This document shows, in pieces, positions 1-64,000 of a stretch of 64,000 bases of DNA. The notes under the pieces are model-generated. The model made no database searches. It saw nothing but the letters and a program-made list of their open reading frames with translations, and was not told where the DNA came from. How positions within the stretch are numbered: position 1 is the stretch's first letter; every line of letters starts with the position of its first letter. Position numbers and translations under genes: made by a program. Source of the stretch: Phascolarctobacterium faecium DSM 14760 (GTDB taxonomy: Bacteria > Bacillota > Negativicutes > Acidaminococcales > Acidaminococcaceae); contig NZ_QLTS01000001.1 of NCBI RefSeq assembly GCF_003269275.1, positions 434,001 to 498,000 on the forward strand, read 5' to 3'.

Positions 1-429
1 CATTTGATTGATACGTTTACCGTCGGCTCGGCCCTTAGCCTTCGCCATAACAGCAGGCATTACTTTACCAATCGCTTTCGGTCCTTCGGCACCAGTCTCG
101 GAGATAGCTTCAGCAACCATAACACGCAATTCTTCATCGCTAAGCGGTTCAGGCAGATATTTTTTGAGAATCTCAATTTCTGCTTTAGCCTGCTCGGCTA
201 ATTCACTGCGTTCGGCTTTTTCGAATTCTACCAAAGAATCCTGCCGCATCTTGACCTCTTTCAGCAAGATAGCCAGAACCTCATCATCATTCAGTTCCTT
301 CTTCTCATTGATTTCGACATTTTTAATATTAGCACGCACCATACGAATAACCGATAAACGCAGCTTACCTGCTTCACGGTCCTTCATGGCCTGTTTCATA
401 TCTTCTGTCAATTGGTCTTTAATAGACAT
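1..429 (-). CDS. yqeY: GatB/YqeY domain protein, 3' end cut by the window
   Basis: The minus strand from the ATG at 429 reads MSIKDQLTEDMKQAMK and stays open for 143 codons to the window edge, so only the last few residues are missing (family members are close to 150 residues). The YqeY family resembles the helical tail of GatB, the amidotransferase subunit that acts on mischarged tRNA. It is a stand-alone protein whose exact role is unsettled. Visible family features are the KLRLSVIRM stretch near residue 23 and the LPEPLSDEELR segment followed by a Gly/Ala-rich tail. It lies 14 bases downstream of rpsU on the same strand, the usual rpsU-yqeY pairing of Firmicutes, so co-transcription is likely. 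The family call is firm; the function is not. Confidence 0.9.
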   Translation of the reverse strand, partial: MSIKDQLTEDMKQAMKDREAGKLRLSVIRMVRANIKNVEINEKKELNDDEVLAILLKEVKMRQDSLVEFEKAERSELAEQAKAEIEILKKYLPEPLSDEELRVMVAEAISETGAEGPKAIGKVMPAVMAKAKGRADGKRINQM

Positions 430-443
430 ACAGCACGCCCCCA

Positions 444-620
444 TTATCTGGTTTTACGTTTTCTGGCTGCTTCGGATTTTTTCTTACGTTGAACGCTCGG
501 TTTTTCATAATGTTCGCGCTTTCTAACTTCAGAAAGAATTCCGGCCTTTTGGGTTGCTCTTTTAAATCTGCGCAGCGCACTGTCCAATGTTTCGTTTTTG
601 CCAACTTTAATTTCTGCCAT
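444..620 (-). CDS. rpsU: 30S ribosomal protein S21
   Basis: This is a 58-residue basic protein beginning [18 protein letters not shown]. It is the full S21 length and ends in the Lys/Arg-rich tail typical of the family. S21 binds the small subunit near the 3' end of 16S rRNA and helps initiation. An in-frame ATG lies upstream at 683, but the start at 620 is preceded by a GGGAGGGAG ribosome binding site and matches the family N-terminus, so the shorter form is chosen. It stands between a HIT protein and yqeY on the same strand. Confidence 0.97.
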
Positions 621-765
621 CTGATCTCCCTCCCTCCACACACTTAGGGAAGTGTATATATGCATTTCATGCGTTTTTTGCACTATTGCTGACTATCGTC
701 AGACCGCAATTACCGCACAATATTACCAGTAAATTATATCTTATGATAGGCCTTTTGTCAAGGTA

Positions 766-1101
766 TCAGCAGGGTGGCCACCCCAATGCTTTACCGCCTA
801 AAAGATGGATATGCAAATGCTTAACGGTCTGCCCTCCATCATCACCGGTATTGGCAACGATGCGAAACCCTTTTTCATTAACACCAAGTTTCTCAGCCAG
901 TTCCTTAACTTTCCCAAACATATACAGGAGCAGCTCCGGTTCTGCAGTAATAATATTTTCAGTATGAGCTTTCGGTATCATTAAAACGTGTACCGGAGCA
1001 GCAGGAGCCACATCACGGATTACGATCATTTTGTCATCTTCATAAACTCTTTCAGACGGGATCTCTCCGGCAATAATTCGGCAAAAGATACAGTCGTTCA
1101 T
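766..1101 (-). CDS. HIT family purine nucleotide hydrolase (HINT type)
   Basis: This 111-residue protein is close to the HINT family length. The N-terminal CIFCRIIAGEIPSE block carries the family Cys4/Cys7 pair. The histidine triad HLHIHLLGG is at about residues 95-103, with His97 and His99 in the catalytic strand. HINT proteins hydrolyse nucleoside phosphoramidates and acyl-adenylates such as AMP-lysine; the natural substrate in bacteria is unclear. The ATG at 1101 follows a GGGGGG-containing ribosome binding site. It lies upstream of rpsU and yqeY on the same strand, with a 145-base gap before rpsU. No odd residues were seen. Confidence 0.93.
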   Translation of the reverse strand: MNDCIFCRIIAGEIPSERVYEDDKMIVIRDVAPAAPVHVLMIPKAHTENIITAEPELLLYMFGKVKELAEKLGVNEKGFRIVANTGDDGGQTVKHLHIHLLGGKALGWPPC

Positions 1102-1234
1102 TTCTTTCCCCCCTTAGTGATCCTAATTCTTATAATATTCGTCAGAAAATTTAAAAGTCCTTTTTCTATTTATTCTGTTCACAATTTATTTTCAAACTGT
1201 AACTAACAAAGTAAAAAAATCTTTAATAAAACGC

Positions 1235-1265
1235 TTGACTTATAGTCAACTCCAGCCATTATACT
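1235..1265 (+). promoter_or_regulatory. promoter with a 19-base spacer and internal dyad (MerR-type layout)
   Basis: TTGACT at 1235-1240 and TATACT at 1260-1265 are separated by 19 bases, two more than the sigma-70 optimum. The spacer carries the dyad TTGACT-TAT-AGTCAA, which overlaps the -35, and a looser CTtatAGT/ACTccAG symmetry. An overlong spacer with a dyad is the hallmark of promoters activated by MerR-family regulators; assigning this one is inference. It lies 48 bases before the DUF362 lipoprotein gene. Confidence 0.5.
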
Positions 1266-1312
1266 GAACTTAAAGTATTTTTAATCATTTATCTAAGAAA
1301 GGAGAGTTTACA

Positions 1313-2314
1313 GTGAAAAAATTTTTATCAACATTACTTTATACCGCTGCCGCAACTTTATTATTCAGCGCTTGTGGAATGACTGCCAATACAGTTTCTT
1401 CTCCTGTTGAACCAACTGTTAAAAGTAATGAAAAAACAGCAGTAAATAATAAAGCTCTCGTTTATTTCAGCAAGGATATCAGCCCTGTAAGTCTGATCAA
1501 ACTATATGATAAAATCAACCAGGATATACATGGTAAAGTAGCTATCAAAATCCATACAGGAGAAAAGAACGGTCCCAATATACTCCCACGGGAAATGGTG
1601 ATGGCTTTGCAGCAGCATGTACCTGACAGTAATTTAGTCGAAACCAACACTTTCTATAAAGGTGACCGCTATACCACCGCCGGCCACCGCGAAACATTAA
1701 AAGTTAACGGCTGGGATTTTTGTACTGTAGACATTATGGACGAGGAAGGAGCAGTAATGCTGCCAGTAAAAGGAGGCAAACATTTTCAGGAAATGTCGAT
1801 CGCTAAAAATATGCTTAATTATGATTCCATGATCGTTTTGACGCATTTTAAAGGACACACTATGGGAGGATTTGGCGGTTCAATGAAAAATATAGCAATT
1901 GGCAACGCAGACGGCAGGATCGGCAAAGCCATGCTGCATACCTCTGACCCATCCAACCCCTGGGAATATAGCCAAGAGCGTTTTATGGAAAATATGGCTG
2001 AATCAGCAAAGGCTACAACAGATTTTTTTGGTAAACAAATCATTTATATCAATGTATTGCGCAATATGTCTGTTGACTGCGACTGTGCCGGGCTTGCTGC
2101 GGCACCGCCAACAACCCCTGATATCGGCATACTTGCTTCTACAGATATTCTTGCCGTCGATCAGGCTTCTATCGACCTTGTTTTTGCTTTACCAGATGCT
2201 GCTAAGCATGATCTGCAGGAACGGATCGAATCACGTCGCGGTCTGCGGCAGCTCAGTTACATGAAAGAACTTTCCATGGGTAATGATCAATATGAATTAA
2301 TTACCATTGAATAA
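1313..2314 (+). CDS. DUF362 domain lipoprotein
   Basis: This 333-residue protein starts at a GTG (1313) behind AAAGGAG. It opens with a lipoprotein signal peptide: a Lys-rich start, a hydrophobic run and the lipobox LFSAC ending at Cys21, so it should be anchored on the outer face of the cytoplasmic membrane. The rest matches DUF362: KVAIKIHTGE near residue 80, the LTHFKGHTMGGFGGSMKN block near 180, and the CDCAG...DIGILASTD block near 265. Some DUF362 proteins carry an extra ferredoxin domain; none is present here. The biochemical role of the family is unknown. The gene interrupts the conserved mtaB / HIT-rpsU neighbourhood on the opposite strand and has its own unusual promoter, so it is regulated separately. 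Confidence 0.88.
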   Translation: MKKFLSTLLYTAAATLLFSACGMTANTVSSPVEPTVKSNEKTAVNNKALVYFSKDISPVSLIKLYDKINQDIHGKVAIKIHTGEKNGPNILPREMVMALQQHVPDSNLVETNTFYKGDRYTTAGHRETLKVNGWDFCTVDIMDEEGAVMLPVKGGKHFQEMSIAKNMLNYDSMIVLTHFKGHTMGGFGGSMKNIAIGNADGRIGKAMLHTSDPSNPWEYSQERFMENMAESAKATTDFFGKQIIYINVLRNMSVDCDCAGLAAAPPTTPDIGILASTDILAVDQASIDLVFALPDAAKHDLQERIESRRGLRQLSYMKELSMGNDQYELITIE

Positions 2315-2317
2315 AAG

Positions 2318-2350
2318 AAAAGCTGCCGTTAAACGGCAGCTTTTCTTTTA
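2318..2350. terminator. bidirectional intrinsic terminator
   Basis: AAAAGCTGCCGT pairs with ACGGCAGCTTTT around a three-base loop and is followed by TCTTTTA. The mirror strand also has a U-rich tail, so the hairpin can end both the DUF362 transcript and the convergent mtaB transcript. It overlaps the last bases of mtaB. Confidence 0.9.
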
Positions 2351-3658
2351 TTCCTTCAGCAATTCTCCGATTAAAAAACTCGTCTCAGCCTTCAGTAATC
2401 TCACTTTTTTTATCTTGCCACATAGTTCAGCTTCCGACCGAACATAGACCCGTAAATAATTACTGGTCAAACCTTCTATATAGCCATCCTCAACAGTCTG
2501 CTCAAACAATACCTCCACAGCACTGCCAACAAAACGTTCTAAAAATTTCTGCTGCTGCTTATGATCAAGCTCAGCAAGTTGTGCACAACGTCTTTGCTTA
2601 ACAGTTTCAGGAATTTGATTGGGCATTTTTTCGGCCGGAGTTCCCTTCCGTTTGGAATAAGGAAAAATATGCATTTTACTGAACCCGCAGTTTTCTGCAA
2701 AAACTAGTGTAGATGCAAACTCCTCTTCCGTCTCACCCGGGAATCCGGCAATAATATCAGTAGTAATGGCAATATCAGGAATACGTTTACGGATATCGGC
2801 CAAAAGTTCGGTAAAACGTCGGGTATCATACGGCCTGTGCATTCTGGCTAAAGTTGTATCACAGCCTGCCTGCAAAGGTAAATGCAGCTGTCGGCACAAC
2901 CGTTTATCTTTTTCCATAAGATTAAGCAGCCTCGCTTCGACCTCCACTGATTCCAATGACCCCAACCGCAGTCTCTGCAGACCCTCTACACTTAAAGCTG
3001 CCTCAACAGCATCAAATAAAGTCAGTTTTCCATCATGTTCTTTACCATAGCAGCCAAGGTGAATACCGATAAGCACTATTTCTTTATAACCAGAAGCTAC
3101 AAGCTTTTTAACTTCTTCCCTGATGCTTGTCAGACTACGCGAACGCAACGGTCCGCGGGCAAAAGGAATAATACAATAAGTACAGAATTGATTGCAGCCT
3201 TCCTGTATTTTTAAAAAAGCTCTGGTTTTATCACTAACATCACCTGCACTCAGTTCTTCAAACTCAGTGTTGGCACTCAGCTTACGCACGCTGTCTATTG
3301 TATCAACAGACTGAAAAGCAGCAGCTTCTTCTACCAACCGTACGATATCTGCTCTATCCTGATTCCCGATAATAAGATCAACACCAGGAATTGTCTTCAC
3401 TTCTTCTGCCGCCGTCTGTGGATAACAGCCAGTCACAACCACGAAAGCAGTTGGGTTTCTGCGCACAGCACGATTGATCATCTGCCGCGATTTACGCTGC
3501 CCCGTATTGGTAACAACACAAGTATTGATCACATAAATATCAGCTTCGCAATTAAAACCAACTACAGTATAACCATGACTGCGAAATATCGCTTCCATGC
3601 TGGCAGTATCGGCCTGATTGACTTTACAGCCTAAAGTGTAAAATGCTATTCTTTTCAT
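2348..3658 (-). CDS. mtaB: tRNA t6A37 methylthiotransferase MtaB
   Basis: This 436-residue radical SAM methylthiotransferase converts t6A37 to ms2t6A37 in ANN-decoding tRNAs. The N-terminal UPF0004 domain carries the auxiliary-cluster cysteines at about 11, 47 and 78. The radical SAM motif GCNQFCTYC supplies Cys155, 159 and 162. A C-terminal TRAM segment follows (about 375-436). The start ATG at 3658 is chosen because AGGAGG lies seven bases upstream, inside the end of rsmE; an in-frame TTG at 3661 is one codon earlier. It is last in the prmA-rsmE-mtaB run and ends in the shared terminator. The same order is found in Bacillus (yqeT-yqeU-yqeV). Confidence 0.95.
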   Translation of the reverse strand: MKRIAFYTLGCKVNQADTASMEAIFRSHGYTVVGFNCEADIYVINTCVVTNTGQRKSRQMINRAVRRNPTAFVVVTGCYPQTAAEEVKTIPGVDLIIGNQDRADIVRLVEEAAAFQSVDTIDSVRKLSANTEFEELSAGDVSDKTRAFLKIQEGCNQFCTYCIIPFARGPLRSRSLTSIREEVKKLVASGYKEIVLIGIHLGCYGKEHDGKLTLFDAVEAALSVEGLQRLRLGSLESVEVEARLLNLMEKDKRLCRQLHLPLQAGCDTTLARMHRPYDTRRFTELLADIRKRIPDIAITTDIIAGFPGETEEEFASTLVFAENCGFSKMHIFPYSKRKGTPAEKMPNQIPETVKQRRCAQLAELDHKQQQKFLERFVGSAVEVLFEQTVEDGYIEGLTSNYLRVYVRSEAELCGKIKKVRLLKAETSFLIGELLKE

Positions 3659-3661
3659 CAA

Positions 3662-4396
3662 TCAGCCTCCTAAATCACCAGTTTCATAAAATATTGCGGC
3701 CGCAGCTACTAATGCAGCTGTTTCCGCACGTAATATGCGCTTGCCTAAACTTACTACCAATGCCCCAGCTGTACGGGCCTGCTGTAATTCCGTCTCGGAA
3801 ATACCGCCCTCCGGGCCTATGATCAGCAGCAGATCCTTCAAAGCCTGCTCCTTTTGCAGCGCAGCCTTCAAACCAAGCTTATCCTCACATTCATAAGCTA
3901 TCAGTTTACAGTCACAGGGATTATCAGCAAGCATCTGTTCCATCGTCTGTACTGGCTGCACCATTGGTATAATATCACGCTTGCTCTGTTTCGCAGCCGC
4001 TTCAGCAATTTTCTGCCAGCGCTCAGCTTTCTTAACAGCTTTATCACCTTCCAGGCGTACGACCGAATGCTCCATAGCTACTGGTATAATCTCACTGACT
4101 CCCAGTTCTACAGCCTTCTGGATAATAAAATCCATTTTTTCACCTTTAGCCAACCCTTGTGCCAGTACGATTCGCACTGAAGGCTCATGACTTTCCGCCA
4201 GTACCTCCAGACATTTGACTGTCACAACACTTTCATTAGCATCAGCAATTTCAGCAAGAGCCGTGACACCATCATCACTTACAATCTGTACTCTGGACCC
4301 GCATTGCATCCGCAGTACAGTATAAATATGCCTGGCATCAACACCCATTATTGTCATCGTATCACTGTATGGCTGCGGTATAAAAAATCTATGCAC
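3662..4396 (-). CDS. rsmE: 16S rRNA (uracil1498-N3)-methyltransferase
   Basis: This 244-residue SPOUT-class methyltransferase modifies U1498 of 16S rRNA in the assembled small subunit. The N-terminal PUA-like part (about 1-70) precedes the trefoil-knot domain, which shows LAQGLAKGEKMDFIIQKA near residue 98, LIIGPEGG near 190 and the knot region LGKRILRAETA near 217. It starts at a GTG (4396) seven bases after AAGGAGG, and two bases separate it from the prmA stop, so translation is probably coupled. No unusual residues were seen. Confidence 0.95.
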   Translation of the reverse strand: MHRFFIPQPYSDTMTIMGVDARHIYTVLRMQCGSRVQIVSDDGVTALAEIADANESVVTVKCLEVLAESHEPSVRIVLAQGLAKGEKMDFIIQKAVELGVSEIIPVAMEHSVVRLEGDKAVKKAERWQKIAEAAAKQSKRDIIPMVQPVQTMEQMLADNPCDCKLIAYECEDKLGLKAALQKEQALKDLLLIIGPEGGISETELQQARTAGALVVSLGKRILRAETAALVAAAAIFYETGDLGG

Positions 4397-4398
4397 CG

Positions 4399-5340
4399 TC
4401 AGTCCTCCTTACGCATCTGCATAACAACCCAGCCGCCTTTGGCATCAACAGCTTCGACACACAAACCGACTTTGGAGGCAGCTGCTGATACATCATTCTG
4501 CCGTTCTTCAATAATACCGCTGGCAAGGAATATTCCTCCGGATTTTAACTTACCGGGAATATCCTGCAGAAGCATAATAATAATATCGGCAATGATATTA
4601 GCAATGATAATATCAGCCTTACCTTCTGTACCATGCAGCAAATCACCCTGTTGCACACTGATTTTTTCTGTTAGTTCATTGCCGGCAATATTTTCAATAG
4701 CTACTCGTACCGCAGTAGCATCAATATCCACCGCTTTAACTGTTTTAGCACCAAGTTTAGCAGCAGCAATAGCCAGAATTCCAGAGCCAGTACCAACATC
4801 AAATACTTCCATATCAGTACGCAGAACTTTTTCCAAACGTTCCATACACATACAGGTCGTATGATGTGTTCCTGTACCAAACGCCATCCCTGGATCGATT
4901 TCAATAATATGTTCACCAGCTTTAGATGTATATTTTTCCCAGGTAGGCTTAATCACCAATGTTCTGCCAATATGCGTAACATGGAAATACTGTTTCCATT
5001 CGTTAGCCCAATCCTGCTCGGAAACAGTACGAAAACGCGTATTACCAAAGCGACATTTACCAATACGCGTTTCCAAATTTGTTAAGTCCTCATCAATCTG
5101 TGTAAGACGTGGCTGCAGCTCTTCATCCTCCGGATAATAAGCAGTTATCGTAACCACTTCTGTGTTTTCCTGCTCAGGAATATCGCATAATTCCCAAGTG
5201 CCTGAATTACGCAAAGTGTTTATCAAAACCGGGTCCTCAATAACAACACCATTGTTTGCACCTGCAGCACGCATAATTTCGGCAACCAGATCAGCTGCCT
5301 CATGTGTAGTTTGTATGCTTACCTCTATCCATTGTGACAA
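4399..5340 (-). CDS. prmA: ribosomal protein L11 methyltransferase
   Basis: This class I SAM-dependent methyltransferase of 313 residues trimethylates L11. The N-terminal substrate-binding domain (about 1-100) is followed by the Rossmann fold with the SAM motif DVGTGSGILAIAA near residue 178 and the catalytic-loop NIIADIIIMLL stretch near 245. The frame opens at a GTG (5349), but that codon touches the AAGGAG ribosome binding site. The TTG at 5340, seven bases past it, gives the family-like start SQWIEVSIQTTHEA and is preferred. It heads the prmA-rsmE-mtaB group and is separated from dnaJ by a terminator. Confidence 0.93.
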   Translation of the reverse strand: MSQWIEVSIQTTHEAADLVAEIMRAAGANNGVVIEDPVLINTLRNSGTWELCDIPEQENTEVVTITAYYPEDEELQPRLTQIDEDLTNLETRIGKCRFGNTRFRTVSEQDWANEWKQYFHVTHIGRTLVIKPTWEKYTSKAGEHIIEIDPGMAFGTGTHHTTCMCMERLEKVLRTDMEVFDVGTGSGILAIAAAKLGAKTVKAVDIDATAVRVAIENIAGNELTEKISVQQGDLLHGTEGKADIIIANIIADIIIMLLQDIPGKLKSGGIFLASGIIEERQNDVSAAASKVGLCVEAVDAKGGWVVMQMRKED

Positions 5341-5490
5341 AGCGCTCACTCCTTAAATAACTATCATATATATTAAACACAAAGCTTATTCTAAAATATT
5401 TTACCATATGAAAGTGTTTTTCTACCAGTTTGAGAAGATATTTCAATGCCAAGTGCTCACATTATATCATATTTTTTGGCATAAAAAAAT

Positions 5491-5516
5491 AAACTGCGGT
5501 GTTCAAACCGCAGTTT
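5491..5516 (-). terminator. terminator of the hrcA-grpE-dnaK-dnaJ operon
   Basis: AAACTGCGGT and ACCGCAGTTT form a ten-base-pair stem with a six-base loop. On the minus strand it is followed by TTTATTTTTTTATG. It lies 11 bases past the dnaJ stop and about 150 bases before prmA. Confidence 0.88.
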
Positions 5517-5526
5517 ATACAAGTCA

Positions 5527-6675
5527 TTATTTAAATAAATCTTTAATCTTATTCAAAAAGCCTTTTTCTTCAGGATTAATGTTATCTTTACTGATCTCGG
5601 CAAATTTACGCAAAGCATCTTTCTGTTTTTCATTCAGCTTCTGCGGCACAACAACTTTGATCCTGACTAACTGGTCGCCGCGTGTACTGTTACGCAAACT
5701 GGGAATGCCTTTGCCCTTCAAACGCAGTACCTTTCCAGGCTGAGTTCCTTCCGGAACCTTCATCACAACCTGTCCATCCAGCGTAGGAACCTTAATCTCA
5801 TCACCCAAAGTTGCCTGTACAATATTGATCGGCACTTCGCAGTAAACAGTAGTACCATCGCGCTCAAAAAACTTATGCGGTTTAACATACAAATATACAT
5901 ACAAATCACCGCTTGGTCCGCCTTTAACCCCTGCTTCGCCTTCTCCGGCTACCCGCAGGCGGGAACCGTTGTCAACACCTGCAGGGATCTTGACTTTAAG
6001 TTTTTTATTCTTTTTAACAGTGCCCTGTCCGCGACATTCCTTACATGGTTCGCTGATGATCTTGCCTTCACCATGACATTTAGGACATGGCCGTACATTG
6101 GTCATCTGTCCGAACATAGTGTTTTGAGTAAAACGGATCTCGCCACTTCCGTGACATTCAGGGCAAGTTTCAACTTTAGAACCAGGTTCCGCACCATTCC
6201 CATGACAATGCGGACATTGTTCGTCACGATATAAACTGATCTCACGTTCTAAACCAAACGCAGCTTCTTCAAAAGTGATTTCCAGGTCAAAGCGTAAATC
6301 AGCACCGCGCTGAGGACCGGCATTAGAACCACGCGAGCCGCGGCCCTGCCCGCCGAAGAACATATCAAAAATATCTTCCATGCCTCCGCCGCCAAAACCG
6401 CCGAAACCTTCAAAGCCCCCAAATCCACCAGCACCGCCGGCACCGCCGTTTTCAAAAGCAGCATGTCCAAACTGGTCATATTGGGCACGTTTCTGCTCAT
6501 CGCTGAGTACACTGTAAGCCTCGGACGCTTCTTTAAATTTCTCAGCCGCTTCCGGATTATCTTTATTCACATCAGGATGATACTGACGTGCCAGTTTGCG
6601 GTATGCTTTTTTAATTTCATCTGCTGTAGCGGTTTTAGACACGCCTAGCACGTCATAATAATCTTTTTTACTCAA
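5527..6675 (-). CDS. dnaJ: molecular chaperone DnaJ (Hsp40)
   Basis: This 382-residue class I J-protein is the co-chaperone that stimulates DnaK ATPase activity. The J domain (1-70) has the HPD triad at 33-35. A Gly/Phe-rich linker follows at about 75-120. The zinc domain has four repeats, [24 protein letters not shown] and CKECRGQG, between about 150 and 220. The C-terminal substrate-binding domains complete the protein. It starts at a TTG (6675) behind AGGATGG. It lies 22 bases after dnaK in the CIRCE-controlled operon and ends at a clear terminator. Confidence 0.97.
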
Positions 6676-6697
6676 AGTTTACACCATCCTAAGCCGA

Positions 6698-8530
6698 TTA
6701 TTTTTTGTCTTCGTCAACCACTTCGGCGTCAACAACATCGTCATCAGCTTTTTTTGCGCCCTCGGCTGTTTCAGTACCTTCAGCACCTTTAGCAGCTTCA
6801 GTTTGTTTGTACAGCTCTGCGGAAAGTTCATAAAGAGGTTTGGTCAAAGCTTCAGTATCTGCTTTGATTTTTTCCATATCTTCGCCTTTCAGAGTCTCTT
6901 TTAAAGTATCAAGCGCTGCCTGTACTTTTCCAATCAATTCTTCAGAGCCTTTGCCTTCCATATCTTTAATGGTCTTTTCGGCTTGATAGCACAGGGAGTC
7001 AGCATTATTACGTACTTCAACGCCTTCTTTACGTTTTTTATCAGCTTCAGCATTAGCCTCTGCTTCTTTTACCAGACGGTCGATTTCGTCTTTTTCCAAA
7101 GTACCTGAAGACGTAATAGTGATTTTTTGTTCTTTACCGGTACCAAGATCCTTAGCGCTTACATTTACGATACCATTAGCATCGATATCGAAAGCAACTT
7201 CGATCTTCGGTACTCCACGAGGAGCAGCCGGGATGCCGGAAAGCTCAAAACGTCCCAGAGTTTTATTATCGGCAGCCATTTCACGTTCACCCTGCAGTAC
7301 ATGGATATCAACTGAAGGCTGATTATCAGCAGCAGTAGAGAAGACCTGCTTACGGGAAGTCGGGATGGTAGTATTACGTTCAATGATTTTTGTGAACACA
7401 CCACCCAAAGTTTCTATACCCAAAGACAACGGAGTTACGTCAAGTAAAAGCACGTCTTTTACTTCACCTGCCAAAACGCCGGCCTGAATGGCAGCACCAA
7501 CGGCAACACATTCGTCAGGGTTTACACCACGGTAAGGCTCTTTACCGATAAATTTTTTCAAAGCTTCCTGTACAGCAGGAATACGGGAAGAACCGCCTAC
7601 CAAGATAACTTTATTGATATCAGAAGCAGACAGGCCGGCGTCAGCCATAGCCTTGCGGGTCGGCTCCATTGTGCGTTCAACGAGATCAGCAGTCAATTCG
7701 TCAAATTTTGCACGAGTCAGATCCATATCCAAATGCTTCGGACCTTCAGCACCGGCAGTAATAAACGGCAGGTTGATATTAGTAGTCAAAACACCGGATA
7801 ATTCGATTTTTGCTTTTTCAGCGGCTTCACGCAAACGCTGCATAGCCATACGGTCATTACTCAGATCAATGCCTTCATTTTTCTTAAATTCAGCAACCAT
7901 CCAGTCAACGATTTTCTGGTCAAAATCATCGCCGCCTAAATGAGTATCACCGTTAGTAGCTTTTACTTCAAAAACACCGTCACCTACATCAAGGATAGAT
8001 ACGTCGAAAGTACCGCCGCCAAGGTCATAAACCATAACGGTATGGTCGTCGCTTTTATCAATACCATACGCCAAAGATGCAGCAGTAGGCTCGTTGATGA
8101 TACGGAGAACTTCCAAGCCTGCGATACGGCCGGCATCCTTAGTTGCCTGACGTTGACTGTCAGAGAAGTAAGCAGGAACAGTAATAACTGCCTGAGTTAC
8201 TTTTTCACCTAAATATTTTTCAGCATCTTCTTTCAACTTTTGCAGAATCATCGCGGAAATTTCTTCCGGAGAATATTTTTTATCGTCGATTTCTACTTTA
8301 TAGTCAGTACCCATATGACGTTTAATAGAACTAATAGTTCTGTCAGTGTTGGATACTGCCTGACGTTTTGCCAGCTGACCAACTAAACGTTCGCCGTTTT
8401 TGGAAAAACCAACTACGGACGGAGTTAAACGGCTGCCTTCCTGATTAGTGATAACGGTAGGTTCGCCGCCTTCCATTACTGCTACTACAGAGTTAGTAGT
8501 ACCTAAGTCAATACCAATTACTTTAGACAT
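6698..8530 (-). CDS. dnaK: molecular chaperone DnaK (Hsp70)
   Basis: This full-length Hsp70 of 610 residues has the nucleotide-binding domain with [14 protein letters not shown] at the N-terminus, the [10 protein letters not shown] phosphate loop near 170 and [10 protein letters not shown] near 310. The substrate-binding domain is at about 365-480. The helical lid ends in an acidic tail, [15 protein letters not shown], slightly unlike the usual EEVK-type end. The ATG at 8530 follows GAGGAGG. It is the third gene of hrcA-grpE-dnaK-dnaJ, controlled by HrcA at the upstream CIRCE element, and folds client proteins with DnaJ and GrpE. Confidence 0.98.
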
Positions 8531-8578
8531 GATTTATTCCTCCTCGGGTTTATATGTTAATTTTAATTTATATGGCAA

Positions 8579-9181
8579 CTATTCGTTGCTGATAACTTTA
8601 ACTTTGCTGTGCCGGATAACTTTATCACGTAATTTATAGCCCTTTTCCAGAACCATCTCTACAGTGTCATCATCCATATCGGGATTTTGCCCCCTCATCA
8701 CAGCCTCATGCATCTCAGGATCGAATTTTTCGCCCTGTGCTTTTATTTCTTCTACGCCCAAATCTTTAAAAGTCTGCTCGAACTGACGCCTAATCATTTC
8801 AATACCTGAATAAATTCCGGCGGCATCATCAGATTTTCTGGCGGCGTCTTCAGCACGTTCAAAATTATCCAACACCTTTAAAAATTTTCCGACAACATCA
8901 GCGGTAACAAAAGTTGCCAGCTGTTCACGTTCGGACGTATTGCGTCGGCGGAAATTATCAAAATCTGCCTGCAGCCTTAAAATACGGTTCTGCAGTTCTT
9001 CGATCTTAACATCCTTTTCATCCTGTTCAGGAGTTTTTTCTTCAGCAGCTCCCTCACTCTTTTTCCCGGCAGTCTCATCGACTCCATTAGCAGCATCGGC
9101 TGTATTCGTTTGAGCTTCCTGCTGAGGTGTTTCTTCGGCAGTTGTTTGCTTTGAGCTTTCCTTCAAATCTTCTGTTTGCAA
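8579..9181 (-). CDS. grpE: nucleotide exchange factor GrpE
   Basis: This 200-residue GrpE releases ADP from DnaK. An acidic, low-complexity N-terminus rich in Glu/Thr/Ala (1-60) precedes the long coiled-coil dimerisation helix (about 60-100, with LQADFDNFRRR). The C-terminal beta domain carries the GEKFDPEMHEAV signature near 160. It starts at a TTG (9181) eight bases after AAGGAGGA. It lies between hrcA and dnaK with short gaps, as is standard in Firmicutes. Confidence 0.96.
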   Translation of the reverse strand: MQTEDLKESSKQTTAEETPQQEAQTNTADAANGVDETAGKKSEGAAEEKTPEQDEKDVKIEELQNRILRLQADFDNFRRRNTSEREQLATFVTADVVGKFLKVLDNFERAEDAARKSDDAAGIYSGIEMIRRQFEQTFKDLGVEEIKAQGEKFDPEMHEAVMRGQNPDMDDDTVEMVLEKGYKLRDKVIRHSKVKVISNE

Positions 9182-9204
9182 AACACTTCCTCCTTATAGT
9201 CTTT

Positions 9205-10224
9205 TTACTTATCTAAAATTGTTTTCAGATATTTATGCAGGTAATCCATTACAGAAATGACCTTACCGTATTCCATACGGGTTGGACCTAATACTGCCAT
9301 CGTACCTACGATCTGACCATTCAGACGATAAGTAGCCTGAACCATACTGCAATCCTGAATACCGGTAAATTTATTTTCAGAACCTATCGTTACCTTAAGG
9401 CCTGAATCTTCACCACCCTGCAAAAGATCCTTCAGGACCTTTTCTTCTTCTAATATACCAAGCAGGTTTCTGACTCTTTCCACATCACGGAATTCCGGTT
9501 GATTAAGCAGTTGCTTTGTTCCGCCTAAAAATACCTTCTGTTCCTGCCTGCGCCCCGTCATTTTACGTACAGCCTGCAGTAATGATGAAAAAATGAGTTT
9601 ATCCTCGACCACATCTGTATGGACATTCTGCAAAATCTCCACAGAAATATCGCTAAGATTGCGATCTTCCAGCAATTTGCTCATTTTACCAGCCAGATAA
9701 TCCATCTCTTCAGAAGACATACCTAAAGGAATATCAACAACATTCGTATCTATACTGCCATCATCGGCAACGATACATAAAATAGCATGCTGACTGTCAA
9801 GCGGTAAAAATTTTAAATAACAGAAATTTGCAATCGTCTGCTGGTTAGTCAAAACCATGGAAACATTCTGTGTCATACGTGACAAGATCTTGGCTGTCGA
9901 CTGGAAAATATCATCAATGTTACGACGACGTTCATTATACCAGCCATCTATTAATGCCATATCATTATCTGTCAATGTCCCCGGTTCAATCAGGGCATCT
10001 ACATAAAAACGATAAGCCTGAGCAGATGGAATACGTCCCGCTGAAGTATGCGGCTGTTCCAAATAACCCAGAAGCTCAAGGTCTGACATCTCATTACGGA
10101 TCGTTGCCGGGCTGAGCCCTAAGTCATACTTGCGGGCAATAGTACGTGAGCCAACCGGCTCAGCCGATGAAATGTAGTCTTCTATGATAATTTGCAGGAT
10201 CTTTTTCTTTCTTTCGTTTAACAC
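9205..10224 (-). CDS. hrcA: heat-inducible transcriptional repressor HrcA
   Basis: HrcA is the repressor of the CIRCE regulon and represses its own operon; its activity depends on GroEL. The winged-helix N-terminus reads VLNERKKKILQIIIEDYI, then YDLGLSPATIRNEMSDLE as recognition helix. The GAF-like and dimerisation parts follow. The frame extends up to an ATG at 10257, but that ATG lies inside the CIRCE operator. The GTG at 10224, behind GGAGGTG, gives the family N-terminus and 339 residues, so it is taken as the start. It is the first gene of hrcA-grpE-dnaK-dnaJ. Confidence 0.95.
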   Translation of the reverse strand: MLNERKKKILQIIIEDYISSAEPVGSRTIARKYDLGLSPATIRNEMSDLELLGYLEQPHTSAGRIPSAQAYRFYVDALIEPGTLTDNDMALIDGWYNERRRNIDDIFQSTAKILSRMTQNVSMVLTNQQTIANFCYLKFLPLDSQHAILCIVADDGSIDTNVVDIPLGMSSEEMDYLAGKMSKLLEDRNLSDISVEILQNVHTDVVEDKLIFSSLLQAVRKMTGRRQEQKVFLGGTKQLLNQPEFRDVERVRNLLGILEEEKVLKDLLQGGEDSGLKVTIGSENKFTGIQDCSMVQATYRLNGQIVGTMAVLGPTRMEYGKVISVMDYLHKYLKTILDK

Positions 10225-10246
10225 GATCCCACCTCCAACTCGATTG

Positions 10247-10273
10247 TTAGCACTCATCTCATTAGAGTGCTAA
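10247..10273 (-). promoter_or_regulatory. CIRCE operator
   Basis: TTAGCACTC, nine spacer bases and GAGTGCTAA form a perfect CIRCE inverted repeat. It lies 23 bases before the chosen hrcA start and just downstream of the promoter, where bound HrcA would block transcription. Confidence 0.98.
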
Positions 10274-10285
10274 CATCTTGGTATT

Positions 10286-10314
10286 AGAATAGCACTGACC
10301 TTAACAGTTGTCAA
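10286..10314 (-). promoter_or_regulatory. sigma-70 type promoter of the heat-shock operon
   Basis: On the minus strand TTGACA (10309-10314) and TATTCT (10286-10291) are 17 bases apart. The predicted start lies just upstream of the CIRCE element. Confidence 0.8.
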
Positions 10315-10324
10315 CCAATTTTTC

Positions 10325-11479
10325 TTACTTCACAAAGATTTCAAAAATTTCATTGCTAAAGCGCATCCCTTGCTCCGTCAGCCTCATCCGCCTATGCTCA
10401 ATATCACAGAATACTAAATTTCCTCTAATAAATTTTTCTAATTCAACCCCAAATTCTAACATTACATCACAGCCAAAACGTTGTTCAGTTTCTATTAAAT
10501 CTATCCCTACCGTCGTCCGTAAACCCATAAATAAATATTCTGACAGCTGCATTTCTTTTGTCAGATCTTCAAAGCCTCCACAACTTTTACCACTTTGAAT
10601 ACTTTCAATATAATCAGTTACAGAATCTGTTGCTGTAAAACGTTGACTGCCATTAAAGCTGCAGGCGGAACTGCCAAAAGACAAATAGGGCAGATAATGC
10701 CAGTAAACAAGGTTATGCCTTGACTCCTGACCTGACACTGCATAATTTGAAATCTCATATCTATGCAGTCCCTGTGCTTCCAGATACTCCTGTACCAATT
10801 CATACATTGCCAGCTGACAATCTTCGTCCGGCAACTCAACTTTTCCTTTGTCCAGCATACCTGCCAAAGGCGTATTTTTTTCAATCGTCAAACCATATAC
10901 CGACAAATGCTGCAACCCTGCCGCTGTTAAATTCTGCAGACTGGTCTTCAGCGTTTGAAGGGACTGCTCCGGCAAGCCATAAATAAGGTCAGCACTGACT
11001 CGTGTAAAACCAGCCTTCTCTGCCATTGTAATAGCGTCTAAAGCCTCGTTGGCCGTATGTATCCTGCCAACAGCCCGAAGTTCGGCATCGTTAAGACTTT
11101 GAACACCAAAGCTTATACGATCAAATCCCAAATCTTTAAAAAAACGCAGCTTATCCAAATCGGCAGTACCGGGATTAACTTCAATCGTTGCCTCTGCCGG
11201 CTGCAGCCAGCATCCATTTTTTTGCAAAGCTTCTACCAGTTTCGCCAAAAGCTTTTCCGAAAGCAACGAGGGAGTCCCGCCGCCAAAATACAGCGTGGCC
11301 TGATCTGCAATAGTCACTTCATTGCTGCGCATCATTATTTCACTGCAGACAGCATCAACATACTTTTCCATAGTTTCTGTGTCAGCACCTGCATATGAAG
11401 CAAAGTCACAATATAAACATTTTTGCAAGCAAAAAGGGGTATGTATATATACCCCCTGGATTTGTTCCCATTTTTGCAT
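10325..11479 (-). CDS. hemW: radical SAM heme chaperone HemW
   Basis: This 384-residue protein belongs to the HemN/HemW group. The radical SAM motif is FCLQKCLYCDF, with Cys17, 21 and 24 and a Phe where coproporphyrinogen oxidase HemN has a fourth Cys. This and the short N-terminus point to the heme chaperone HemW rather than HemN. LYFGGGTPSLL near residue 64 and a C-terminal HemN-type domain are present. The ATG is one base past the lepA stop, so the genes are translationally linked. The lepA-hemW-hrcA order is the usual Firmicute one. Confidence 0.92.
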   Translation of the reverse strand: MQKWEQIQGVYIHTPFCLQKCLYCDFASYAGADTETMEKYVDAVCSEIMMRSNEVTIADQATLYFGGGTPSLLSEKLLAKLVEALQKNGCWLQPAEATIEVNPGTADLDKLRFFKDLGFDRISFGVQSLNDAELRAVGRIHTANEALDAITMAEKAGFTRVSADLIYGLPEQSLQTLKTSLQNLTAAGLQHLSVYGLTIEKNTPLAGMLDKGKVELPDEDCQLAMYELVQEYLEAQGLHRYEISNYAVSGQESRHNLVYWHYLPYLSFGSSACSFNGSQRFTATDSVTDYIESIQSGKSCGGFEDLTKEMQLSEYLFMGLRTTVGIDLIETEQRFGCDVMLEFGVELEKFIRGNLVFCDIEHRRMRLTEQGMRFSNEIFEIFVK

Positions 11480-11480
11480 T

Positions 11481-13277
11481 TTAATCCATCTTCAAAATCG
11501 CCATAAAAGCTTCTTGCGGCAGCTCTACACTGCCGACCTGCTTCATGCGTTTCTTACCTTCTTTTTGTTTTTCCAACAATTTGCGCTTGCGGCTGATATC
11601 ACCGCCATAACACTTAGCCAATACGTCTTTGCGCATCGCTCTTACATTTTCGCGGGCAATAACTTTATTACCTATGGCAGCCTGTACAGGTATCTCAAAC
11701 ATCTGACGCGGAATAAGACTGCGCAGTTTTTCTACCAGCTGACGTCCCCTGGAAACAGCTTTTTCACGGTGTACTATAGCTGACAGGGCATCCACCGGTT
11801 CTCCATTCAGCAAAATATCTACCTTTACCAAGCTGGAAGCACGATAACCGGCCAGCTCATAGTCCAAAGAAGCATAACCTCTGGTTACTGACTTCAACCG
11901 ATCAAAATAATCATAAATTATCTCACTAAGCGGAAGTGCATAGTGAATCATAACACGTGTTTCATCTAAATAGGTCATATTTTCATACTCACCGCGTTTT
12001 TCCTGAGAAAGCTCCATTACTGCACCAACATAGTCTTTAGGTACAATAATTGTAGCGTTAACGTAAGGTTCTTCTACATGGTCGATCACTGTTGGATCAG
12101 GGAAATTAGACGGATTATCAACCAATTCCACATCACCATTGGTGCGAAATACCTGGTAAATAACGTTTGGAGCCGTTGTAATCAGCGTTAGATTATATTC
12201 ACGCTCCAGACGTTCCTTGATAACATCCATATGCAGCAGACCTAAAAAACCACAGCGAAAACCAAATCCAAGCGCTACTGATGTTTCCGGTTCAAAAACC
12301 AGTGAGGCATCGTTGAGCTGTAGTTTTTCAAGCGCATCCCGTAAATTATCATAATCTGAGTTTTCTACCGGATACAGACCACAGAAAACCATCGGCGTAG
12401 CTTTACGATAACCAGGCAGTGCTTCGGCTGCCGGATTATTGGCATCAGTAACTGTATCCCCGACACGTGCGTCTTTAACATTTTTGATTGCTGCAGCAAA
12501 AAATCCAACCTGCCCAACCTCCAATGAATCAACATTAACAAGATTAGGTTTAAAAACACCAACCTCTGTTACTTCAAATTCAGCATTGGTAGCCATCATT
12601 TTAATTTTCATACCAGGTTTTATACGTCCGTCAATAACACGCACATATAAAACGACACCCTTATACGCATCAAATTTAGAATCAAATACCAAAGCTTTTA
12701 AAGGGCTGTCACTTATACCGGAAGGTGCCGGTACCTTAGCAACAATAGCTTCAAGTACATCTTCAATACCCAAACCTGTCTTCGCACTCGTCAAAACGGC
12801 CTCTGATGCATCGATCCCGATAACCTCTTCTATCTCATGCTTGACTCGGTCAGGATCAGCACTGGGAAGATCGACTTTATTAATAACCGGGATAATTTCC
12901 AAATCATTATCTAAAGCCAAATAGACATTAGCCAAAGTCTGAGCTTCAATCCCCTGCGTAGCATCAATAACAAGCAAAGCACCTTCGCATGCAGCTAAAG
13001 CTCTCGATACCTCATATGTAAAATCAACATGCCCTGGAGTATCAATGAAATTAAGCATGTACTCTTCGCCATTCTTAGCCTTATAGCTGCTGCGCACGGC
13101 CTGCGCTTTGATTGTAATACCGCGTTCACGTTCAAGGTCCATTGAATCGAGGATCTGTGCTTCCATCTCGCGTTTAGTTAAAGTACCGGTATATTCTATC
13201 AATCTGTCTGCCAAAGTAGATTTACCGTGATCGATATGGGCAATTATAGAAAAATTACGGATCTTATTCTGGTCCAT
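11481..13277 (-). CDS. lepA: translation elongation factor 4 (LepA)
   Basis: LepA/EF4 is a ribosome-associated GTPase of 598 residues. The G domain opens with [18 protein letters not shown], with DTPGHVDF near 80 and NKVDLP near 133. Domains II, III and V follow, and the LepA-specific C-terminal domain ends at [18 protein letters not shown]. The frame allows an upstream ATG at 13292, but AAGGAG is best placed (six-base gap) for the ATG at 13277. It is first in the lepA-hemW pair. Confidence 0.96.
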
Positions 13278-13340
13278 CATATTCTCCTTCATATATAATC
13301 TTGCTAAAGCGGAACATCCGCCGTAAATTCACTGCAAAAT

Positions 13341-13370
13341 ATTATATCATTTTTGCCGGTAATTAAGCAA
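13341..13370 (-). promoter_or_regulatory. probable lepA promoter
   Basis: On the minus strand TTGCTT (13365-13370) and TATAAT (13341-13346) are 18 bases apart, 64 bases before the lepA start. The rest of the 13278-13562 gap is AT-rich. It must also hold the nitroreductase promoter, which I could not place with confidence. Confidence 0.5.
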
Positions 13371-13562
13371 ATACTAACTCTTATTAGTAAAGCACTTATA
13401 AATAAAAGCTGCTGTAACAAAAAATATTTATGTTAAAAATTATGAAAGTATATATAATGGTATTTTTAGTCACTTCACAAATAATTTACAGCAAATCAAA
13501 GCATCAACCTGTTACAATATAAGTAATAATAAAAGAATTATTACAAGAAAGGAAGTTATATT

Positions 13563-14102
13563 ATGGATACCTTAACCGCTATTGCAACCCGCCGCTCTAC
13601 CAGAGTCTACAAACCAGAACAAATAAGCGATTCCCAGCTGCAAACAGTTTTAGCCGCCGGCTGGGCTTCTCCTGTTGGTCATGGAGCATATGACGAACTA
13701 TATATTTCTGTTGTGCAAAATCCCAAAATTCTCGAAAACTTTGCAGAATACTGCGGTCAAGCTTTCGGAAACCCCAAATACAATCCGTTTTACGGCGCCC
13801 CTACTTTAATCGTCATTTCAGCTAAGCCTAAAGATGACGGCCAGATGGTTTACATAGCTGATGTTGGCTGTATTCTTGAAAATATGCAATTGGCTGCTAC
13901 TGATATCGGCCTTGGTTCAGTTTATCTTTGGGCTCTTTTAAATCGTATTCCGCAAAGTCCTCAATTTGTAGCCAGCCTTGAACTGCCGGAAGGCTTCAAA
14001 CCTGTTTCAGCTTTGGCCTTGGGTTATCCGGCCAAACCGCTTGAAAAACGTTCTTTTGCCGACATTAAACCCGAGCGTATCGCTACCAAAATTATCAAAT
14101 AA
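13563..14102 (+). CDS. nitroreductase family flavoprotein
   Basis: This 179-residue protein has the nitroreductase fold. MDTLTAIATRRSTRVYKPEQI is the FMN-binding N-terminal block, with the RRS(T)R phosphate contact. The centre reads DVGCILENMQLAATDIGLGSVYLW, and the C-terminal ALGYPAKPLEKR is family-typical. Such enzymes use FMN and NAD(P)H to reduce nitro compounds, quinones or flavins as homodimers; the substrate cannot be read from sequence. The ATG at 13563 follows GAAAGGAAG. It is a single plus-strand gene between lepA (divergent) and rpsT. Confidence 0.85.
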   Translation: MDTLTAIATRRSTRVYKPEQISDSQLQTVLAAGWASPVGHGAYDELYISVVQNPKILENFAEYCGQAFGNPKYNPFYGAPTLIVISAKPKDDGQMVYIADVGCILENMQLAATDIGLGSVYLWALLNRIPQSPQFVASLELPEGFKPVSALALGYPAKPLEKRSFADIKPERIATKIIK

Positions 14103-14133
14103 AGTCTTTTGTGGAATAATTTGCAGAAATCCC

Positions 14134-14162
14134 TTGCAGAATTAACTCCTTCGTGGTAGAAT
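14134..14162 (+). promoter_or_regulatory. rpsT promoter
   Basis: TTGCAG and TAGAAT are separated by 17 bases and end 38 bases before the rpsT start. Confidence 0.7.
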
Positions 14163-14200
14163 ACTTTAGTAAACGTATTTAATTGTAGGAGGTGAATTCG

Positions 14201-14464
14201 TTGCCGAACATTAAATCTTCCATTCGTAGTGTAAAAACCGACGCAGAACGTCGTGCAAAAAATGCTCCGATCAAGGCTGCTATCCGCAATGCAGCTCGTA
14301 AAGTAGTTGCTGTAACCGAGACCGGCTCTCCAGAAGAAGCAAAAGCAACTTTTGCAACTGCAACCGGTTTGATTGATAAAGCTTCTCGTAAAGGTATTAT
14401 CCATAAGAATGCTGCAAACCGCAAAAAATCAAGACTTGCTAAAAAAGTCAATGCTATGGACTAA
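14201..14464 (+). CDS. rpsT: 30S ribosomal protein S20
   Basis: S20 binds 16S rRNA early in small-subunit assembly. The frame is open from a GTG at 14192, but that codon is part of the AGGAGGTG ribosome binding site. The TTG at 14201 gives the family start (M)PNIKSSIRSVKTDAERR and 87 residues, the normal length. The protein is Ala/Lys-rich and ends RKKSRLAKKVNAMD. A TTG start is also known for S20 in other bacteria. It has its own promoter and terminator. Confidence 0.96.
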   Translation: MPNIKSSIRSVKTDAERRAKNAPIKAAIRNAARKVVAVTETGSPEEAKATFATATGLIDKASRKGIIHKNAANRKKSRLAKKVNAMD

Positions 14465-14480
14465 TCTCTACAGCGATTAA

Positions 14481-14510
14481 AGCCTGCTCTTTTGAGCAGG
14501 CTTTTTATTT
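14481..14510 (+). terminator. rpsT terminator
   Basis: AGCCTGCTC and GAGCAGGCT form a nine-base-pair stem with a three-base loop (TTT), followed by TTTTATTTT. Confidence 0.9.
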
Positions 14511-14644
14511 TCTCCAAAACACGCTTTATCTCATCTTAATTAAAGCTTTCGTTATTTTATTTTTGCTTTAGTTTATATATTTCATTCATATCTTAAAAGT
14601 GCTATAATATTATAAATATACCCTAACAGACAGGAATGATACAT

Positions 14645-16450
14645 ATGGCTGACTATAGCACTGATAATTTAAAACAATCTCAACAATTCTTACAGGCATA
14701 TGATAAGTTATATTCTTTTAAAAATACTTTTTATGATCTTCTTGCCAGTTTAGAAAAAACACTTGGTCTCACAGAATATTTATCTCATATTTCTGTGATT
14801 CAACTGCGCAACGAAAAACATTTTCAGGCTGCTTTTCACTATCCAAATGAAGCCCTTTCCCAACAGCAGTCTTTGTTAAGCCATAAAGCTCACCTTATCG
14901 CAAAAAAGTTAAAGCTCAAGACTGAAATCAACTGCAAAGATTTCAGTCACATATTAACAGAATGCGGTTACAACGATAATATAAGACCAACCACAGTTTA
15001 TCCGCTGCGATTTGACGATTATCTCTATGGTTTTGCAGCTTTAGAATTAAACGAAAAAGCAATCAATTTTCAGCAATTCAGCACTGACAGTTTAACTGCT
15101 GTTGTAAATATATTATGCGCATATTTTGTAAAAAAGCATGCCTTTGAACAAACTGCATTACAGCAGAAAGTCTATACTTCAATTATCAATGGCATGAATA
15201 ACCTCATCTACGTAACTGATATCCACACTAATAAAATTCTCTTCATGAACCAAACGATGAAAGACCGTTTTGCCTTAAAAGCACCTGAAGGTAAAATATG
15301 CTGGCAGGTATTGCAGCAGAACATGTCCCAACGCTGTAACTTCTGCCCTGTTTCCAAATTACTGCGTGATCCGTCTTCTAATAAGACTATTCACTGGGAA
15401 GAAGTCAATTCTAAAACCGGACGTATTTACGAAAACCATGACAGCCTTATTAATTGGTTTGATGGCTCAATCGTACATCTGCAGCAATCTATAGATATAA
15501 CAGATTCAAAAAAAGCTTTCCATGATGCCTGTTTTGATGAACTGACCAATACACTGACCAGACGTGCAGGCAAAGAGCTTCTGGAAAAATTGATTAAAGC
15601 AGCTCATCAGAATTGCCATGGTTTTATAACCTGTATGTTTGATATAAACTCACTCAAACAGGTAAATGACAATTATGGACACAGTGAAGGCGATAAGCTT
15701 ATTATCACTATATGCCAGACTGTAAAAAAATACCTGGGCAGCGGCGATATATTTTTCCGGCTCAGCGGCGATGAATTTATTGTCGTTTTTACAGAACATT
15801 CGCTGCAAAATGTTAAGGAAATACTGCAAAAAGTCCTAATTGAGCTAAAAAATTCAGCACAAAAAAATGCTCTGCCCTATGAACCATCTTTCACCTATGG
15901 GCTTTTAGAAATTCAGTCTACAAGCAATTACTCTCTTACTGATATTTTAAACCGTGTCGACGAAAAAATGTATGAGCAGAAACGTTCTTACCATATACTT
16001 AAACGCCAGCAGGACGCTGGCCTGCAAAAGCAGTCTGACCCGTCTGAAAAAAACAATTTTTCTTATCAGGCACAATATCTCTACGATGCTTTAGTTAACA
16101 GCACCGACGATTATCTCTACGTCTGTGACGTCCAAAGTGATGTTTTCCATTATCCCAAAACCATGGTTGAAGAATTTGCTCTGCCTGGCGAATACATCAA
16201 AAATGCTGCCGCCATCTGGGGCGCCAAGGTTCATCCAGATGATCAAAGCGCTTTTTTAGCATCCAACCAGGAAATTTTAGACGGACGCGCCAACATTCAC
16301 TATGTTGAATATCGTGCTCAAAACAAAGAAGGTAAATGGATTTGGGTGCGCTGCCGCGGACAGATGCAATATAACGAGCAGGGTGAAGCAATTCTCTTTG
16401 CCGGTTTTATCAAAAAGCTTGGCGAAAATTATAAACAGCAGCTGCCTTAA
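14645..16450 (+). CDS. PAS-GGDEF-PAS signalling protein
   Basis: This 601-residue cytoplasmic protein shows no membrane segment. Residues 1-165 form a GAF-like region. A PAS domain follows (about 170-290) and holds the cysteine pair of RCNFCPVSK plus a Cys in KICWQVL, hinting at a metal or redox site. The GGDEF domain (about 292-455) has FDELTNTLTRR and SGDEF at 374-378; Ser for the first Gly is tolerated in active cyclases. The RxxD inhibitory site is absent (GSGD). A second PAS domain (about 475-598) ends the protein, so the order is sensor-cyclase-sensor with nothing after the last sensor. The product is probably c-di-GMP. The ATG at 14645 has AGGA nine bases upstream and is preferred to 14636. 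It is a single gene with a terminator. Confidence 0.85.
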   Translation: MADYSTDNLKQSQQFLQAYDKLYSFKNTFYDLLASLEKTLGLTEYLSHISVIQLRNEKHFQAAFHYPNEALSQQQSLLSHKAHLIAKKLKLKTEINCKDFSHILTECGYNDNIRPTTVYPLRFDDYLYGFAALELNEKAINFQQFSTDSLTAVVNILCAYFVKKHAFEQTALQQKVYTSIINGMNNLIYVTDIHTNKILFMNQTMKDRFALKAPEGKICWQVLQQNMSQRCNFCPVSKLLRDPSSNKTIHWEEVNSKTGRIYENHDSLINWFDGSIVHLQQSIDITDSKKAFHDACFDELTNTLTRRAGKELLEKLIKAAHQNCHGFITCMFDINSLKQVNDNYGHSEGDKLIITICQTVKKYLGSGDIFFRLSGDEFIVVFTEHSLQNVKEILQKVLIELKNSAQKNALPYEPSFTYGLLEIQSTSNYSLTDILNRVDEKMYEQKRSYHILKRQQDAGLQKQSDPSEKNNFSYQAQYLYDALVNSTDDYLYVCDVQSDVFHYPKTMVEEFALPGEYIKNAAAIWGAKVHPDDQSAFLASNQEILDGRANIHYVEYRAQNKEGKWIWVRCRGQMQYNEQGEAILFAGFIKKLGENYKQQLP

Positions 16451-16456
16451 CGTAAA

Positions 16457-16487
16457 AAAAGCTCATTCCAAAAAGGAATGAGCTTTT
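16457..16487 (+). terminator. terminator of the GGDEF gene, usable from both sides
   Basis: AAAAGCTCATTCC pairs with GGAATGAGCTTTT around five A bases. It lies between the convergent GGDEF gene and sepF. Confidence 0.88.
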
Positions 16488-16510
16488 AATATTTTATAGA
16501 TGAGTGCGTG

Positions 16511-16873
16511 CTATCTGCCTAACCAAGAACGAGTACTTTTTTTAACAGCTTCCTTATCAACTTCCACATGATTTGGAGCGTACATCAGCAAATTTTCGCT
16601 GACCTTAGAAACAGTTGCGCCAATAATGTAACTTACACCGTTCAAATAGTCAAAAATACGGTTTTTCATTGCAGAATCAACAGCATCGAAAGATACCATC
16701 AGTGTCGCACCGCTCATTAAAGAATCAGCATACTCGCGTACGTCGCTGAATTGACGCGGAGAGCGCACCAAAATATCCATATGACCGCCTTTAACTAAGT
16801 ACGGACCGCTATAAACTTGATCTTCTTCTACATCGCTATGCCAAAGCTTACGTGCAGCATTTTTTAAATCCAT
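16511..16873 (-). CDS. sepF: cell division protein SepF
   Basis: This 120-residue SepF is the FtsZ-binding protein that tethers and bundles FtsZ at the division site in Firmicutes, Actinobacteria and relatives. The conserved core runs from about residue 30 to 105: DILVRSPRQFSDVREYADSL, ATLMVSFDAVDSAMKNRIFDYLNG and ISKV-like SENLLMYAP. The N-terminal membrane-binding helix, MDLKNAARKLW, is short, and the linker is shorter than in Bacillus (about 150 residues in total). It stands alone between the GGDEF gene and typA; AGGCGT precedes the ATG. Confidence 0.9.
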   Translation of the reverse strand: MDLKNAARKLWHSDVEEDQVYSGPYLVKGGHMDILVRSPRQFSDVREYADSLMSGATLMVSFDAVDSAMKNRIFDYLNGVSYIIGATVSKVSENLLMYAPNHVEVDKEAVKKSTRSWLGR

Positions 16874-16978
16874 CTTTTACGCCTCCAAACGTCCTTGTTG
16901 TCAGATATGCTAACTGCCTACTTCTACATAAATTCTCAAAATCCTTCTTTTTTTAGAAAAATTTTTATTTTTGTATTA

Positions 16979-18796
16979 TTATGCTTTGTTACGGGAACGC
17001 TGACGACCACGCTCAACACGATCAAGAATCTTTTTACGCATCCGAATATTCTTCGGAGTAACTTCAACCAGTTCATCATCGTTGATATGCTCCAAAGCCT
17101 GCTCTAAAGAGAAAGTCTTAGGCGGAATCAGACGAATAGTATCATCGCTGCCGCTGGCACGCATATTGCTGACATGTTTCTTTTTACAGGGATTGACATC
17201 CATATCATCATCACGGCTGTTTTCACCAATGATCTGCCCTTCATAGACCTGTTCGCCAGGAATGATGAACATATTCCCGCGTTCCTGCGCGTTGCCTATA
17301 CCGTAGGATGTAGTTTCGCCGTTTTCAAAAGCAACCAGGCTGCCTCTTGTACGTCCGGGGATCTCGCCTTTATAATCAGCATAACCTGCGAACACATGAT
17401 TCATAACACCGTTACCTTTAGTATCTGTCAGGAACTGGTTACGGAAACCAATAAGTCCGCGGGCGGGGATCACAAATTCCATACGCAGGTAGCCGGCCAT
17501 CTCTGTCATGTTAGTCAGTTCAGCCTTACGCAGTCCCAGCCCTTCCATAACAGCTCCCATAAATTCCTGCGGAACGTCAATTGTTAAAGCTTCCATAGGC
17601 TCCTGTAAAGTACCGGTTTCATCATGATGCATGATTACTTTAGGTTTGCCGACCTGCAGCTCATAACCTTCACGGCGCATAGTTTCGATCAATACAGACA
17701 AATGCAGTTCACCACGTCCGGAAACAATAAATGCATCTGGACTTTCGGTTTCTTCTAAACGCATCGAAACATTAGTTTTGATTTCTTTAAACAAACGGTC
17801 ACGAAGATGACGACTGGTAACATATTCACCTTCACGACCTGCAAAAGGACTGTTATTAACAGAGAATACCATCGACAGCGTAGGCTCATCAATACTGATG
17901 CCTTTTAATTTTTCAGGACTTTCTGCATCAGCGATAGTATCGCCGATATTGGCATCTGCCAAACCGATCAAAGCAACGATGTCGCCTGCTCCAACTTCCT
18001 GCGTCTCAGCACGTTTCAAGCCTTCATAGGTATACAGACGGCCGATCTTCGCTTTACGCTCGCCCTCTTCATCCATCAAAGTAATAGTTTCACCGTTATG
18101 GATAGTACCGCGGATCACACGACCGACAACGATACGTCCTACATAATCATCATAATCCAAGGTATTGACCAGCATTTGCAAAGGTGCGTCTACTTCAACA
18201 TCCGGAGCGGGAATATTTTCCAAAATCACTTTGAACAAAGCTTCTAAATTGTCGCTTTCTTCTTCCATAGTTAATTTAGCAATACCATTACGGGCAGAAG
18301 TCAATACTACCGGGAATTCCAGTTGATCATCATCAGCACCAAGCTCAATGAAAAGGTCTAAAACTTCATCAATAACCTCTTCAACACGTTGGTCAGGACG
18401 GTCAATTTTATTGATAACTACAATTGGTTTCAGATGCTGTTCCAGCGCTTTGCGCAAAACATACTTAGTCTGCGGCATAGGCCCTTCATAAGCATCAACC
18501 AGCAATAATACGCCATCGACCATAGTAAGCACGCGTTCAACTTCACCGCCGAAATCAGCATGGCCGGGGGTATCAAGAATATTGATTTTAGTATCTTTGT
18601 GCATAACAGCTGTATTTTTAGCTAAAATAGTAATACCGCGTTCACGTTCCAAAGCGTTGGAATCCATTACACGTTCTTCGACATGCTCGTTAGCACGGAA
18701 AATACCGCTTTGTTTGAGCATTGCGTCTACGAGGGTAGTCTTGCCATGGTCAACGTGGGCAATAATGGCAATATTGCGTAAATCATTTCTTAACAT
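16979..18796 (-). CDS. typA: ribosome-associated GTPase TypA/BipA
   Basis: This 605-residue translational GTPase is related to EF-G and acts in ribosome assembly and stress adaptation. The G domain starts LRNIAIIAHVDHGKTTLVDA; DTPGHADFGGEVERVL is near 74 and NKIDRPDQR near 130. EF-G-like domains III and V follow, then the BipA-specific C-terminal domain near 480-600 (RGSLVAFENGETTSYG). The tail is very basic (RGRQRSRNKA). The frame extends upstream to 18886, but the ATG at 18796 gives the family start and has AGGAAGATAGGA upstream. It is a single gene; a hairpin separates it from the TRAP operon. Confidence 0.95.
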   Translation of the reverse strand: MLRNDLRNIAIIAHVDHGKTTLVDAMLKQSGIFRANEHVEERVMDSNALERERGITILAKNTAVMHKDTKINILDTPGHADFGGEVERVLTMVDGVLLLVDAYEGPMPQTKYVLRKALEQHLKPIVVINKIDRPDQRVEEVIDEVLDLFIELGADDDQLEFPVVLTSARNGIAKLTMEEESDNLEALFKVILENIPAPDVEVDAPLQMLVNTLDYDDYVGRIVVGRVIRGTIHNGETITLMDEEGERKAKIGRLYTYEGLKRAETQEVGAGDIVALIGLADANIGDTIADAESPEKLKGISIDEPTLSMVFSVNNSPFAGREGEYVTSRHLRDRLFKEIKTNVSMRLEETESPDAFIVSGRGELHLSVLIETMRREGYELQVGKPKVIMHHDETGTLQEPMEALTIDVPQEFMGAVMEGLGLRKAELTNMTEMAGYLRMEFVIPARGLIGFRNQFLTDTKGNGVMNHVFAGYADYKGEIPGRTRGSLVAFENGETTSYGIGNAQERGNMFIIPGEQVYEGQIIGENSRDDDMDVNPCKKKHVSNMRASGSDDTIRLIPPKTFSLEQALEHINDDELVEVTPKNIRMRKKILDRVERGRQRSRNKA

Positions 18797-18907
18797 AAAT
18801 CCTATCTTCCTCTCTTTTGAGCAGACGGCATACCGCCTGTAAATCCAAACCGAGCTATGCCATATACAACAAAAGCCTGCGGTCAAATAAAACTACTCTA
18901 AAATTAA

Positions 18908-18937
18908 TGAAGGATGCTTGTCAATAAGCATCCTTCA
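18908..18937 (-). terminator. probable terminator of the TRAP operon
   Basis: TGAAGGATGCTT and AAGCATCCTTCA form a 12-base-pair stem with a six-base loop. On the minus strand TTAATTTT follows. It lies between dctM and typA. Confidence 0.7.
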
Positions 18938-18988
18938 CTATGACTAATTAATTATATTCTTTTTAACTTACTATGTCAACAAAAACCG

Positions 18989-20266
18989 CTATTTTACTAT
19001 ACCGGGGAGCCATGTAGCTATCTCCGGGAAGAAACACAGCAGCAAAATTTCCAGCGCCATAATAATGCCAAAAGGAATAACACCTTTGATGATCTGTGTC
19101 ATTTTACTATCTGGGCTGATGCCCTGCAAAACAAACAGATTCATTCCAACCGGCGGCGTGATAAGAGCCAGCTCCAGATTGATCAACATCACAACATTGA
19201 ACCAGATCGGATCGAAGCCCAATTTCATGATAATAGGATACAAAATCGGCAAAGTGATAAAAATAATGGAGATAGATTCCAAAATACATCCCAAAACCAA
19301 CAGCAGAATATTAATTGCGATAAAGACTATCCACCGGCTGGTTTCCATTTCGGCAACCAGGCTCGTCAAAGCCTGCGGAACCTGCAGAATAGTTAAAACG
19401 AAACCAAATAAAGTTGCGCCGATCATAATCGCGAAAATCATCGAAGTCGTTTTGACTGTATCCAGCAAAATTTCCGGCATATCCTTCAGACCAAGCGTAC
19501 GGTAAATAACAAAAGTAATAAACAAACTGTAAACCGTACCTATAGCAGCAGCTTCAGTAGGAGTAAACGCTCCCGTATAAATACCACCAACGACAAGCAC
19601 CGGCAGCAGCAGTCCCCAAAAAGAACTTCTTAGCGCCTGAAAACGTTCCTCCCAGCTGGCCGCTTCCTGCAAAGGCAGCTTTCTTGAGCTGTAAACAACC
19701 ACAGCAATAAACAGCAGTGTCAAAATAACCCCCGGTACAACGCCGGACATAAACAACTGACCTACCGATTCACCAGTAATAGCGCCATACAAAATCATTG
19801 GTATCGATGGCGGGATCAGAATGCCTAAGGTACCACCTGCTGCAACAGCTCCTAGAACTAACGTTCTTTCATAACCACGGGACAGCATCTCAGGAATGGC
19901 AATAGCACCAATAGTAACGGCGCAGGCAACAGACGAGCCTGTAATCGCAGCAAAAATTGCACAGGCAAAAACTGTAGCTACACCTAACCCCCCAGGCAAA
20001 TGACGCAGCCATTTATTGCCCAGCTCAAATAAATCGTTGCCTACTTTGCCTGTTAAAAGAATCTGGCTCATTAAAATATATAACGGGACAGCCGTTAACA
20101 CGAAATCATCCAAAGATTTGTAAGCCAAAATCGGTATCTGGGCCAAAGAAGATCCTCCGCCCATAAAAGCAAACATACCGAAAAGTCCCGCCGTTCCCAG
20201 TGAGAAGGCTACCGGCAGTCCCAAAACCAAAAGTCCCAGTAAGATAACGGTAAAAATAACAAGCAT
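18989..20266 (-). CDS. dctM: TRAP transporter large permease subunit (DctM type)
   Basis: This 425-residue membrane protein of about 11-12 hydrophobic segments is the ion-driven transport channel of a tripartite TRAP system. The family signatures are clear: VTIGAIAIPEMLSRGYERTLVLGAVAAGGTLGILIPPS in several blocks, TPTEAAAIG near 240, and the LELALITPPVGMNLFVLQ region near 360. The ATG at 20266 follows GGAGG by nine bases and lies one base after the dctQ stop; an upstream in-frame ATG at 20293 lies inside dctQ and is rejected. It is last in the lyase-dctP-dctQ-dctM operon. Confidence 0.94.
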   Translation of the reverse strand: MLVIFTVILLGLLVLGLPVAFSLGTAGLFGMFAFMGGGSSLAQIPILAYKSLDDFVLTAVPLYILMSQILLTGKVGNDLFELGNKWLRHLPGGLGVATVFACAIFAAITGSSVACAVTIGAIAIPEMLSRGYERTLVLGAVAAGGTLGILIPPSIPMILYGAITGESVGQLFMSGVVPGVILTLLFIAVVVYSSRKLPLQEAASWEERFQALRSSFWGLLLPVLVVGGIYTGAFTPTEAAAIGTVYSLFITFVIYRTLGLKDMPEILLDTVKTTSMIFAIMIGATLFGFVLTILQVPQALTSLVAEMETSRWIVFIAINILLLVLGCILESISIIFITLPILYPIIMKLGFDPIWFNVVMLINLELALITPPVGMNLFVLQGISPDSKMTQIIKGVIPFGIIMALEILLLCFFPEIATWLPGIVK

Positions 20267-20267
20267 C

Positions 20268-20792
20268 TTATTCCGCCTCCTTACTGAATTCACCGCTGCT
20301 GATTTTTTGAATATCTATAAGCAGGGTACGTACAAACTGTAGTAGCAACAGCCCCATACCGATCGGCAGCGACATCTGAGGAATCCACATAGGAGTTCGC
20401 AGAGTACTTGGTGAAGTATTATCCATCTCATATGAAAGCAATGCCATATCCAAAGACTGCATTACAAATACGGCACAGAAAAAAATACCAACAATAGTTG
20501 TAAAAAGTTCGATATAACAACGGGTACGTGCTGATAAATGGCTTAAAACAATATCGACATGGATGTGCTTGCCAGCAGCATAAGTAACGGACATCCCTAA
20601 AAAACCTGCTACTAAAACACAATATACAGAAAGTTCTATTGACCATTCTGTCGGCGCATTGAACAAACCTCGCATCACAACTTCATAAAAGACCATCAAC
20701 GCCGGCAGCAGCAATAGAATGCCGGCAATGACGCCAACTGCTTTAGTAATAGCGTTCAAAAATTTTTCATAGACCTCGAGCGCGCTTTTCAA
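20268..20792 (-). CDS. dctQ: TRAP transporter small permease subunit (DctQ type)
   Basis: This 174-residue protein has four hydrophobic segments (about 15-40, 50-70, 90-115, 135-155), the size and topology of DctQ subunits. Family features include the FLGMSVTYAAGKHIHVD block near 60. It pairs with DctM to form the membrane part of the TRAP transporter. It lies between dctP and dctM; a hairpin separates it from dctP. Sequence conservation of this subunit is always low, so the call rests on topology and on its neighbours. Confidence 0.9.
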   Translation of the reverse strand: MKSALEVYEKFLNAITKAVGVIAGILLLLPALMVFYEVVMRGLFNAPTEWSIELSVYCVLVAGFLGMSVTYAAGKHIHVDIVLSHLSARTRCYIELFTTIVGIFFCAVFVMQSLDMALLSYEMDNTSPSTLRTPMWIPQMSLPIGMGLLLLQFVRTLLIDIQKISSGEFSKEAE

Positions 20793-20825
20793 GTCTTTTT
20801 CCTCTCATTCTTTTCCAAAATAAAA

Positions 20826-20849
20826 ACCGCTGCCGCTTATGGCAGCGGT
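20826..20849 (-). terminator. attenuator hairpin between dctP and dctQ
   Basis: ACCGCTGCC and GGCAGCGGT form a perfect nine-base-pair stem with a six-base loop. On the minus strand TTTTTATTTT follows. Placed inside the operon, it should let only part of the transcripts reach dctQM and so give more binding protein than permease. Confidence 0.75.
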
Positions 20850-20864
20850 CAATTAAGAATTTAT

Positions 20865-21890
20865 CTATTGTTTACTGCATATTTCGATCAATTCCTTACC
20901 AAGATCCCCAGTATGTTTAACAAAAATATCCCAAACTGGTTTAGTAGCAGACTGCCATGCCGGCAGCTCAGCCTCAGGAACAACGTAAACCTGCATACCT
21001 TTTTCTTTTAATTTCTCTAAAGCAGCCATATCCTCTGCTTTAGCATTTTTACGCAGTTCGTCACGCACTTCATTTGCAGCGTCGGTTACTATTTTTTGCT
21101 GTTCCGGAGTCAGTTTTTGAAAAGATTTTTCATTCATCGCCAGAATAAACTCAGGATAAGCATGATTAGTAATAGTCAGATATTTGGTAACTTCAAACAT
21201 TTTACGGTCATACATAGCTGTAGTTCCAGAAGTTTGTCCATCAACAACACCGCGCTGAATGGCCATATAAACTTCACCTGATCCCATAGTTACAGGAGAA
21301 GCACCAAGTGCTTTAATCGTTTCTGAAGGCAGCTCACCATAACCACGCAGCTTCAGTCCTGCAAAATCCTCAGGTTTAGTAATTTCCTTTTTGCTGTTAG
21401 CGAACTGCACAAAGCCATAATCAGCCCAGATCACAGGACGCACACCCTTCTTCTTCAATTCGCCTGCTAATTTATCACCCAAGCCTCCGTCGATGGCATG
21501 ATCGACTTTTTCATAACTTGGGAACAGAAACGGTACGTCAAAAACTTCCATTGCCGGAATAACAGTTGACCACATTGCTGTGGAATTAAGCCCCATATCA
21601 ATGCCACCAGACATAATTGCGTCATTCATACTTTTATCGTTGAACAGCTGTCCGGAAGGATAGATGTTCAGTGTAATAGTGCCGTTGGATTTTTCAGTAA
21701 GCTTTTTATTAAAAGCCTCCATTCCCTGGGCCAGCGGATGCGCCGTTGGCAAATTGTGAGCCAGTTTCAAAGTCACCTTTTCGCTGCCGGCAGATTTTTT
21801 ATCTCCGCCCCCACCGCAGCCGGCCGTTACTGCCAATGCCATAATCATAGCGGCAGCCAAAGTAGTTTTAAACATTTGGGACATTTTCAT
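20865..21890 (-). CDS. dctP: TRAP transporter substrate-binding lipoprotein (DctP type)
   Basis: This 341-residue extracytoplasmic binding protein has a signal peptide with lipobox VTAGC, so it is predicted to be lipid-anchored; many TRAP binding proteins are soluble instead. The DctP fold shows KLAHNLPTAHPLAQG near 40, the ligand-Arg block GLKLRGYGELPSETIKALG near 160 and VYMAIQRGVVDGQTSG near 190. The Arg of KLRGYG is expected to bind a carboxylate. The ATG at 21890 has GAGGTG six bases upstream; the ATG at 21899 overlaps that site. It lies 20 bases after the lyase gene under the T-box leader. Substrate unknown, probably an organic acid. Confidence 0.94.
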   Translation of the reverse strand: MKMSQMFKTTLAAAMIMALAVTAGCGGGGDKKSAGSEKVTLKLAHNLPTAHPLAQGMEAFNKKLTEKSNGTITLNIYPSGQLFNDKSMNDAIMSGGIDMGLNSTAMWSTVIPAMEVFDVPFLFPSYEKVDHAIDGGLGDKLAGELKKKGVRPVIWADYGFVQFANSKKEITKPEDFAGLKLRGYGELPSETIKALGASPVTMGSGEVYMAIQRGVVDGQTSGTTAMYDRKMFEVTKYLTITNHAYPEFILAMNEKSFQKLTPEQQKIVTDAANEVRDELRKNAKAEDMAALEKLKEKGMQVYVVPEAELPAWQSATKPVWDIFVKHTGDLGKELIEICSKQ

Positions 21891-21910
21891 TACTCTCACC
21901 TCATAATTTT

Positions 21911-22777
21911 TTATTTATAGAGTTTCTCCAGCTTCATATAATCATCAAGACCGATAAACCTGTTAAAATCAGTAAAATGCATCATTTTATCTTCATAGGC
22001 CTTAGTCGTCCCCGTTTGATGCAGCACTGTCATTGCTTCTTTAAAAGCCTGCGTAATGACGTATAAGGCACTGCAGGGCCAGAACACTATTTTAAATCCT
22101 ATATTTTCCAAATCTTTTGCAGTCAGGTTCGGTGTCCTGCCGCCTTCGATCATATTAGCTATCAGTATGGTATCTGGAAAAGCTTTCGTAACAGCTTCTA
22201 ATTCTCTTATATCCTGCGGCGCTTCTATAAACAAAGCTTCAGCGCCGTTATCTAAATACAATTTGCCGCGTTCAACAGCATCCTCCAGTCCATTCACAGC
22301 CCTCGCATCAGTTCTGGCAATCAGTAAAAAATCCTCGTCAGTTCTGGCATCAGCAGCTGCCCGCAGTTTTTTCGCATGCTCAGATGCATCTATGACCTGC
22401 TTACCGACCATATGTCCACAACGTTTAGGCCATACCTGATCTTCAAAAAGCACTGCAGCTGCTCCGGCTTTTTCATATTCCTGCATCGTCCTCCGTACGC
22501 TTAACGCATTTCCGTAACCAGTATCACCATCGGCAAATACCGGTAATTCTGTGGCATCCACAATACATTTCACAGCCTGCACCATTTCAGTCATCGAAAG
22601 GTAACCTACATCCGGCTGCCCTAATCTAGAGGCAGCGATACTATAACCTCCCATAACCAGTGCATCAAACCCTACTTCTGCTGCAATTTTTGCCGTCAAA
22701 GCATCATAAACACCCGGCAAAACCAAAATCTCTGACCTCAGCAGACGTTCACGCAACATTTTACGCTGCTTGTTCAT
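21911..22777 (-). CDS. isocitrate lyase/PEP mutase superfamily lyase (methylisocitrate or dimethylmalate lyase-like)
   Basis: This 288-residue TIM-barrel enzyme belongs to the Mg2+-dependent isocitrate lyase/PEP mutase superfamily. Visible features are LPGVYDALTAKIAAEVGF near 19, the metal-binding DGDTGYGN near 87, FEDQVWPKRCGHM near 118 with the catalytic Cys of the KRCGH motif, and IARTDAR near 160. The Cys argues for a C-C lyase (2-methylisocitrate or 2,3-dimethylmalate type) rather than PEP mutase; oxaloacetate decarboxylase is the alternative. The ATG at 22777 follows AAGGGAGGGG and is preferred to the frame opening at 22831, which lies inside the T-box terminator. It is first gene of a T-box controlled operon with dctPQM, so its substrate may be what the transporter imports. 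Confidence 0.85.
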   Translation of the reverse strand: MNKQRKMLRERLLRSEILVLPGVYDALTAKIAAEVGFDALVMGGYSIAASRLGQPDVGYLSMTEMVQAVKCIVDATELPVFADGDTGYGNALSVRRTMQEYEKAGAAAVLFEDQVWPKRCGHMVGKQVIDASEHAKKLRAAADARTDEDFLLIARTDARAVNGLEDAVERGKLYLDNGAEALFIEAPQDIRELEAVTKAFPDTILIANMIEGGRTPNLTAKDLENIGFKIVFWPCSALYVITQAFKEAMTVLHQTGTTKAYEDKMMHFTDFNRFIGLDDYMKLEKLYK

Positions 22778-22811
22778 AAATTCCCCTCCCTTGCTGCCCA
22801 ACAAATTCAAC

Positions 22812-23052
22812 AAAAAAGCCCCTACCGGCATAGCCGATAGGGGCGTTAAGTACGCGGTACCACCCTAAATTATACTCTGAGGCCTTTAACGCAGCCCTGC
22901 GCTTTTCCCTACATTCGCCCTCAGAAAAAGAGTTCCTGGGTGAGAGGACTTATTTCCACGCTTACCGGCTCGCATCTACCGCCGGCTTTCTGAAAGCCTT
23001 CCACTGTCCATTCCCAGTCATAACCTGTAACCTGATGATTTGTCGAAACATT
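22812..23052 (-). promoter_or_regulatory. T-box leader, best specifier reading CUC (leucine)
   Basis: On the minus strand the invariant AGGGTGGTACCGCG is at 22853-22866. It is followed by a terminator, GCCCCTATCGGC/GCCGGTAGGGGC, with a six-T tail (22812-22844). Upstream a stem III (CTGAGG/CCTCAG) and a stem I can be folded: CTGGG/CCCAG and GGAC/GTCC flank an internal loop with CTC at 22942-22944 followed by A. Below it is a kink-turn-like ATGA/GGAAC, and above it the distal AGAAAGCCGGCGG block. CUC reads leucine. The T-box bulge is UGGU, which pairs with a tRNA ending ACCA (discriminator A, as in tRNA-Leu). Uncharged tRNA would allow readthrough into the lyase/TRAP genes. Confidence 0.9.
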
Positions 23053-23058
23053 GAAATA

Positions 23059-23087
23059 AGTATAACAACACCTTAACACTATGTCAA
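23059..23087 (-). promoter_or_regulatory. promoter of the T-box operon
   Basis: On the minus strand TTGACA (23082-23087), 17 bases and TATACT (23059-23064) form a near-consensus promoter. Transcription should start near 23052. Confidence 0.88.
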
Positions 23088-23167
23088 TATATTTTTAAAA
23101 TTATTTTATCTTTCTGTTTTTTCTTGTACAAATGTATTGTTTTTATACCACTTTGGCATAATACAAA

Positions 23168-23203
23168 AAAATACAGCCGCTTTCAAAAAGCGGCTGTATT
23201 TTT
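23168..23203. terminator. terminator downstream of the NlpC-like gene
   Basis: AAAATACAGCCGCTTT pairs with AAAGCGGCTGTATTTT around a three-base loop. Both flanks supply T-rich tails. It lies 30 bases past the stop of the NlpC-like gene. Confidence 0.88.
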
Positions 23204-23233
23204 TATTGATCATTCTAAATAAAAACTACCATC

Positions 23234-23740
23234 TCAATCAATGATCCTTCTGGCCCCATAAAAACGTTCATCCCAATAAGGACCAAACGCTTCACCTTCA
23301 ATTACGCCATTTTTAGTACCGGCATAAATGAATTTACCATCTCCGCTGTAAATACCGCAGAAGGTCGCTCCTGGGCCATCAGTGCTATAAAATACCAGAT
23401 CTCCCGGAAGCAGATCATCTTTTCCGATTCTCCTGCCTACATCATATTGCTCATCAACAGTTCGCGGCAATGCGATACCACTTTCACCAAAAACATACTG
23501 CACATAACCGGAACCATCAAATCCTTCTGACGGAAAACTGCCGCCCATTTTAAAAGGGGTTCCAACTAAAAGATACGCATTTTCAATAATATTTCCACGC
23601 AGGCTGCTGTATTCTTCAGCATAAGCCAACTGAGGCTGCATTGTATTCCAAACTGCTCCAACCGGCAAGGATAACGCTATACCTAAAGCAGTACAAACAG
23701 CCAATCTTTTACACAAACTAACATAATTCATATTTTTCAA
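23234..23740 (-). CDS. secreted NlpC/P60-like protein without catalytic residues
   Basis: This 168-residue protein has an N-terminal signal peptide (hydrophobic at about 12-30; likely cleavage after AYA at about 41) and a single NlpC/P60 fold. NlpC/P60 enzymes cut cell-wall peptides with Cys-His-(His/Asn). Here the motif usually written FDCSG is FDGSG, so Gly76 replaces the nucleophile. The usual SHVGIY is TFCGIY, so Phe127 replaces the His. FIYA at 137-140 replaces the third residue with Tyr139. The rest of the fold, LVGTPFKMGG, LPRT, LLPGDLVFY and GIYSGDGKFI, is intact. It is therefore probably a cell-wall binding or inhibitory protein rather than an endopeptidase. It lies 20 bases after a beta-CASP nuclease gene and ends at a terminator. 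Confidence 0.85.
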   Translation of the reverse strand: MKNMNYVSLCKRLAVCTALGIALSLPVGAVWNTMQPQLAYAEEYSSLRGNIIENAYLLVGTPFKMGGSFPSEGFDGSGYVQYVFGESGIALPRTVDEQYDVGRRIGKDDLLPGDLVFYSTDGPGATFCGIYSGDGKFIYAGTKNGVIEGEAFGPYWDERFYGARRIID

Positions 23741-23760
23741 AAACTCCTTTACTGAAAACC

Positions 23761-25368
23761 CTACAGCGATGACAGCATGTCATCCACATATTTTCTGATT
23801 TTTTCCATCTTTTTGCGTATACCAGCTGCTTTATCACCGTCACGAGCAACGATCTGCTCAATTTTAGTACGATACTGCAAATAAGAACTCTCAAACTGCC
23901 GCAAATACTCTCTAAGTGCCGCCACTTCCGGAACTGTCGTCACGATATTCGACGTCGTAACATTCCATTCAGTACCATTTATCGTGACACTATCCCCATA
24001 TTGCGGGATATAAGCAGCTGTACCCAAACGGCGCTGCAGCTCATCAGCGAAATTGCTGGCAGCATCAAACTCACCATGTGTAACGAAAAATGCTTTCGGC
24101 GGCTGTTTCATCTTACCGTACCATTCAAGCAGCTGTTCCTTGTCCGCATGTGCCGAAAACCCTTTCATATTGTAGATCTTGGCATTTACCTTAATATCTT
24201 CGCCCATAATCTTAACCTGCTTGGAACCTTCTATCAACCGACGTCCCATTGTTCCCTCAGCCTGATAACCGGCAATAATGACAGAGCAGTTTTCCTGCCA
24301 GAGATTATGCTTCAAATGATGCAGTATACGTCCTGCGTCTGCCATACCACTGGCAGAAACGATAATTTTAGGCCCTGGCATCTCGTTAATCATCCGTGAT
24401 TCCTGCGCAGTTGCCGTGAAACGCAGATTTGGAATCGCTAAAAGCCTGTTACCGTGCATTTCATACAAAGCCCGCGCTTCTTCGTCATATTCCTGAGGAT
24501 TAGTAAGCGTGATAGCAGTAGCTTTGCTCGCCATCGGACTGTCGATAATGATTGGTACCTGCGGGATACGACCTTCCTGCAGAAGCTTCTGGAAATAATA
24601 AAGAAGTACCTGTGTACGTCCTACAGCAAAGGCAGGAATAACTACATTACCACCTTTAGCCACAGTGTCATTAATGATCTCAGACAGCTCCGCTTCTTTG
24701 TCATAGGCTTTATGCACACGATTGCCATAAGTAGATTCGGTGATTATAAAGTCTGCTCCGGAAATTTCTTCCGGATCCTCGATAATCGGCTGATTAGGCT
24801 GTCCAATATCTCCGGTAAAAACGAGCTTAGTTGTTTTGCCATCTTCATTAACAAAAACTTCAACAATCGCCGAACCTAAAATATGCCCGGCAACTTTAAA
24901 TTTAACCTGCACCCCCGGAAGAACCTCAAGCATTTCACCAAACTCGTGCGTATGAAAATGCTGCAAAGCTTTATACGCATCATCAACAGTATACAAAGGT
25001 TCTACTACAGATTTACCTGCACGCAAACCTTTCCGGTTGGCAAACTCTGCATCAGATTCCTGAATATGAGCACTGTCAGGCAACAGAATCGTGCACAGCT
25101 CTAAAGTGGTTTTCGTACAATGTACAGAACCCTTATATCCTTGTTTTATCAGCTTTGGTATCAACCCGCTGTGGTCGATATGAGCATGGGTCAGTACAAC
25201 TGTGTCAATATCATTAGGCGCAAAAACAAAATCCTTTTCATTAAAAGCAGTAATCATTTTAGAACCTTGAAACATACCGCAGTCCAACAGCATTTTTTTA
25301 CTGCCTATTTCAAGTAAATAACAAGAGCCTGTAACCATTCTTGTGGCACCTAAAAAGGTGATTTTCAT
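23761..25368 (-). CDS. MBL-fold beta-CASP ribonuclease-like protein
   Basis: This 535-residue metallo-beta-lactamase protein is of the RNA-processing (CPSF73/YSH1, COG1236) group. The zinc-binding HAHIDH is at 61-66, GHILGSAIVEV near 162 and FTGDIG near 187. The beta-CASP insert is in the middle (about 210-375) with VVIPAFAVGRTQ and SASGMADAGR. KGFSAHADKEQLLEW near 415 and the final FVTHGE motif near 440 complete the zinc site. A C-terminal helical tail follows. The ATG at 25368 follows GGGAGGG. It shares a transcript direction with the NlpC-like gene. The cellular RNA target is unknown. Confidence 0.88.
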   Translation of the reverse strand: MKITFLGATRMVTGSCYLLEIGSKKMLLDCGMFQGSKMITAFNEKDFVFAPNDIDTVVLTHAHIDHSGLIPKLIKQGYKGSVHCTKTTLELCTILLPDSAHIQESDAEFANRKGLRAGKSVVEPLYTVDDAYKALQHFHTHEFGEMLEVLPGVQVKFKVAGHILGSAIVEVFVNEDGKTTKLVFTGDIGQPNQPIIEDPEEISGADFIITESTYGNRVHKAYDKEAELSEIINDTVAKGGNVVIPAFAVGRTQVLLYYFQKLLQEGRIPQVPIIIDSPMASKATAITLTNPQEYDEEARALYEMHGNRLLAIPNLRFTATAQESRMINEMPGPKIIVSASGMADAGRILHHLKHNLWQENCSVIIAGYQAEGTMGRRLIEGSKQVKIMGEDIKVNAKIYNMKGFSAHADKEQLLEWYGKMKQPPKAFFVTHGEFDAASNFADELQRRLGTAAYIPQYGDSVTINGTEWNVTTSNIVTTVPEVAALREYLRQFESSYLQYRTKIEQIVARDGDKAAGIRKKMEKIRKYVDDMLSSL

Positions 25369-25470
25369 AACGGTCCCTCCCTGCTTAAATTCTTAATTAA
25401 TATATTCTGCATTCAAAAAATATTCCCTGCCCATTAACGAATAAGTTCACTGCCTTGTCACAAAGCACCT

Positions 25471-26694
25471 TCAATTACTGCCGCTGCAATTACTGCAATT
25501 CCCACATCTGTCATTTGTTTCCTGTCCAAAATATGTCAGCAGATATTTACGCAGGCAACCTCTGGTAAAACAATAGCTTTCTATATCACGCAGCCTTTGG
25601 TAAGCATTTGTCAGCCACAGCTTTTTGTCTTCCGCACTGCTTTCTCTCTGCTCACAGCTATATTCCAGCAGCTGCCGCTGCTGCATTATGTCACGCCGTT
25701 CAAAAAGCAGTACGCATTTTGCCGGCAAGCCGTCACGTCCAGCCCTTCCTGCTTCCTGATAATAGCCTTCTACATCAAGCGGCAAAGTATAATGCAAGAC
25801 AAACCTTACATCAGGTTTATCTATACCCATCCCAAACGCATTAGTCGCCACCATCACCTGCAATTCATTTTTAATGAAAGCGTTCTGGTTCCGCTGCCGT
25901 TCTTCCATTGTTAAACCAGCATGATAACGTCCTGCTGGATAGCCCCAGGCATTGAGGTCATTACATACTTCTTCCGTCTGCTTCTGCGTTGCACAATAAA
26001 TAATACCGCAACCGTTTTGCTCCGGCAGCCAGCTACGCAAAAAACGTCTTTTCACCATTGGTTTTTCCACAATAAATGTAAGATTGCTTCTGTCAAAACC
26101 GGTCACAAGTTCTAACGGCTGCTCTAATCCCAGGCATTTACTTATCTCACGTCTTACAACCGGCGTGGCAGTAGCTGTAAAAGCCGCAACAACAGGAGCC
26201 TTCGGCAGGCCGTCTAAAAACGGCTTTATTGCCAGATAAGCCGGTCGGAAGGATTCACCCCATCGTACTACGCAGTGTGCTTCATCAACAACGACCAACG
26301 CTATTTGCAGCTCACTTGCAAAAGCCTTAAACTGCTCATTCTGCAGGCGTTCAGGTGAAACGTACAGCAATTTACATTTATTATTACGGGCAGCATAAAC
26401 GGCGGCACCGTACTCCTGCTTACTCATCCCGCTACTCAAATAAGCCGCTTCTACACCATGTTCCGCTAAACTGCGTACCTGATCCTTCATCAAGGAAATC
26501 AACGGTGAAACAACCAGTGTCAATCCCTCCAGCATCAACGCCGGTAACTGATAACATAAGCTTTTTCCAGCTCCGGTCGGCATAACAGCTACAACAGGAC
26601 GTCCGTTCAAAATTTGCTCTATCAGCTCTGACTGCCCGCTTCTGAACTCACTGTAACCAAAATATTTTTGCAAAATCATTTCTTTTGTCTGCAC
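25471..26694 (-). CDS. recQ: short RecQ-family DNA helicase
   Basis: This 407-residue superfamily 2 helicase is of the RecQ type (3'-5' unwinding in repair). FGYSEFRSGQSELIEQIL is the motif 0, MPTGAGKSLCYQLPAL is Walker A, and DEAHCVVRWGESFRP is motif II with the aromatic loop. NAFGMGIDKPDVRFVLHY and QEAGRAGRDG complete the core. The zinc-binding module (CFTRGC...CGNCSNC) is present, but the protein ends there: the winged-helix RQC and HRDC domains of longer RecQ proteins are missing. The next stretch is non-coding, so this is a short form, not an obvious frameshift. The GTG start at 26694 follows AAGGAG. It lies downstream of nth, separated by a hairpin. Confidence 0.9.
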   Translation of the reverse strand: MQTKEMILQKYFGYSEFRSGQSELIEQILNGRPVVAVMPTGAGKSLCYQLPALMLEGLTLVVSPLISLMKDQVRSLAEHGVEAAYLSSGMSKQEYGAAVYAARNNKCKLLYVSPERLQNEQFKAFASELQIALVVVDEAHCVVRWGESFRPAYLAIKPFLDGLPKAPVVAAFTATATPVVRREISKCLGLEQPLELVTGFDRSNLTFIVEKPMVKRRFLRSWLPEQNGCGIIYCATQKQTEEVCNDLNAWGYPAGRYHAGLTMEERQRNQNAFIKNELQVMVATNAFGMGIDKPDVRFVLHYTLPLDVEGYYQEAGRAGRDGLPAKCVLLFERRDIMQQRQLLEYSCEQRESSAEDKKLWLTNAYQRLRDIESYCFTRGCLRKYLLTYFGQETNDRCGNCSNCSGSN

Positions 26695-26712
26695 GGCTGC
26701 TCCTTAAACACA

Positions 26713-26746
26713 ACAAGCCTGTGTGCCAGTCGCACTACAGGCTTGT
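26713..26746 (-). terminator. hairpin terminator between nth and recQ
   Basis: ACAAGCCTGT and ACAGGCTTGT pair, with an inner GTGC/GCAC stem. On the minus strand TTGTGTTT follows, so it is a modest terminator just before the recQ ribosome binding site. Confidence 0.6.
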
Positions 26747-26759
26747 CTGCAATTTTATT

Positions 26760-27392
26760 TTATAAATTCTTTTCCTTGTATGGACACAATTCTACCAATA
26801 CGCATTCACTGCATAAAGGTTTCCTTGCCTTGCAAATCTTACGGCCATGCCAGATCAACCAATGATGAGCATCGCTCCACTTATTCTTCGGAATGGCTTT
26901 CTGCAGCTCTTTCTCCACTGCCAGCGGATCATCGCCCTTAGCTAAACCCAACCGGTGCGAAACTCTGAAAACATGGGTATCAACCGCAATCGCCGGAACC
27001 TTATAAACAATACTGGCGACAACATTAGCCGTTTTTTTACCCACACCCGGCAGCTTCATCAGCTCCTCGACAGTGTCAGGAATAACGCTGTTATATTCTT
27101 CCGTCAGCATTTTACAGGTTGCCAGCAGATTTTTAGCCTTCGATCGGAACAGTCCACAGTCACGAATCTCTTCTTCCAGCTGTTCCTGAGAAAGTGCGCC
27201 CATTTTTTCAGGAGTATTATATTTCGGGAAAATACGTGCTGTAATCTTATTGACACGTTCGTCCGTACATTGCGCTGACATAATTACCGCTACTAACAAT
27301 TCAAAAGGCGTCGAATAGTTCAGCGCTGTTTCCGTACCCATATAAGTTTCTTCCAGCAGCGCTAAAATTGCCTCACGTTGTTGTTTACGCAT
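26760..27392 (-). CDS. nth: endonuclease III
   Basis: This 210-residue bifunctional DNA glycosylase/AP lyase removes oxidised pyrimidines. The helix-hairpin-helix LMKLPGVGKKTANVV ends with the catalytic Lys120. The catalytic Asp is Asp138 in VDTHVFRVSHRLGL. The [4Fe-4S] cluster is held by Cys187, 194, 197 and 203 with the usual C-X6-C-X2-C-X5-C spacing. All key residues are present. The ATG overlaps the stop of the upstream PFL gene by one base (TAATG), so the two are co-translated, and the ACT gene precedes them. Confidence 0.97.
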   Translation of the reverse strand: MRKQQREAILALLEETYMGTETALNYSTPFELLVAVIMSAQCTDERVNKITARIFPKYNTPEKMGALSQEQLEEEIRDCGLFRSKAKNLLATCKMLTEEYNSVIPDTVEELMKLPGVGKKTANVVASIVYKVPAIAVDTHVFRVSHRLGLAKGDDPLAVEKELQKAIPKNKWSDAHHWLIWHGRKICKARKPLCSECVLVELCPYKEKNL

Positions 27393-28750
27393 TAGTTGGT
27401 CAGACTCCTTACCGGTGCAGGAATACGACCACCGCGGGCAATAAAGGCATCGGCCTTAAATTTGCTCACGGCAATGATGGGAGCATATCCCAGCAAACCG
27501 CCAAATTCTACCTGTTCTCCGACAGTTTTACCCGGAACCGGTATCAGACGTACAGCAGTAGTTTTATTGTTGATCATTCCAATTGCCGCTTCATCAGCAA
27601 TGATTGCTGAAATAGTTTCAGCAGTCACATCACCTGGAATGGCTATCATATCAAGCCCTACGGAACAAACACAGGTCATGGCCTCTAATTTCTCCAAAGT
27701 CAGGCTGCCGCGTTCAACAGCCGCGATCATTCCCGCGTCTTCACTGACAGGAATAAAGGCACCGCTCAAACCGCCGACATAACTTGAAGCCATCAATCCA
27801 CCCTTTTTAACGGCATCATTAAGCATAGCTAAAGTAGCAGTAGTACCAGGACAGCCACAGCTCTCCAAGCCTATTTCTTCCAGAATATGAGCAACGCTGT
27901 CGCCGATTGCCGGTGTCGGAGCCAGCGACAAATCAATAATACCAAACTGCGTATCCAGACGACGGGCGGCTTCCTGTGCAACCAACTGGCCGACACGAGT
28001 AATTTTGAACGCAGTTTTCTTGATCGTTTCTGCTACAGCGCCAATGTCCTGTCCGCGCACTGCCTCCAACGCATGTTTTACCACACCGGGTCCGCTGACA
28101 CCTACATTTATGACAGTTTCAGGCTCTGTAACACCATGGAAAGCGCCGGCCATAAAAGGATTATCAGGCACTGCATTACAGAAAACAACCAATTTTGCAC
28201 AGCCAATAGCATCACGGTCTGCAGTACGTTCTGCTGCCATTTTGATTACACGGCCCATTTCCGCAACTGCATCCATATTAATCCCGCATTTAGTAGAACC
28301 GACACTGACAGAGGAACAGACAATATCAGTTACTGCCAAAGCTTCTGGAATAGAACAAATAAGATTTCTATCACCTTTGGTATAACCTTTATCAACCAAG
28401 GCAGAAAAACCGCCGATAAAATTAACGCCTACTGCTTTGCCTGCCTCATCAAGCGCTTTAGCCAGCGGAACATAATCATTGCTGTCGCAGCTTTCACCAA
28501 CCATCGAAACAGGAGTTACAGAAATACGTTTATTAATGATCGGAACACCGAGCTCCATTTCCAGTTCCTCGCCGACCTGAACAAGCTTTTCAGCTTTCCT
28601 GGTGATCTTATCATATACCTTCTGTGCCGTTACTTTTATATCAGGATGACCGCAGTCGCGCAAACTGATTCCCATAGTGATCGTACGCACATCCAGGTTG
28701 TTCTGCGTGATCATCTGGTTAGTTTCCAAGATATCTTTAATCGTGAACAT
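27392..28750 (-). CDS. PFL family protein (UPF0210, DUF711)
   Basis: This 452-residue protein is of the UPF0210/PFL family, distantly related to pyruvate formate-lyase-type folds; its function is unknown. Family blocks seen: [21 protein letters not shown] near 28, [10 protein letters not shown] near 75, [18 protein letters not shown] near 150, [11 protein letters not shown] near 215, [20 protein letters not shown] near 275 and [15 protein letters not shown] near 325. The ATG at 28750 follows AGGAGG; the longer frame to 28813 is rejected. It is always paired with a small ACT protein, as here (10-base gap), which argues that the two work together. Confidence 0.9.
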
Positions 28751-28760
28751 AGACAGCCTC

Positions 28761-29030
28761 CTAGATACGGTGCATCGCCGTAAATATTTCTTCGCTTTGT
28801 ACTCTGATCTCAACGCCGATATCTCTGCCTAAAGCAGTAAAGATATCCTTAAGATCCTGTAATTTTACAGCAGCACCCGTCATATCAGCAATCAAAACCA
28901 TATTGAAGAAACCCTCCATAATATTTTGATTGATATTGAGGATATTTACGCCATGCTCAGCGAGAATATTACTTACTTTAGCAATAATGCCGACCTTGTC
29001 TTTGCCAACGATAGTTAATACGATACGCAT
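28761..29030 (-). CDS. ACT domain protein (UPF0237)
   Basis: This 89-residue single ACT domain protein starts [20 protein letters not shown]. The ATG at 29030 is preferred over three upstream in-frame ATGs because AAAGGA lies ten bases before it and the domain starts at once. The ligand-binding turn ([10 protein letters not shown]) is typical; ACT domains bind amino acids or other small ligands as dimers. The ligand is unknown. It is the first gene of the ACT-PFL-nth run. Confidence 0.9.
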
Positions 29031-29057
29031 ACTGTTGTCATCCTTTCCCATAAAACA

Positions 29058-29094
29058 AATAATAACTACCATGTCTAACACGGTAGTTATTATT
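29058..29094 (-). terminator. hairpin after leuD
   Basis: AATAATAACTACC and GGTAGTTATTATT form a perfect 13-base-pair stem with an 11-base loop. On the minus strand it is followed by TGTTTTAT. It lies between leuD and the ACT gene and may also shape the ACT leader. Confidence 0.6.
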
Positions 29095-29177
29095 GTACCA
29101 TATTTTCAGCAAAGTTGTGTGTATACATTGCAAATTATAATTCAAAAAAATCTTTACATTGTAATTTTACAGCGCCG

Positions 29178-29702
29178 TCACCGGTTCTTACTTTTTTTAG
29201 TCTCCTGCATCGCTTTGATCATAGGTTTGATCCCGCCGCTCTGCAGAATGTTCATAATATAAGGCGACATCGGAACAGCTGCAGCTGTTGCTCCCGTAGT
29301 CAGGTTTTTGATTATTCCAGCCTCAATATCAACCTCTACTTCATCACCCTCTGCAATAATTTTCGTGATCTCGCTGCAGGTAATAACAGGTACGCCTAAA
29401 TTAATAGCATTACGGAAAAATATCCTGCCAAAAGATTCTGCCAGTACAGCTCCAGCACCAACTGCTTTCAATGTTATTGCCGCATGCTCACGCGATGAAC
29501 CGCAGCCAAAATTAGTTCCGGCCACAATGATATCTCCCGGATCGAAGTTTTTTACAAAGCTCTCATCAGCGCCGTACATCGCATATTTTTTTATATCTTC
29601 TACATCCGTATATTCTACAAAACGACCCGGATAAATCTGATCTGTATCAATATTTTTCCCAAAAACAAATGCTTTGCCCCTGACTTTCGTTTTCATTACC
29701 AT
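29178..29702 (-). CDS. leuD: LeuD-type 3-isopropylmalate dehydratase small subunit
   Basis: This 174-residue swivelling-domain subunit of an aconitase-superfamily hydro-lyase works with LeuC. KAFVFGKNIDTDQIYPGRF lies near the N-terminus, NFGCGSSREHAAITLKA near 66 and ESFGRIFFRNAINLGVPVI near 92. The loop after PGR, which influences substrate choice in this superfamily, reads FVEYTD here. This makes a related substrate (citramalate, dimethylmaleate or homocitrate type) possible. The ATG at 29702 overlaps the leuC stop (TGATG); an ATG two codons later also fits. leuA and leuB are not in the window. Confidence 0.85.
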   Translation of the reverse strand: MVMKTKVRGKAFVFGKNIDTDQIYPGRFVEYTDVEDIKKYAMYGADESFVKNFDPGDIIVAGTNFGCGSSREHAAITLKAVGAGAVLAESFGRIFFRNAINLGVPVITCSEITKIIAEGDEVEVDIEAGIIKNLTTGATAAAVPMSPYIMNILQSGGIKPMIKAMQETKKSKNR

Positions 29703-30979
29703 CACCGTCCATTCCCGCAGTCGCCGGTTTTCAAATATACAGCCGGATCAGTAATTTTCCCCTCTAATGCCGAAGCTGCCACAGCAGCAGGAGAGGCCAG
29801 AAATATCCTGCCATCTACATGTCCCATTCTACCGGGGAAATTACGGTTAGTAGAACTTATGCAAACCTCTCCTCCTGCAAGCATCCCCTGGTGTACTCCC
29901 AAACAGGCGGCACAGCCCGGAGCCGTTATCGTGGCTCCTGCCTGCATCAAAGTTTGGATATACCCAAGCTCCATTGCATCTTCCATTACCTTTTTAGAAG
30001 CAGGCACGACTATCATCCTCGTTGTTTTAGGAATATGCCTGCCTTGTAAGATCTGTGCTGCTACAGCCAGATCCTGCAGACGACCGCCAGTACACGAACC
30101 CAAATAAGCTTCGTCAACAGGAGTGCCGGCATATTTGTCCAATTCAAAAACATTATCAACACTTGATGGTGCCGCTACCTGAGCCCTGATTTTACTTACG
30201 TCATACGTAAGCTCCGCAGCATATTGAAAATCAGTATCTGTTTCATAAATTTTATAAGGTCTTGCCACACAGTTGTGCAAATATTCCATAGTGACAGCAT
30301 CAGGCTGGATATAGCTGGTTTTACAACCCATCTCCGTTGACATATTACACATACACATTCTTTCGGAAATACTCAACCCATTTACAACAGGTCCTGCAAA
30401 TTCTACCGCTTTATAAACACCGTAATCTGCACCCAGATCACCTATGATATGCAGAATGATATCCTTGGCAAAAACACCCGGCTGCAGCTTACCAACCAGA
30501 TTGATCCTGAAAATCTCCGGTACCATGAACCACAGCTTGCCAGTAATCATAATCGTCGCCAGATCAGTAGCGCCAACACCGGTCCCAAAAGCGCCAAAAG
30601 CTCCGTGAGTCGTCGTATGCGAATCAGTGACAACTACTATCTCTCCAGGATGTACCCAACCTTTATCGGCCAAAACCTGATGGCAGACACCCTGATCTAT
30701 ATCCATCAATTTTTCGATACCCTGTTCAAAACAGAACTTTCTGAACTGCTTATGATTTTCAGCCTGTGTTATCGTAGCACAGGGAGCGTAATGATCAAAA
30801 AACATCACGATCTTATCAGCATCAAAAACCTTTTCACCGCCCATTTCATAAAAGGAACGTACAGTCTGCAAATATAAATCGTTGATTCCTGCAATATCCA
30901 CGTCGCAATTAACTATCTCGCCTGTTGCGACCTGATGTTTACCAGCTTTTTCTGCCAATAATTTTTCAATAGCATGCAT
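29702..30979 (-). CDS. leuC: LeuC-type 3-isopropylmalate dehydratase large subunit
   Basis: This 425-residue large subunit of the two-subunit LeuC/homoaconitase type carries a [4Fe-4S] cluster on Cys296, 356 and 359 (LGSCTGGR and APGCAACLG). HTTTHGAFGAFGTGVGATDL is near 121. Isopropylmalate isomerase turns 2-isopropylmalate into 3-isopropylmalate in leucine synthesis. Relatives act on dimethylmaleate, citraconate or homoaconitate, and these cannot be told apart here. It lies 43 bases after a haloacetate-dehalogenase-like gene and overlaps leuD, forming a three-gene operon divergent from a LysR regulator. The absence of leuA/leuB nearby leaves room for a catabolic role. Confidence 0.86.
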   Translation of the reverse strand: MHAIEKLLAEKAGKHQVATGEIVNCDVDIAGINDLYLQTVRSFYEMGGEKVFDADKIVMFFDHYAPCATITQAENHKQFRKFCFEQGIEKLMDIDQGVCHQVLADKGWVHPGEIVVVTDSHTTTHGAFGAFGTGVGATDLATIMITGKLWFMVPEIFRINLVGKLQPGVFAKDIILHIIGDLGADYGVYKAVEFAGPVVNGLSISERMCMCNMSTEMGCKTSYIQPDAVTMEYLHNCVARPYKIYETDTDFQYAAELTYDVSKIRAQVAAPSSVDNVFELDKYAGTPVDEAYLGSCTGGRLQDLAVAAQILQGRHIPKTTRMIVVPASKKVMEDAMELGYIQTLMQAGATITAPGCAACLGVHQGMLAGGEVCISSTNRNFPGRMGHVDGRIFLASPAAVAASALEGKITDPAVYLKTGDCGNGR

Positions 30980-31022
30980 AAGCTACACTTCTTTCTTTTC
31001 TTTTATTAGCACCGCAACAAAT

Positions 31023-31937
31023 TCAAGCCGGATATTTGGCTAAAAATTGCAGCATCGCCTCTAAAACTACCTCCGGCTGTTCTTCCGGTACAAAATGCCC
31101 GCACTCATTTACAGCAAACCCTTCTACATTAGCCGCCCTTTCCTGCCAGCCGCTCATAACATCCCACAGCTTACCGACAACACCGTCCTTACCCCACAAA
31201 GCCAAAACAGGAACCTGAATGATCTGTTCACGATCTGCTTTATCCATCTCCATATCTATAGTAGCACTGGCACGGTAATCTTCGCAAATACCATGGAAAG
31301 TCATCGGATCGCGCAGACAGCGTACATATTCGTCTAAAATCTCCTTAGGGAACCTGCTTTTAGCGGCCGGCCCGATCTTCAAATTCAAATTATAATTAAC
31401 AAAATACTCAGGATCTGCCGCCAGCACTCTTTCAGGGAACCCTTTGCCCTGAATATAAAAGAACCAGTGCCAATATTTAGTCGCAAACTCCTGACTGGTA
31501 TCACGGTACATATCATAAGTCGGCAAAATATCCATCATCGTACAAGACAGCAGCCGTTCCGGATGATCCATCACCATCCTGTGCAGTACTCTTGCCCCGC
31601 GATCGTGACCGACACCATGGAATTTTTCAAAACCCAGCTTGCTCATAACTGTAAACTGATCGTCTCCCATAGCCCGCTTGGAATAATTAGCATGATCCGG
31701 AAGTCCTTCAGGCTTGCTGCTGTCGCCATATCCACGCAGATCTGTAATAACTACCGTATAAAGCCCGGTTAGACCCGGCGTCAAAAACCGCCAGATCAAA
31801 TGTGTCTCTGGATGCCCGTGCAGCAGTAAAATAGCTTCACTGCCCTTGCCGCCAACTAAAGTGTTGATCTTAATACCGTCACCTACATCGATAAGTTGCT
31901 GTTTGAATTCCGGAAAATACTTTTGGTCAATATTCAT
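31023..31937 (-). CDS. alpha/beta hydrolase, fluoroacetate/haloacetate dehalogenase type
   Basis: This 304-residue alpha/beta-hydrolase has the haloacetate dehalogenase pattern. The nucleophile elbow GVGHDRGARVLHRM holds Asp112, with Arg113 and Arg116 where fluoroacetate dehalogenases bind the carboxylate. Asp136, His157-Trp158 (YWHWFF), Tyr221 and His281 fall where those enzymes place the acid, the halide pocket and the base. LLHGHPETHLIWR near 39 is the oxyanion region. Family knowledge: these enzymes hydrolyse the C-halogen bond of haloacetates to glycolate. The true substrate is not shown by sequence; an epoxide or ester hydrolase would lack the two Arg. The ATG at 31937 is placed eight bases after GGAGG. 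It is first gene of the operon with leuCD, divergent from lysR. Confidence 0.82.
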   Translation of the reverse strand: MNIDQKYFPEFKQQLIDVGDGIKINTLVGGKGSEAILLLHGHPETHLIWRFLTPGLTGLYTVVITDLRGYGDSSKPEGLPDHANYSKRAMGDDQFTVMSKLGFEKFHGVGHDRGARVLHRMVMDHPERLLSCTMMDILPTYDMYRDTSQEFATKYWHWFFYIQGKGFPERVLAADPEYFVNYNLNLKIGPAAKSRFPKEILDEYVRCLRDPMTFHGICEDYRASATIDMEMDKADREQIIQVPVLALWGKDGVVGKLWDVMSGWQERAANVEGFAVNECGHFVPEEQPEVVLEAMLQFLAKYPA

Positions 31938-32110
31938 CTGCCCCACCTCCGTAAATTTTCACACCACATTTAGCGTTCTATTTCTCTGCTTTCATTATCC
32001 GCTACGATAACAATAAAGTAAAATACAAATTTTAAATATAAATATAGTTTTTAGCTATTAAACAATGCTATAATAAAATGAGTTATAAGCTACAATAAGG
32101 AGTACTAACT

Positions 32111-32989
32111 ATGACACTGACACAGATGCGTTATTTTTATGAAGTCTGTAAATGGCGTAGTATCACTAAAGCTGCCGCCAGTCTGCATATCTCTCAGCCA
32201 ACTGTTTCCATCGCCATGGCCGATCTGGAAAAAGAAAGCGGGCTGAACCTTTTTCGGCGCGAAGGCAAAAAACTTTCGCTTACAGAAGACGGCAGCCTGC
32301 TGTTAAGTAAAATCACTCCTATTTTGGCTAACCTACAGCAGCTTGACCGCGATATCAAAGATATGGCACAGAATAAAAACCTCATCCGCCTGGCAGTACC
32401 TTTACAAATCGGCGTACAGCTGCTGCCAACTCTTTTCCGCGATTTCAAAAATCTGTACCCTGAAATAGAGCTGGAAGTAGTAGAAGCAGGCGGCATAGAT
32501 TCACTGCGTATGATAGAAAATGAAGAACTTGATTTAGCCGTCACCAATTATGACGACAGCTTTTCACCCAATCTGCATTACCGTAAGCTTTTTAAAAGCG
32601 AAGCCTGCTTCTGCACCTATCCTGACCATCCGCTGGCGCAGAAAAAATATGTCGATACCAAAGATATTGCCAACGAACCTCTGGTACTGCTTAACGGTGG
32701 TTTTTTCGTCAATCGCCTCATCTATCAAAATTTTCAGCAGGCTTTAACAGCGCCTAAGGTAATTCTGCATTCATCGCAGCTTCATACGGTCAAAAACCTC
32801 ATTTCCAGCCAAATAGCCTCCTCTTTTCTAATGCGTCAAGCCATTACGGCCTCTGACAATATCATTCCACTTTCACTTAAAAAGCCGCTTTTTATAAATT
32901 CCGGCATCGTCACCAAACGCGGCCGGCAAATCTACGGCGACGAACAAAAACTCATTGAATTTATCTGCGATAATCAGCCGTTAGGCTAA
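32111..32989 (+). CDS. LysR family transcriptional regulator
   Basis: This 292-residue LysR-type regulator has the N-terminal winged helix MTLTQMRYFYEVCKWRSITKAAASLHISQPTVSIAMADLE (1-60, in two blocks) and the C-terminal periplasmic-binding-like effector domain (about 90-290). It is divergent from the dehalogenase-leuC-leuD operon, the usual arrangement for a LysR regulator and its target. The 173-base intergenic gap is AT-rich, with a TATAAT at 32071-32076 for lysR. The effector is probably an organic acid handled by the operon (inference). The ATG follows AAGGAG. No second domain was found. Confidence 0.92.
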   Translation: MTLTQMRYFYEVCKWRSITKAAASLHISQPTVSIAMADLEKESGLNLFRREGKKLSLTEDGSLLLSKITPILANLQQLDRDIKDMAQNKNLIRLAVPLQIGVQLLPTLFRDFKNLYPEIELEVVEAGGIDSLRMIENEELDLAVTNYDDSFSPNLHYRKLFKSEACFCTYPDHPLAQKKYVDTKDIANEPLVLLNGGFFVNRLIYQNFQQALTAPKVILHSSQLHTVKNLISSQIASSFLMRQAITASDNIIPLSLKKPLFINSGIVTKRGRQIYGDEQKLIEFICDNQPLG

Positions 32990-33028
32990 ATTTTTCTCTT
33001 CTCTGTAAAATCCACCATAGTAGTAATA

Positions 33029-33076
33029 ATATCAAGTATCATATGGTTAAAGTAAGTGTGCACATATACTTGATAT
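33029..33076 (+). repeat. inverted repeat in the leader of a small orphan gene
   Basis: ATATCAAGTAT at 33029-33039 and ATACTTGATAT at 33066-33076 are perfect 11-base arms around 26 bases. The second arm ends 24 bases before the start codon of the next gene. It may be an operator or a leader hairpin. Confidence 0.7.
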
Positions 33077-33099
33077 CAAAAAAGAAAAGAGGAATAAAA

Positions 33100-33387
33100 A
33101 TGTATATTGATTATCAAATTTTATCTGTAGTAGAAGACATGTCAGCTAATCCCCAAAGTAAATTCGACGGAATGAATTGCACCCCAATCGCTCTTGGCCG
33201 GTATGATGATTCCAGTAAAATCTTATGTCTTTCTGCTACGCAAACTAACTTCCCCCATTTATCCAACGACAAAAAATACAACATTATTGCCAGAAACAAA
33301 GAAAATCAAAAGACTGAAAGTTTCTCCGGAACATATAATAACGACTGGAGCTTCAGCATCTTCCTGTATAACGGTACCGCAGTATAA
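33100..33387 (+). CDS. small protein of unknown function
   Basis: I do not recognise this 95-residue protein. It starts MYIDYQILSVVEDMSANP with no signal peptide or membrane segment. It is rich in Asn, Ser and Asp, with two Cys (in MNCTP and ILCLS), and ends in a beta-rich stretch (WSFSIFLYNGTAV), suggesting a small beta-sheet domain. The ATG at 33100 is chosen because GAGGAA lies nine bases upstream; the frame itself opens at 33043. It stands alone between lysR and the convergent yifB, with an inverted repeat in its leader and a long terminator hairpin. It is probably a real, individually regulated gene. Confidence 0.65.
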   Translation: MYIDYQILSVVEDMSANPQSKFDGMNCTPIALGRYDDSSKILCLSATQTNFPHLSNDKKYNIIARNKENQKTESFSGTYNNDWSFSIFLYNGTAV

Positions 33388-33399
33388 AAAACGCTCAAA

Positions 33400-33438
33400 G
33401 AAGCAGGCATGAGATAACTTTTATCTCATGCCTGCTTC
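33400..33438. terminator. long terminator hairpin
   Basis: GAAGCAGGCATGAGATAA pairs fully with TTATCTCATGCCTGCTTC, an 18-base-pair stem with a three-base loop. It lies between the small orphan gene and the convergent yifB. The U-tract is weak on the plus strand and better (TTTTTT, nine bases on) on the minus strand. Confidence 0.75.
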
Positions 33439-33468
33439 TCATTATTTCTAAAAACATCTTTTGTTTTT

Positions 33469-34989
33469 TTATGAATTTAAACTTGTCCGCAGCTGTACCG
33501 CCTCTGCCAGATGGGCGGCCGTTATGATATCACTGCCGTCCAGATCGGCTATCGTACGCGCTACTTTAATGATCCGATCGTGGCTGCGGGCGCTGAGCCC
33601 CAACGCCGTAAAAAACTTCGCCAGCAGCTTTTCTGCAGCAGCTTCCATCTGGCAGTGCTTGTTCAGCTCACGCCGCCCCATCTGCGCATTGCAATACAAA
33701 TTAGTACCCTGTAAACGCAGCAGCTGCAGCTGACGCGCTTTGATCACCCTTTCACGAATCACGGCCGAGCTTTCACCGGCTTCCCTGCTTTGCAGATCAG
33801 CGTATTCCAGCCGCGGCACATACACCTGTAAATCAATACGGTCTAATAAAGGCCCCGACAGTTTACGGTGATAACGCTCGATCTCAAACTGCTTACACGA
33901 ACATTCCCGCTTTCTATCACCCAGATAGCCACAGGGACACGGGTTCTGCGCTGTGCACATAATAAAATTAGCAGGAAAAGTAAGCGATGCCTGTACGCGG
34001 CTGATCGTCACATAACCATCTTCCAGCGGCTGACGCAGCACCTCCAAAGCAGTACGCGAAAATTCAGGAAACTCATCTAAAAATAAAACACCATGATGGC
34101 TCAATGTCACTTCTCCAGGCCGCGGCACACTGCCGCCACCTATAAGCGCGCTTGAAGAAATCGTATGATGCGGACTGCGAAATGGACGTTCCAGCATCAC
34201 CCGTTCCTGCCGCTGCAGCAAACCTGCAATACTGTAGATTTTTGTTACCTCCAGCGCCTCAGCCTCTGTCAGCGGCGGTAAAATAGTTGGCAGCCGACGT
34301 GCCAGCATAGTTTTACCGCTGCCGGGAGATCCTACCATCAAAATATTATGTCCACCTGCCGCTGCAATTTCCAGTGCTCTTTTTACTACCTGCTGCCCGC
34401 GCACTTCCGCAAAATCCACATCATAGACACTGGTTGCTGCCGCGCAGATAGCTTCCTTATCCAGTACATCCAGAACCTTTTCACCCCGCAGATGCTCTAC
34501 CAATTCAAGCAGCGATGCAGGTATCAGCACATCAATACCGTCAACAAGCCGTCCTTCAGCGCAGTTGCCTGCAGGGATCACAATGTTTTTCCTGCCAATG
34601 TCACGTGCATGCAGAATCATTGGCAATACGCCTGCAATCTGCCTGATTGTCCCATCCAGTGCCAGTTCGCCCACAAAAATAGTATCATCAACCTGCTCCT
34701 GCTGTAAAACACCGCTGCTGACTAAAATACCAACAGCAATAGGAAGATCAAGACCGGAACCATCCTTTTTCAAATCAGCCGGAGCCAGATTTACAGTAAT
34801 CCTGGTCATCGGAAAGATCAGGCCCGAATTTTTCAGTGCAGCCCGTACCCGTTCCCGAGATTCTTTGACTGACGTATCAGGCAAACCCACAATATCAAAG
34901 CTCGGCAGCCCGTTAGAAATATCCACTTCGACAATGATCTGTTCACCATTGATACCGCAGGTTGTTTCTCCATAAACTTTAGCGTACAT
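33469..34989 (-). CDS. yifB: YifB family magnesium-chelatase-like AAA ATPase
   Basis: This 506-residue protein has the ComM/YifB layout. The N-terminal ChlI domain begins MYAKVYGETTCGINGEQIIVEV (two blocks). The AAA domain has MVGSPGSGKTMLARRLP near 217 and the Walker B stretch VLFLDEFPEF near 300. The C-terminal Mg-chelatase domain contains the Cys cluster NPCPCGYLGDRKRECSC near 350. ComM-type proteins promote branch migration during natural transformation; the function in this group is not established. The ATG at 34989 follows AGGAGG, and the upstream ATG at 35055 is rejected. It lies 19 bases after yraN in the rnhB-yraN-yifB run. Confidence 0.92.
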   Translation of the reverse strand: MYAKVYGETTCGINGEQIIVEVDISNGLPSFDIVGLPDTSVKESRERVRAALKNSGLIFPMTRITVNLAPADLKKDGSGLDLPIAVGILVSSGVLQQEQVDDTIFVGELALDGTIRQIAGVLPMILHARDIGRKNIVIPAGNCAEGRLVDGIDVLIPASLLELVEHLRGEKVLDVLDKEAICAAATSVYDVDFAEVRGQQVVKRALEIAAAGGHNILMVGSPGSGKTMLARRLPTILPPLTEAEALEVTKIYSIAGLLQRQERVMLERPFRSPHHTISSSALIGGGSVPRPGEVTLSHHGVLFLDEFPEFSRTALEVLRQPLEDGYVTISRVQASLTFPANFIMCTAQNPCPCGYLGDRKRECSCKQFEIERYHRKLSGPLLDRIDLQVYVPRLEYADLQSREAGESSAVIRERVIKARQLQLLRLQGTNLYCNAQMGRRELNKHCQMEAAAEKLLAKFFTALGLSARSHDRIIKVARTIADLDGSDIITAAHLAEAVQLRTSLNS

Positions 34990-35008
34990 AAAAACGCCTC
35001 CTCTTATT

Positions 35009-35365
35009 TTAAAAACAGTGCGGTAAATGGTGTAATCTTGCCACATTGCCCTCAACTAAAATTTCGATCACATCAAAACTGAGCATTTGCTGATGCCTGT
35101 TTTCCTGCTGCAAATAAAAAAGCGCCGCACTCCTGATTTTCTGCTGCTTGGCGTATGTAACCGCCAGACGGGGCAGCCCAAAATTCAGGTTGCGGCGTGT
35201 TTTTACTTCTACAAAACTAAGCTCGCCGCCTTTAGCGGCAATAATATCGATCTCGCCATAACGGCAGCGGTAATTACGACGACAGATAACGTAACCTTTA
35301 CGTTCTAAATAAGCGCAGGCAGCGTCCTCACCTTTTTTACCCAGCCTTTGCCGCGCTTCCGTCAC
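35009..35365 (-). CDS. yraN: YraN family nuclease-fold protein (UPF0102)
   Basis: This 118-residue protein has a Holliday-junction-resolvase-like endonuclease fold. GKKGEDAACAYLERKGY opens it, GEIDIIAAKGGELSFVEVKTR holds the Asp and Glu-x-Lys of the PD-(D/E)XK site, and the rest is family-typical. Its cellular function is unknown. It starts at a GTG (35365) that overlaps the rnhB stop (GTGA), so translation is coupled. yraN is often found beside rnhB and yifB. Confidence 0.92.
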   Translation of the reverse strand: MTEARQRLGKKGEDAACAYLERKGYVICRRNYRCRYGEIDIIAAKGGELSFVEVKTRRNLNFGLPRLAVTYAKQQKIRSAALFYLQQENRHQQMLSFDVIEILVEGNVARLHHLPHCF

Positions 35366-36171
35366 TTCTCTGGCACCGGCGAAAACAGCCTGTTACCTTC
35401 ATGTTCAGCAGGAGGCAGATGCATACTTTTAATGGGCTCATAACTGCGGCGATGCCACTTAGTAGCTCCAAACTCAGCAATTGCCTGCATATGCTCCCTG
35501 CTGCCATAACCCTTGTTACCGGCAAAACCATACTGAGGATATTGTTCAGCCAGTTCTATCATCATCCGGTCACGAGTGACCTTGGCAATAATAGAAGCAG
35601 CAGCTATCGAAGCACTCAGCGCGTCACCGTGAATCAAGGAAACTGTTTCAATACCGGCCGATACGATCGGCATTGCATCTACCAGCGCCACCTGCGGCTT
35701 AATCGCAAGATGTTCCAGAACCTCAGTCATTCCCTGCTTCGTAGCCTGATAAATATTCAGCTCGTCGATATTGCTGATACTGACTACATTTACAGAAACA
35801 GACAGTGCTTTGGCAAGTACTTCGTCATAAAGCTGCTCGCGCTTTACTGCCGAAAGCTGCTTGGAATCATTAAGTCCGCTGATAAATACCTCCTGCGGTA
35901 AAATAACAGCCGCTATCACCAACGGCCCTGCCAAAGGTCCCCGTCCTGCTTCGTCGATCCCGGCAATATACTGTGCCCCCTGATCGTAATATTTACGTTC
36001 ATAGGCCAGCATCTCCGTAAAACGCTGCTGCTCTAAACGCAGCTTTTCCTGCCTTTTATGATAAGCGACAACCAGCTTCTGCACACCGCTGCGCTCATCG
36101 GAAGCAAGTTCTGCCACCTGATCCGGGTCAGGCTCTCCCGCCAAAATCTCCTTTACCTCGCTGATCTTCAT
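35362..36171 (-). CDS. rnhB: ribonuclease HII
   Basis: This 269-residue RNase HII removes ribonucleotides embedded in DNA. An N-terminal extension (1-70, MKISEVKEILAGEPD) typical of Firmicute RnhB precedes the catalytic domain. YIAGIDEAGRGPLAGPLVIAA near 73 has the DEG motif. LVDAMPI near 160 and HGDALSASIAAASIIAKVTRD near 185 supply the other carboxylates. The ATG at 36171 is preferred to a GTG three codons earlier, which lies inside the GGGGTGGG ribosome binding site. It is followed by yraN and yifB. Confidence 0.95.
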   Translation of the reverse strand: MKISEVKEILAGEPDPDQVAELASDERSGVQKLVVAYHKRQEKLRLEQQRFTEMLAYERKYYDQGAQYIAGIDEAGRGPLAGPLVIAAVILPQEVFISGLNDSKQLSAVKREQLYDEVLAKALSVSVNVVSISNIDELNIYQATKQGMTEVLEHLAIKPQVALVDAMPIVSAGIETVSLIHGDALSASIAAASIIAKVTRDRMMIELAEQYPQYGFAGNKGYGSREHMQAIAEFGATKWHRRSYEPIKSMHLPPAEHEGNRLFSPVPEK

Positions 36172-36191
36172 TATTCCCACCCCTAATTAAA

Positions 36192-36213
36192 AAGGCCGCG
36201 TTGCAGCGGCCTT
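36192..36213 (-). terminator. terminator after rbgA
   Basis: AAGGCCGC and GCGGCCTT pair with a six-base loop and overlap the rbgA stop. On the minus strand TTTTTAATT follows, before the rnhB ribosome binding site. Confidence 0.75.
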
Positions 36214-37075
36214 AATTATTTTCACTCGGTTCATCTAAAGTAAAACGCCCTAAGCGTCCTGTACGAAAATCACGCAATACCAGCTGGATAACCTTATCAA
36301 TGTCAAGCACACCGCCAGCCTTCAGGCAGCCGCGCGCGACGGCTATTTTAGACATTACCTCACGCACAGGCTCAGCTTCTGAAAAATCAATAGCGTACTT
36401 TACACGCAGATCCTCCGGATAGATATGCATCAAACGTTCAAGCAACAGCTCTACTGCTGTTTCCCTGTCATAAACATCCTCTTTGATCGCTCCCGTTACT
36501 GCCAGACAAAAGCCTACTTCCGGATCTTCAAATTTCGGCCACAAAACACCTGGGGTATCCAAAAGCTCCAGACCTTTGGCGATAGTCACCCATTGCTGAC
36601 CTCGAGTCACACCAGGTCTGTCCGCTGCCACAACTTTATTTTTACCGACCAAACGATTGATCAAAGTAGACTTACCTACATTCGGCACACCCACGATCAT
36701 AACACGGATCGAACGATTGCGTACACCTTTTCTCAGCCACTTATCCGTGACAGGCCTGGCCACCTGCTGAATCGCAGCCACCATCTGTTTTACGCCCTTA
36801 CCGGTACTGCAATCTACCTTACAGACAGGCAAACCGCTGTTTTTAAAAGTCTGCAGCCATTTTTCAGTCTTTTCCGGATCAGCCATATCGATCTTATTCA
36901 AAGCAACGACCTTGGGTTTATCCCCCAGCATCTGGATCAGCATCGGATTGCTGCTGGAACGCGGGATCCGCGCATCCAGCATTTCAACCACAACATCAAC
37001 CAGCTTTAACTGCTGTTCCATCATCCGTTTCGCCTTCGTCATATGACCGGGAAACCATTGTATCTTAAAATCCAT
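36212..37075 (-). CDS. rbgA: ribosome biogenesis GTPase RbgA (YlqF)
   Basis: This 287-residue circularly permuted GTPase matures the 50S subunit. The G4 motif comes first (VVALNKIDMAD near 55), then G1 (IVGVPNVGKSTLINRLVG near 123), G2 and G3 (LLDTPGVLWP near 172), the YlqF order. The C-terminal domain (about 205-287) is the RNA-binding part. In Bacillus the order is lepB (sipS)-rbgA-rnhB near rplS-trmD; here the same lepB-rbgA-rnhB set is 13 kb away from rplS. It lies 21 bases after lepB on the same strand. Confidence 0.95.
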   Translation of the reverse strand: MDFKIQWFPGHMTKAKRMMEQQLKLVDVVVEMLDARIPRSSSNPMLIQMLGDKPKVVALNKIDMADPEKTEKWLQTFKNSGLPVCKVDCSTGKGVKQMVAAIQQVARPVTDKWLRKGVRNRSIRVMIVGVPNVGKSTLINRLVGKNKVVAADRPGVTRGQQWVTIAKGLELLDTPGVLWPKFEDPEVGFCLAVTGAIKEDVYDRETAVELLLERLMHIYPEDLRVKYAIDFSEAEPVREVMSKIAVARGCLKAGGVLDIDKVIQLVLRDFRTGRLGRFTLDEPSENN

Positions 37076-37096
37076 AATTATCTCCTCGACCGCCTA

Positions 37097-37651
37097 TCAA
37101 GGCAGCATACGCCATCTTTCAACAGGCCAGAAAGCAACAACTGCTTCGCCTTTTACAAGCTTCAGCGGCACAAAATCAACATCGGCAAAACGGCTGTCTT
37201 CAGAATTATTACGGTTATCTCCTAAAACGAAGATATGCCCCTGAGGCACAACAGATTTTCTGTAATTAGACTTATTCGGACCCTTCGGATCATCCTTGTA
37301 AATATAATTTTCTTCGATCACACTGCCGTTGACCAGAACCTTACCGTCACGCATCTCAATAGTATCACCGCCGGTCGCGATAACGCGTTTGATAAAATCG
37401 CGGCTTTCATCCTTCGGATAACGGAAAACGACGATCTCACCCTTTTTCGGCTCGGTAAAGAAATATTTATACTTGCTGACGATCAGGCGCTCGTGGCTTT
37501 CCAGCGTCGGATACATCGACGTACCCTCGACCATATAAGGCTCTACCACAAACGTACGGATACAAAAAGCCAGCGCTACGGCTACAATGATCGAAACCAG
37601 CCAGTCGCTGATAGTATCCTGCCAAGATGTTCCTGATTTTTTAGTACTCAT
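37097..37651 (-). CDS. lepB: signal peptidase I
   Basis: This 184-residue type I signal peptidase removes signal peptides from exported proteins. One N-terminal membrane segment (about 12-33, DWLVSIIVAVALAFCIRTF) precedes the catalytic domain. VEGTSMYPTL near 37-46 carries the catalytic Ser, and RDFIKRVIATGGDTIE near 83 carries the Lys. GHIFVLGDNRNNSEDSRF near 138 is box E. The single-span form is the Gram-positive type. It shares a direction with rbgA-rnhB-yraN-yifB. Confidence 0.95.
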   Translation of the reverse strand: MSTKKSGTSWQDTISDWLVSIIVAVALAFCIRTFVVEPYMVEGTSMYPTLESHERLIVSKYKYFFTEPKKGEIVVFRYPKDESRDFIKRVIATGGDTIEMRDGKVLVNGSVIEENYIYKDDPKGPNKSNYRKSVVPQGHIFVLGDNRNNSEDSRFADVDFVPLKLVKGEAVVAFWPVERWRMLP

Positions 37652-37976
37652 ATATACTCCCTCTTATTCCAACGCATCAACTGAATCGGTGCGGTCTCTT
37701 TTATTTTTGCAAACGTACTCACAACGTTCGCAACACCGTTTCTACGTTAACAAACATTAGTGGATTTGTCAATCGCCAAAGGCAAATTGTCGAAAAAATT
37801 TTACATTAATATAGTGTTTTTTCTTGCCCAAAACAGTCGCTTGCGGTAAAATACATAAGTATTAGCTTTTCCAAAATCATCATTAAATAGGCAGGATATA
37901 ACCCGCCTGTGTAGAATATTATAATGTTACTATTATAGCAAAATTACAAGTTTCCAAGATGTAAGGAGAGATCACC
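37652..37976. promoter_or_regulatory. divergent lepB / rbsK control region
   Basis: This is 325 bases without a gene. For lepB, TTGACA (37767-37772, minus) has TAACGT 17 bases on. For the rbs operon a TATAAT lies at 37920-37925, but I see no matching -35. Four ACGT-like motifs (AACGTA at 37712, AACGTT at 37723, ACCGTT at 37735, TACGTT at 37743) recur roughly once per helical turn in the lepB leader side. AAGGAGAG precedes rbsK. No clear LacI-type operator or catabolite site could be picked out. Confidence 0.4.
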
Positions 37977-38870
37977 ATGGTCAAAATCGCTGTTATCGGC
38001 AGCTGTTCCATCGACCTCACAGTAGAAGCAGGCAAACGGCCTGCAGCCGGCGAAACAATAATCGGCAGCAGGCTCATAGTTTCACCAGGAGGCAAAGGCG
38101 CTAATCAGGCCGTTGCCGCCGCACGTTTAGGAGCCCAGGTACACATGATAGGCTGCGTAGGCGACGATGCTTACGGCACCATGATCATCAACAACCTGAA
38201 AACCAACAACGTCAATACTGGTTATGTCAGCGTCCTGCCCGGACAGAACAGCGGTACTGCCCATATCACCCTTGCCGAAGGCGACAACAGTATTATCGTC
38301 ATCAAAGGCGCCAATGATCTGGTCATGCCCAAACATATCGATACTGCCTGGAACGTCATTGCCGCCGCAGACCTGGTCATGCTCCAGCACGAAATACCGC
38401 TGCCCACCATCGATTACATCATCGGCAAATGTGCAGCGGCAGGAATCAGCGTACTTTTAAATCCGGCTCCCGTGCAGCCCGTTCCTTCTGAATGGCTGGA
38501 TAAAGTCACCTATGTGACCCCCAATGAACACGAAGCCGAAGCCCTTTATCCCGGTAAGACCAGCGAAGAAATCCTGCTGATGCAGGAAGAACGCTTCTTT
38601 ATGACACTTGGCAAAGCAGGCGTTGCTTATGCTAAAAACGGCAAAGTACACACTGTTCCCGCATTCGTCGTTAATGCCCAGGATACCACAGGCGCAGGCG
38701 ATACCTTCAACAGTGCTTTTGCCGTCGCAAGATGCGAAGGACGCAGCCTAGACGACAGTATACGGTTTGCCAACGCCGCAGCGGCCCTCTCCGTTCAGAA
38801 GCTGGGCGCACAAGGCGGTATGCCCTATCTTAAAGATGTAGAAAGGATGCTTGGAGAATGCAAAAAATAG
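37977..38870 (+). CDS. rbsK: ribokinase
   Basis: This 297-residue PfkB-family kinase phosphorylates ribose to ribose 5-phosphate. The first signature, SPGGKGANQAVAAARLG, is near 38, and the second, DTTGAGDTFNSAFAVA, holds the catalytic Asp near 239. VNPAPVQPVP-like NPAPVQ and the TPNEHEAE block are present. It is first gene of rbsKDACB; rbsD overlaps its end. The start ATG follows AAGGAGAG. Putting the kinase first, with no rbsR in the window, is unusual compared with enteric rbsDACBKR. Confidence 0.95.
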   Translation: MVKIAVIGSCSIDLTVEAGKRPAAGETIIGSRLIVSPGGKGANQAVAAARLGAQVHMIGCVGDDAYGTMIINNLKTNNVNTGYVSVLPGQNSGTAHITLAEGDNSIIVIKGANDLVMPKHIDTAWNVIAAADLVMLQHEIPLPTIDYIIGKCAAAGISVLLNPAPVQPVPSEWLDKVTYVTPNEHEAEALYPGKTSEEILLMQEERFFMTLGKAGVAYAKNGKVHTVPAFVVNAQDTTGAGDTFNSAFAVARCEGRSLDDSIRFANAAAALSVQKLGAQGGMPYLKDVERMLGECKK

Positions 38871-39253
38871 GAATCCTCAACAGCGACATCGCCAAAGTCC
38901 TGGCTGACTTAGGCCATACTGACACTATCGTTATCGGCGACTGCGGCCTTCCGGTTCCGGCCGGTGTCCCCAAAATCGATCTGGCTCTGAAACCAGGTAC
39001 TCCTTCCTTTTTAGATGTCCTTACAGAAGTGTTGAAATATATGGAAGTCGAAAAAATACATATCGCTTCCGAAATGGAAAGTAAAAATCCTGCTACATGG
39101 CAGAAAATGCAGGAGCTTTTTGAAGGTAAGGAACAGATCCTTAGCGACCACGAAGCCTTCAAAGCCGCTGCCAAAACTGCTAAAGCAGTGATCCGCACCG
39201 GCGAGATCACCCCCTACGCCAACATTATCCTGCACGCAGGCGTTATTTTCTAA
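38858..39253 (+). CDS. rbsD: D-ribose pyranase
   Basis: This 131-residue RbsD interconverts the pyran and furan forms of ribose so the kinase can use it. His20 in DLGHTD is the expected catalytic residue. GDCGLPVPAGV follows, and the C-terminal TGEITPYANIILHAGV has the substrate-binding Tyr/Asn. It overlaps rbsK by 13 bases, so translation is coupled. Confidence 0.95.
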   Translation: MQKIGILNSDIAKVLADLGHTDTIVIGDCGLPVPAGVPKIDLALKPGTPSFLDVLTEVLKYMEVEKIHIASEMESKNPATWQKMQELFEGKEQILSDHEAFKAAAKTAKAVIRTGEITPYANIILHAGVIF

Positions 39254-39286
39254 AATCGATTTTACAGCAAAGGAGTTTTGCGACTA

Positions 39287-40768
39287 ATGGAAATCACCAT
39301 GAAGGGTATTTCAAAAGCCTTCGGCTCCAACGAAGTACTCAAAGGCGTCGACCTGACCTTAAAATCAGGAGAGATCCACGCTCTGATGGGTGAAAACGGC
39401 GCCGGTAAATCCACCCTTATGAACATCCTTACGGGTATCCATAAAGCCGACAGCGGCACGATCTGCGTAGACGGACGGGAAATAAGCTTCAAAAACGCAC
39501 TCGAAGCCGAAAAATGCGGCATCGCTTTCATCCATCAGGAACTTAATATCTGGCCCAATCTCTCTATTCTCGAAAATCTGTTTTTGATGCAGAACGTAAC
39601 CAACAGTTTCGGAATGCTTGACTTCAAAAAAATGCGCAGGCTGGCCGAAGAAAAATGCAGTCAAATGGGTATTACACTGCCTTTTGACGCAGAAGCAGGC
39701 GAATGCAGCGTGGGTCAGCAGCAAATGACAGAAATCATGCGTAACCTGATGCTTGACGCCAAAGTCGTCATCATGGATGAACCTACGGCCGCCCTGACAG
39801 AACGTGAAACAGAAAAACTGTTTGCCGTAATGCACGCGCTTAAAGACAAAGGCGTTGCCATCGTCTACATCTCGCATCGAATGGAAGAAGTATTCGCCCA
39901 CTGCGATACCATCACCGTAATGCGCGACGGCTACGCTATTAGCAGCAAACCCACCCGCGAAACCAATATGGAACAGGTGGTCCGCGACATGGTCGGCCGT
40001 TCTATTACCGAATATTACCCCGGACGCACAAACGAACCCGGCGAAATAGTCCTGGAAGTCAAAAACTTCTGTCAAGACGGACTGTTCAACAATATCTCCT
40101 TCAAACTGCGTAAAGGCGAGATCCTCGGCGTAGCAGGGCTGATGGGAGCAGGCAGGACCGAGATCATGCGGGCCCTGTTCGGCGTTGATTCCTGCAAGCA
40201 CGGTGAAGTTTACCTGCATGGGAAAAAAGTCTGTATCAAAAAACCGGAAGACGCCATCAAAGCAGGCATCGGCTTCATCACCGAAAACCGTAAAAGTGAG
40301 GGCCTGATCCTCGACTTCTCCATCTCCAGAAATATTGCGCTGCCCAGTGTCGATACCTTTGCTAAACGCAGCGTGATCAACGCCAAAAACGAAACAGCCT
40401 TCTCCGAAGCGCTTTCTAAAAAACTGGGTGTCAAAACCGCATCGATCGACCTGGAAGCAGGCGCACTATCAGGCGGCAACCAGCAAAAGGTCGTCATTGC
40501 CAAATGGATCGGTATGAATCCATCAATCATTATTATGGATGAACCGACACGCGGTATCGATGTCGGCGCCAAGCGCGACATCTACGATCTAATGAACGAA
40601 CTGACCTCTCAGGGCGTCGCCATCATCATGGTCTCCTCCGAACTGCCGGAAGTTATCGGCATGAGCGACCGCATCCTCGTTATCCACGAAGGTAAGATCG
40701 CCGGAGAGCTGGACCACGAAGAAGCGACACAAGAAAAAATAATCACCCTTGCCACAGGAGGACAGTAA
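39287..40768 (+). CDS. rbsA: ribose ABC transporter ATP-binding protein
   Basis: This 493-residue duplicated ABC ATPase energises ribose import. The first half has Walker A GENGAGKSTL near 34, signature SVGQQQ near 140 and Walker B VVIMDEPTAAL. The second half has a degenerate Walker A (GLMGAGRTEIM), signature LSGGNQQKVVIAKW near 395 and IIIMDEPTRGID. This asymmetry is normal for RbsA/MglA. The start ATG at 39287 lies 11 bases past GGAG; the in-frame TTG at 39278 is too close to it. It is followed by rbsC. Confidence 0.95.
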   Translation: MEITMKGISKAFGSNEVLKGVDLTLKSGEIHALMGENGAGKSTLMNILTGIHKADSGTICVDGREISFKNALEAEKCGIAFIHQELNIWPNLSILENLFLMQNVTNSFGMLDFKKMRRLAEEKCSQMGITLPFDAEAGECSVGQQQMTEIMRNLMLDAKVVIMDEPTAALTERETEKLFAVMHALKDKGVAIVYISHRMEEVFAHCDTITVMRDGYAISSKPTRETNMEQVVRDMVGRSITEYYPGRTNEPGEIVLEVKNFCQDGLFNNISFKLRKGEILGVAGLMGAGRTEIMRALFGVDSCKHGEVYLHGKKVCIKKPEDAIKAGIGFITENRKSEGLILDFSISRNIALPSVDTFAKRSVINAKNETAFSEALSKKLGVKTASIDLEAGALSGGNQQKVVIAKWIGMNPSIIIMDEPTRGIDVGAKRDIYDLMNELTSQGVAIIMVSSELPEVIGMSDRILVIHEGKIAGELDHEEATQEKIITLATGGQ

Positions 40769-40771
40769 ATA

Positions 40772-41701
40772 ATGAATATTAAAGAACGTATCCGTAAAAT
40801 GGGCCCCTTTATTGCCCTTGTCGTAACCTTTATCGTCATAGCCGCCTTAAACGACAGTTTTGTCGATCCCAATAACCTGAAAAACCTGCTGCGTCAGGTT
40901 TCCATCAACGCCCTTATTTCTTTCGGTATGACCTTTGTCATCCTGACAGGCGGCATCGACCTGTCTGTCGGCAGCCTGCTGGCACTTTCAAGCGCCCTGA
41001 TGGGCAGCCTGATCGTCAGCGGCATGAACCCGATGCTGGCGATCCTTGCTGCCTGCTTCATAGGCATGGGCCTTGGCGCTGTCAACGGCTTAGTCATTGC
41101 TTACGGCAAAGTAGCACCCTTTATCGCTACGCTCGCCACCATGACCATTTATCGCGGTCTGACACTGGTATATACCAATGGTAACCCTATCAGCGGTCTC
41201 AGTGACGACACTATGTTCCACGACTTCGGCCAGGGCTTTTTCATGGGATTGCCAGTACCTGCAATCATCATGCTGCTGGCATTTGCCGTTTCCTGGTTCA
41301 TCCTTAGGAAAACCCCTTTGGGCCGTAAAATCTACGCAGTAGGCGGCAACGAAAAAGTTTCCTTCATCGCCGGCATCAAAATAGAACGTGTCAAAATCTT
41401 TGTTTATGCAATCACCGGTTTCTTCTGCGCTCTGGCAGGCGCAGTCCTCACCTCACGTCTCAATTCGGCCCAGCCGACTGCCGGCACCGGTTATGAACTT
41501 GACGCCATCGCCGCCGTAGTTTTAGGCGGAACCAGTCTTTCCGGCGGCAAAGGTTATATCACAGGTACACTGGTCGGCGTGCTTATCATCGGCACACTCA
41601 ACAACGGCCTCAATATTCTCGACGTATCCAGCTTCTATCAACAAGTTGTCAAAGGTATTGTAATTTTACTGGCGGTACTTATGGACCGCAAAAAAGCTTA
41701 G
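40772..41701 (+). CDS. rbsC: ribose ABC transporter permease
   Basis: This 309-residue integral membrane protein of the BPD_transp_2 family has about 8-10 hydrophobic segments. FGMTFVILTGGIDLSVGSLLAL near 50 (in two blocks) and the coupling region AVGGNEKVSFIAGIKIERVK near 190 are typical, as is AVVLGGTSLSGGKGY near 248. It forms the channel with RbsA. Three bases separate it from rbsA, 13 from rbsB. Confidence 0.95.
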   Translation: MNIKERIRKMGPFIALVVTFIVIAALNDSFVDPNNLKNLLRQVSINALISFGMTFVILTGGIDLSVGSLLALSSALMGSLIVSGMNPMLAILAACFIGMGLGAVNGLVIAYGKVAPFIATLATMTIYRGLTLVYTNGNPISGLSDDTMFHDFGQGFFMGLPVPAIIMLLAFAVSWFILRKTPLGRKIYAVGGNEKVSFIAGIKIERVKIFVYAITGFFCALAGAVLTSRLNSAQPTAGTGYELDAIAAVVLGGTSLSGGKGYITGTLVGVLIIGTLNNGLNILDVSSFYQQVVKGIVILLAVLMDRKKA

Positions 41702-41714
41702 GAGGCACTCACCA

Positions 41715-42632
41715 ATGAAAAAAATCTGGACTCTTTTAGTAGCTGCCATCACAGTACTGGCAGTGCTCACTTCCGGCTGCGGCAGCAGTGACAAAGCTGC
41801 AAAACCCGCTGACGGCAAAAAAACAACTACCATCGGCTTCTCCATCTCCACACTCAACAACCCCTTCTTCGTATCCGTACGTAAAGGCGTTGAAGAAGAA
41901 GCAAAAAAACTCGGAGTCAATGTTAAAATCGTCGATGCGCAAAACGATCCCGCAAAACAGGCCAATGATATTTCTGACCTGATCCAGCAAAAAGTAGACG
42001 TACTGCTCATCAACCCGGTCGACTCCGCAGCAGTATCAACTTCTGTGGCAGCTGCCAACAAAGCCAGCATCCCCGTTCTGGCGCTCGACCGCAGCGCCGA
42101 TAAAGGCACAGTAGCCTCCTTCATCGCTTCTGACAACGTCAAAGGCGGCGAAATGGCAGCCGAATACATCATCCAAAAACTTGGTGAAAAAGTAAAAGTA
42201 GCCGAGCTCGAAGGCATCCCCGGCGCATCTGCGACCCGCGAACGCGGCGAAGGCTTCCATAAAGTAGCCGACCAAAAACTTACAGTTGTTGCCAAACAAT
42301 CTGCTGATTTTGACCGCAGCAAAGGCCTGACTGTCGCTGAAAATATGCTGCAGGCCAACCCTGATATCCAGGCTATTTTCGCTCAAAATGACGAAATGGC
42401 ACTGGGCGCTATCGAAGCAGCCAAAAGTGCTAACAAAAAAATCTTTATCGTTGGCTTTGACGGCACCCAAGACGGCCTGAAAGCAGTAGAAGCAGGCACT
42501 ATGGCCGCAACTATCGCTCAACAGCCCGAACTGATGGGCCAGCAGGGTCTGGACGCTGCTGTAAAAGTAGCCAAAGGCGAAAAAGTTGAAGCTAAAATAG
42601 GCGTACCGCTCAAACTTGTAGACAAAAAATAA
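41715..42632 (+). CDS. rbsB: ribose ABC transporter substrate-binding lipoprotein
   Basis: This 305-residue periplasmic-binding protein of the LacI/RbsB fold has a lipobox (LTSGC, Cys21), so it is membrane-anchored as in Gram-positives, despite the inferred outer membrane. GFSISTLNNPFFVSV near 38 and DAQNDPAKQANDISDLI near 75 are close to E. coli RbsB. PALDRSAD-like LALDRSAD, FAQNDEMALGAIEAAKSA and VGFDGTQDGLKAV follow. Ribose is the likely ligand given rbsK and rbsD. It is last in the operon, before a strong terminator. Confidence 0.95.
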   Translation: MKKIWTLLVAAITVLAVLTSGCGSSDKAAKPADGKKTTTIGFSISTLNNPFFVSVRKGVEEEAKKLGVNVKIVDAQNDPAKQANDISDLIQQKVDVLLINPVDSAAVSTSVAAANKASIPVLALDRSADKGTVASFIASDNVKGGEMAAEYIIQKLGEKVKVAELEGIPGASATRERGEGFHKVADQKLTVVAKQSADFDRSKGLTVAENMLQANPDIQAIFAQNDEMALGAIEAAKSANKKIFIVGFDGTQDGLKAVEAGTMAATIAQQPELMGQQGLDAAVKVAKGEKVEAKIGVPLKLVDKK

Positions 42633-42663
42633 TTACTGCCCTTTGACAATTTGGACAAACATA

Positions 42664-42692
42664 AAAACCCCGGCGCAATGCGCCGGGGTTTT
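42664..42692 (+). terminator. rbs operon terminator
   Basis: AAAACCCCGGCGC and GCGCCGGGGTTTT form a 13-base-pair stem with a three-base loop, followed by GTTTTATC. It can serve the convergent XRE gene as well. Confidence 0.92.
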
Positions 42693-42762
42693 GTTTTATC
42701 CTGCACAGGCTTCTGAAATAAACGCCTTCCTTTTAAAAGCTGTACTTCAAATCAACCAACCT

Positions 42763-43002
42763 TTATCCATTCCCCTTAGACTCAGTGTCTGTTCCTATCA
42801 GCAGTTCATCAATCGTACAGCCAAGCAGCTTACGCAAACTCAAAAGCAAACGTAAACTTGGCGACAGGCGACCATTTTCCACATTACATAAATGCGACTG
42901 CGATACACCTATCTGTTTTGCCAAATCAGACTGGCTGATATCAGCACGCAGCCTGCGAATCTTGATTTCCATCCCCATTTTTCTGTAATCTATTTTTTCC
43001 AT
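42763..43002 (-). CDS. XRE family DNA-binding protein
   Basis: This 79-residue single helix-turn-helix protein has IKIRRLRADISQSDLAKQIG, then VSQSHLCNVENGRLSPSL as the recognition helix, and LRKLLGCTIDELL closing the domain. It is the size of a Cro/C1-type regulator with no other domain. It lies 95 bases downstream of the first autotransporter on the same strand and convergent with the rbs operon. It could be part of the autotransporter transcript and regulate it, but no binding site is known. The ATG follows GAGGAAG. Confidence 0.88.
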   Translation of the reverse strand: MEKIDYRKMGMEIKIRRLRADISQSDLAKQIGVSQSHLCNVENGRLSPSLRLLLSLRKLLGCTIDELLIGTDTESKGNG

Positions 43003-43092
43003 ATTCTTCCTCCGCTCTCAGCAGCTGTAAGAAGTATCGTCAGCATCAAATTATTTTTCTGCTGCCATACTGCCTGCCAACTACTCAACTTA

Positions 43093-43247
43093 CTGCCTTA
43101 GAAGCTGTAACGAAAGCCTACATTGGCTCCCCAGTTTTTAGTTACGTCACCGCCAAAACTGCGTTCCACATCACCGTACAGCTCAAAGTTTTTACCTAAA
43201 GTAATATTGCCTCCGATGCCTACTTCGAGCCAGGTATTGCCGTAATC
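43093..43247 (-). repeat. near-identical 155-base repeat, copy 1 (autotransporter 3' end)
   Basis: This stretch covers the last 50 codons of the first autotransporter gene and a few bases past its stop. It matches 46129-46283 at all but four of 155 positions, while the barrel sequences just upstream are much more diverged. See copy 2. Confidence 0.9.
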
Positions 43248-46019
43248 TTTGTCTGCGCTGTAACTTTCACCATTAGCAGCCAGCATGGTGACACTGCTGT
43301 TGCCGCTGAACTCGTGCAGAACCGAAGCCTTGACATAAACATCACCTCTGCTGAAGGCTTTACCGGCCACAATACCTAAACGACCGATAAAGCTGTTAAG
43401 ATCGTCATAAGCCACTTTTACACCTTTATTACTAATGTAATCATAGCCGTCGATACGACCAAAAGTCAGCTGAGCCTGCGGCTCAAAATAAACATTATTA
43501 CCGCCGTCAAAACGTTTGCTATACTCAACACCTATCGAAGTCGCATCGGTCGAATAATCGCCCTGATCGCTGTATTTACCATAGATATCCATATCACCAT
43601 AAATACGGCCGCGTTTAACTACAATGTCTAAAGCGCTGTTATCTTTGCCCTGCAACGTTCCATACAAACTTACAGCTCCAATTTTGTTCTTGCCGCTGCC
43701 GCTGGTATAATTCAGGCTGCCGTCGCTGTATTCGTAGGCAGCGCCCACAAGCCAGTCACCAGCCTGAGCGTCATAACCAAACTGATAAGTTTTATATTTA
43801 TTAGTAAATTCATCGCCGCCCAGCTTACCGCCGAACATTCTTGCCCAAACACCGTTATCGGCGCCGCTCTGCAGCTCGCCTAAACGCTGGCGCAGCGTAC
43901 CGTTACCTTCGACCCAGGCGCCGTAAGCAACCCGATGACTGCCGGACATAACATCCACGCTGTTGACGTTAGTTTTACCAAGCGAACCGATTACCCAATC
44001 ATATTTGCCATCATTTTCCTTATCTGCCAGGGTAATATCAAATTCGTACAAGCCATTAGCATAAACAGAATCTGAAACGGCAAACTTGGTATCAGCCGCT
44101 GCTCCCTTTACCAAAACCGCATGGTTTCTTGCCGCAGCCTCCAACCCGCCAGTCGAAACGATTTTAATAGCATTAGTGCCGGCCGCAGAATTTTTATCAA
44201 TAGTCAGCTTGTCGCTGTAACTGCCGCCACCGTCAACAGCACCTGCGTTCATTACAAAGGTTCCGTCTGCAGCAGTCATATTATCAACCTGCAGGCTACA
44301 GTAACGCCCGCTGTCGGCAGTCATATTGACTACTGAGCCTTTGCCTACCGTAAGGTCGGTGAGCGAAGAATTGCCCTTCATATCCCAATAAGAGCCATTG
44401 GTAAATTGCAAATCATTGATACTGCCCTCTGTCTTATAGCTTCTGCCAGAAAAATAGGACTGCGCCGTATCAAAATTTATTTTTACCGTTCCGTATGTTA
44501 ACTCATGGGCACTGTTATACATCGCACTGGAACCAACAGTGCCTTCCAGCTTGACGTCATTACCACCGGCCATGTTGACTTCCACCTTGCCGCCTTCAGC
44601 AATCATGGCCGCGCCAAGATTACCGTTTTTAACAGTCAAGCCTTTGGCAAAAGCAACTTCCGCATCGGTACGGCTGTAAATGCCATACATCTTGGTATTG
44701 CTGTTCCCGGCATGGGTGGTCGTTGTAATCCTCGCATCATCGGCAAAAGCTACTTTACTGTGTTCCTGGGCATAAACGCCGTACATAACGGAGCCGTCAT
44801 TCTCACCGCCTACAGCGATGTCCGCCTTGCCCGCAACCTTCACTTCGCCCAAAGAATTGGCTTCTATTCCTTCAACATACCTTCCGTTGCCCTGAGCATC
44901 AATTTTTAAATCGCCCTGGATGTTTATCGTACCCTTACCATTTAATTCAATACTGGTAATGTCAGCCCCTACGGACCTGGCTGTAATCGTTAAATCCCCA
45001 TACTCTGTTGCAGATTCCCATTGTCTCACACCACGAACGTCAGTGTTGTTTGCCGTGTTAGAGGTAAGGGTAAGTTCAGTATCGCCAAAACTACCCGTAA
45101 CACCGGTGCTGTCTATGTTAATGCCATAAACATTATATTCGCCCAATATTTCTATCTTAGTACTGTCACTGACATTAGCTGAATCGTGCTCACCCATCAG
45201 GTATATCCCTGAACCGGAACCATTCACTGCTTTGCCATAGATAGCCAGGTTTTTGACCTGCAAAGTATTGATATCACCAGAATAATTTAAGTTATTGGCT
45301 CTGATGCCATCGACACCGGCAGCTTCCAAATGTATGTCCAGGTCACCCGCCAGCTCCATTTTAGAACCATTGTACAAAGTAACACCGGCAGCATAATCCA
45401 TCTGCTGCATTACATTATCTTTATTGATATTGACTGTTAAATCTCCGCCTTTAATACTGGCTTCACTGCCAGTACCAGCGCTGGATCCATCAACAAAAAC
45501 ACCATTGGCATAACTTTCAGCAGCATTACTGTTTATCGTAATCACAGAGCCGATATCTGTTCCTAAATCTACTTTCCCCTGCGTCTCGACACGCAGGCCA
45601 TGGCGCCAGGCCTGAGCTTCGCCGGACTGATTATTCGTGCCAAGTCCGTTAATAGTCAGCTCGATACCCTTTTTAGCGTCCAATTTTGATACGCCGTCCA
45701 CAAAAATACCGTTATAACCATAAGTGTCCCCAGCATCCGACAGCGTAACCGTCACCCGTTCAGTAGCCGTTGTCGTATTATTTCTGCCATAAGTATAAAT
45801 GCCGGCGCAGTTTTTTCCCGGATCATCCATGGTAATCGTGATTTTATCGTAAGTTGCGCCCCAAGTTCCTGTACTTAAAGTATCAGTACCGGTATAATCA
45901 GATGCCCAGGCTGCGTTGTCCCCCCCGAATGTGCAAACATACGCGGTGCTTGCAATAATCAACGATTGCAGTACTTTCTTACGTAATTCACTGTTTTGTT
46001 TTTGATTATATTTCTGCAT
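43098..46019 (-). CDS. autotransporter with outer-membrane beta-barrel (type Va), 973 aa
   Basis: A signal peptide (Lys/Arg start, LQSLIIASTAYV core, likely cleavage after AWA) precedes a long passenger (about 35-700). The passenger is rich in Gly, Asn, Thr and short beta-strand repeats, as in a right-handed beta-helix. The C-terminal autotransporter barrel (about 705-973) starts at GVWARMFGGKLGGDEF and ends GANVGFRYSF, with the terminal Phe that the Bam complex recognises. No protease triad or obvious adhesin motif was seen, so it is probably an adhesin or surface-structure protein. The ATG at 46019 follows GGGAG; the longer frame to 46055 is rejected. It lies 114 bases after the second autotransporter gene and may be co-transcribed with it. 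Confidence 0.9.
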   Translation of the reverse strand: MQKYNQKQNSELRKKVLQSLIIASTAYVCTFGGDNAAWASDYTGTDTLSTGTWGATYDKITITMDDPGKNCAGIYTYGRNNTTTATERVTVTLSDAGDTYGYNGIFVDGVSKLDAKKGIELTINGLGTNNQSGEAQAWRHGLRVETQGKVDLGTDIGSVITINSNAAESYANGVFVDGSSAGTGSEASIKGGDLTVNINKDNVMQQMDYAAGVTLYNGSKMELAGDLDIHLEAAGVDGIRANNLNYSGDINTLQVKNLAIYGKAVNGSGSGIYLMGEHDSANVSDSTKIEILGEYNVYGINIDSTGVTGSFGDTELTLTSNTANNTDVRGVRQWESATEYGDLTITARSVGADITSIELNGKGTINIQGDLKIDAQGNGRYVEGIEANSLGEVKVAGKADIAVGGENDGSVMYGVYAQEHSKVAFADDARITTTTHAGNSNTKMYGIYSRTDAEVAFAKGLTVKNGNLGAAMIAEGGKVEVNMAGGNDVKLEGTVGSSAMYNSAHELTYGTVKINFDTAQSYFSGRSYKTEGSINDLQFTNGSYWDMKGNSSLTDLTVGKGSVVNMTADSGRYCSLQVDNMTAADGTFVMNAGAVDGGGSYSDKLTIDKNSAAGTNAIKIVSTGGLEAAARNHAVLVKGAAADTKFAVSDSVYANGLYEFDITLADKENDGKYDWVIGSLGKTNVNSVDVMSGSHRVAYGAWVEGNGTLRQRLGELQSGADNGVWARMFGGKLGGDEFTNKYKTYQFGYDAQAGDWLVGAAYEYSDGSLNYTSGSGKNKIGAVSLYGTLQGKDNSALDIVVKRGRIYGDMDIYGKYSDQGDYSTDATSIGVEYSKRFDGGNNVYFEPQAQLTFGRIDGYDYISNKGVKVAYDDLNSFIGRLGIVAGKAFSRGDVYVKASVLHEFSGNSSVTMLAANGESYSADKDYGNTWLEVGIGGNITLGKNFELYGDVERSFGGDVTKNWGANVGFRYSF

Positions 46020-46063
46020 CGAACCAATCTCCCTAAATTGTTTTATAAATCGCATCCGCTTTA

Positions 46064-46082
46064 CCCCGCTCTAAAAGCGGGG
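46064..46082 (-). other. GC-rich hairpin between the two autotransporter genes
   Basis: CCCCGCT and AGCGGGG pair around a five-base loop. On the minus strand no T-tract follows (GTAAAGCGG), so it is not a normal terminator. It could stabilise or process a shared transcript, or act with a factor. Confidence 0.5.
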
Positions 46083-46128
46083 CTGATAACATAATTTTTT
46101 AAAATAATTTTATATCTTCATTGCCGTC

Positions 46129-46283
46129 CTGCCTTAGAAGCTGTAACGGAAGCCTACGTTGGCTCCCCAGTTTTTAGTTACGTCACCGCCAAAACTGCGT
46201 TCCACATCACCGTACAGCTCAAAGTTTTTACCTAAAGTGATATTGCCTCCGATGCCTACTTCGAGCCAGGTATCGCCGTAATC
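46129..46283 (-). repeat. near-identical 155-base repeat, copy 2 (autotransporter 3' end)
   Basis: This is the second copy of the repeat at 43093-43247. Four substitutions in 155 bases separate the copies. At most one or two change a residue, and the last 47 amino acids of the two proteins are almost the same. Confidence 0.9.
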
Positions 46284-48521
46284 AAAATCATTACTCAAAG
46301 CAGCACCGTTCCTATCTTGCATACTTGCACTGCCGTCCCCATAAAATTCATGCAGTACAGAAACTTTAGTATAAATGCAGCCTTGTTCCAGTTGCTTGCC
46401 GACAGCTATCCCTAATCGTCCAACTAAAGAATCAATACCTTCATTAGCAACAGCAATATTTTTAGATGTACCATAACTGTTGCCATTGATATGCCCATAA
46501 GTGAACTGTGCCTGGGGCTCAAAAAACATTCCGTTTTTCTGCGCAATCCGTTTGTTATATTCAACACTCAACGAAGTTGCATCAGTTTCATAATCGCCGC
46601 TGTCAGGATACTGAATGAAGGTATTGATATCGCCATAGATACGACCGTGTTTCAATATGATATCCCAAGCAGCACCATCATTTTGCTGTAAGGTACCATA
46701 CAGACTCAAAGCTCCGATTTTATTCTCACCGCTGCTGCCGCTGCCTTTAACATTACCCTGCGTATATTCATACGCCGCACCGACTTTCCAGTTTCCCGCC
46801 TTTATATCATAACCAACCTGATAAGTATGATATTTATCACTGAAACCGTTTCCATCCAACTTACCCCCAAAGATGCGTGCCCATGCTCCCTGCTCAGCGT
46901 TCTGATGCAGTGCACCCAAGCGGCTGTGCAGATTACCATTGCCGTTGACCCAGGCATAATATAAAGGTGCATTTGCCCCTGCTACCGCCAGTGCGTCACC
47001 AACAACCCTGCTGTCCAAATCTCTGACGTACCAGTTCTTCTGTCCGCCTGCCACAGCAGAATCAAGTACCGGCGTATATTCGTAAATACCGCCGCCATAA
47101 GTAGTTTCACCCACAAAGTCAGCATCACCGGTAACAGTAATAAAAGTATTTTCAGGCTTCAGCTCTTTCCCCACCAGCGAACTGATATTATTTATCGTTA
47201 TCCCATGAATGCCTTTATCAGAAGCGGCAACGGTTATTTTGTCACTGTCACTCCCGTCGTTATCAACAATAAAACTGCCGCCTGTACCAGTAAGCTTTTG
47301 AATAGCAAGAGTACTAAACGCACCCCGGTCACCGCTCAGATCGATTTTGCCGCCAGCAGCCGCATTCAGATCGGTAACGCTCGAAGTTCCTGTAAGACGC
47401 CAAGCTGCACCGTCCGTAACAGCAAGCTTAATAACTCCGTCATCATACAAACTTGTGCTGCCGTTAAAAACAGAGCCGGCAGTATTCAAGTTAACATTGA
47501 CCACCCCTTTAATATCACTTTCAATGTCACCGAAAATAACAACCTCATTAGCACCGGCTGCTGAACCCTGATTGATAGTTACAATACCTTCAGCGCTGGT
47601 ATCGCTGTTGCCCGCGGCAGAGATAGCCGTACCTCCTGCCGCATTGATGTATACTCCTTTTTGGAAATCGATCGAGCTGTCTTCAGTAACCGAGCTACCA
47701 TCAAAATAAGTGCTGACACCGTAAACGTAGCCTGTACCGGTCGCAGTTATTACGGCAGTATCTTCAAAAACTACCTTGCCGCCATTTAAAGCAGAAACCG
47801 TTTCTGTGTAGTCAGTACTTTGAGCCGCCAGTTCAGTTTGTTCTTTAAAAGTAATAACGCCCTCGGCATCAGCTACAACAGCCCTGGCATTCCCACCGCC
47901 AGCAGTAACTTTTATAAGATTTGCACCGCCGGTTTCACCAAGCGTTATCCGGCCTTTGCCTTCCGTATCGTCAATATATTTATGCGCCAGCAGACCCAAA
48001 GCGGCGCCGGTATCTGAACTGACTGTCAACTGTAGGGCTTTGCCGGTAACATTTATCTCAGCAGAACCAACTGCGATAACAGCATTAGACATGCCGTTTT
48101 GATTGACAAGCCCTGCGCCATAACCAAAACCGCCGTCCTGACCCTGTGTTGCATGCTGTGCCAGATCGGCAGCTTGCCCTATACCGTCTTTCCCAACAAC
48201 AGCCCGGACTGTCATATTGCTCAGAGAAATAGTTTTACCTGTCATATCACCGCTGGCGAAGATTTTTTCGTTATCGGTATAAGCAGAGTGATATTGGGAT
48301 ACATAAACATTTGATCCTTCATAGTTTTTACGAGCAGTATCCAGTTTACCGCCACTCTTATTTTGCTCTGCGTAAATTTCCAGACTGATAGGATTATTTA
48401 TGGCGCCAAAACCGCCGTCGGCCGCCCATACCTGGCTCGGCACAGCCACCCATGCCATTCCCATTACAGCCAGCGTTACTGCTGCTGCCAGCTGTTTTTT
48501 ATTACTTGTTTTCAAATACAC
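46134..48521 (-). CDS. autotransporter with outer-membrane beta-barrel (type Va), 795 aa
   Basis: The signal peptide (AAAVTLAVMGMAWVAVPS, cleavage likely after VWA) is followed by a passenger (about 32-520) of beta-helix character with many Gly/Thr/Asn repeats (GKITLGETGG-like). The barrel (about 525-795) starts GAWARIFGGKLDGNGF and ends GFRYSF. It resembles the barrel of the next gene over its whole length. No catalytic motif was seen. No ATG fits: the GTG at 48521 lies nine bases after AAGGAG and is chosen; a TTG one codon earlier is possible. It is first of the two tandem genes, and their passengers are not alike. Confidence 0.88.
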   Translation of the reverse strand: MYLKTSNKKQLAAAVTLAVMGMAWVAVPSQVWAADGGFGAINNPISLEIYAEQNKSGGKLDTARKNYEGSNVYVSQYHSAYTDNEKIFASGDMTGKTISLSNMTVRAVVGKDGIGQAADLAQHATQGQDGGFGYGAGLVNQNGMSNAVIAVGSAEINVTGKALQLTVSSDTGAALGLLAHKYIDDTEGKGRITLGETGGANLIKVTAGGGNARAVVADAEGVITFKEQTELAAQSTDYTETVSALNGGKVVFEDTAVITATGTGYVYGVSTYFDGSSVTEDSSIDFQKGVYINAAGGTAISAAGNSDTSAEGIVTINQGSAAGANEVVIFGDIESDIKGVVNVNLNTAGSVFNGSTSLYDDGVIKLAVTDGAAWRLTGTSSVTDLNAAAGGKIDLSGDRGAFSTLAIQKLTGTGGSFIVDNDGSDSDKITVAASDKGIHGITINNISSLVGKELKPENTFITVTGDADFVGETTYGGGIYEYTPVLDSAVAGGQKNWYVRDLDSRVVGDALAVAGANAPLYYAWVNGNGNLHSRLGALHQNAEQGAWARIFGGKLDGNGFSDKYHTYQVGYDIKAGNWKVGAAYEYTQGNVKGSGSSGENKIGALSLYGTLQQNDGAAWDIILKHGRIYGDINTFIQYPDSGDYETDATSLSVEYNKRIAQKNGMFFEPQAQFTYGHINGNSYGTSKNIAVANEGIDSLVGRLGIAVGKQLEQGCIYTKVSVLHEFYGDGSASMQDRNGAALSNDFDYGDTWLEVGIGGNITLGKNFELYGDVERSFGGDVTKNWGANVGFRYSF

Positions 48522-48864
48522 CAAAATCAACTCCTTAAAATTTGTTGAACAATATATTTCTTCGGCTGACGCCGCAGGAACCAAAGCTTTTGCCTGACTT
48601 CAATACGCTGTTTTTAAATCAATATTTTAAAACAAAAGTCATATTTAACTTGTTTTATATTGTATTTTTTAACTATTTTATATAATTCTTTAGTTATTTT
48701 ATCACAGATGTCCCCCCCGACAAGACACGAGAAGGCTATTTTTAAATTTTTTTCTGCGCCGCGTTATTACGCTCCGCGGCACTTGCGCTGCAGCGCAAGT
48801 GCGTGTACGTACTTCACCAGCAGCCCGGCGAAAACATCGAAAAAAAATAGCCTGCCAAAGCAGA
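48522..48864. other. non-coding island with nested palindromes
   Basis: This is 343 bases between autotransporter and XRE genes. The first 180 bases are AT-rich and should hold the autotransporter promoter, which I could not fix. Then AGGCTATTTTT (48733-48743) and AAAAATAGCCT (48842-48852) form outer inverted arms around 98 bases. That interior is GC-rich and holds a hairpin GCCGCG/CGCGGC (48758-48780) and a perfect 24-base palindrome at 48779-48802 (half-site GCACTTGCGCTG). No coding frame fits. Confidence 0.6.
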
Positions 48865-48868
48865 CTAA
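48846..48868 (-). terminator. terminator of the small XRE gene
   Basis: On the minus strand AGTCTGC-TTTG-GCAGGCT is followed by ATTTTTTTT. It begins at the stop codon of the XRE gene and shares its T-tract with the outer inverted repeat of the island. Confidence 0.75.
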
Positions 48869-49065
48869 ATTTTGATCATTATAGACACTTCAAATTCCAG
48901 CACCTGCTGCAACCGTGTCAGTACGGCCACAGTTGTGCTGACCTCGCCGCGTTCGATACAGCCATAGTGCTTGGCCGATAAGCCTACTGCTTCAGCGATC
49001 TGTTCCTGGGTCAGCTTTTTATTTAGCCGCGCTGTTTTCAGCTGCCGGCCTATATATTTTTGCAT
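48865..49065 (-). CDS. small XRE family DNA-binding protein
   Basis: This 66-residue protein is little more than one helix-turn-helix: IGRQLKTARLNKKLTQEQIAEAVGLSAKHYGCIERGEVS, read in two parts, then TTVAVLTRLQQVLEFEV. It is typical of stand-alone Cro/C1-type regulators. The ATG follows GGGAGGGA. It is divergent from the sigma-like gene across a 191-base gap that contains a perfect inverted repeat, a plausible operator. It ends at its own terminator. Confidence 0.85.
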   Translation of the reverse strand: MQKYIGRQLKTARLNKKLTQEQIAEAVGLSAKHYGCIERGEVSTTVAVLTRLQQVLEFEVSIMIKI

Positions 49066-49103
49066 GCTATCCCTCCCGCCATTATTTTAAGCAGTAAAGG
49101 CAT

Positions 49104-49138
49104 AAAATTAACACCTGATTGTATAGGGTGTTAATTTT
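49104..49138. promoter_or_regulatory. perfect inverted repeat between XRE and sigma-like genes
   Basis: AAAATTAACACC and GGTGTTAATTTT are perfect 12-base arms separated by 11 bases, in the middle of a divergent intergenic region. It is likely an operator for the adjacent XRE protein (inference). A leader hairpin on the XRE transcript is the alternative, as the XRE start is 38 bases away. Confidence 0.6.
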
Positions 49139-49256
49139 CGTCGCAAAAGTTTAGACTGTTTGTTGTTGCGCGCGACGTTTTACAGTATAGCCGGGTATCA
49201 TAAAATTATAGAGAGAACTGATCGTTATAAAAAATTTACCTGAACAGGCAGAGAGA

Positions 49257-49814
49257 TTGAAAGCATTGATAACCGCCGCCCAGGCTGGTGATAAAGCAGC
49301 ACTGCTGCAGTTATGCGCGGATTTTAAGCCGCTTTTAAAAAGCGAGGCCCGCCGTGAGATGTTTTACCGGTCGCTGGGAAAAGACGCAGAAGGTATCGCC
49401 GTTCTGGCCTTTATCGAGCTGGTTTTGCAGTATAAGGGCGCTGATTTTGAAAACTGGCCCGGACTGGCACGCTGTAAGGTGCATTTTGCTGTTTTTGACG
49501 CGATGCAGAAGCAGGGCAGAATTTGGGAAAACGAAACCCCGACAGATACGGACAGCGAAGCCGGAATCGCCCTGCTGGAGACAGGCTGTGCAGCAGGTGA
49601 GCGTCTGGACGAGCTGGCACGTTTTTTACTTTCACTGGAACTGCAGGAAGCGCTGCGGCAGTTAAGTGCAGAACAGAGGAAAATACTGACGCTGCTGTTT
49701 TTAGATGACCTGAAGCCGACCGAGGTGGCAGGACGTCTGGGCTGCACTGTACGCAACGTTACTAAGCACCGGCTAAAAGCACTTGATAAAATGCGGCAGC
49801 TTTTGGCGCATTAA
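49257..49814 (+). CDS. sigma-70-like RNA polymerase sigma factor / HTH protein
   Basis: This 185-residue protein has an N-terminal segment like sigma region 2 (ITAAQAGDKAALLQLCADFKPLL and WPGLARCKVHFAVFDAMQ) and a C-terminal region 4 helix-turn-helix (LSAEQRKILTLLFLDDLKPTEVAGRLGC, in parts, then TVRNVTKHRLKALDKM). Regions 1 and 3 are missing, so it is ECF-sized. There is no ATG or GTG near the start; TTG at 49257 is the only usual codon, with a weak GAGAG site before it. It is divergent from the small XRE gene and has a strong terminator. No anti-sigma gene is next to it. Its target promoters are unknown. Confidence 0.75.
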   Translation: MKALITAAQAGDKAALLQLCADFKPLLKSEARREMFYRSLGKDAEGIAVLAFIELVLQYKGADFENWPGLARCKVHFAVFDAMQKQGRIWENETPTDTDSEAGIALLETGCAAGERLDELARFLLSLELQEALRQLSAEQRKILTLLFLDDLKPTEVAGRLGCTVRNVTKHRLKALDKMRQLLAH

Positions 49815-49828
49815 GGATCAGGCAAATA

Positions 49829-49868
49829 AAAAACAGACATTCACGAAACGTGAATGTCTGTTTTTTTA
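49829..49868 (+). terminator. terminator of the sigma-like gene
   Basis: AAACAGACATTCACG and CGTGAATGTCTGTTT form a 15-base-pair stem with a three-base loop, then TTTTATTT. The 150 bases beyond it, up to the rplS terminator, show nothing I can name. Confidence 0.93.
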
Positions 49869-50028
49869 TTTAGACAACTGCAAATTGCTCAATTATTGCG
49901 GTAATGCTATTGATATTTCAGCCGCTACTTTTCAATAACTATTAAGTAAGATGCACATTTTTACTTACCTATATGGTAATGCTGTTTTTATCCATTATGG
50001 TAGAATTTATCTTGATTAAAATACAAAA

Positions 50029-50057
50029 AGACCCTTTCAGCTGAACTGAAAGGGTCT
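50029..50057 (-). terminator. rplS terminator
   Basis: AGACCCTTTCAG and CTGAAAGGGTCT form a 12-base-pair stem with a five-base loop. On the minus strand TTTTTGTATTTTAAT follows. Confidence 0.9.
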
Positions 50058-50087
50058 CTTGATTTACGATCTGTAATTTGATACCGA

Positions 50088-50429
50088 TTATCTGCGTTCG
50101 CGAATACGAGCAGCTTTACCGGTAAGGCTGCGCAGATAGTAGAGTTTTGCTCTGCGAACGATACCACGACGGGAAACTTCGATTTTCTCCAAACGTGGGC
50201 TGTGGATCGGGAATGTTCTTTCAACGCCTACGCCGTAAGAAATACGACGAACGGTGAACATTTCACGAACGCCGGCGCCGCTGCGTGCAATTACTACACC
50301 TTCGTACATCTGTACGCGTTCACGAGTACCTTCGACTACTTTTACATAAACTTTTACGGTGTCGCCTGCACGGAAGTCAGGGATGTCGGAACGAAGCTGT
50401 TCTTGTTCCAATACTTCAATAATATTCAT
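50088..50429 (-). CDS. rplS: 50S ribosomal protein L19
   Basis: This 113-residue L19 sits at the subunit interface. [31 protein letters not shown], read in two parts, opens it. [18 protein letters not shown] and [16 protein letters not shown] follow, and the tail is basic and ends ARIRERR. The ATG follows GAGGAGG. It is last in the conserved block but has its own promoter and terminator, so it can be expressed apart from trmD. Confidence 0.97.
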
Positions 50430-50501
50430 AATTTCCTCCTCGAATCATAGACGTTCATGTGCGAACACACCACAGCGGACCGTCCGTTTTACACAAATGA
50501 C

Positions 50502-50530
50502 ATTATATCATACTGTTCAATTAGTTGCAA
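50502..50530 (-). promoter_or_regulatory. rplS promoter
   Basis: On the minus strand TTGCAA (50525-50530), 17 bases and TATAAT (50502-50507). The roughly 65-base leader that follows contains short GGAC/GTCC and GTGTG/CGCAC hairpins. An L19-type autoregulatory leader is possible but not shown. Confidence 0.65.
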
Positions 50531-50553
50531 TTATTTTTTGAGCATTTTGACAG

Positions 50554-51126
50554 TTATTTTTCCCACCAGGCCTCACCGGCCAGCCGGTCTAAAATAATCG
50601 CAGCCGCAGAGCGCACACACAGGTGATTATAGTCGCAGGGACCATAAACAGGTTCAAGTACATAATCAAAACTGTTCATTGTTTCCTGTTCCATACCAAA
50701 GCCGGTGCCAAAAAGCAGCAGCAGAGGTTTATCACCGCAGTGCAGCAACTTTCGTACAAAGCCATAGGTCACTGTATTAGGATAGGTGCGGGCATCGGTA
50801 GTAATCGTAACCGGCGCCTGCCCCTCTATTTCAGTAACCGCGGCAATAGCCGACTCAATGCTGGACGTATAGGTTACACGTTCCAGCGCGTTGCTGCGGT
50901 CAGGATTATAGGTTTTGCCGTAACCATGCTGCCAATAGTCAGTTATCCTTTTGATGATTTCAGCCTGTACCTCCAGCGGATGGATCAAAAAATATTTTTT
51001 GACATCATAGGTGCGAGCGGTACGCGAAATATCGTGGATATCGAAGTTAGTGACGGCAGTAGCAATGACCTGCATATTTTTATTGTAAATAGGATAATGC
51101 ACCAGCCCCAGATAAAGGTTAGCCAT
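50554..51126 (-). CDS. SPOUT-type RNA methyltransferase (COG4752 family)
   Basis: This 190-residue protein is of the SAM-dependent RNA methyltransferase family that sits next to trmD in many Firmicutes. MANLYLGLVHYPIYNKNMQVI is the N-terminal block, and NFDIHDISRTARTYDVKKYF follows. LLLFGTGFGMEQETMNSFDYVLEP is the knot region with the SAM-binding GTGFG. The substrate is unknown. The ATG at 51126 overlaps the end of trmD and follows AGGTGA; the longer frame to 51195 is rejected. Confidence 0.88.
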   Translation of the reverse strand: MANLYLGLVHYPIYNKNMQVIATAVTNFDIHDISRTARTYDVKKYFLIHPLEVQAEIIKRITDYWQHGYGKTYNPDRSNALERVTYTSSIESAIAAVTEIEGQAPVTITTDARTYPNTVTYGFVRKLLHCGDKPLLLLFGTGFGMEQETMNSFDYVLEPVYGPCDYNHLCVRSAAAIILDRLAGEAWWEK

Positions 51127-51862
51127 TATTATCACCTGCGAGTTCCTGTTTGATTTCGTTAAGCAGCAACACATCCTCTTTGCCAAGCTCTGCAAGCAGA
51201 TCAGGCCTGTGCAGATAAGTAGCTTTAAGGGCTTCTTTACGGCGCCAGCGATTGATCAGAGCGTGATTGCCGTTACGCAGCACTTCCGGTACTTCCAGTC
51301 CTTCAAATTCCACCGGCCGGGTGTACTGAGGATATTCCAGCAGTCCCGTACTGAAAGAGTCTTCAACGGCACTGGCCATTTTTCCAAGCACGCCCGGTAT
51401 AAAGCGCGCTACAGCGTCCATAACTATCAGTGCCGGCAGTTCGCCGCCGGTAAGTACATAGTCGCCAATGGAAAGTTTTTCATCGACCCAGTTGAAGATC
51501 CGTTCATCGAAGCCTTCATAATGACCGCAGACCAGAATTAGATCCTGGCCGCTGCGGGCATATTCTTCAACGATATCCTGCTTTAATGTGCGCCCGCCCG
51601 GGCACATGGCAATAACCCTCGCTGCAGGCAGCTGCTGTTTGGCCATGCGGATAGCCGCTACCATCGGCTCTGGCTTCAAAACCATGCCGGCACCGCCGCC
51701 AAAGGGCGTATCGTCCACTGTACGGTGCCTGTCAGTTGCAAAATCGCGCGGATTGATGCAGCTGACTTCTACAAGTCCCGCATCGACGGCGCGTTTGATA
51801 ATGCTGTGACCAGCCGCTTGTTCAATTTGTTCAGGAAATAAGGTAATAAAGAGAAATCTCAC
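51119..51862 (-). CDS. trmD: tRNA (guanine37-N1)-methyltransferase
   Basis: This 247-residue SPOUT enzyme makes m1G37 in tRNAs to prevent frameshifting. It starts at GTG 51862, read (M)RFLFITLFPEQIEQ, overlapping the rimM stop (GTGA); the frame opens five codons earlier inside rimM. DDTPFGGGAGMVLKPEP near 55, LVCGHYEGFDERI near 107 and SIGDYVLTGGELPALIVMDA near 127 are the knot and active-site blocks. The order is rimM-trmD-SPOUT gene, then rplS. Confidence 0.96.
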   Translation of the reverse strand: MRFLFITLFPEQIEQAAGHSIIKRAVDAGLVEVSCINPRDFATDRHRTVDDTPFGGGAGMVLKPEPMVAAIRMAKQQLPAARVIAMCPGGRTLKQDIVEEYARSGQDLILVCGHYEGFDERIFNWVDEKLSIGDYVLTGGELPALIVMDAVARFIPGVLGKMASAVEDSFSTGLLEYPQYTRPVEFEGLEVPEVLRNGNHALINRWRRKEALKATYLHRPDLLAELGKEDVLLLNEIKQELAGDNNG

Positions 51863-52362
51863 GGTGCATCTGTCCATTCAGGTAATTCGACCACGATCTT
51901 ACGGTCTGTAATATTGATTTCCTTAACGTGCTTTTTGAGGGCCGGGACGAGGATATCCTTGCCTTCCGGTACAGCAATAACGTAAACGTCGTTGCTGCCG
52001 GTGCTGAGCACGTCTTTCAATGTGCCGAGCTGTGTTCCTGCCGTATCGAATACGGGCAGTCCGAGCAGGTCGGCTACATAATATTCGCCTTCTTCAAGCT
52101 GAGGCAGATCTTCACTGTTGATTAAAACCTTTTTGCCGCGCAGCAGTTCGGCATCGTTCATTGTTTCCACACCCCTGCATTTCATCAGTACCATACGTTT
52201 ATGGAACCGGGCAGAGGTGATCTGAAGCGAACGGCCGTCTTCGAGCAGCAAAGAGGAAAGCTCTAAAAATTGTTCAGGATGATCTGTCTGCGGCAGAATA
52301 CGAATATCGCCCCGCACACCGTGCGGAGCGATAATAGTGCCAATAACTACTTGTTTTTCCAT
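51859..52362 (-). CDS. rimM: ribosome maturation factor RimM
   Basis: This 167-residue 16S rRNA processing protein binds S19 during 30S assembly. The N-terminal RimM domain starts MEKQVVIGTIIAPHGVRGDIR. The C-terminal PRC-barrel runs from about 92 (EEGEYYVADLLGLPVFD) and ends DRKIVVELPEW. The ATG at 52362 begins two bases from the ylqD stop; the upstream frame to 52392 lies inside ylqD. It overlaps trmD. Confidence 0.95.
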   Translation of the reverse strand: MEKQVVIGTIIAPHGVRGDIRILPQTDHPEQFLELSSLLLEDGRSLQITSARFHKRMVLMKCRGVETMNDAELLRGKKVLINSEDLPQLEEGEYYVADLLGLPVFDTAGTQLGTLKDVLSTGSNDVYVIAVPEGKDILVPALKKHVKEINITDRKIVVELPEWTDAP

Positions 52363-52363
52363 A

Positions 52364-52768
52364 TCATTCGCGGAAAGCAATGATCTTGCCATCCTCAGTG
52401 AGGATCTCAGCGCCCATCAGAGCGTCGATATCAGTGCCTATGGTGATCTCGACAGTACGTTCAAGTGTACCGTGACCGATCTCCGCACCGATCTCCAAGG
52501 CTTCAGCGCGTTTAAGTTTATCTTCGGCTTCTGCTTTAGCGGCATTGATCTTGTTTCTTTCCATTTCAATCTGCTCACGCAGTGAAGGAAGTACGCTCAG
52601 GTCGCTGGCGGCCTGAGAAAGAGCTTTTTTGGCTTGGAATTCGAAGTGCTCGATATCCAGATTAATCGTTTTTATGGTGTTTTGGACATCTCCAATAATT
52701 TTCAACTTGAGATCTTCTGTTACTTTTGCTTTTATTGCAACCGGAACACGTACAAACATTTTATCCAT
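52364..52768 (-). CDS. ylqD: YlqD family protein
   Basis: This 134-residue protein is of the YlqD family, a Firmicute protein of unknown function. It is found between the KH protein and rimM, as here. It shows a beta-rich start (FVRVPVAIKAKVTEDLK) and a long charged coiled coil (about 55-100, with LREQIEMERNKINAAKAEAE). A short beta domain with TIGTDIDALMGAEIL ends it. ATG at 52768 is preferred because AAGGATGG is placed before it; 52780 overlaps that site. Confidence 0.85.
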   Translation of the reverse strand: MDKMFVRVPVAIKAKVTEDLKLKIIGDVQNTIKTINLDIEHFEFQAKKALSQAASDLSVLPSLREQIEMERNKINAAKAEAEDKLKRAEALEIGAEIGHGTLERTVEITIGTDIDALMGAEILTEDGKIIAFRE

Positions 52769-52791
52769 ATCGTTTACCATCCTTATACGTC

Positions 52792-53019
52792 TTAGACAAT
52801 CTCTACGACAACTTTTACATTCTCACGGGTTGCAACAGCTTTCATGACAGTTCTGATTGCTTTAGCAATGCGGCCCTGTTTTCCAATAACTTTACCCATA
52901 TCTTCAGGAGCAACATGGAGGCGAAGCACCGTTGATGTTCCGGTGGTTTCCTCCTCCACGACTACTGCAGACGGATTACTCACTAGAGACTTGGCCATGA
53001 CTTCTACCAATTCTTTCAT
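52792..53019 (-). CDS. khpA: KH domain RNA-binding protein KhpA
   Basis: This 75-residue protein has a single KH domain with the GKQGRIAKAIR loop (GxxG) near 46-56. KhpA pairs with KhpB in Firmicutes and binds many RNAs, affecting cell size and division. It starts at ATG 53019, ten bases after GAGG; a GTG three codons earlier is too close to that site. It lies between rpsP and ylqD. Confidence 0.93.
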   Translation of the reverse strand: MKELVEVMAKSLVSNPSAVVVEEETTGTSTVLRLHVAPEDMGKVIGKQGRIAKAIRTVMKAVATRENVKVVVEIV

Positions 53020-53038
53020 GCAAATCACGCCTCATTTC

Positions 53039-53308
53039 TTATTTTGCTTTAGATTCAGCATATTTTTTCATGATGCCGTCTTTGCTGAAAAGGTTTTTAA
53101 CGGTATCAGTAGGTTGTGCACCTTTAGCCATCCAGGAAAGAGCTTTCTCTTCGTCGATCTTTACGGTAGCGGGTTGTACAGTGGAATCATAGAAACCAAT
53201 GCTTTCGATGATGCGGCCGTCACGCGGAGAGCGGGAGTCAGCAACAACGATACGGTAAAAAGGAGCTTTTTTAGAGCCCATACGTTTTAAACGGATTTTA
53301 ACTGCCAT
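53039..53308 (-). CDS. rpsP: 30S ribosomal protein S16
   Basis: This 89-residue S16 starts [25 protein letters not shown] (after Met), then [14 protein letters not shown] and a C-terminal [12 protein letters not shown]. It is needed for small-subunit assembly. The ATG is well placed after AAGGAGGTG. It lies between ffh and khpA, the usual neighbours. Confidence 0.97.
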
Positions 53309-53346
53309 GTCTATTTCACCTCCTTAAACCAGATGTTGATTTAAAT

Positions 53347-54696
53347 TTATTTGTTCATAAAAGGCATTTTGAAACCGCCTTTTGAAGCAAACTTAGCCAT
53401 ACCCTGCATCTTTTTCATCATCTTTTTGCTTTCTTCAAAGTTTTTGAGAAGCTTGTTGACATCCTGCACGCGCATACCGCAGCCTGCTGCGATACGTTTA
53501 CGGCGGCTGCCGTTGATGATATCGGGATGACGGCGTTCTTTCGGGGTCATGGAACGGATGATGGCTTCAACGCGGTCGAATTCTTTTTCGTCAACGTTGG
53601 CTTCTTTCAGCTTTTGGCTGATGCCGCTCATACCGGGGATAAGCCCCAAAATAGTTTCCAGCGAGCCCATTTTTTTGACCTGCTGCATTTGTTCCAGGAA
53701 CTGCTCGAGCGTGAATTCGTCTTTGCGCAGTTTCTTTTCCATTTCCAAAGCTTTGGCAAGGTCGGTCGTGGACTGGATCTTTTCGATCAGAGACAGGATA
53801 TCGCCCATGCCCAGAATACGGGATGCCATACGGTCGGGATGGAAAGGTTCCAAAGCGTCAAGCTTTTCACCCATACCGACAAATTTGACCGGGCGTCCGG
53901 TAACTGCTTTTACTGACAATACAGCACCGCCTCTGGCGTCGCCGTCGAGCTTGGTAACGATAAGTCCGTCTATGCCCAGCTCGCCGTTGAAGCTTTCGGC
54001 TACAGTGACTGCGTCCTGGCCTGTCATCGCATCGACAACCAGCAATATTTCATGCGGATTGACGGCAGCTTTGATATTGCGCAGTTCGTCCATCAGTTCT
54101 TCGTTGATATGTAAGCGGCCCGCGGTATCGATGATTACCGTGTCGCAAGCCAGTGAGAATGCTTTATCCATTGCCTTGCGCGCTATCTCGACCGGTGATA
54201 CCTGATCGCCAAGAGCAAAGACAGGCAGTGAGAGCTGTTCGCCCAGAACCTGTAATTGTTTGATAGCCGCAGGACGGTAAACGTCGCCCGCTACAAGCAA
54301 CGGCTTTTTGCCTTTTTTCCGCAGCAGGCTGCCAAGCTTGCCGGCGGTAGTAGTTTTACCAGCGCCCTGCAGACCTACCAGCATAATGACTGTAGGCGGT
54401 TTGTCCGCTACGGTGAGCTTGCTTTGTGTGCCGCCCAAAAGCTGGGTCAGTTCGTCGTTGACGATCTTGATGATCTGCTGACCGGGAGTCAGGCTTTGCT
54501 GAACTGTTTCGCCCAGCGCGCGTTCTTTGATATTGGCAACAAAATCTTTAACGACTTTAAAGTTGACGTCGGCTTCAAGCAGAGCCATCCGCACTTCGCG
54601 CAGAGGCGCTTTAAGATCGTCTTCTGTTATTTTGCCGCTGCCGCGGAACATTTTTATCGCATTTTGCAGTCTTTCAGATAAATTTTCAAAAGCCAT
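53347..54696 (-). CDS. ffh: signal recognition particle protein Ffh
   Basis: This 449-residue SRP54 GTPase targets nascent membrane proteins with 4.5S RNA and FtsY. The N domain is 1-90. The G domain has LVGLQGAGKTTTAGKLG near 106, DTAGRLHINEELM near 190 and TKLDGDARGGAVLS near 247. The Met-rich M domain (about 300-449) includes MTPKERRHPDIINGSRRKRIAAGCG, read in two parts. It lies two bases after ylxM. The 4.5S RNA gene is not in the window. Confidence 0.97.
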   Translation of the reverse strand: MAFENLSERLQNAIKMFRGSGKITEDDLKAPLREVRMALLEADVNFKVVKDFVANIKERALGETVQQSLTPGQQIIKIVNDELTQLLGGTQSKLTVADKPPTVIMLVGLQGAGKTTTAGKLGSLLRKKGKKPLLVAGDVYRPAAIKQLQVLGEQLSLPVFALGDQVSPVEIARKAMDKAFSLACDTVIIDTAGRLHINEELMDELRNIKAAVNPHEILLVVDAMTGQDAVTVAESFNGELGIDGLIVTKLDGDARGGAVLSVKAVTGRPVKFVGMGEKLDALEPFHPDRMASRILGMGDILSLIEKIQSTTDLAKALEMEKKLRKDEFTLEQFLEQMQQVKKMGSLETILGLIPGMSGISQKLKEANVDEKEFDRVEAIIRSMTPKERRHPDIINGSRRKRIAAGCGMRVQDVNKLLKNFEESKKMMKKMQGMAKFASKGGFKMPFMNK

Positions 54697-54698
54697 TT

Positions 54699-55064
54699 TT
54701 ACCTACTTTCGCCGCTCAATTCGTCTAAAATGCGGCGTACTTGTTGAAGTTCTACCGAACCACCGCTTTGGGCAAGGTGGTCAGCCAGCAGCCGGCTCAT
54801 TTCTTCCAGCAGCTTTTTATCGTGATCATCGCGGGCCAGCAGCGCCAGTTTGCTTTCATAGCGTTCCAGAGTATGCTCTACCCGTTTGATAAGGTCATGT
54901 ATCGCTTGTCTTGATACTTCAAGTTCATCGGCTATCTCAGCCAGCGAAAGGTCGTCGCAGAAATACAGCTCCAGACATTTTTGCTGTTTTTCGGTGAGCA
55001 GGCAGCCGTAGGCATCGAACAAACGTCCTAACCGTACTCTTTGCTCCAAACTGTTTTCCTGCAT
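54699..55064 (-). CDS. ylxM: YlxM/p13-like DNA-binding protein (UPF0122)
   Basis: This 121-residue helix-turn-helix protein is like sigma region 4. GRLFDAYGCLLTEKQQKCLELYF is followed by DDLSLAEIADELEVSRQAIHDLIKR, both read in parts. Its homologue modulates the SRP pathway in streptococci; it always sits before ffh. A charged helical tail ends the protein. The ATG at 55064 is preferred to the GTG at 55076, which overlaps the GGTGA site. It is first in the ylxM-ffh-rpsP-khpA-ylqD-rimM-trmD run. Confidence 0.9.
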   Translation of the reverse strand: MQENSLEQRVRLGRLFDAYGCLLTEKQQKCLELYFCDDLSLAEIADELEVSRQAIHDLIKRVEHTLERYESKLALLARDDHDKKLLEEMSRLLADHLAQSGGSVELQQVRRILDELSGESR

Positions 55065-55105
55065 TTCAATCACCAAAATCTTTACATATTTTATCCGACT
55101 TTGGT

Positions 55106-55134
55106 ATTATATCGAAAATCGTAGAGGCTGTCAA
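55106..55134 (-). promoter_or_regulatory. consensus promoter of the ylxM-ffh operon
   Basis: On the minus strand TTGACA (55129-55134), 17 bases and TATAAT (55106-55111): a perfect sigma-70 consensus. It begins just after the ftsY stop. Confidence 0.92.
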
Positions 55135-55140
55135 GCATTT

Positions 55141-56058
55141 TTACTTGTCACCATCAAACAAGGCGTCGACAAATTTATCGGCTTCAAAGGGCCGGAAATC
55201 CATAATGCCTTCGCCGACACCGATCCACTTAACAGGCAAGCCAAGTTCTTCTTTGATAGCAATAACGACACCGCCTTTAGCCGTACCGTCGAGCTTGGTC
55301 AGCACAACACCGGTGACGTTGGCGGTTTCCATAAAGACTTTGGCCTGATTGATAGCGTTCTGCCCTGTCGTTGCATCCAGCACGAGAAAGGTTTCATGCG
55401 GAGCTTCTGGTATCTCGCGTTTGATGATGCGGTGTACTTTCTCCAACTCGTTCATCAGATTGGTTTTATTATGCAGCCGTCCGGCAGTGTCAATAAAAAG
55501 TACGTCGACATTGCGGGCAATAGCAGCTTTGACAGCGTCAAAAACCACGGCAGCCGGATCAGCGCCTTCTTCGTGACGGATAACTTCGCAGCCGGCACGC
55601 TCCCCCCAAATCTGCAGCTGTTCGGCAGCGGCGGCACGGAAGGTATCGCCGGCAGCCAGCATGACTTTGTATTTGAACAGATGAAAATAGTTGGCCAGCT
55701 TGCCGATAGTAGTGGTTTTACCAACACCATTGACGCCCACGACAAGAATAACCGTAGGTTTGGCACCGATACGGGTACGCTGTCCTTCGTCCTGCAGCAT
55801 TTCGGCAATATATTTTTTGAGGAACGGCATAACCTGCTCCGTCCCCTCGATTTCTTTCTTTTTAGCAGCCTGACGAACAGCATCGATAAGCTTTTCTGTG
55901 GTTTTGACACCAACATCACCGCTCAGAAGGATCATTTCCAGTTCTTCTAGAAAGTCTTCATCGACTTTAGCCGACATACCTACAAGTTCTTCGATGCGGT
56001 CAGTAAAGTTGCGGCGGGTCTTGCTGAGTCCGTCTTTCAGTCGTTCTAAAAATCCCAT
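55141..56058 (-). CDS. ftsY: signal recognition particle receptor FtsY
   Basis: This 305-residue FtsY has the compact NG form without the long acidic A domain. The N domain is 1-85. The G domain shows VVGVNGVGKTTTIGKLANYF near 107, AGDTFRAAAAEQL near 136, DTAGRLHNKTNLM near 190 and TKLDGTAKGGV near 254. It is the membrane receptor for Ffh complexes. It follows smc by four bases, so smc-ftsY is one operon. Confidence 0.97.
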   Translation of the reverse strand: MGFLERLKDGLSKTRRNFTDRIEELVGMSAKVDEDFLEELEMILLSGDVGVKTTEKLIDAVRQAAKKKEIEGTEQVMPFLKKYIAEMLQDEGQRTRIGAKPTVILVVGVNGVGKTTTIGKLANYFHLFKYKVMLAAGDTFRAAAAEQLQIWGERAGCEVIRHEEGADPAAVVFDAVKAAIARNVDVLFIDTAGRLHNKTNLMNELEKVHRIIKREIPEAPHETFLVLDATTGQNAINQAKVFMETANVTGVVLTKLDGTAKGGVVIAIKEELGLPVKWIGVGEGIMDFRPFEADKFVDALFDGDK

Positions 56059-56062
56059 GTTC

Positions 56063-59000
56063 TCACTCCTTTTCGCTCAATTTGACAGATAGTAATTTAG
56101 AAACACCGGATTCTTCCATGGTAACGCCGTGCAGAACATGCGCGGCTTCCATAGTGCCTTTGCGGTGTGTGATAACAATAAACTGCGTGCTTTCGGCATA
56201 GGCTGCCAGGAATTTCGCAAAGCGGTCAACGTTAGCTTCGTCAAGCGCCGCATCTATTTCGTCAAGGATACAGAAGGGCGAAGGCTGATAGCTGAGCAGA
56301 GCGAACAGCAGGGCGATAACCGTCAGGGCCCGCTCGCCGCCTGATAGCAGGAAGAGGCTCTGCAGTTTTTTACCGGGAGGCTGCACTTCGATATCGATGC
56401 CGCTGCCTAAAACATTATTAGGGTCAGTAAGTTTTAAAGCAGCAGTACCGCCGCCGAATAAACGCACATAACAGTCGGAAAAATATTCGTTTATTTTTCC
56501 GAAGGCCTCTTTGAAGCGTTTGGCCATACCGGAGTTGATTTCGCTGATAACTGCTTCCAGATTGGCTTTGGCCTCTGAAAGATCGCTGTATTGACGCTGT
56601 AAAAATTCGTAGCGCTCGCTGACAGCTTCATATTGTTCGATTGCCGCAGGATTTACCGGGCCTAAGGTTTCAATTTCACGCTCCAGACGCAGTTCACGCC
56701 GACGTAAAGCCGCATCGCTTTCATCCAGCAGATCACCGCTGGCACGTGCTTCGTCCAGAGTAATACGGTATTCAGTCGCCAGCTGTTCCAGAGCATGGTC
56801 ATAGTCGCTGTTTTGACGTACCATTTCCATCGCTGCCTGATTGCGCCTGGTTTCAGCAACAGTCAGTTCTTTTTTCAAAGAATCCAGCCTCTCGCCTGCC
56901 ACTGCCTGCTTTTCAGTAATGGCAATACGTTTGGCCCCGAATTCATCTTTACCGCCGACAACGGTCTGTAATTCGGCCAGTAATGCGGTACTGCTGGCAG
57001 CCAGCTGTTCAGTGCTGGTTTTGCTGGCCGTTATCACGTCAAGCAAATGCTTTTGCTCGTCTTCATTAGCAGCGAGTTCCTGCTGCATACGCCCCATATC
57101 GGCATCAAGCTGCTGCATCCGCTCGGCCATCATCGTAGTCCGTGCGGCAGTCGATTCCAGTTCGACCCTGGCATCCTGCAGACGATTGCGGATAGATGCC
57201 AGCGCGCTGTGGTCTGCGGCCGTTTGTTTCTGCAGATCATCCAGCAGCTGTTTGCCCTGTGCGTCTTCGGCTTCCAGAGCCGTTAGCTGCGGGCGCAGGT
57301 CGGTAAGCTGCTGGCGAGCTGCCATATATTCCTGAGAAACCTGATTACGGTCATCCAGCAGAAGCTCCAGCCGTTCCGCAGCCTGACGCTGCTCTGCGCT
57401 TAAACGCTCCAGAGCTACGCCCAGTTCAGCTTTGCGGATTTCCTTCTGCTGCAGGTCCTGGCGCAATTCCACCAGTTTGTTGTTATAAACTTTTAAGGTG
57501 CCTTCGTGTTCTTCAAGCAGCTCCTGATATCCCAACAGCTCACGGCGCAAGACACCTGCCTTTTTTTCCTGTTCGTCGATCTCTTTGCCGCGCGACAGAA
57601 AGCCGGCTTCCTTCTGCTGCCTGCTGCCGCCGGTCAGCGAACCGCCGGCATTGACGACATCTCCCGCCAAAGTAACGACTCTGGTACGAAAGCTGCTTTT
57701 TTTGGCGGCTGCCAAAGCGGCATCCATATTGTCCGCTACCAGCACCCGACCCAGCAAAAATTTAAAGATCGGCGCCAGTTTTATATCATAACCGATCAGA
57801 TCGGCAGCAAATCCCCGAATACCCGGCAGTTTTGCCAGTGCCTCTTCTTCACTGCGGCGTTCATAATATTTGATAGTATCAAGCGGCAGGAAGGTCGCCC
57901 GGCCGGCCTGACGCTGTTTAAGATAGGAGATAGCCTTTTTGGCGGCTTCCGAACTGCCCATAACAAGGTTCTGCGCCGCTCCTCCTAATGCAGTTTCTAT
58001 TGCAACTACATATTCAGGCTGCACTTCGATCAGTTCGGCGGCAACACCGATAACGTCACTGCGCCAGGGTTCCTGCGACTGCAGCACTGTTTTGATCCCA
58101 TAGCCAAAGCCTTCATAGCTTTTCTGCATATTCTGCAGCAGGTTCAAACGACTTTCCAGCGCTGTGATCCTGTTTTGACAGTCTTTATGCTGCGACAGAA
58201 CTTTATTCAGCGCTTCGGTTTCTTCGGCAGCTTTCGCGCTCACTTCCCTGCCATCGCGTTTAATAAGCTCCAAAGAGTTTTCTACATTGCTCTGCTCATC
58301 GTTCATATTACGGTAACGGGTCTGCAGTTCTTCGCCTGCGGTTTCTGCTTCGGCGATGCTCTTTTTAAGGGCGTCACGCTTACGCATCCACTGTTCCTGC
58401 TCCTGCTCCAGTCTACGGATCTCATTCCGCAGATTGACCATTGTACGCATATTATCGAAAGCAGCTGTTTTCATATCTTCCATTGCCGCTTCAGCTTCGC
58501 TGATACGTGTTTCTTTTTCTGCCTGTTCTCCGGTCAGCCTGCTTACCAAAAGCTGTGCGGCAGCCTGCTGCGCTTCTAAACGGTCATAATCCACGACCAT
58601 CGTTTTGAGCTGAGTATCCAAAGCTGCGATCTGTTCCTGCAGCTTTTTGCCCTGCTCTTCCAAACGCAGTCCTGATTTTTCGCTTTGCCGAACACGCTCT
58701 GCCAACACAGCTTCCTGACCACGCAGTTTTTCCAGAGCTGTTTCTTTTTCTTTGATATCGTCCTGAATACGGTTATAGGCTTCACTGAGCTTATCCAGCT
58801 CCATTTGTAAGGCACTGCATTCAGCTTCCTGTGTGCTGACGGCAGTAGCGCGTTCCAGTACTTTATTTTCAAGTTCGGCATCCTGTGTGTTCAGCTTCTG
58901 CCGAATATTTTCAATATTTTCTATCTTGTGCACAAATTGGGTCAGTTTGCAGGCACGCAGTTCTTTATCCAGCAGATTGAATTTGCGTGTTTGTTCTGCA

Positions 59001-59623
59001 GCCAGGCGCAGAGGCTCGACCTGACCTTCGACTTCGGCTTTGATGTCGTTGATGCGGGTCAGGTTGGCAGCGGTATCGTCCAGACGCCGCATAGCTTCTT
59101 TTTTACGCATCCTGAACTTGGCAATACCAGCGGCTTCTTCAAACAAAGCACGGCGTTCTTCAGGACGGCTGTTCAGTATTTCATCGATCTTATTCTGACC
59201 GATAATAGACATAGAACCACGTCCCAGACCAGTATCTGCCAAAAGGTCAAGAATGTCTTTTAAACGGCAGTTCTTTTTATTGATGGAGTATTCGCTGTCA
59301 CCGCTGCGAAAAACGCGGCGGGTAATGCTTACTTCATCAAAATCAAGGCTGAGGCGATGGTCGCTGTTGTCAAAAACCAGCGTCACTTCGGCAACACCCA
59401 AAGGCCTGCGCTTGCCGCTGCCGGAAAAAATAACATCTTCCATTTTGCTGCCGCGCAGATATTTGGCGCTTTGCTCGCCCAGTACCCAGCGGATCGCATC
59501 AGAAATGTTGCTCTTGCCGCTGCCGTTAGGTCCAACGATTGCCGTAATGCCCGAACCGAAGCTTAATTCAATTTTATCTGCAAAGGATTTGAATCCATAA
59601 GTCGAAAATGACTTTAAATGCAC
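56063..59623 (-). CDS. smc: chromosome partition protein Smc
   Basis: This 1186-residue SMC condensin has the N-terminal ATPase half with Walker A GPNGSGKSNISDAIRW near 32. Two long coiled coils (about 165-500 and 665-1010) flank the hinge (about 515-660, GVAAELIEVQPEYVVAIETALGGAAQ in parts). The C-terminal half has the signature LSGGERALTVIALLFAL and Walker B FCILDEIDAALDEANVDRF near 1110. It compacts and segregates the chromosome with ScpAB. The GTG at 59623 gives the family start (M)HLKSFSTYGFKSFADKIEL and has GGTG five bases before it; the frame opens four codons earlier at a TTG. It is first of smc-ftsY. Confidence 0.97.
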   Translation of the reverse strand: MHLKSFSTYGFKSFADKIELSFGSGITAIVGPNGSGKSNISDAIRWVLGEQSAKYLRGSKMEDVIFSGSGKRRPLGVAEVTLVFDNSDHRLSLDFDEVSITRRVFRSGDSEYSINKKNCRLKDILDLLADTGLGRGSMSIIGQNKIDEILNSRPEERRALFEEAAGIAKFRMRKKEAMRRLDDTAANLTRINDIKAEVEGQVEPLRLAAEQTRKFNLLDKELRACKLTQFVHKIENIENIRQKLNTQDAELENKVLERATAVSTQEAECSALQMELDKLSEAYNRIQDDIKEKETALEKLRGQEAVLAERVRQSEKSGLRLEEQGKKLQEQIAALDTQLKTMVVDYDRLEAQQAAAQLLVSRLTGEQAEKETRISEAEAAMEDMKTAAFDNMRTMVNLRNEIRRLEQEQEQWMRKRDALKKSIAEAETAGEELQTRYRNMNDEQSNVENSLELIKRDGREVSAKAAEETEALNKVLSQHKDCQNRITALESRLNLLQNMQKSYEGFGYGIKTVLQSQEPWRSDVIGVAAELIEVQPEYVVAIETALGGAAQNLVMGSSEAAKKAISYLKQRQAGRATFLPLDTIKYYERRSEEEALAKLPGIRGFAADLIGYDIKLAPIFKFLLGRVLVADNMDAALAAAKKSSFRTRVVTLAGDVVNAGGSLTGGSRQQKEAGFLSRGKEIDEQEKKAGVLRRELLGYQELLEEHEGTLKVYNNKLVELRQDLQQKEIRKAELGVALERLSAEQRQAAERLELLLDDRNQVSQEYMAARQQLTDLRPQLTALEAEDAQGKQLLDDLQKQTAADHSALASIRNRLQDARVELESTAARTTMMAERMQQLDADMGRMQQELAANEDEQKHLLDVITASKTSTEQLAASSTALLAELQTVVGGKDEFGAKRIAITEKQAVAGERLDSLKKELTVAETRRNQAAMEMVRQNSDYDHALEQLATEYRITLDEARASGDLLDESDAALRRRELRLEREIETLGPVNPAAIEQYEAVSERYEFLQRQYSDLSEAKANLEAVISEINSGMAKRFKEAFGKINEYFSDCYVRLFGGGTAALKLTDPNNVLGSGIDIEVQPPGKKLQSLFLLSGGERALTVIALLFALLSYQPSPFCILDEIDAALDEANVDRFAKFLAAYAESTQFIVITHRKGTMEAAHVLHGVTMEESGVSKLLSVKLSEKE

Positions 59624-59656
59624 AAAATCACCCAATCTGCAATATTCTATCAGTAT

Positions 59657-59685
59657 ATTTTACCATAGATGAAGGTTTCATACAA
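59657..59685 (-). promoter_or_regulatory. probable smc promoter
   Basis: On the minus strand TTGTAT (59680-59685), 17 bases and TAAAAT (59657-59662). The remaining 59686-59840 stretch of this divergent gap is AT-rich with no other feature seen. Confidence 0.5.
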
Positions 59686-59840
59686 TTATATGACTCAACG
59701 CACTTTTTTAATCAAATGCTGCCGTTATGCTTAAGAAGCAAAAAGTATTTTTTGAAACACTTTTGCTGTATTTCAGGCCGTTTTGTAAAATATTTTTACA
59801 TTTTTTTATCCTGATGCTAAAAATAACGATTTAATTATGA

Positions 59841-59846
59841 TATAAT
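59841..59846 (+). promoter_or_regulatory. -10 element before the aminotransferase leader
   Basis: TATAAT matches the consensus. No good -35 hexamer is present 16-18 bases upstream. Transcription would start near 59851-59853, right at the first hairpin of the leader. Confidence 0.5.
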
Positions 59847-59851
59847 ATGAA

Positions 59852-59940
59852 CACTTGGCAAGACAGCAGAAATGCTGCCAAGTGCCAGAATAACCCCGGG
59901 TCCTGGCGCCCGGACAAAATTTATCAGCAGTGAGGGGATT
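59852..59940 (+). promoter_or_regulatory. structured 5' leader of the aminotransferase gene
   Basis: Hairpin 1: CACTTGG (59852-59858) with CCAAGTG (59878-59884), a five-base CAAGA bulge, then CAGCA/TGCTG capped by GAAA. Next GCCAG (59884-59888) can pair with CTGGC (59903-59907), and CCGGG (59896-59900) with CCCGG (59909-59913). These two pairings interlock as a pseudoknot or exclude each other. CCCC at 59894-59897 can also pair with the GAGGGG ribosome binding site. This suggests a translational riboswitch or protein-binding leader. It matches no riboswitch class I know. Confidence 0.55.
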
Positions 59941-59944
59941 TTAC

Positions 59945-61138
59945 ATGAAACTTTCAGCACGTATCCAAAGTTTGACTTCTTCACCTATCAGAAAGCTGTC
60001 GCCGTATGCAGATGCAGCTAAAGCGAAGGGTAAAAAAATCTACCATCTGAATATCGGACAGCCCGATATCAAAACTCCTGACCAGTTTATGGAAAGCATC
60101 CGCACTTATGACGAGCAGGTAATTGCTTATGGCAATTCCAAAGGCGAAGGTTTTCTGATCGAAGCGATACGCAAATACTATGCCGAAAAAGGTATGGATT
60201 TTGCTGCCGATGATATTTTTATTACCAACGGCGGCAGCGAAGCTTTGATTTTTGCTGTCATGGCCTTATGTGATCCAGGAGACGAGATCATGGTATTCGA
60301 GCCGTTTTATGCTAACTATACTACTTTTGCCAGAGAGTTCGGCGCTAAAATCAACGCTGTACAGACAAATGTGACTGACGGTTACCATCTGCCTGACGCT
60401 GCTGCTATCGAAGCGCAGATCACGCCCAGAACAAAAGCTGTTTTACTGACTAATCCCGGTAATCCGACCGGTGTTGTTTATACACAGGAAGAAATGGATA
60501 TGATTTCAGCAATCGTCCGCAAATATGACCTGGCTTTGATCGCTGACGAGGTATACCGTGAATTTGTTTATGACGGCGCTTACCGAAGCTTTGGCACAAT
60601 GCCCGAGCTTGCCGACAACCTGATCATCATTGATTCGGTTTCTAAACGCTACAGTGCCTGCGGCGCCCGTATCGGCTGCATAATCAGCAAAAACAAAGAG
60701 CTTGCCAAGCAGATTATCAAATGCTGCCAGGGCCGTCTGTGCAGCCCGATTCTGGAACAGGTCGGCGCAGCCGCTTTATATACTACTCCCGTCAGCTATC
60801 TGGAGGAAGTGAATCAAGAGTACAAAAAACGCCGCGATACGATCGTTGCCGCGCTTAAAGAGCTGCCTGGCGTAGTTGCTTCCGATCCTAAGGGAGCCTT
60901 TTATATTATGGTGCAGCTGCCCGTAGACGATGCTGAAAAGTTTGCTATCTGGACTTTGGAAAATTTTGCTATTGATAACGAAACTGTTATGTTCGCTCCC
61001 GGCAACGGTTTCTACAGCGACCCTGAGTTGGGGGTTAATGAGGCTAGGCTGGCCTATGTTCTCAATTGCGATGATTTGAAAAAGGCAATTTATATCCTTG
61101 GTGAAGCACTGAAGACATATCCAGGAAAAACTAACTGA
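59945..61138 (+). CDS. PLP-dependent class I/II aminotransferase
   Basis: This 397-residue fold-type I aminotransferase has HLNIGQPDIKTP near 35, TNGGSEALIFAVMALCDPGDEI near 96 (two blocks), LTNPGNPTGVVY near 171 and LIADEVYREFVYDG near 200. The PLP lysine is in IIDSVSKRYSACGARIGC near 237. A C-terminal Arg (EARLAYVLNC) binds the substrate carboxylate. It resembles the AspB/aromatic-aminotransferase group; the amino acid used cannot be fixed. The ATG at 59945 follows GAGGGG by seven bases and is preferred to the GTG at 59930, which precedes that site. It is a single gene, divergent from smc, behind a structured leader. Confidence 0.92.
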   Translation: MKLSARIQSLTSSPIRKLSPYADAAKAKGKKIYHLNIGQPDIKTPDQFMESIRTYDEQVIAYGNSKGEGFLIEAIRKYYAEKGMDFAADDIFITNGGSEALIFAVMALCDPGDEIMVFEPFYANYTTFAREFGAKINAVQTNVTDGYHLPDAAAIEAQITPRTKAVLLTNPGNPTGVVYTQEEMDMISAIVRKYDLALIADEVYREFVYDGAYRSFGTMPELADNLIIIDSVSKRYSACGARIGCIISKNKELAKQIIKCCQGRLCSPILEQVGAAALYTTPVSYLEEVNQEYKKRRDTIVAALKELPGVVASDPKGAFYIMVQLPVDDAEKFAIWTLENFAIDNETVMFAPGNGFYSDPELGVNEARLAYVLNCDDLKKAIYILGEALKTYPGKTN

Positions 61139-61148
61139 TAACTAAAGT

Positions 61149-61190
61149 AAAAGCCTTGAATACAAAAAGTATTCAAGGCTTTTTTATTTT
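61149..61190. terminator. bidirectional terminator
   Basis: AAAAGCCTTGAATAC and GTATTCAAGGCTTTT pair around five A bases and are followed by TTATTTTTT. It lies between the aminotransferase gene and the convergent DNA glycosylase gene. Confidence 0.92.
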
Positions 61191-61688
61191 TTAACGGCCG
61201 GTATTGATAACCTGCCACGCTTCCAAAAGCTTAGTCAGGCTCCAGCGGGCATTAGCAGGGCTGGTAGAAGGCAGGAAATGCACAGTAATCCTCTGCAAAT
61301 CGAGCTGTCTGGTATATTTTTTAAAGGCGGCGGCAGCTTTGCCTCCATTACAGCAGATAGTATGTATCTGCGGATGATTCTGCAAAAATCCGGCCAGATC
61401 GTTAGGCTGCTCGCAGGTAATATCCGAATCAAGACTGCCTTCACGTTCGCAGTAACCCAGTACGTCCCAAAGAGCTATACGGTTATCTAAAAGCATCTGC
61501 TTTTTATCCGCATAATCCAAAGGAACCTCAGCATAGCCTAAAAGCATCGTCACCAACGGCCAAAAACGATTCTGCGGATGTCCGTAATACTGCTGCATCT
61601 GCAAGGAACGAATACCGGGCATGGAACCGAGAATGAGCAGCCTGCTGTCTGTATCAGCGACCGGGTCAAAGCTCTGACATTCACTCAT
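61191..61688 (-). CDS. hypoxanthine/uracil-DNA glycosylase (Mug/HDG family)
   Basis: This 165-residue protein of the uracil-DNA glycosylase superfamily best matches the DNA-deoxyinosine glycosylase group. LLILGSMPGIRSLQMQQYYG near 17 has the active-site GSMPG. HPQNRFWPLVTMLLG and NRIALWDVLGYCEREGSLD follow, and the late motif is LPSTSPANAR. It would remove deaminated adenine (hypoxanthine) from DNA, or uracil from mismatches. The ATG overlaps the last eight bases of the radical SAM gene, so both are translated from one message. They end at a shared terminator. Confidence 0.86.
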   Translation of the reverse strand: MSECQSFDPVADTDSRLLILGSMPGIRSLQMQQYYGHPQNRFWPLVTMLLGYAEVPLDYADKKQMLLDNRIALWDVLGYCEREGSLDSDITCEQPNDLAGFLQNHPQIHTICCNGGKAAAAFKKYTRQLDLQRITVHFLPSTSPANARWSLTKLLEAWQVINTGR

Positions 61689-62694
61689 CGTCCAACCTCC
61701 AGCTTATCATAATAAGTTCTGCATCAGGCCTGGCCTTGATATTTACAGGAACCGGTCCTGCAAGCTGCTGCCAGCGCCGCAGATTATTGTTTTTCAGCCC
61801 GCGCAGCTTTGATTCCAGCTTGCTCGGGCAGTTTATTACTATGTTTCCCGCGCCTTGGCAAAGCAGCCTCTGCAGCTGCGGAGTCAGTTCGGCATAGAGC
61901 AAAAAGCTTTGCACAAGTTCACCAAAAGATGGGTGGAACGGTCCAGCAACAATATTACCTTCACTGCACAACTCTTCATCGGACTGCAAGCCAACACGAA
62001 TGACTTTTATCCCCGCCAGGGTTAATTTGCTGTATACATAAGCACTTTGCTCAACTGCTGCTTCCAGTGTCAGAGGCTCAAATTCACCACGTTCGTAAAT
62101 ATGCTCAAGCGGCGTGCCTTTTATTACCAGCAAGGGATAAATACGGGCAAAAGAAGGACCGAGCCTGAGCACCTGCTCAACCGTAGCTTTGACGCTGTCA
62201 AAGTTTTGACCAGGCATACCTACCATTAACTGCAGACCGATCTCAAAGCCATACTGTTTCAGCAAAGAAACAGCCTTATAAACATCGGTAGCCTGATGCC
62301 CCCGCTCTGCCGCTGCCAGAACATTATCGTCCAGCGACTGCACACCCAGTTCTACCGTTTTTACGCCGTGTGCCTGCAGCAGCTCTAACCGGGCGGCATC
62401 AATATAATCTGGTCGGGTAGATAAGCGAACACTGCCAATAACACCTTCCGCCAAAAGTTTATCTACAGGTCGGAAAAGTTCTGTCTGCAAGTCGGCCGGC
62501 AAACCTGTAAACGAGCCACCGTAAAAAGCCGCTTCGTTGGAAGGGCCCGGTTTGATCCATTGCAGATAGCGTTCGAGCTGCTGCTCTACGTCTCTCGACG
62601 ACGCAGTCTGCTGACCGCTGATAGTTTTTTGATTACAGAACACGCACTGGTGCGGACAGCCCGCATGCGGTATAAACACAGGTATGATTGCCAC
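61681..62694 (-). CDS. radical SAM protein (Elp3-like, between rnc and smc)
   Basis: This 337-residue radical SAM protein has GCPHQCVFCNQ (Cys13, 17, 20). YGGSFTGLPADLQ near 60, LSTRPDYID near 93 and VELGVQSLDDNVLAAAERGH near 115 resemble the radical SAM core of Elp3-like proteins. There is no acetyltransferase domain. A gene of this family lies between rnc and smc in many clostridia; here it is about 1 kb from rnc. The function is unknown. The GTG at 62694, seven bases after AAGGAGG, is preferred to the ATG at 62712, which lies before that site. Confidence 0.88.
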   Translation of the reverse strand: MAIIPVFIPHAGCPHQCVFCNQKTISGQQTASSRDVEQQLERYLQWIKPGPSNEAAFYGGSFTGLPADLQTELFRPVDKLLAEGVIGSVRLSTRPDYIDAARLELLQAHGVKTVELGVQSLDDNVLAAAERGHQATDVYKAVSLLKQYGFEIGLQLMVGMPGQNFDSVKATVEQVLRLGPSFARIYPLLVIKGTPLEHIYERGEFEPLTLEAAVEQSAYVYSKLTLAGIKVIRVGLQSDEELCSEGNIVAGPFHPSFGELVQSFLLYAELTPQLQRLLCQGAGNIVINCPSKLESKLRGLKNNNLRRWQQLAGPVPVNIKARPDAELIMISWRLDDE

Positions 62695-62845
62695 TGCCCT
62701 GCCTCCTTGCATTAAACGTTTATTATAATGCGGCTTATTAGTGCGCCTGCATTTTTATCAACATGCTTGATAATTGCATTATACCCGTATCACCGCTCCC
62801 GGTCAATGCCCGCCATCCGCCCTGGTGTCATTCACAAAATTTTAC

Positions 62846-62874
62846 TTGCCTTTTTTAGAAAATGTTGTTATAAT
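62846..62874 (+). promoter_or_regulatory. promoter of the marR-SMR operon
   Basis: TTGCCT (62846-62851), 17 bases and TATAAT (62869-62874). Transcription would start near 62881, inside the operator that follows. Confidence 0.8.
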
Positions 62875-62880
62875 TCAATT

Positions 62881-62896
62881 AGTCCGATTTCGGACT
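62881..62896 (+). promoter_or_regulatory. palindromic operator for the MarR regulator
   Basis: AGTCCGATTTCGGACT is a perfect inverted repeat (AGTCCGA, TT, TCGGACT). It sits six bases past the -10 and 22 bases before the marR start, where a bound dimer would block initiation. Autorepression by the MarR protein is inference. Confidence 0.75.
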
Positions 62897-62918
62897 TTAT
62901 TAAAAAAGGAGGGCGCTT

Positions 62919-63359
62919 ATGCATAAAGATCTGCAACGGATACGCCACGGCTACTACGACCTTTGGTTCGGCACAAACGCCGTCTATGAACGCTGGGCCA
63001 AATCACACGGACTCAATAACAATTTACTACTGACCCTGTATTTGCTGAAGGAATTTCCAAATGACTGTACCCAGCATCTGATCTGCGAAAAACTGATGCT
63101 GCCCAAACAGACGGTCAACAGTATTCTGTCCGGATTGGAAGACAAAGGCTTCGTCGAAAAAATAATCAGCCCTACTGATAAACGCGTCAAGCTGTTGGTT
63201 TTTACCAGTCAGGGTGCTGCTTATGCCGACGGGCTTTTACAAAAAATGGATGATTTTGAAGAACGGGCGCTGCGTAATATGACCGACGCCCAGCGCAACG
63301 CACTGCTGGAAGGCGGCTTTGCCTGGATGAAGGCTTTACGTGACGCCATAGATGATTAG
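62919..63359 (+). CDS. MarR family transcriptional regulator
   Basis: This 146-residue winged-helix regulator has CEKLMLPKQTVNSILSGLEDKG as recognition helix (two parts), and FVEKIISPTDKRVKLLVFTSQG is the wing. Flanking helices form the dimer. MarR proteins release DNA on binding small ligands. It follows a clear promoter and a perfect palindrome, and nine bases after its stop begins the SMR pump gene, so it is the likely local repressor of the pump. The ATG follows AAGGAGGG. Confidence 0.92.
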   Translation: MHKDLQRIRHGYYDLWFGTNAVYERWAKSHGLNNNLLLTLYLLKEFPNDCTQHLICEKLMLPKQTVNSILSGLEDKGFVEKIISPTDKRVKLLVFTSQGAAYADGLLQKMDDFEERALRNMTDAQRNALLEGGFAWMKALRDAIDD

Positions 63360-63368
63360 GAGGATATC

Positions 63369-63692
63369 ATGGGATTTGTATATTTAGGTTTAGCTATTGT
63401 TTTGGAATTACTGGGCACAACATTTTTGAAATACACACTGGGCTTTACTAAGCTGTCACCTTCGCTGGTAGTAGTTGCAGCTTACACAGGCGCTTTTTAT
63501 TTTCTGTCCCGTTCACTGCAGTTTATTGATTTGAACATTGCGTATGCAACCTGGGCAGGTATCGGTGTCGTTGCCGCAGCCATCATTTCAATGCTGGTCT
63601 TTCACGAAAGCATCAACGCCATCGGCGCCGTCGGTATGGCTTTGGTCGTCAGCGGCGTAGTTCTGCTGAACCTGTATGGACCTTCACACTGA
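63369..63692 (+). CDS. SMR family multidrug efflux protein
   Basis: This 107-residue protein with four transmembrane helices is of the EmrE/QacE type. GLAIVLELLGTTFLKYTLGF carries Glu13, the membrane-embedded residue that binds proton and cation. YFLSRSLQFIDLNIAYATWAGIGVV, read in two parts, has the family Trp and Tyr. VFHESINAIGAVGMALVVSGVVLLN ends it, also in parts. It likely exports quaternary ammonium or other cationic drugs, or guanidinium, as a dimer. It is second in the marR operon and is followed by a terminator. Confidence 0.93.
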   Translation: MGFVYLGLAIVLELLGTTFLKYTLGFTKLSPSLVVVAAYTGAFYFLSRSLQFIDLNIAYATWAGIGVVAAAIISMLVFHESINAIGAVGMALVVSGVVLLNLYGPSH

Positions 63693-63710
63693 GCTGAACA
63701 GCAGACAAAG

Positions 63711-63742
63711 AAAACCCTTGCCGGTAAACCGGCAAGGGTTTT
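63711..63742. terminator. bidirectional terminator between the SMR gene and rnc
   Basis: AAAACCCTTGCCGG and CCGGCAAGGGTTTT pair around a four-base loop, with T-rich tails on both strands. Confidence 0.92.
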
Positions 63743-63745
63743 CTT

Positions 63746-64000
63746 TTATTTAGGAAAGCCTGTCAAAGGCGCGCCCATTTTTTCAAGAGCGCTTTTAGCA
63801 GCCTGCTGTTCCGCTTCCTTTTTCGTCCTGCCTTCGCCTGAACCGATATGTTTACCGTTAACGGAAACAATGGTGGCAAAATGTTTGTTGTGTTCAGGAC
63901 CTTTGGAACCGATCAGCTCATAGACGATATCAACATCGCCATCCTGCTGCGCAACTTCCTGCAGCCTTGTTTTAAAATCACTGCAAATGCCGTGCGTACA
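63746..64000 (-). CDS. rnc: ribonuclease III, C-terminal part only
   Basis: Eighty-four residues of a minus-strand frame run in from the right window edge and end at 63746. They form a double-stranded RNA-binding domain: DFKTRLQEVAQQDGDVDIVY, then GPEHNKHFATIVSVNGKHIG and GEGRTKKEAEQQAAKSALEK, with the KKEAEQ Lys pair that contacts RNA. With smc and ftsY nearby this is the C-terminus of RNase III. The catalytic domain lies outside the window. The rnc-smc pair is here separated by about 4 kb, holding five other genes. Confidence 0.9.
   Translation of the reverse strand, partial: CTHGICSDFKTRLQEVAQQDGDVDIVYELIGSKGPEHNKHFATIVSVNGKHIGSGEGRTKKEAEQQAAKSALEKMGAPLTGFPK

Follow-up and report, generated by a model that had tools for sequence, protein, structure and literature searches.

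A leucine-type T-box precedes a lyase and TRAP transporter operon of Phascolarctobacterium faecium that may scavenge a branched-chain precursor

From its sequence, the leader preceding a lyase and TRAP transporter operon of P. faecium DSM 14760 is a leucine-type T-box, and comparison with relatives suggests that the operon may scavenge a branched-chain precursor under leucine control. In our preferred reading, to which we give an even chance of being right, the TRAP transporter would import 2-isopropylmalate and the lyase would interconvert this compound with 2-oxoisovalerate and acetate. The operon lies in a window of 64,000 nt (the whole stretch of DNA that was analysed; positions 434,001–498,000 of contig NZ_QLTS01000001.1). 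Sequence comparisons document the T-box and its Leu specificity, the structure and conservation of the operon, its fusion with leuACDB and its match with genomes lacking LeuA and IlvCD.

The features of the window described here all lie on its minus strand, and those of the operon are ordered promoter, T-box leader, terminator, lyase gene, dctP, dctQ and dctM. A preliminary description of this DNA had reported a near-consensus promoter and a KRCGH lyase followed by dctP-dctQ-dctM, and both hold. The promoter is of the sigma-70 type (23087–23059, TTGACA-17-TATACT, 11/12), with an extended -10 (TG before the -10), and occurs at the same place in relatives. The lyase gene (21911–22777) is followed by dctP, for a solute-binding lipoprotein (20865–21890; PF03480, 282 bits; TIGR00787), dctQ, for the small membrane subunit (20268–20792; PF04290), and dctM, for the large membrane subunit (18989–20293; PF06808, 367 bits). 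The DctP, DctQ and DctM families therefore occur together in one operon, and the three subunits are shared with other DctPQM TRAP transporters, each scoring above its Pfam cut-off; however, DctP belongs to a distinct subgroup of binding proteins, 27–29% identical to the nearest solved ones. A terminator-like hairpin between dctP and dctQ (20825–20850) probably tunes the dctP:dctQM ratio and could yield more binding protein than membrane subunits. Just downstream of dctM, ahead of a TypA-like GTPase gene, there is a perfect 12/12 promoter of the sigma-70 type (18951–18979). The window also contains a second LeuC/LeuD-like pair (29178–30979), near genes for an alpha/beta hydrolase and a LysR regulator, which we rejected as a partner of the operon: it is outside the neighbourhood conserved in relatives and scores under the equivalog cut-off for LeuC (isopropylmalate isomerase; 451 vs 611 bits).

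A cmscan search matched RF00230 over the full model (1–219), from Stem I to the antiterminator, at positions 22836–23030 (84.5 bits, E 6.5e-19), in agreement with the full T-box leader first described. Because this score is just under the curated gathering score of RF00230 (93 bits), a default Rfam scan listed nothing for the window, and the leader became visible only with an E-value threshold. The T-box sequence (AGGGTGGTACCGCG / AGGGUGGUACCGCG; 22853–22866) contains the UGGU bulge noted before, which fits a discriminator A and is conserved in relatives. It is followed by an intrinsic terminator (22818–22844) with a 12-bp stem and a T run (-23.3 kcal/mol, z -5.7); terminator and antiterminator are mutually exclusive, with CCCCU common to both. 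The textbook loop-E (AGUA/GAA) is absent from the specifier loop, and when the whole leader was folded freely by MFE, the T-box fold was not reproduced and the result was no better than shuffles (z +0.5). We therefore base the structure on the covariance model together with the covariation seen among relatives.

The specifier codon was proposed to be CUC (Leu), an assignment that is confirmed here. An alignment of 20 homologous leaders from several families showed that CTC (22942–22944) is invariant, the next base being always A or G and preceding a helix. In our leader the context is GUCC-U-CUC-A-CCCAG, in which the conserved purine is A22941 and CCCAG (22940–22936) pairs with CUGGG. The four counted pairs of this helix are formed in all 80 cells of the 20 leaders, and three of them change on both sides, one appearing as U-A, C-G, A-U and G-C; with the partner shifted by one column, pairing is at most 65%, and in 500 shuffles neither the observed percentage of pairing nor the covariation score was reached. 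A minor departure occurs in two leaders outside this alignment, L047 from Sporomusa ovata and L074/L117, where C replaces the purine. We rejected a Ser (UCU) specifier, because CUC is the only reading that is invariant and that keeps the conserved purine ahead of the helix, and also because the sibling ilvN-ilvC leader of the same genome has an identical CUC-A-CCC context. Likewise, TBDB gives priority to the bases two to four from the bulge end, the position matching CUC here, and CUC is the specifier in 74% of Leu T-boxes (PMC7778990). For the ilv-leu leader of B. subtilis, CUC is cited as the experimentally shown Leu specifier (Marta 1996, as cited in PMC2494555).

The genome of P. faecium contains 13 T-boxes. 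Among those whose leaders were read, CUC (Leu) was found for leuS, leuA and ilvN-ilvC, matching the specifier proposed here, AUC for ileS and the ilvN-ilvB operon, and GUC for valS; further T-boxes precede serA, thrS, pheS, trpE, glyQ and an ECF transporter. The leader of the lyase operon shares its architecture, CUC, the UGGU bulge and the choice between terminator and antiterminator with the known Leu-specific T-boxes (RF00230; ilv-leu leader of B. subtilis), but these have a synthetase, ilv-leu genes or an amino acid permease downstream, whereas here we found a lyase and a TRAP importer. The T-box-controlled transporters compiled by Wels et al. (2008; PMC2494555) belong to ABC, APC, DAACS, LIVCS, MFS, NHAC and NSS, with TRAP absent; as here, their specifier predicts the transporter substrate, although the cargo predicted for our operon is a precursor acid and not an amino acid. 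In the open-licence literature searched, we found no T-box-controlled TRAP transporter and no TRAP transporter for 2-isopropylmalate.

The unit formed by T-box, lyase and TRAP genes is widely conserved. Lyase homologs with 64–100% identity are almost always found in the arrangement T-box-lyase-dctP-dctQ-dctM, in many genomes of Acidaminococcaceae, in S. ovata DSM 2662 and relatives, in other families of Negativicutes and in a MAG of Peptococcaceae, and the lyases of this unit form a single clade (support 100/97). In a close relative (G011; loci L016 and L052), the lyase and TRAP genes are kept and the T-box is lost, leaving a plain promoter and a terminator-like hairpin.

A link to leucine synthesis is evident in genome G317 (L113), where one CUC T-box precedes leuA, leuC, leuD, leuB, lyase, dctP, dctQ and dctM. 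In this genome leuA, leuB and leuC are above the equivalog cut-offs, leuB and the lyase gene are a few bases apart, and we found no terminator-like site between genes on the operon strand. Co-transcription with leuACDB is indicated in G317 only; in the P. faecium genome the leu genes are not adjacent to the operon. Additionally, a CUC T-box directly precedes dctP, without the lyase, in the g17 genomes, G020 and G034, indicating that the leucine response centres on the transporter. The P. faecium genome contains leuA, leuB, leuC, ilvN, ilvC and ilvB, together with a gene of the dihydroxy-acid dehydratase family, and uptake would therefore not be essential there.

The situation is different in seven genomes of family f32, from two genera: g91, with four genomes (including one that is 99% complete in a single contig), and g92, with three. 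None of the seven had a match to the IlvD/EDD, LeuA/CimA or IlvC C-terminal families, yet all keep the LeuC and LeuB families and an IlvE-family aminotransferase. In the f32 genomes examined, leuC and leuB are above the equivalog cut-offs, with leuD a few bits short, and the leaders of leuCDB read GAA-CUC-G (Leu). With no synthase upstream of leuCDB, 2-isopropylmalate must come via uptake or the lyase. The three g92 genomes contain the Leu-type lyase-TRAP unit; the four from g91 contain, at separate sites, a lyase from a sister clade and a dctP with 53–55% identity, and the leaders of both genes read GUC (Val). Over 20+ leaders, Leu and Val are the only specifiers on this unit, suggesting a compound common to both amino acids, either 2-oxoisovalerate itself or a metabolite with which it is interconverted. 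The suggestion that the TRAP system imports a leucine precursor, a branched 2-oxo or hydroxy acid, is thus supported by the presence of lyase-dctPQM inside the leuACDB operon of G317, by the CUC T-boxes on dctP alone and by the genomes that lack LeuA, IlvC and IlvD and keep leuCDB and TRAP genes; as for the putative ligand, the GUC specifiers of one genus suggest a precursor shared by Leu and Val, and 2-isopropylmalate is a better candidate than ketoisocaproate or another 2-oxo acid.

The deduced lyase belongs to the isocitrate lyase/PEP mutase superfamily (PF13714, PF00463) and is similar to petal death protein; the superfamily fold and the KRCGH catalytic motif are present in its sequence and predicted model (pLDDT 82), which fits lyases at Z 30–32; the best PDB relative is 1zlp. 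Its scores are below the cut-offs for 2-methylisocitrate lyase, PrpB (TIGR02317, 286.9 bits; equivalog cut-off 354.4), and carboxyvinyl-carboxyphosphonate phosphorylmutase (TIGR02319, 244.3 bits; cut-off 420). Petal death protein is the closest by sequence (about 40% identity) and shares the fold and catalytic layout, although its motif is KKCGH instead of KRCGH; both proteins have NMIEGG, whereas PrpB has NITEFG. The fold, a KRCGH-type motif and the catalytic layout are also common to 2,3-dimethylmalate lyase and methylisocitrate lyase, with 31–36% identity (35–36% to 3fa3/3fa4 in the 2,3-dimethylmalate lyase comparison). By analogy, the enzyme should reversibly convert some 2-alkylmalate into a small carboxylate and a 2-oxo acid, and the set that most likely fits its regulation is 2-isopropylmalate, 2-oxoisovalerate and acetate. 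More distant relatives (about 45–52%; L129, L130 and L131) are found beside LeuC/LeuD-like genes and MFS or SSS-like transporters, in clusters where some genes read like PrpR-type sigma-54 activators and that are probably catabolic for acids of the 2-alkylmalate type. We set these distant lyases aside as a guide to the substrate, since they are in separate branches and have no T-box.

Under the preferred reading, a shortage of leucine would lead uncharged tRNA-Leu(GAG) to base-pair with the leader at its CUC specifier and its UGGU bulge, and the terminator would not form in the tRNA-bound leader, allowing production of the lyase and the TRAP importer. The latter would most likely import 2-isopropylmalate or a close 2-alkylmalate, which is plausible in that 2-isopropylmalate has been found outside cells, in the yeast exometabolome (PMC5478895). 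LeuC-LeuD-LeuB and IlvE would then convert imported 2-isopropylmalate to leucine, and the lyase would most likely interconvert it with acetate and 2-oxoisovalerate, the last precursor that valine and leucine share. The Val specifiers of g91 count against this reading, since they tie the unit to valine as well as leucine. Its main weakness, however, is that a purely cleaving lyase in a genome containing LeuA, such as that of P. faecium, would run a futile cycle under leucine starvation. For this reason, we keep as alternatives the condensing direction, another 2-alkylmalate substrate or a role in clean-up. The predicted model of DctP is weak (pLDDT 58), so that pocket comparison was set aside, and the structures that match it belong to generic TRAP binding proteins, a set that excludes no ligand class.

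The condensing direction leads to a proposal that we judge unlikely, in which the transporter would import 2-oxoisovalerate or 2-oxoisocaproate and the lyase would be an acetyl-CoA-independent isopropylmalate synthase that saves or replaces LeuA. Production of 2-isopropylmalate from 2-oxoisovalerate and acetate would exactly fill the LeuA gap in g92, next to leuCDB; acetate is plentiful for fermenters, and reactions of the isocitrate lyase type are reversible. Import of a 2-oxo acid would also agree with 4p8b and 4oan, two of the solved binding proteins nearest to DctP by sequence, which were reportedly solved with 2-acetolactate. Nevertheless, the g91 lyase is under a Val T-box, where consumption of 2-oxoisovalerate makes no sense, and LeuA is present in most carriers. 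Clean-up, which we regard as quite improbable, would have the lyase splitting dead-end 2,3-dialkylmalates to a 2-oxo acid while the transporter recovers leaked 2-alkylmalates, on the premise that LeuA can misuse propionyl-CoA to yield 2-isopropyl-3-methylmalate. It would account for co-expression of the lyase with leucine synthesis in the G317 operon and for the identity of the nearest solved lyase relatives, petal death protein and 2,3-dimethylmalate lyase, but g92 and g91 both have the lyase although they lack LeuA, and it counts against this proposal that these LeuAs are not known to misuse propionyl-CoA.

The operon could also import an ordinary C4–C6 dicarboxylate for central metabolism, the T-box being merely a tie to general amino acid starvation; DctP is indeed nearest to generic DctP-type binding proteins, but the restriction of specifiers to Leu and Val in 20+ leaders and the fusion to leuACDB make this very improbable. 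Hardly credible, in our view, is a novel pathway that makes Leu and Val out of branched fatty acids, in which the lyase would join glyoxylate with isovalerate into 3-isopropylmalate, or with isobutyrate into 3,3-dimethylmalate, prior to a LeuB-type oxidation. This chemistry is analogous to a reversed isocitrate lyase, would account for a Leu and a Val form of the lyase, with CUC and GUC T-boxes, and needs LeuB and IlvE, both of which are kept; conversely, it does not need LeuCD, although f32 retains these genes behind a Leu T-box, has no evident source of glyoxylate and leaves unexplained the T-box-dctP arrangement without lyase.

Scavenging of 2-isopropylmalate, if true, would add a new kind of cargo for TRAP transporters and a new transporter class to the T-box regulon, would explain why bacteria resembling Leu/Val auxotrophs keep only leuCDB and ilvE, and predicts a trade of a leucine intermediate among members of a community. 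More tentatively, and with the balance of probability somewhat against it, 2-isopropylmalate could be a public good among anaerobes, imported by TRAP transporters upon shortage of Leu or Val, converted to leucine by LeuCDB and, by the lyase, to 2-oxoisovalerate for valine, with some species having dropped IlvCD and LeuA. The presence of the lyase/TRAP pair in the culturable S. ovata makes its function directly testable.

Two further observations concern T-boxes at other loci. In L012 (G000:C8:8799-9052) and L136, a T-box whose specifier is probably UGG (Trp) lies upstream of an ECF-type transporter operon encoding a membrane protein of about 209 aa, ABC ATPases and a transmembrane component, which is likely a tryptophan importer. 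Additionally, many leaders from family f32 (L151, L154–L158, L160–L163, L165, L167, L168, L170–L172, L177, L179 and L180) have a single Stem I and, after it, two antiterminator cores, 61–128 nt apart, such that a two-core leader is one sensor with two serial decision points. This organization was found in about two thirds of the loci checked and in 0 of 13 in the genome of P. faecium.
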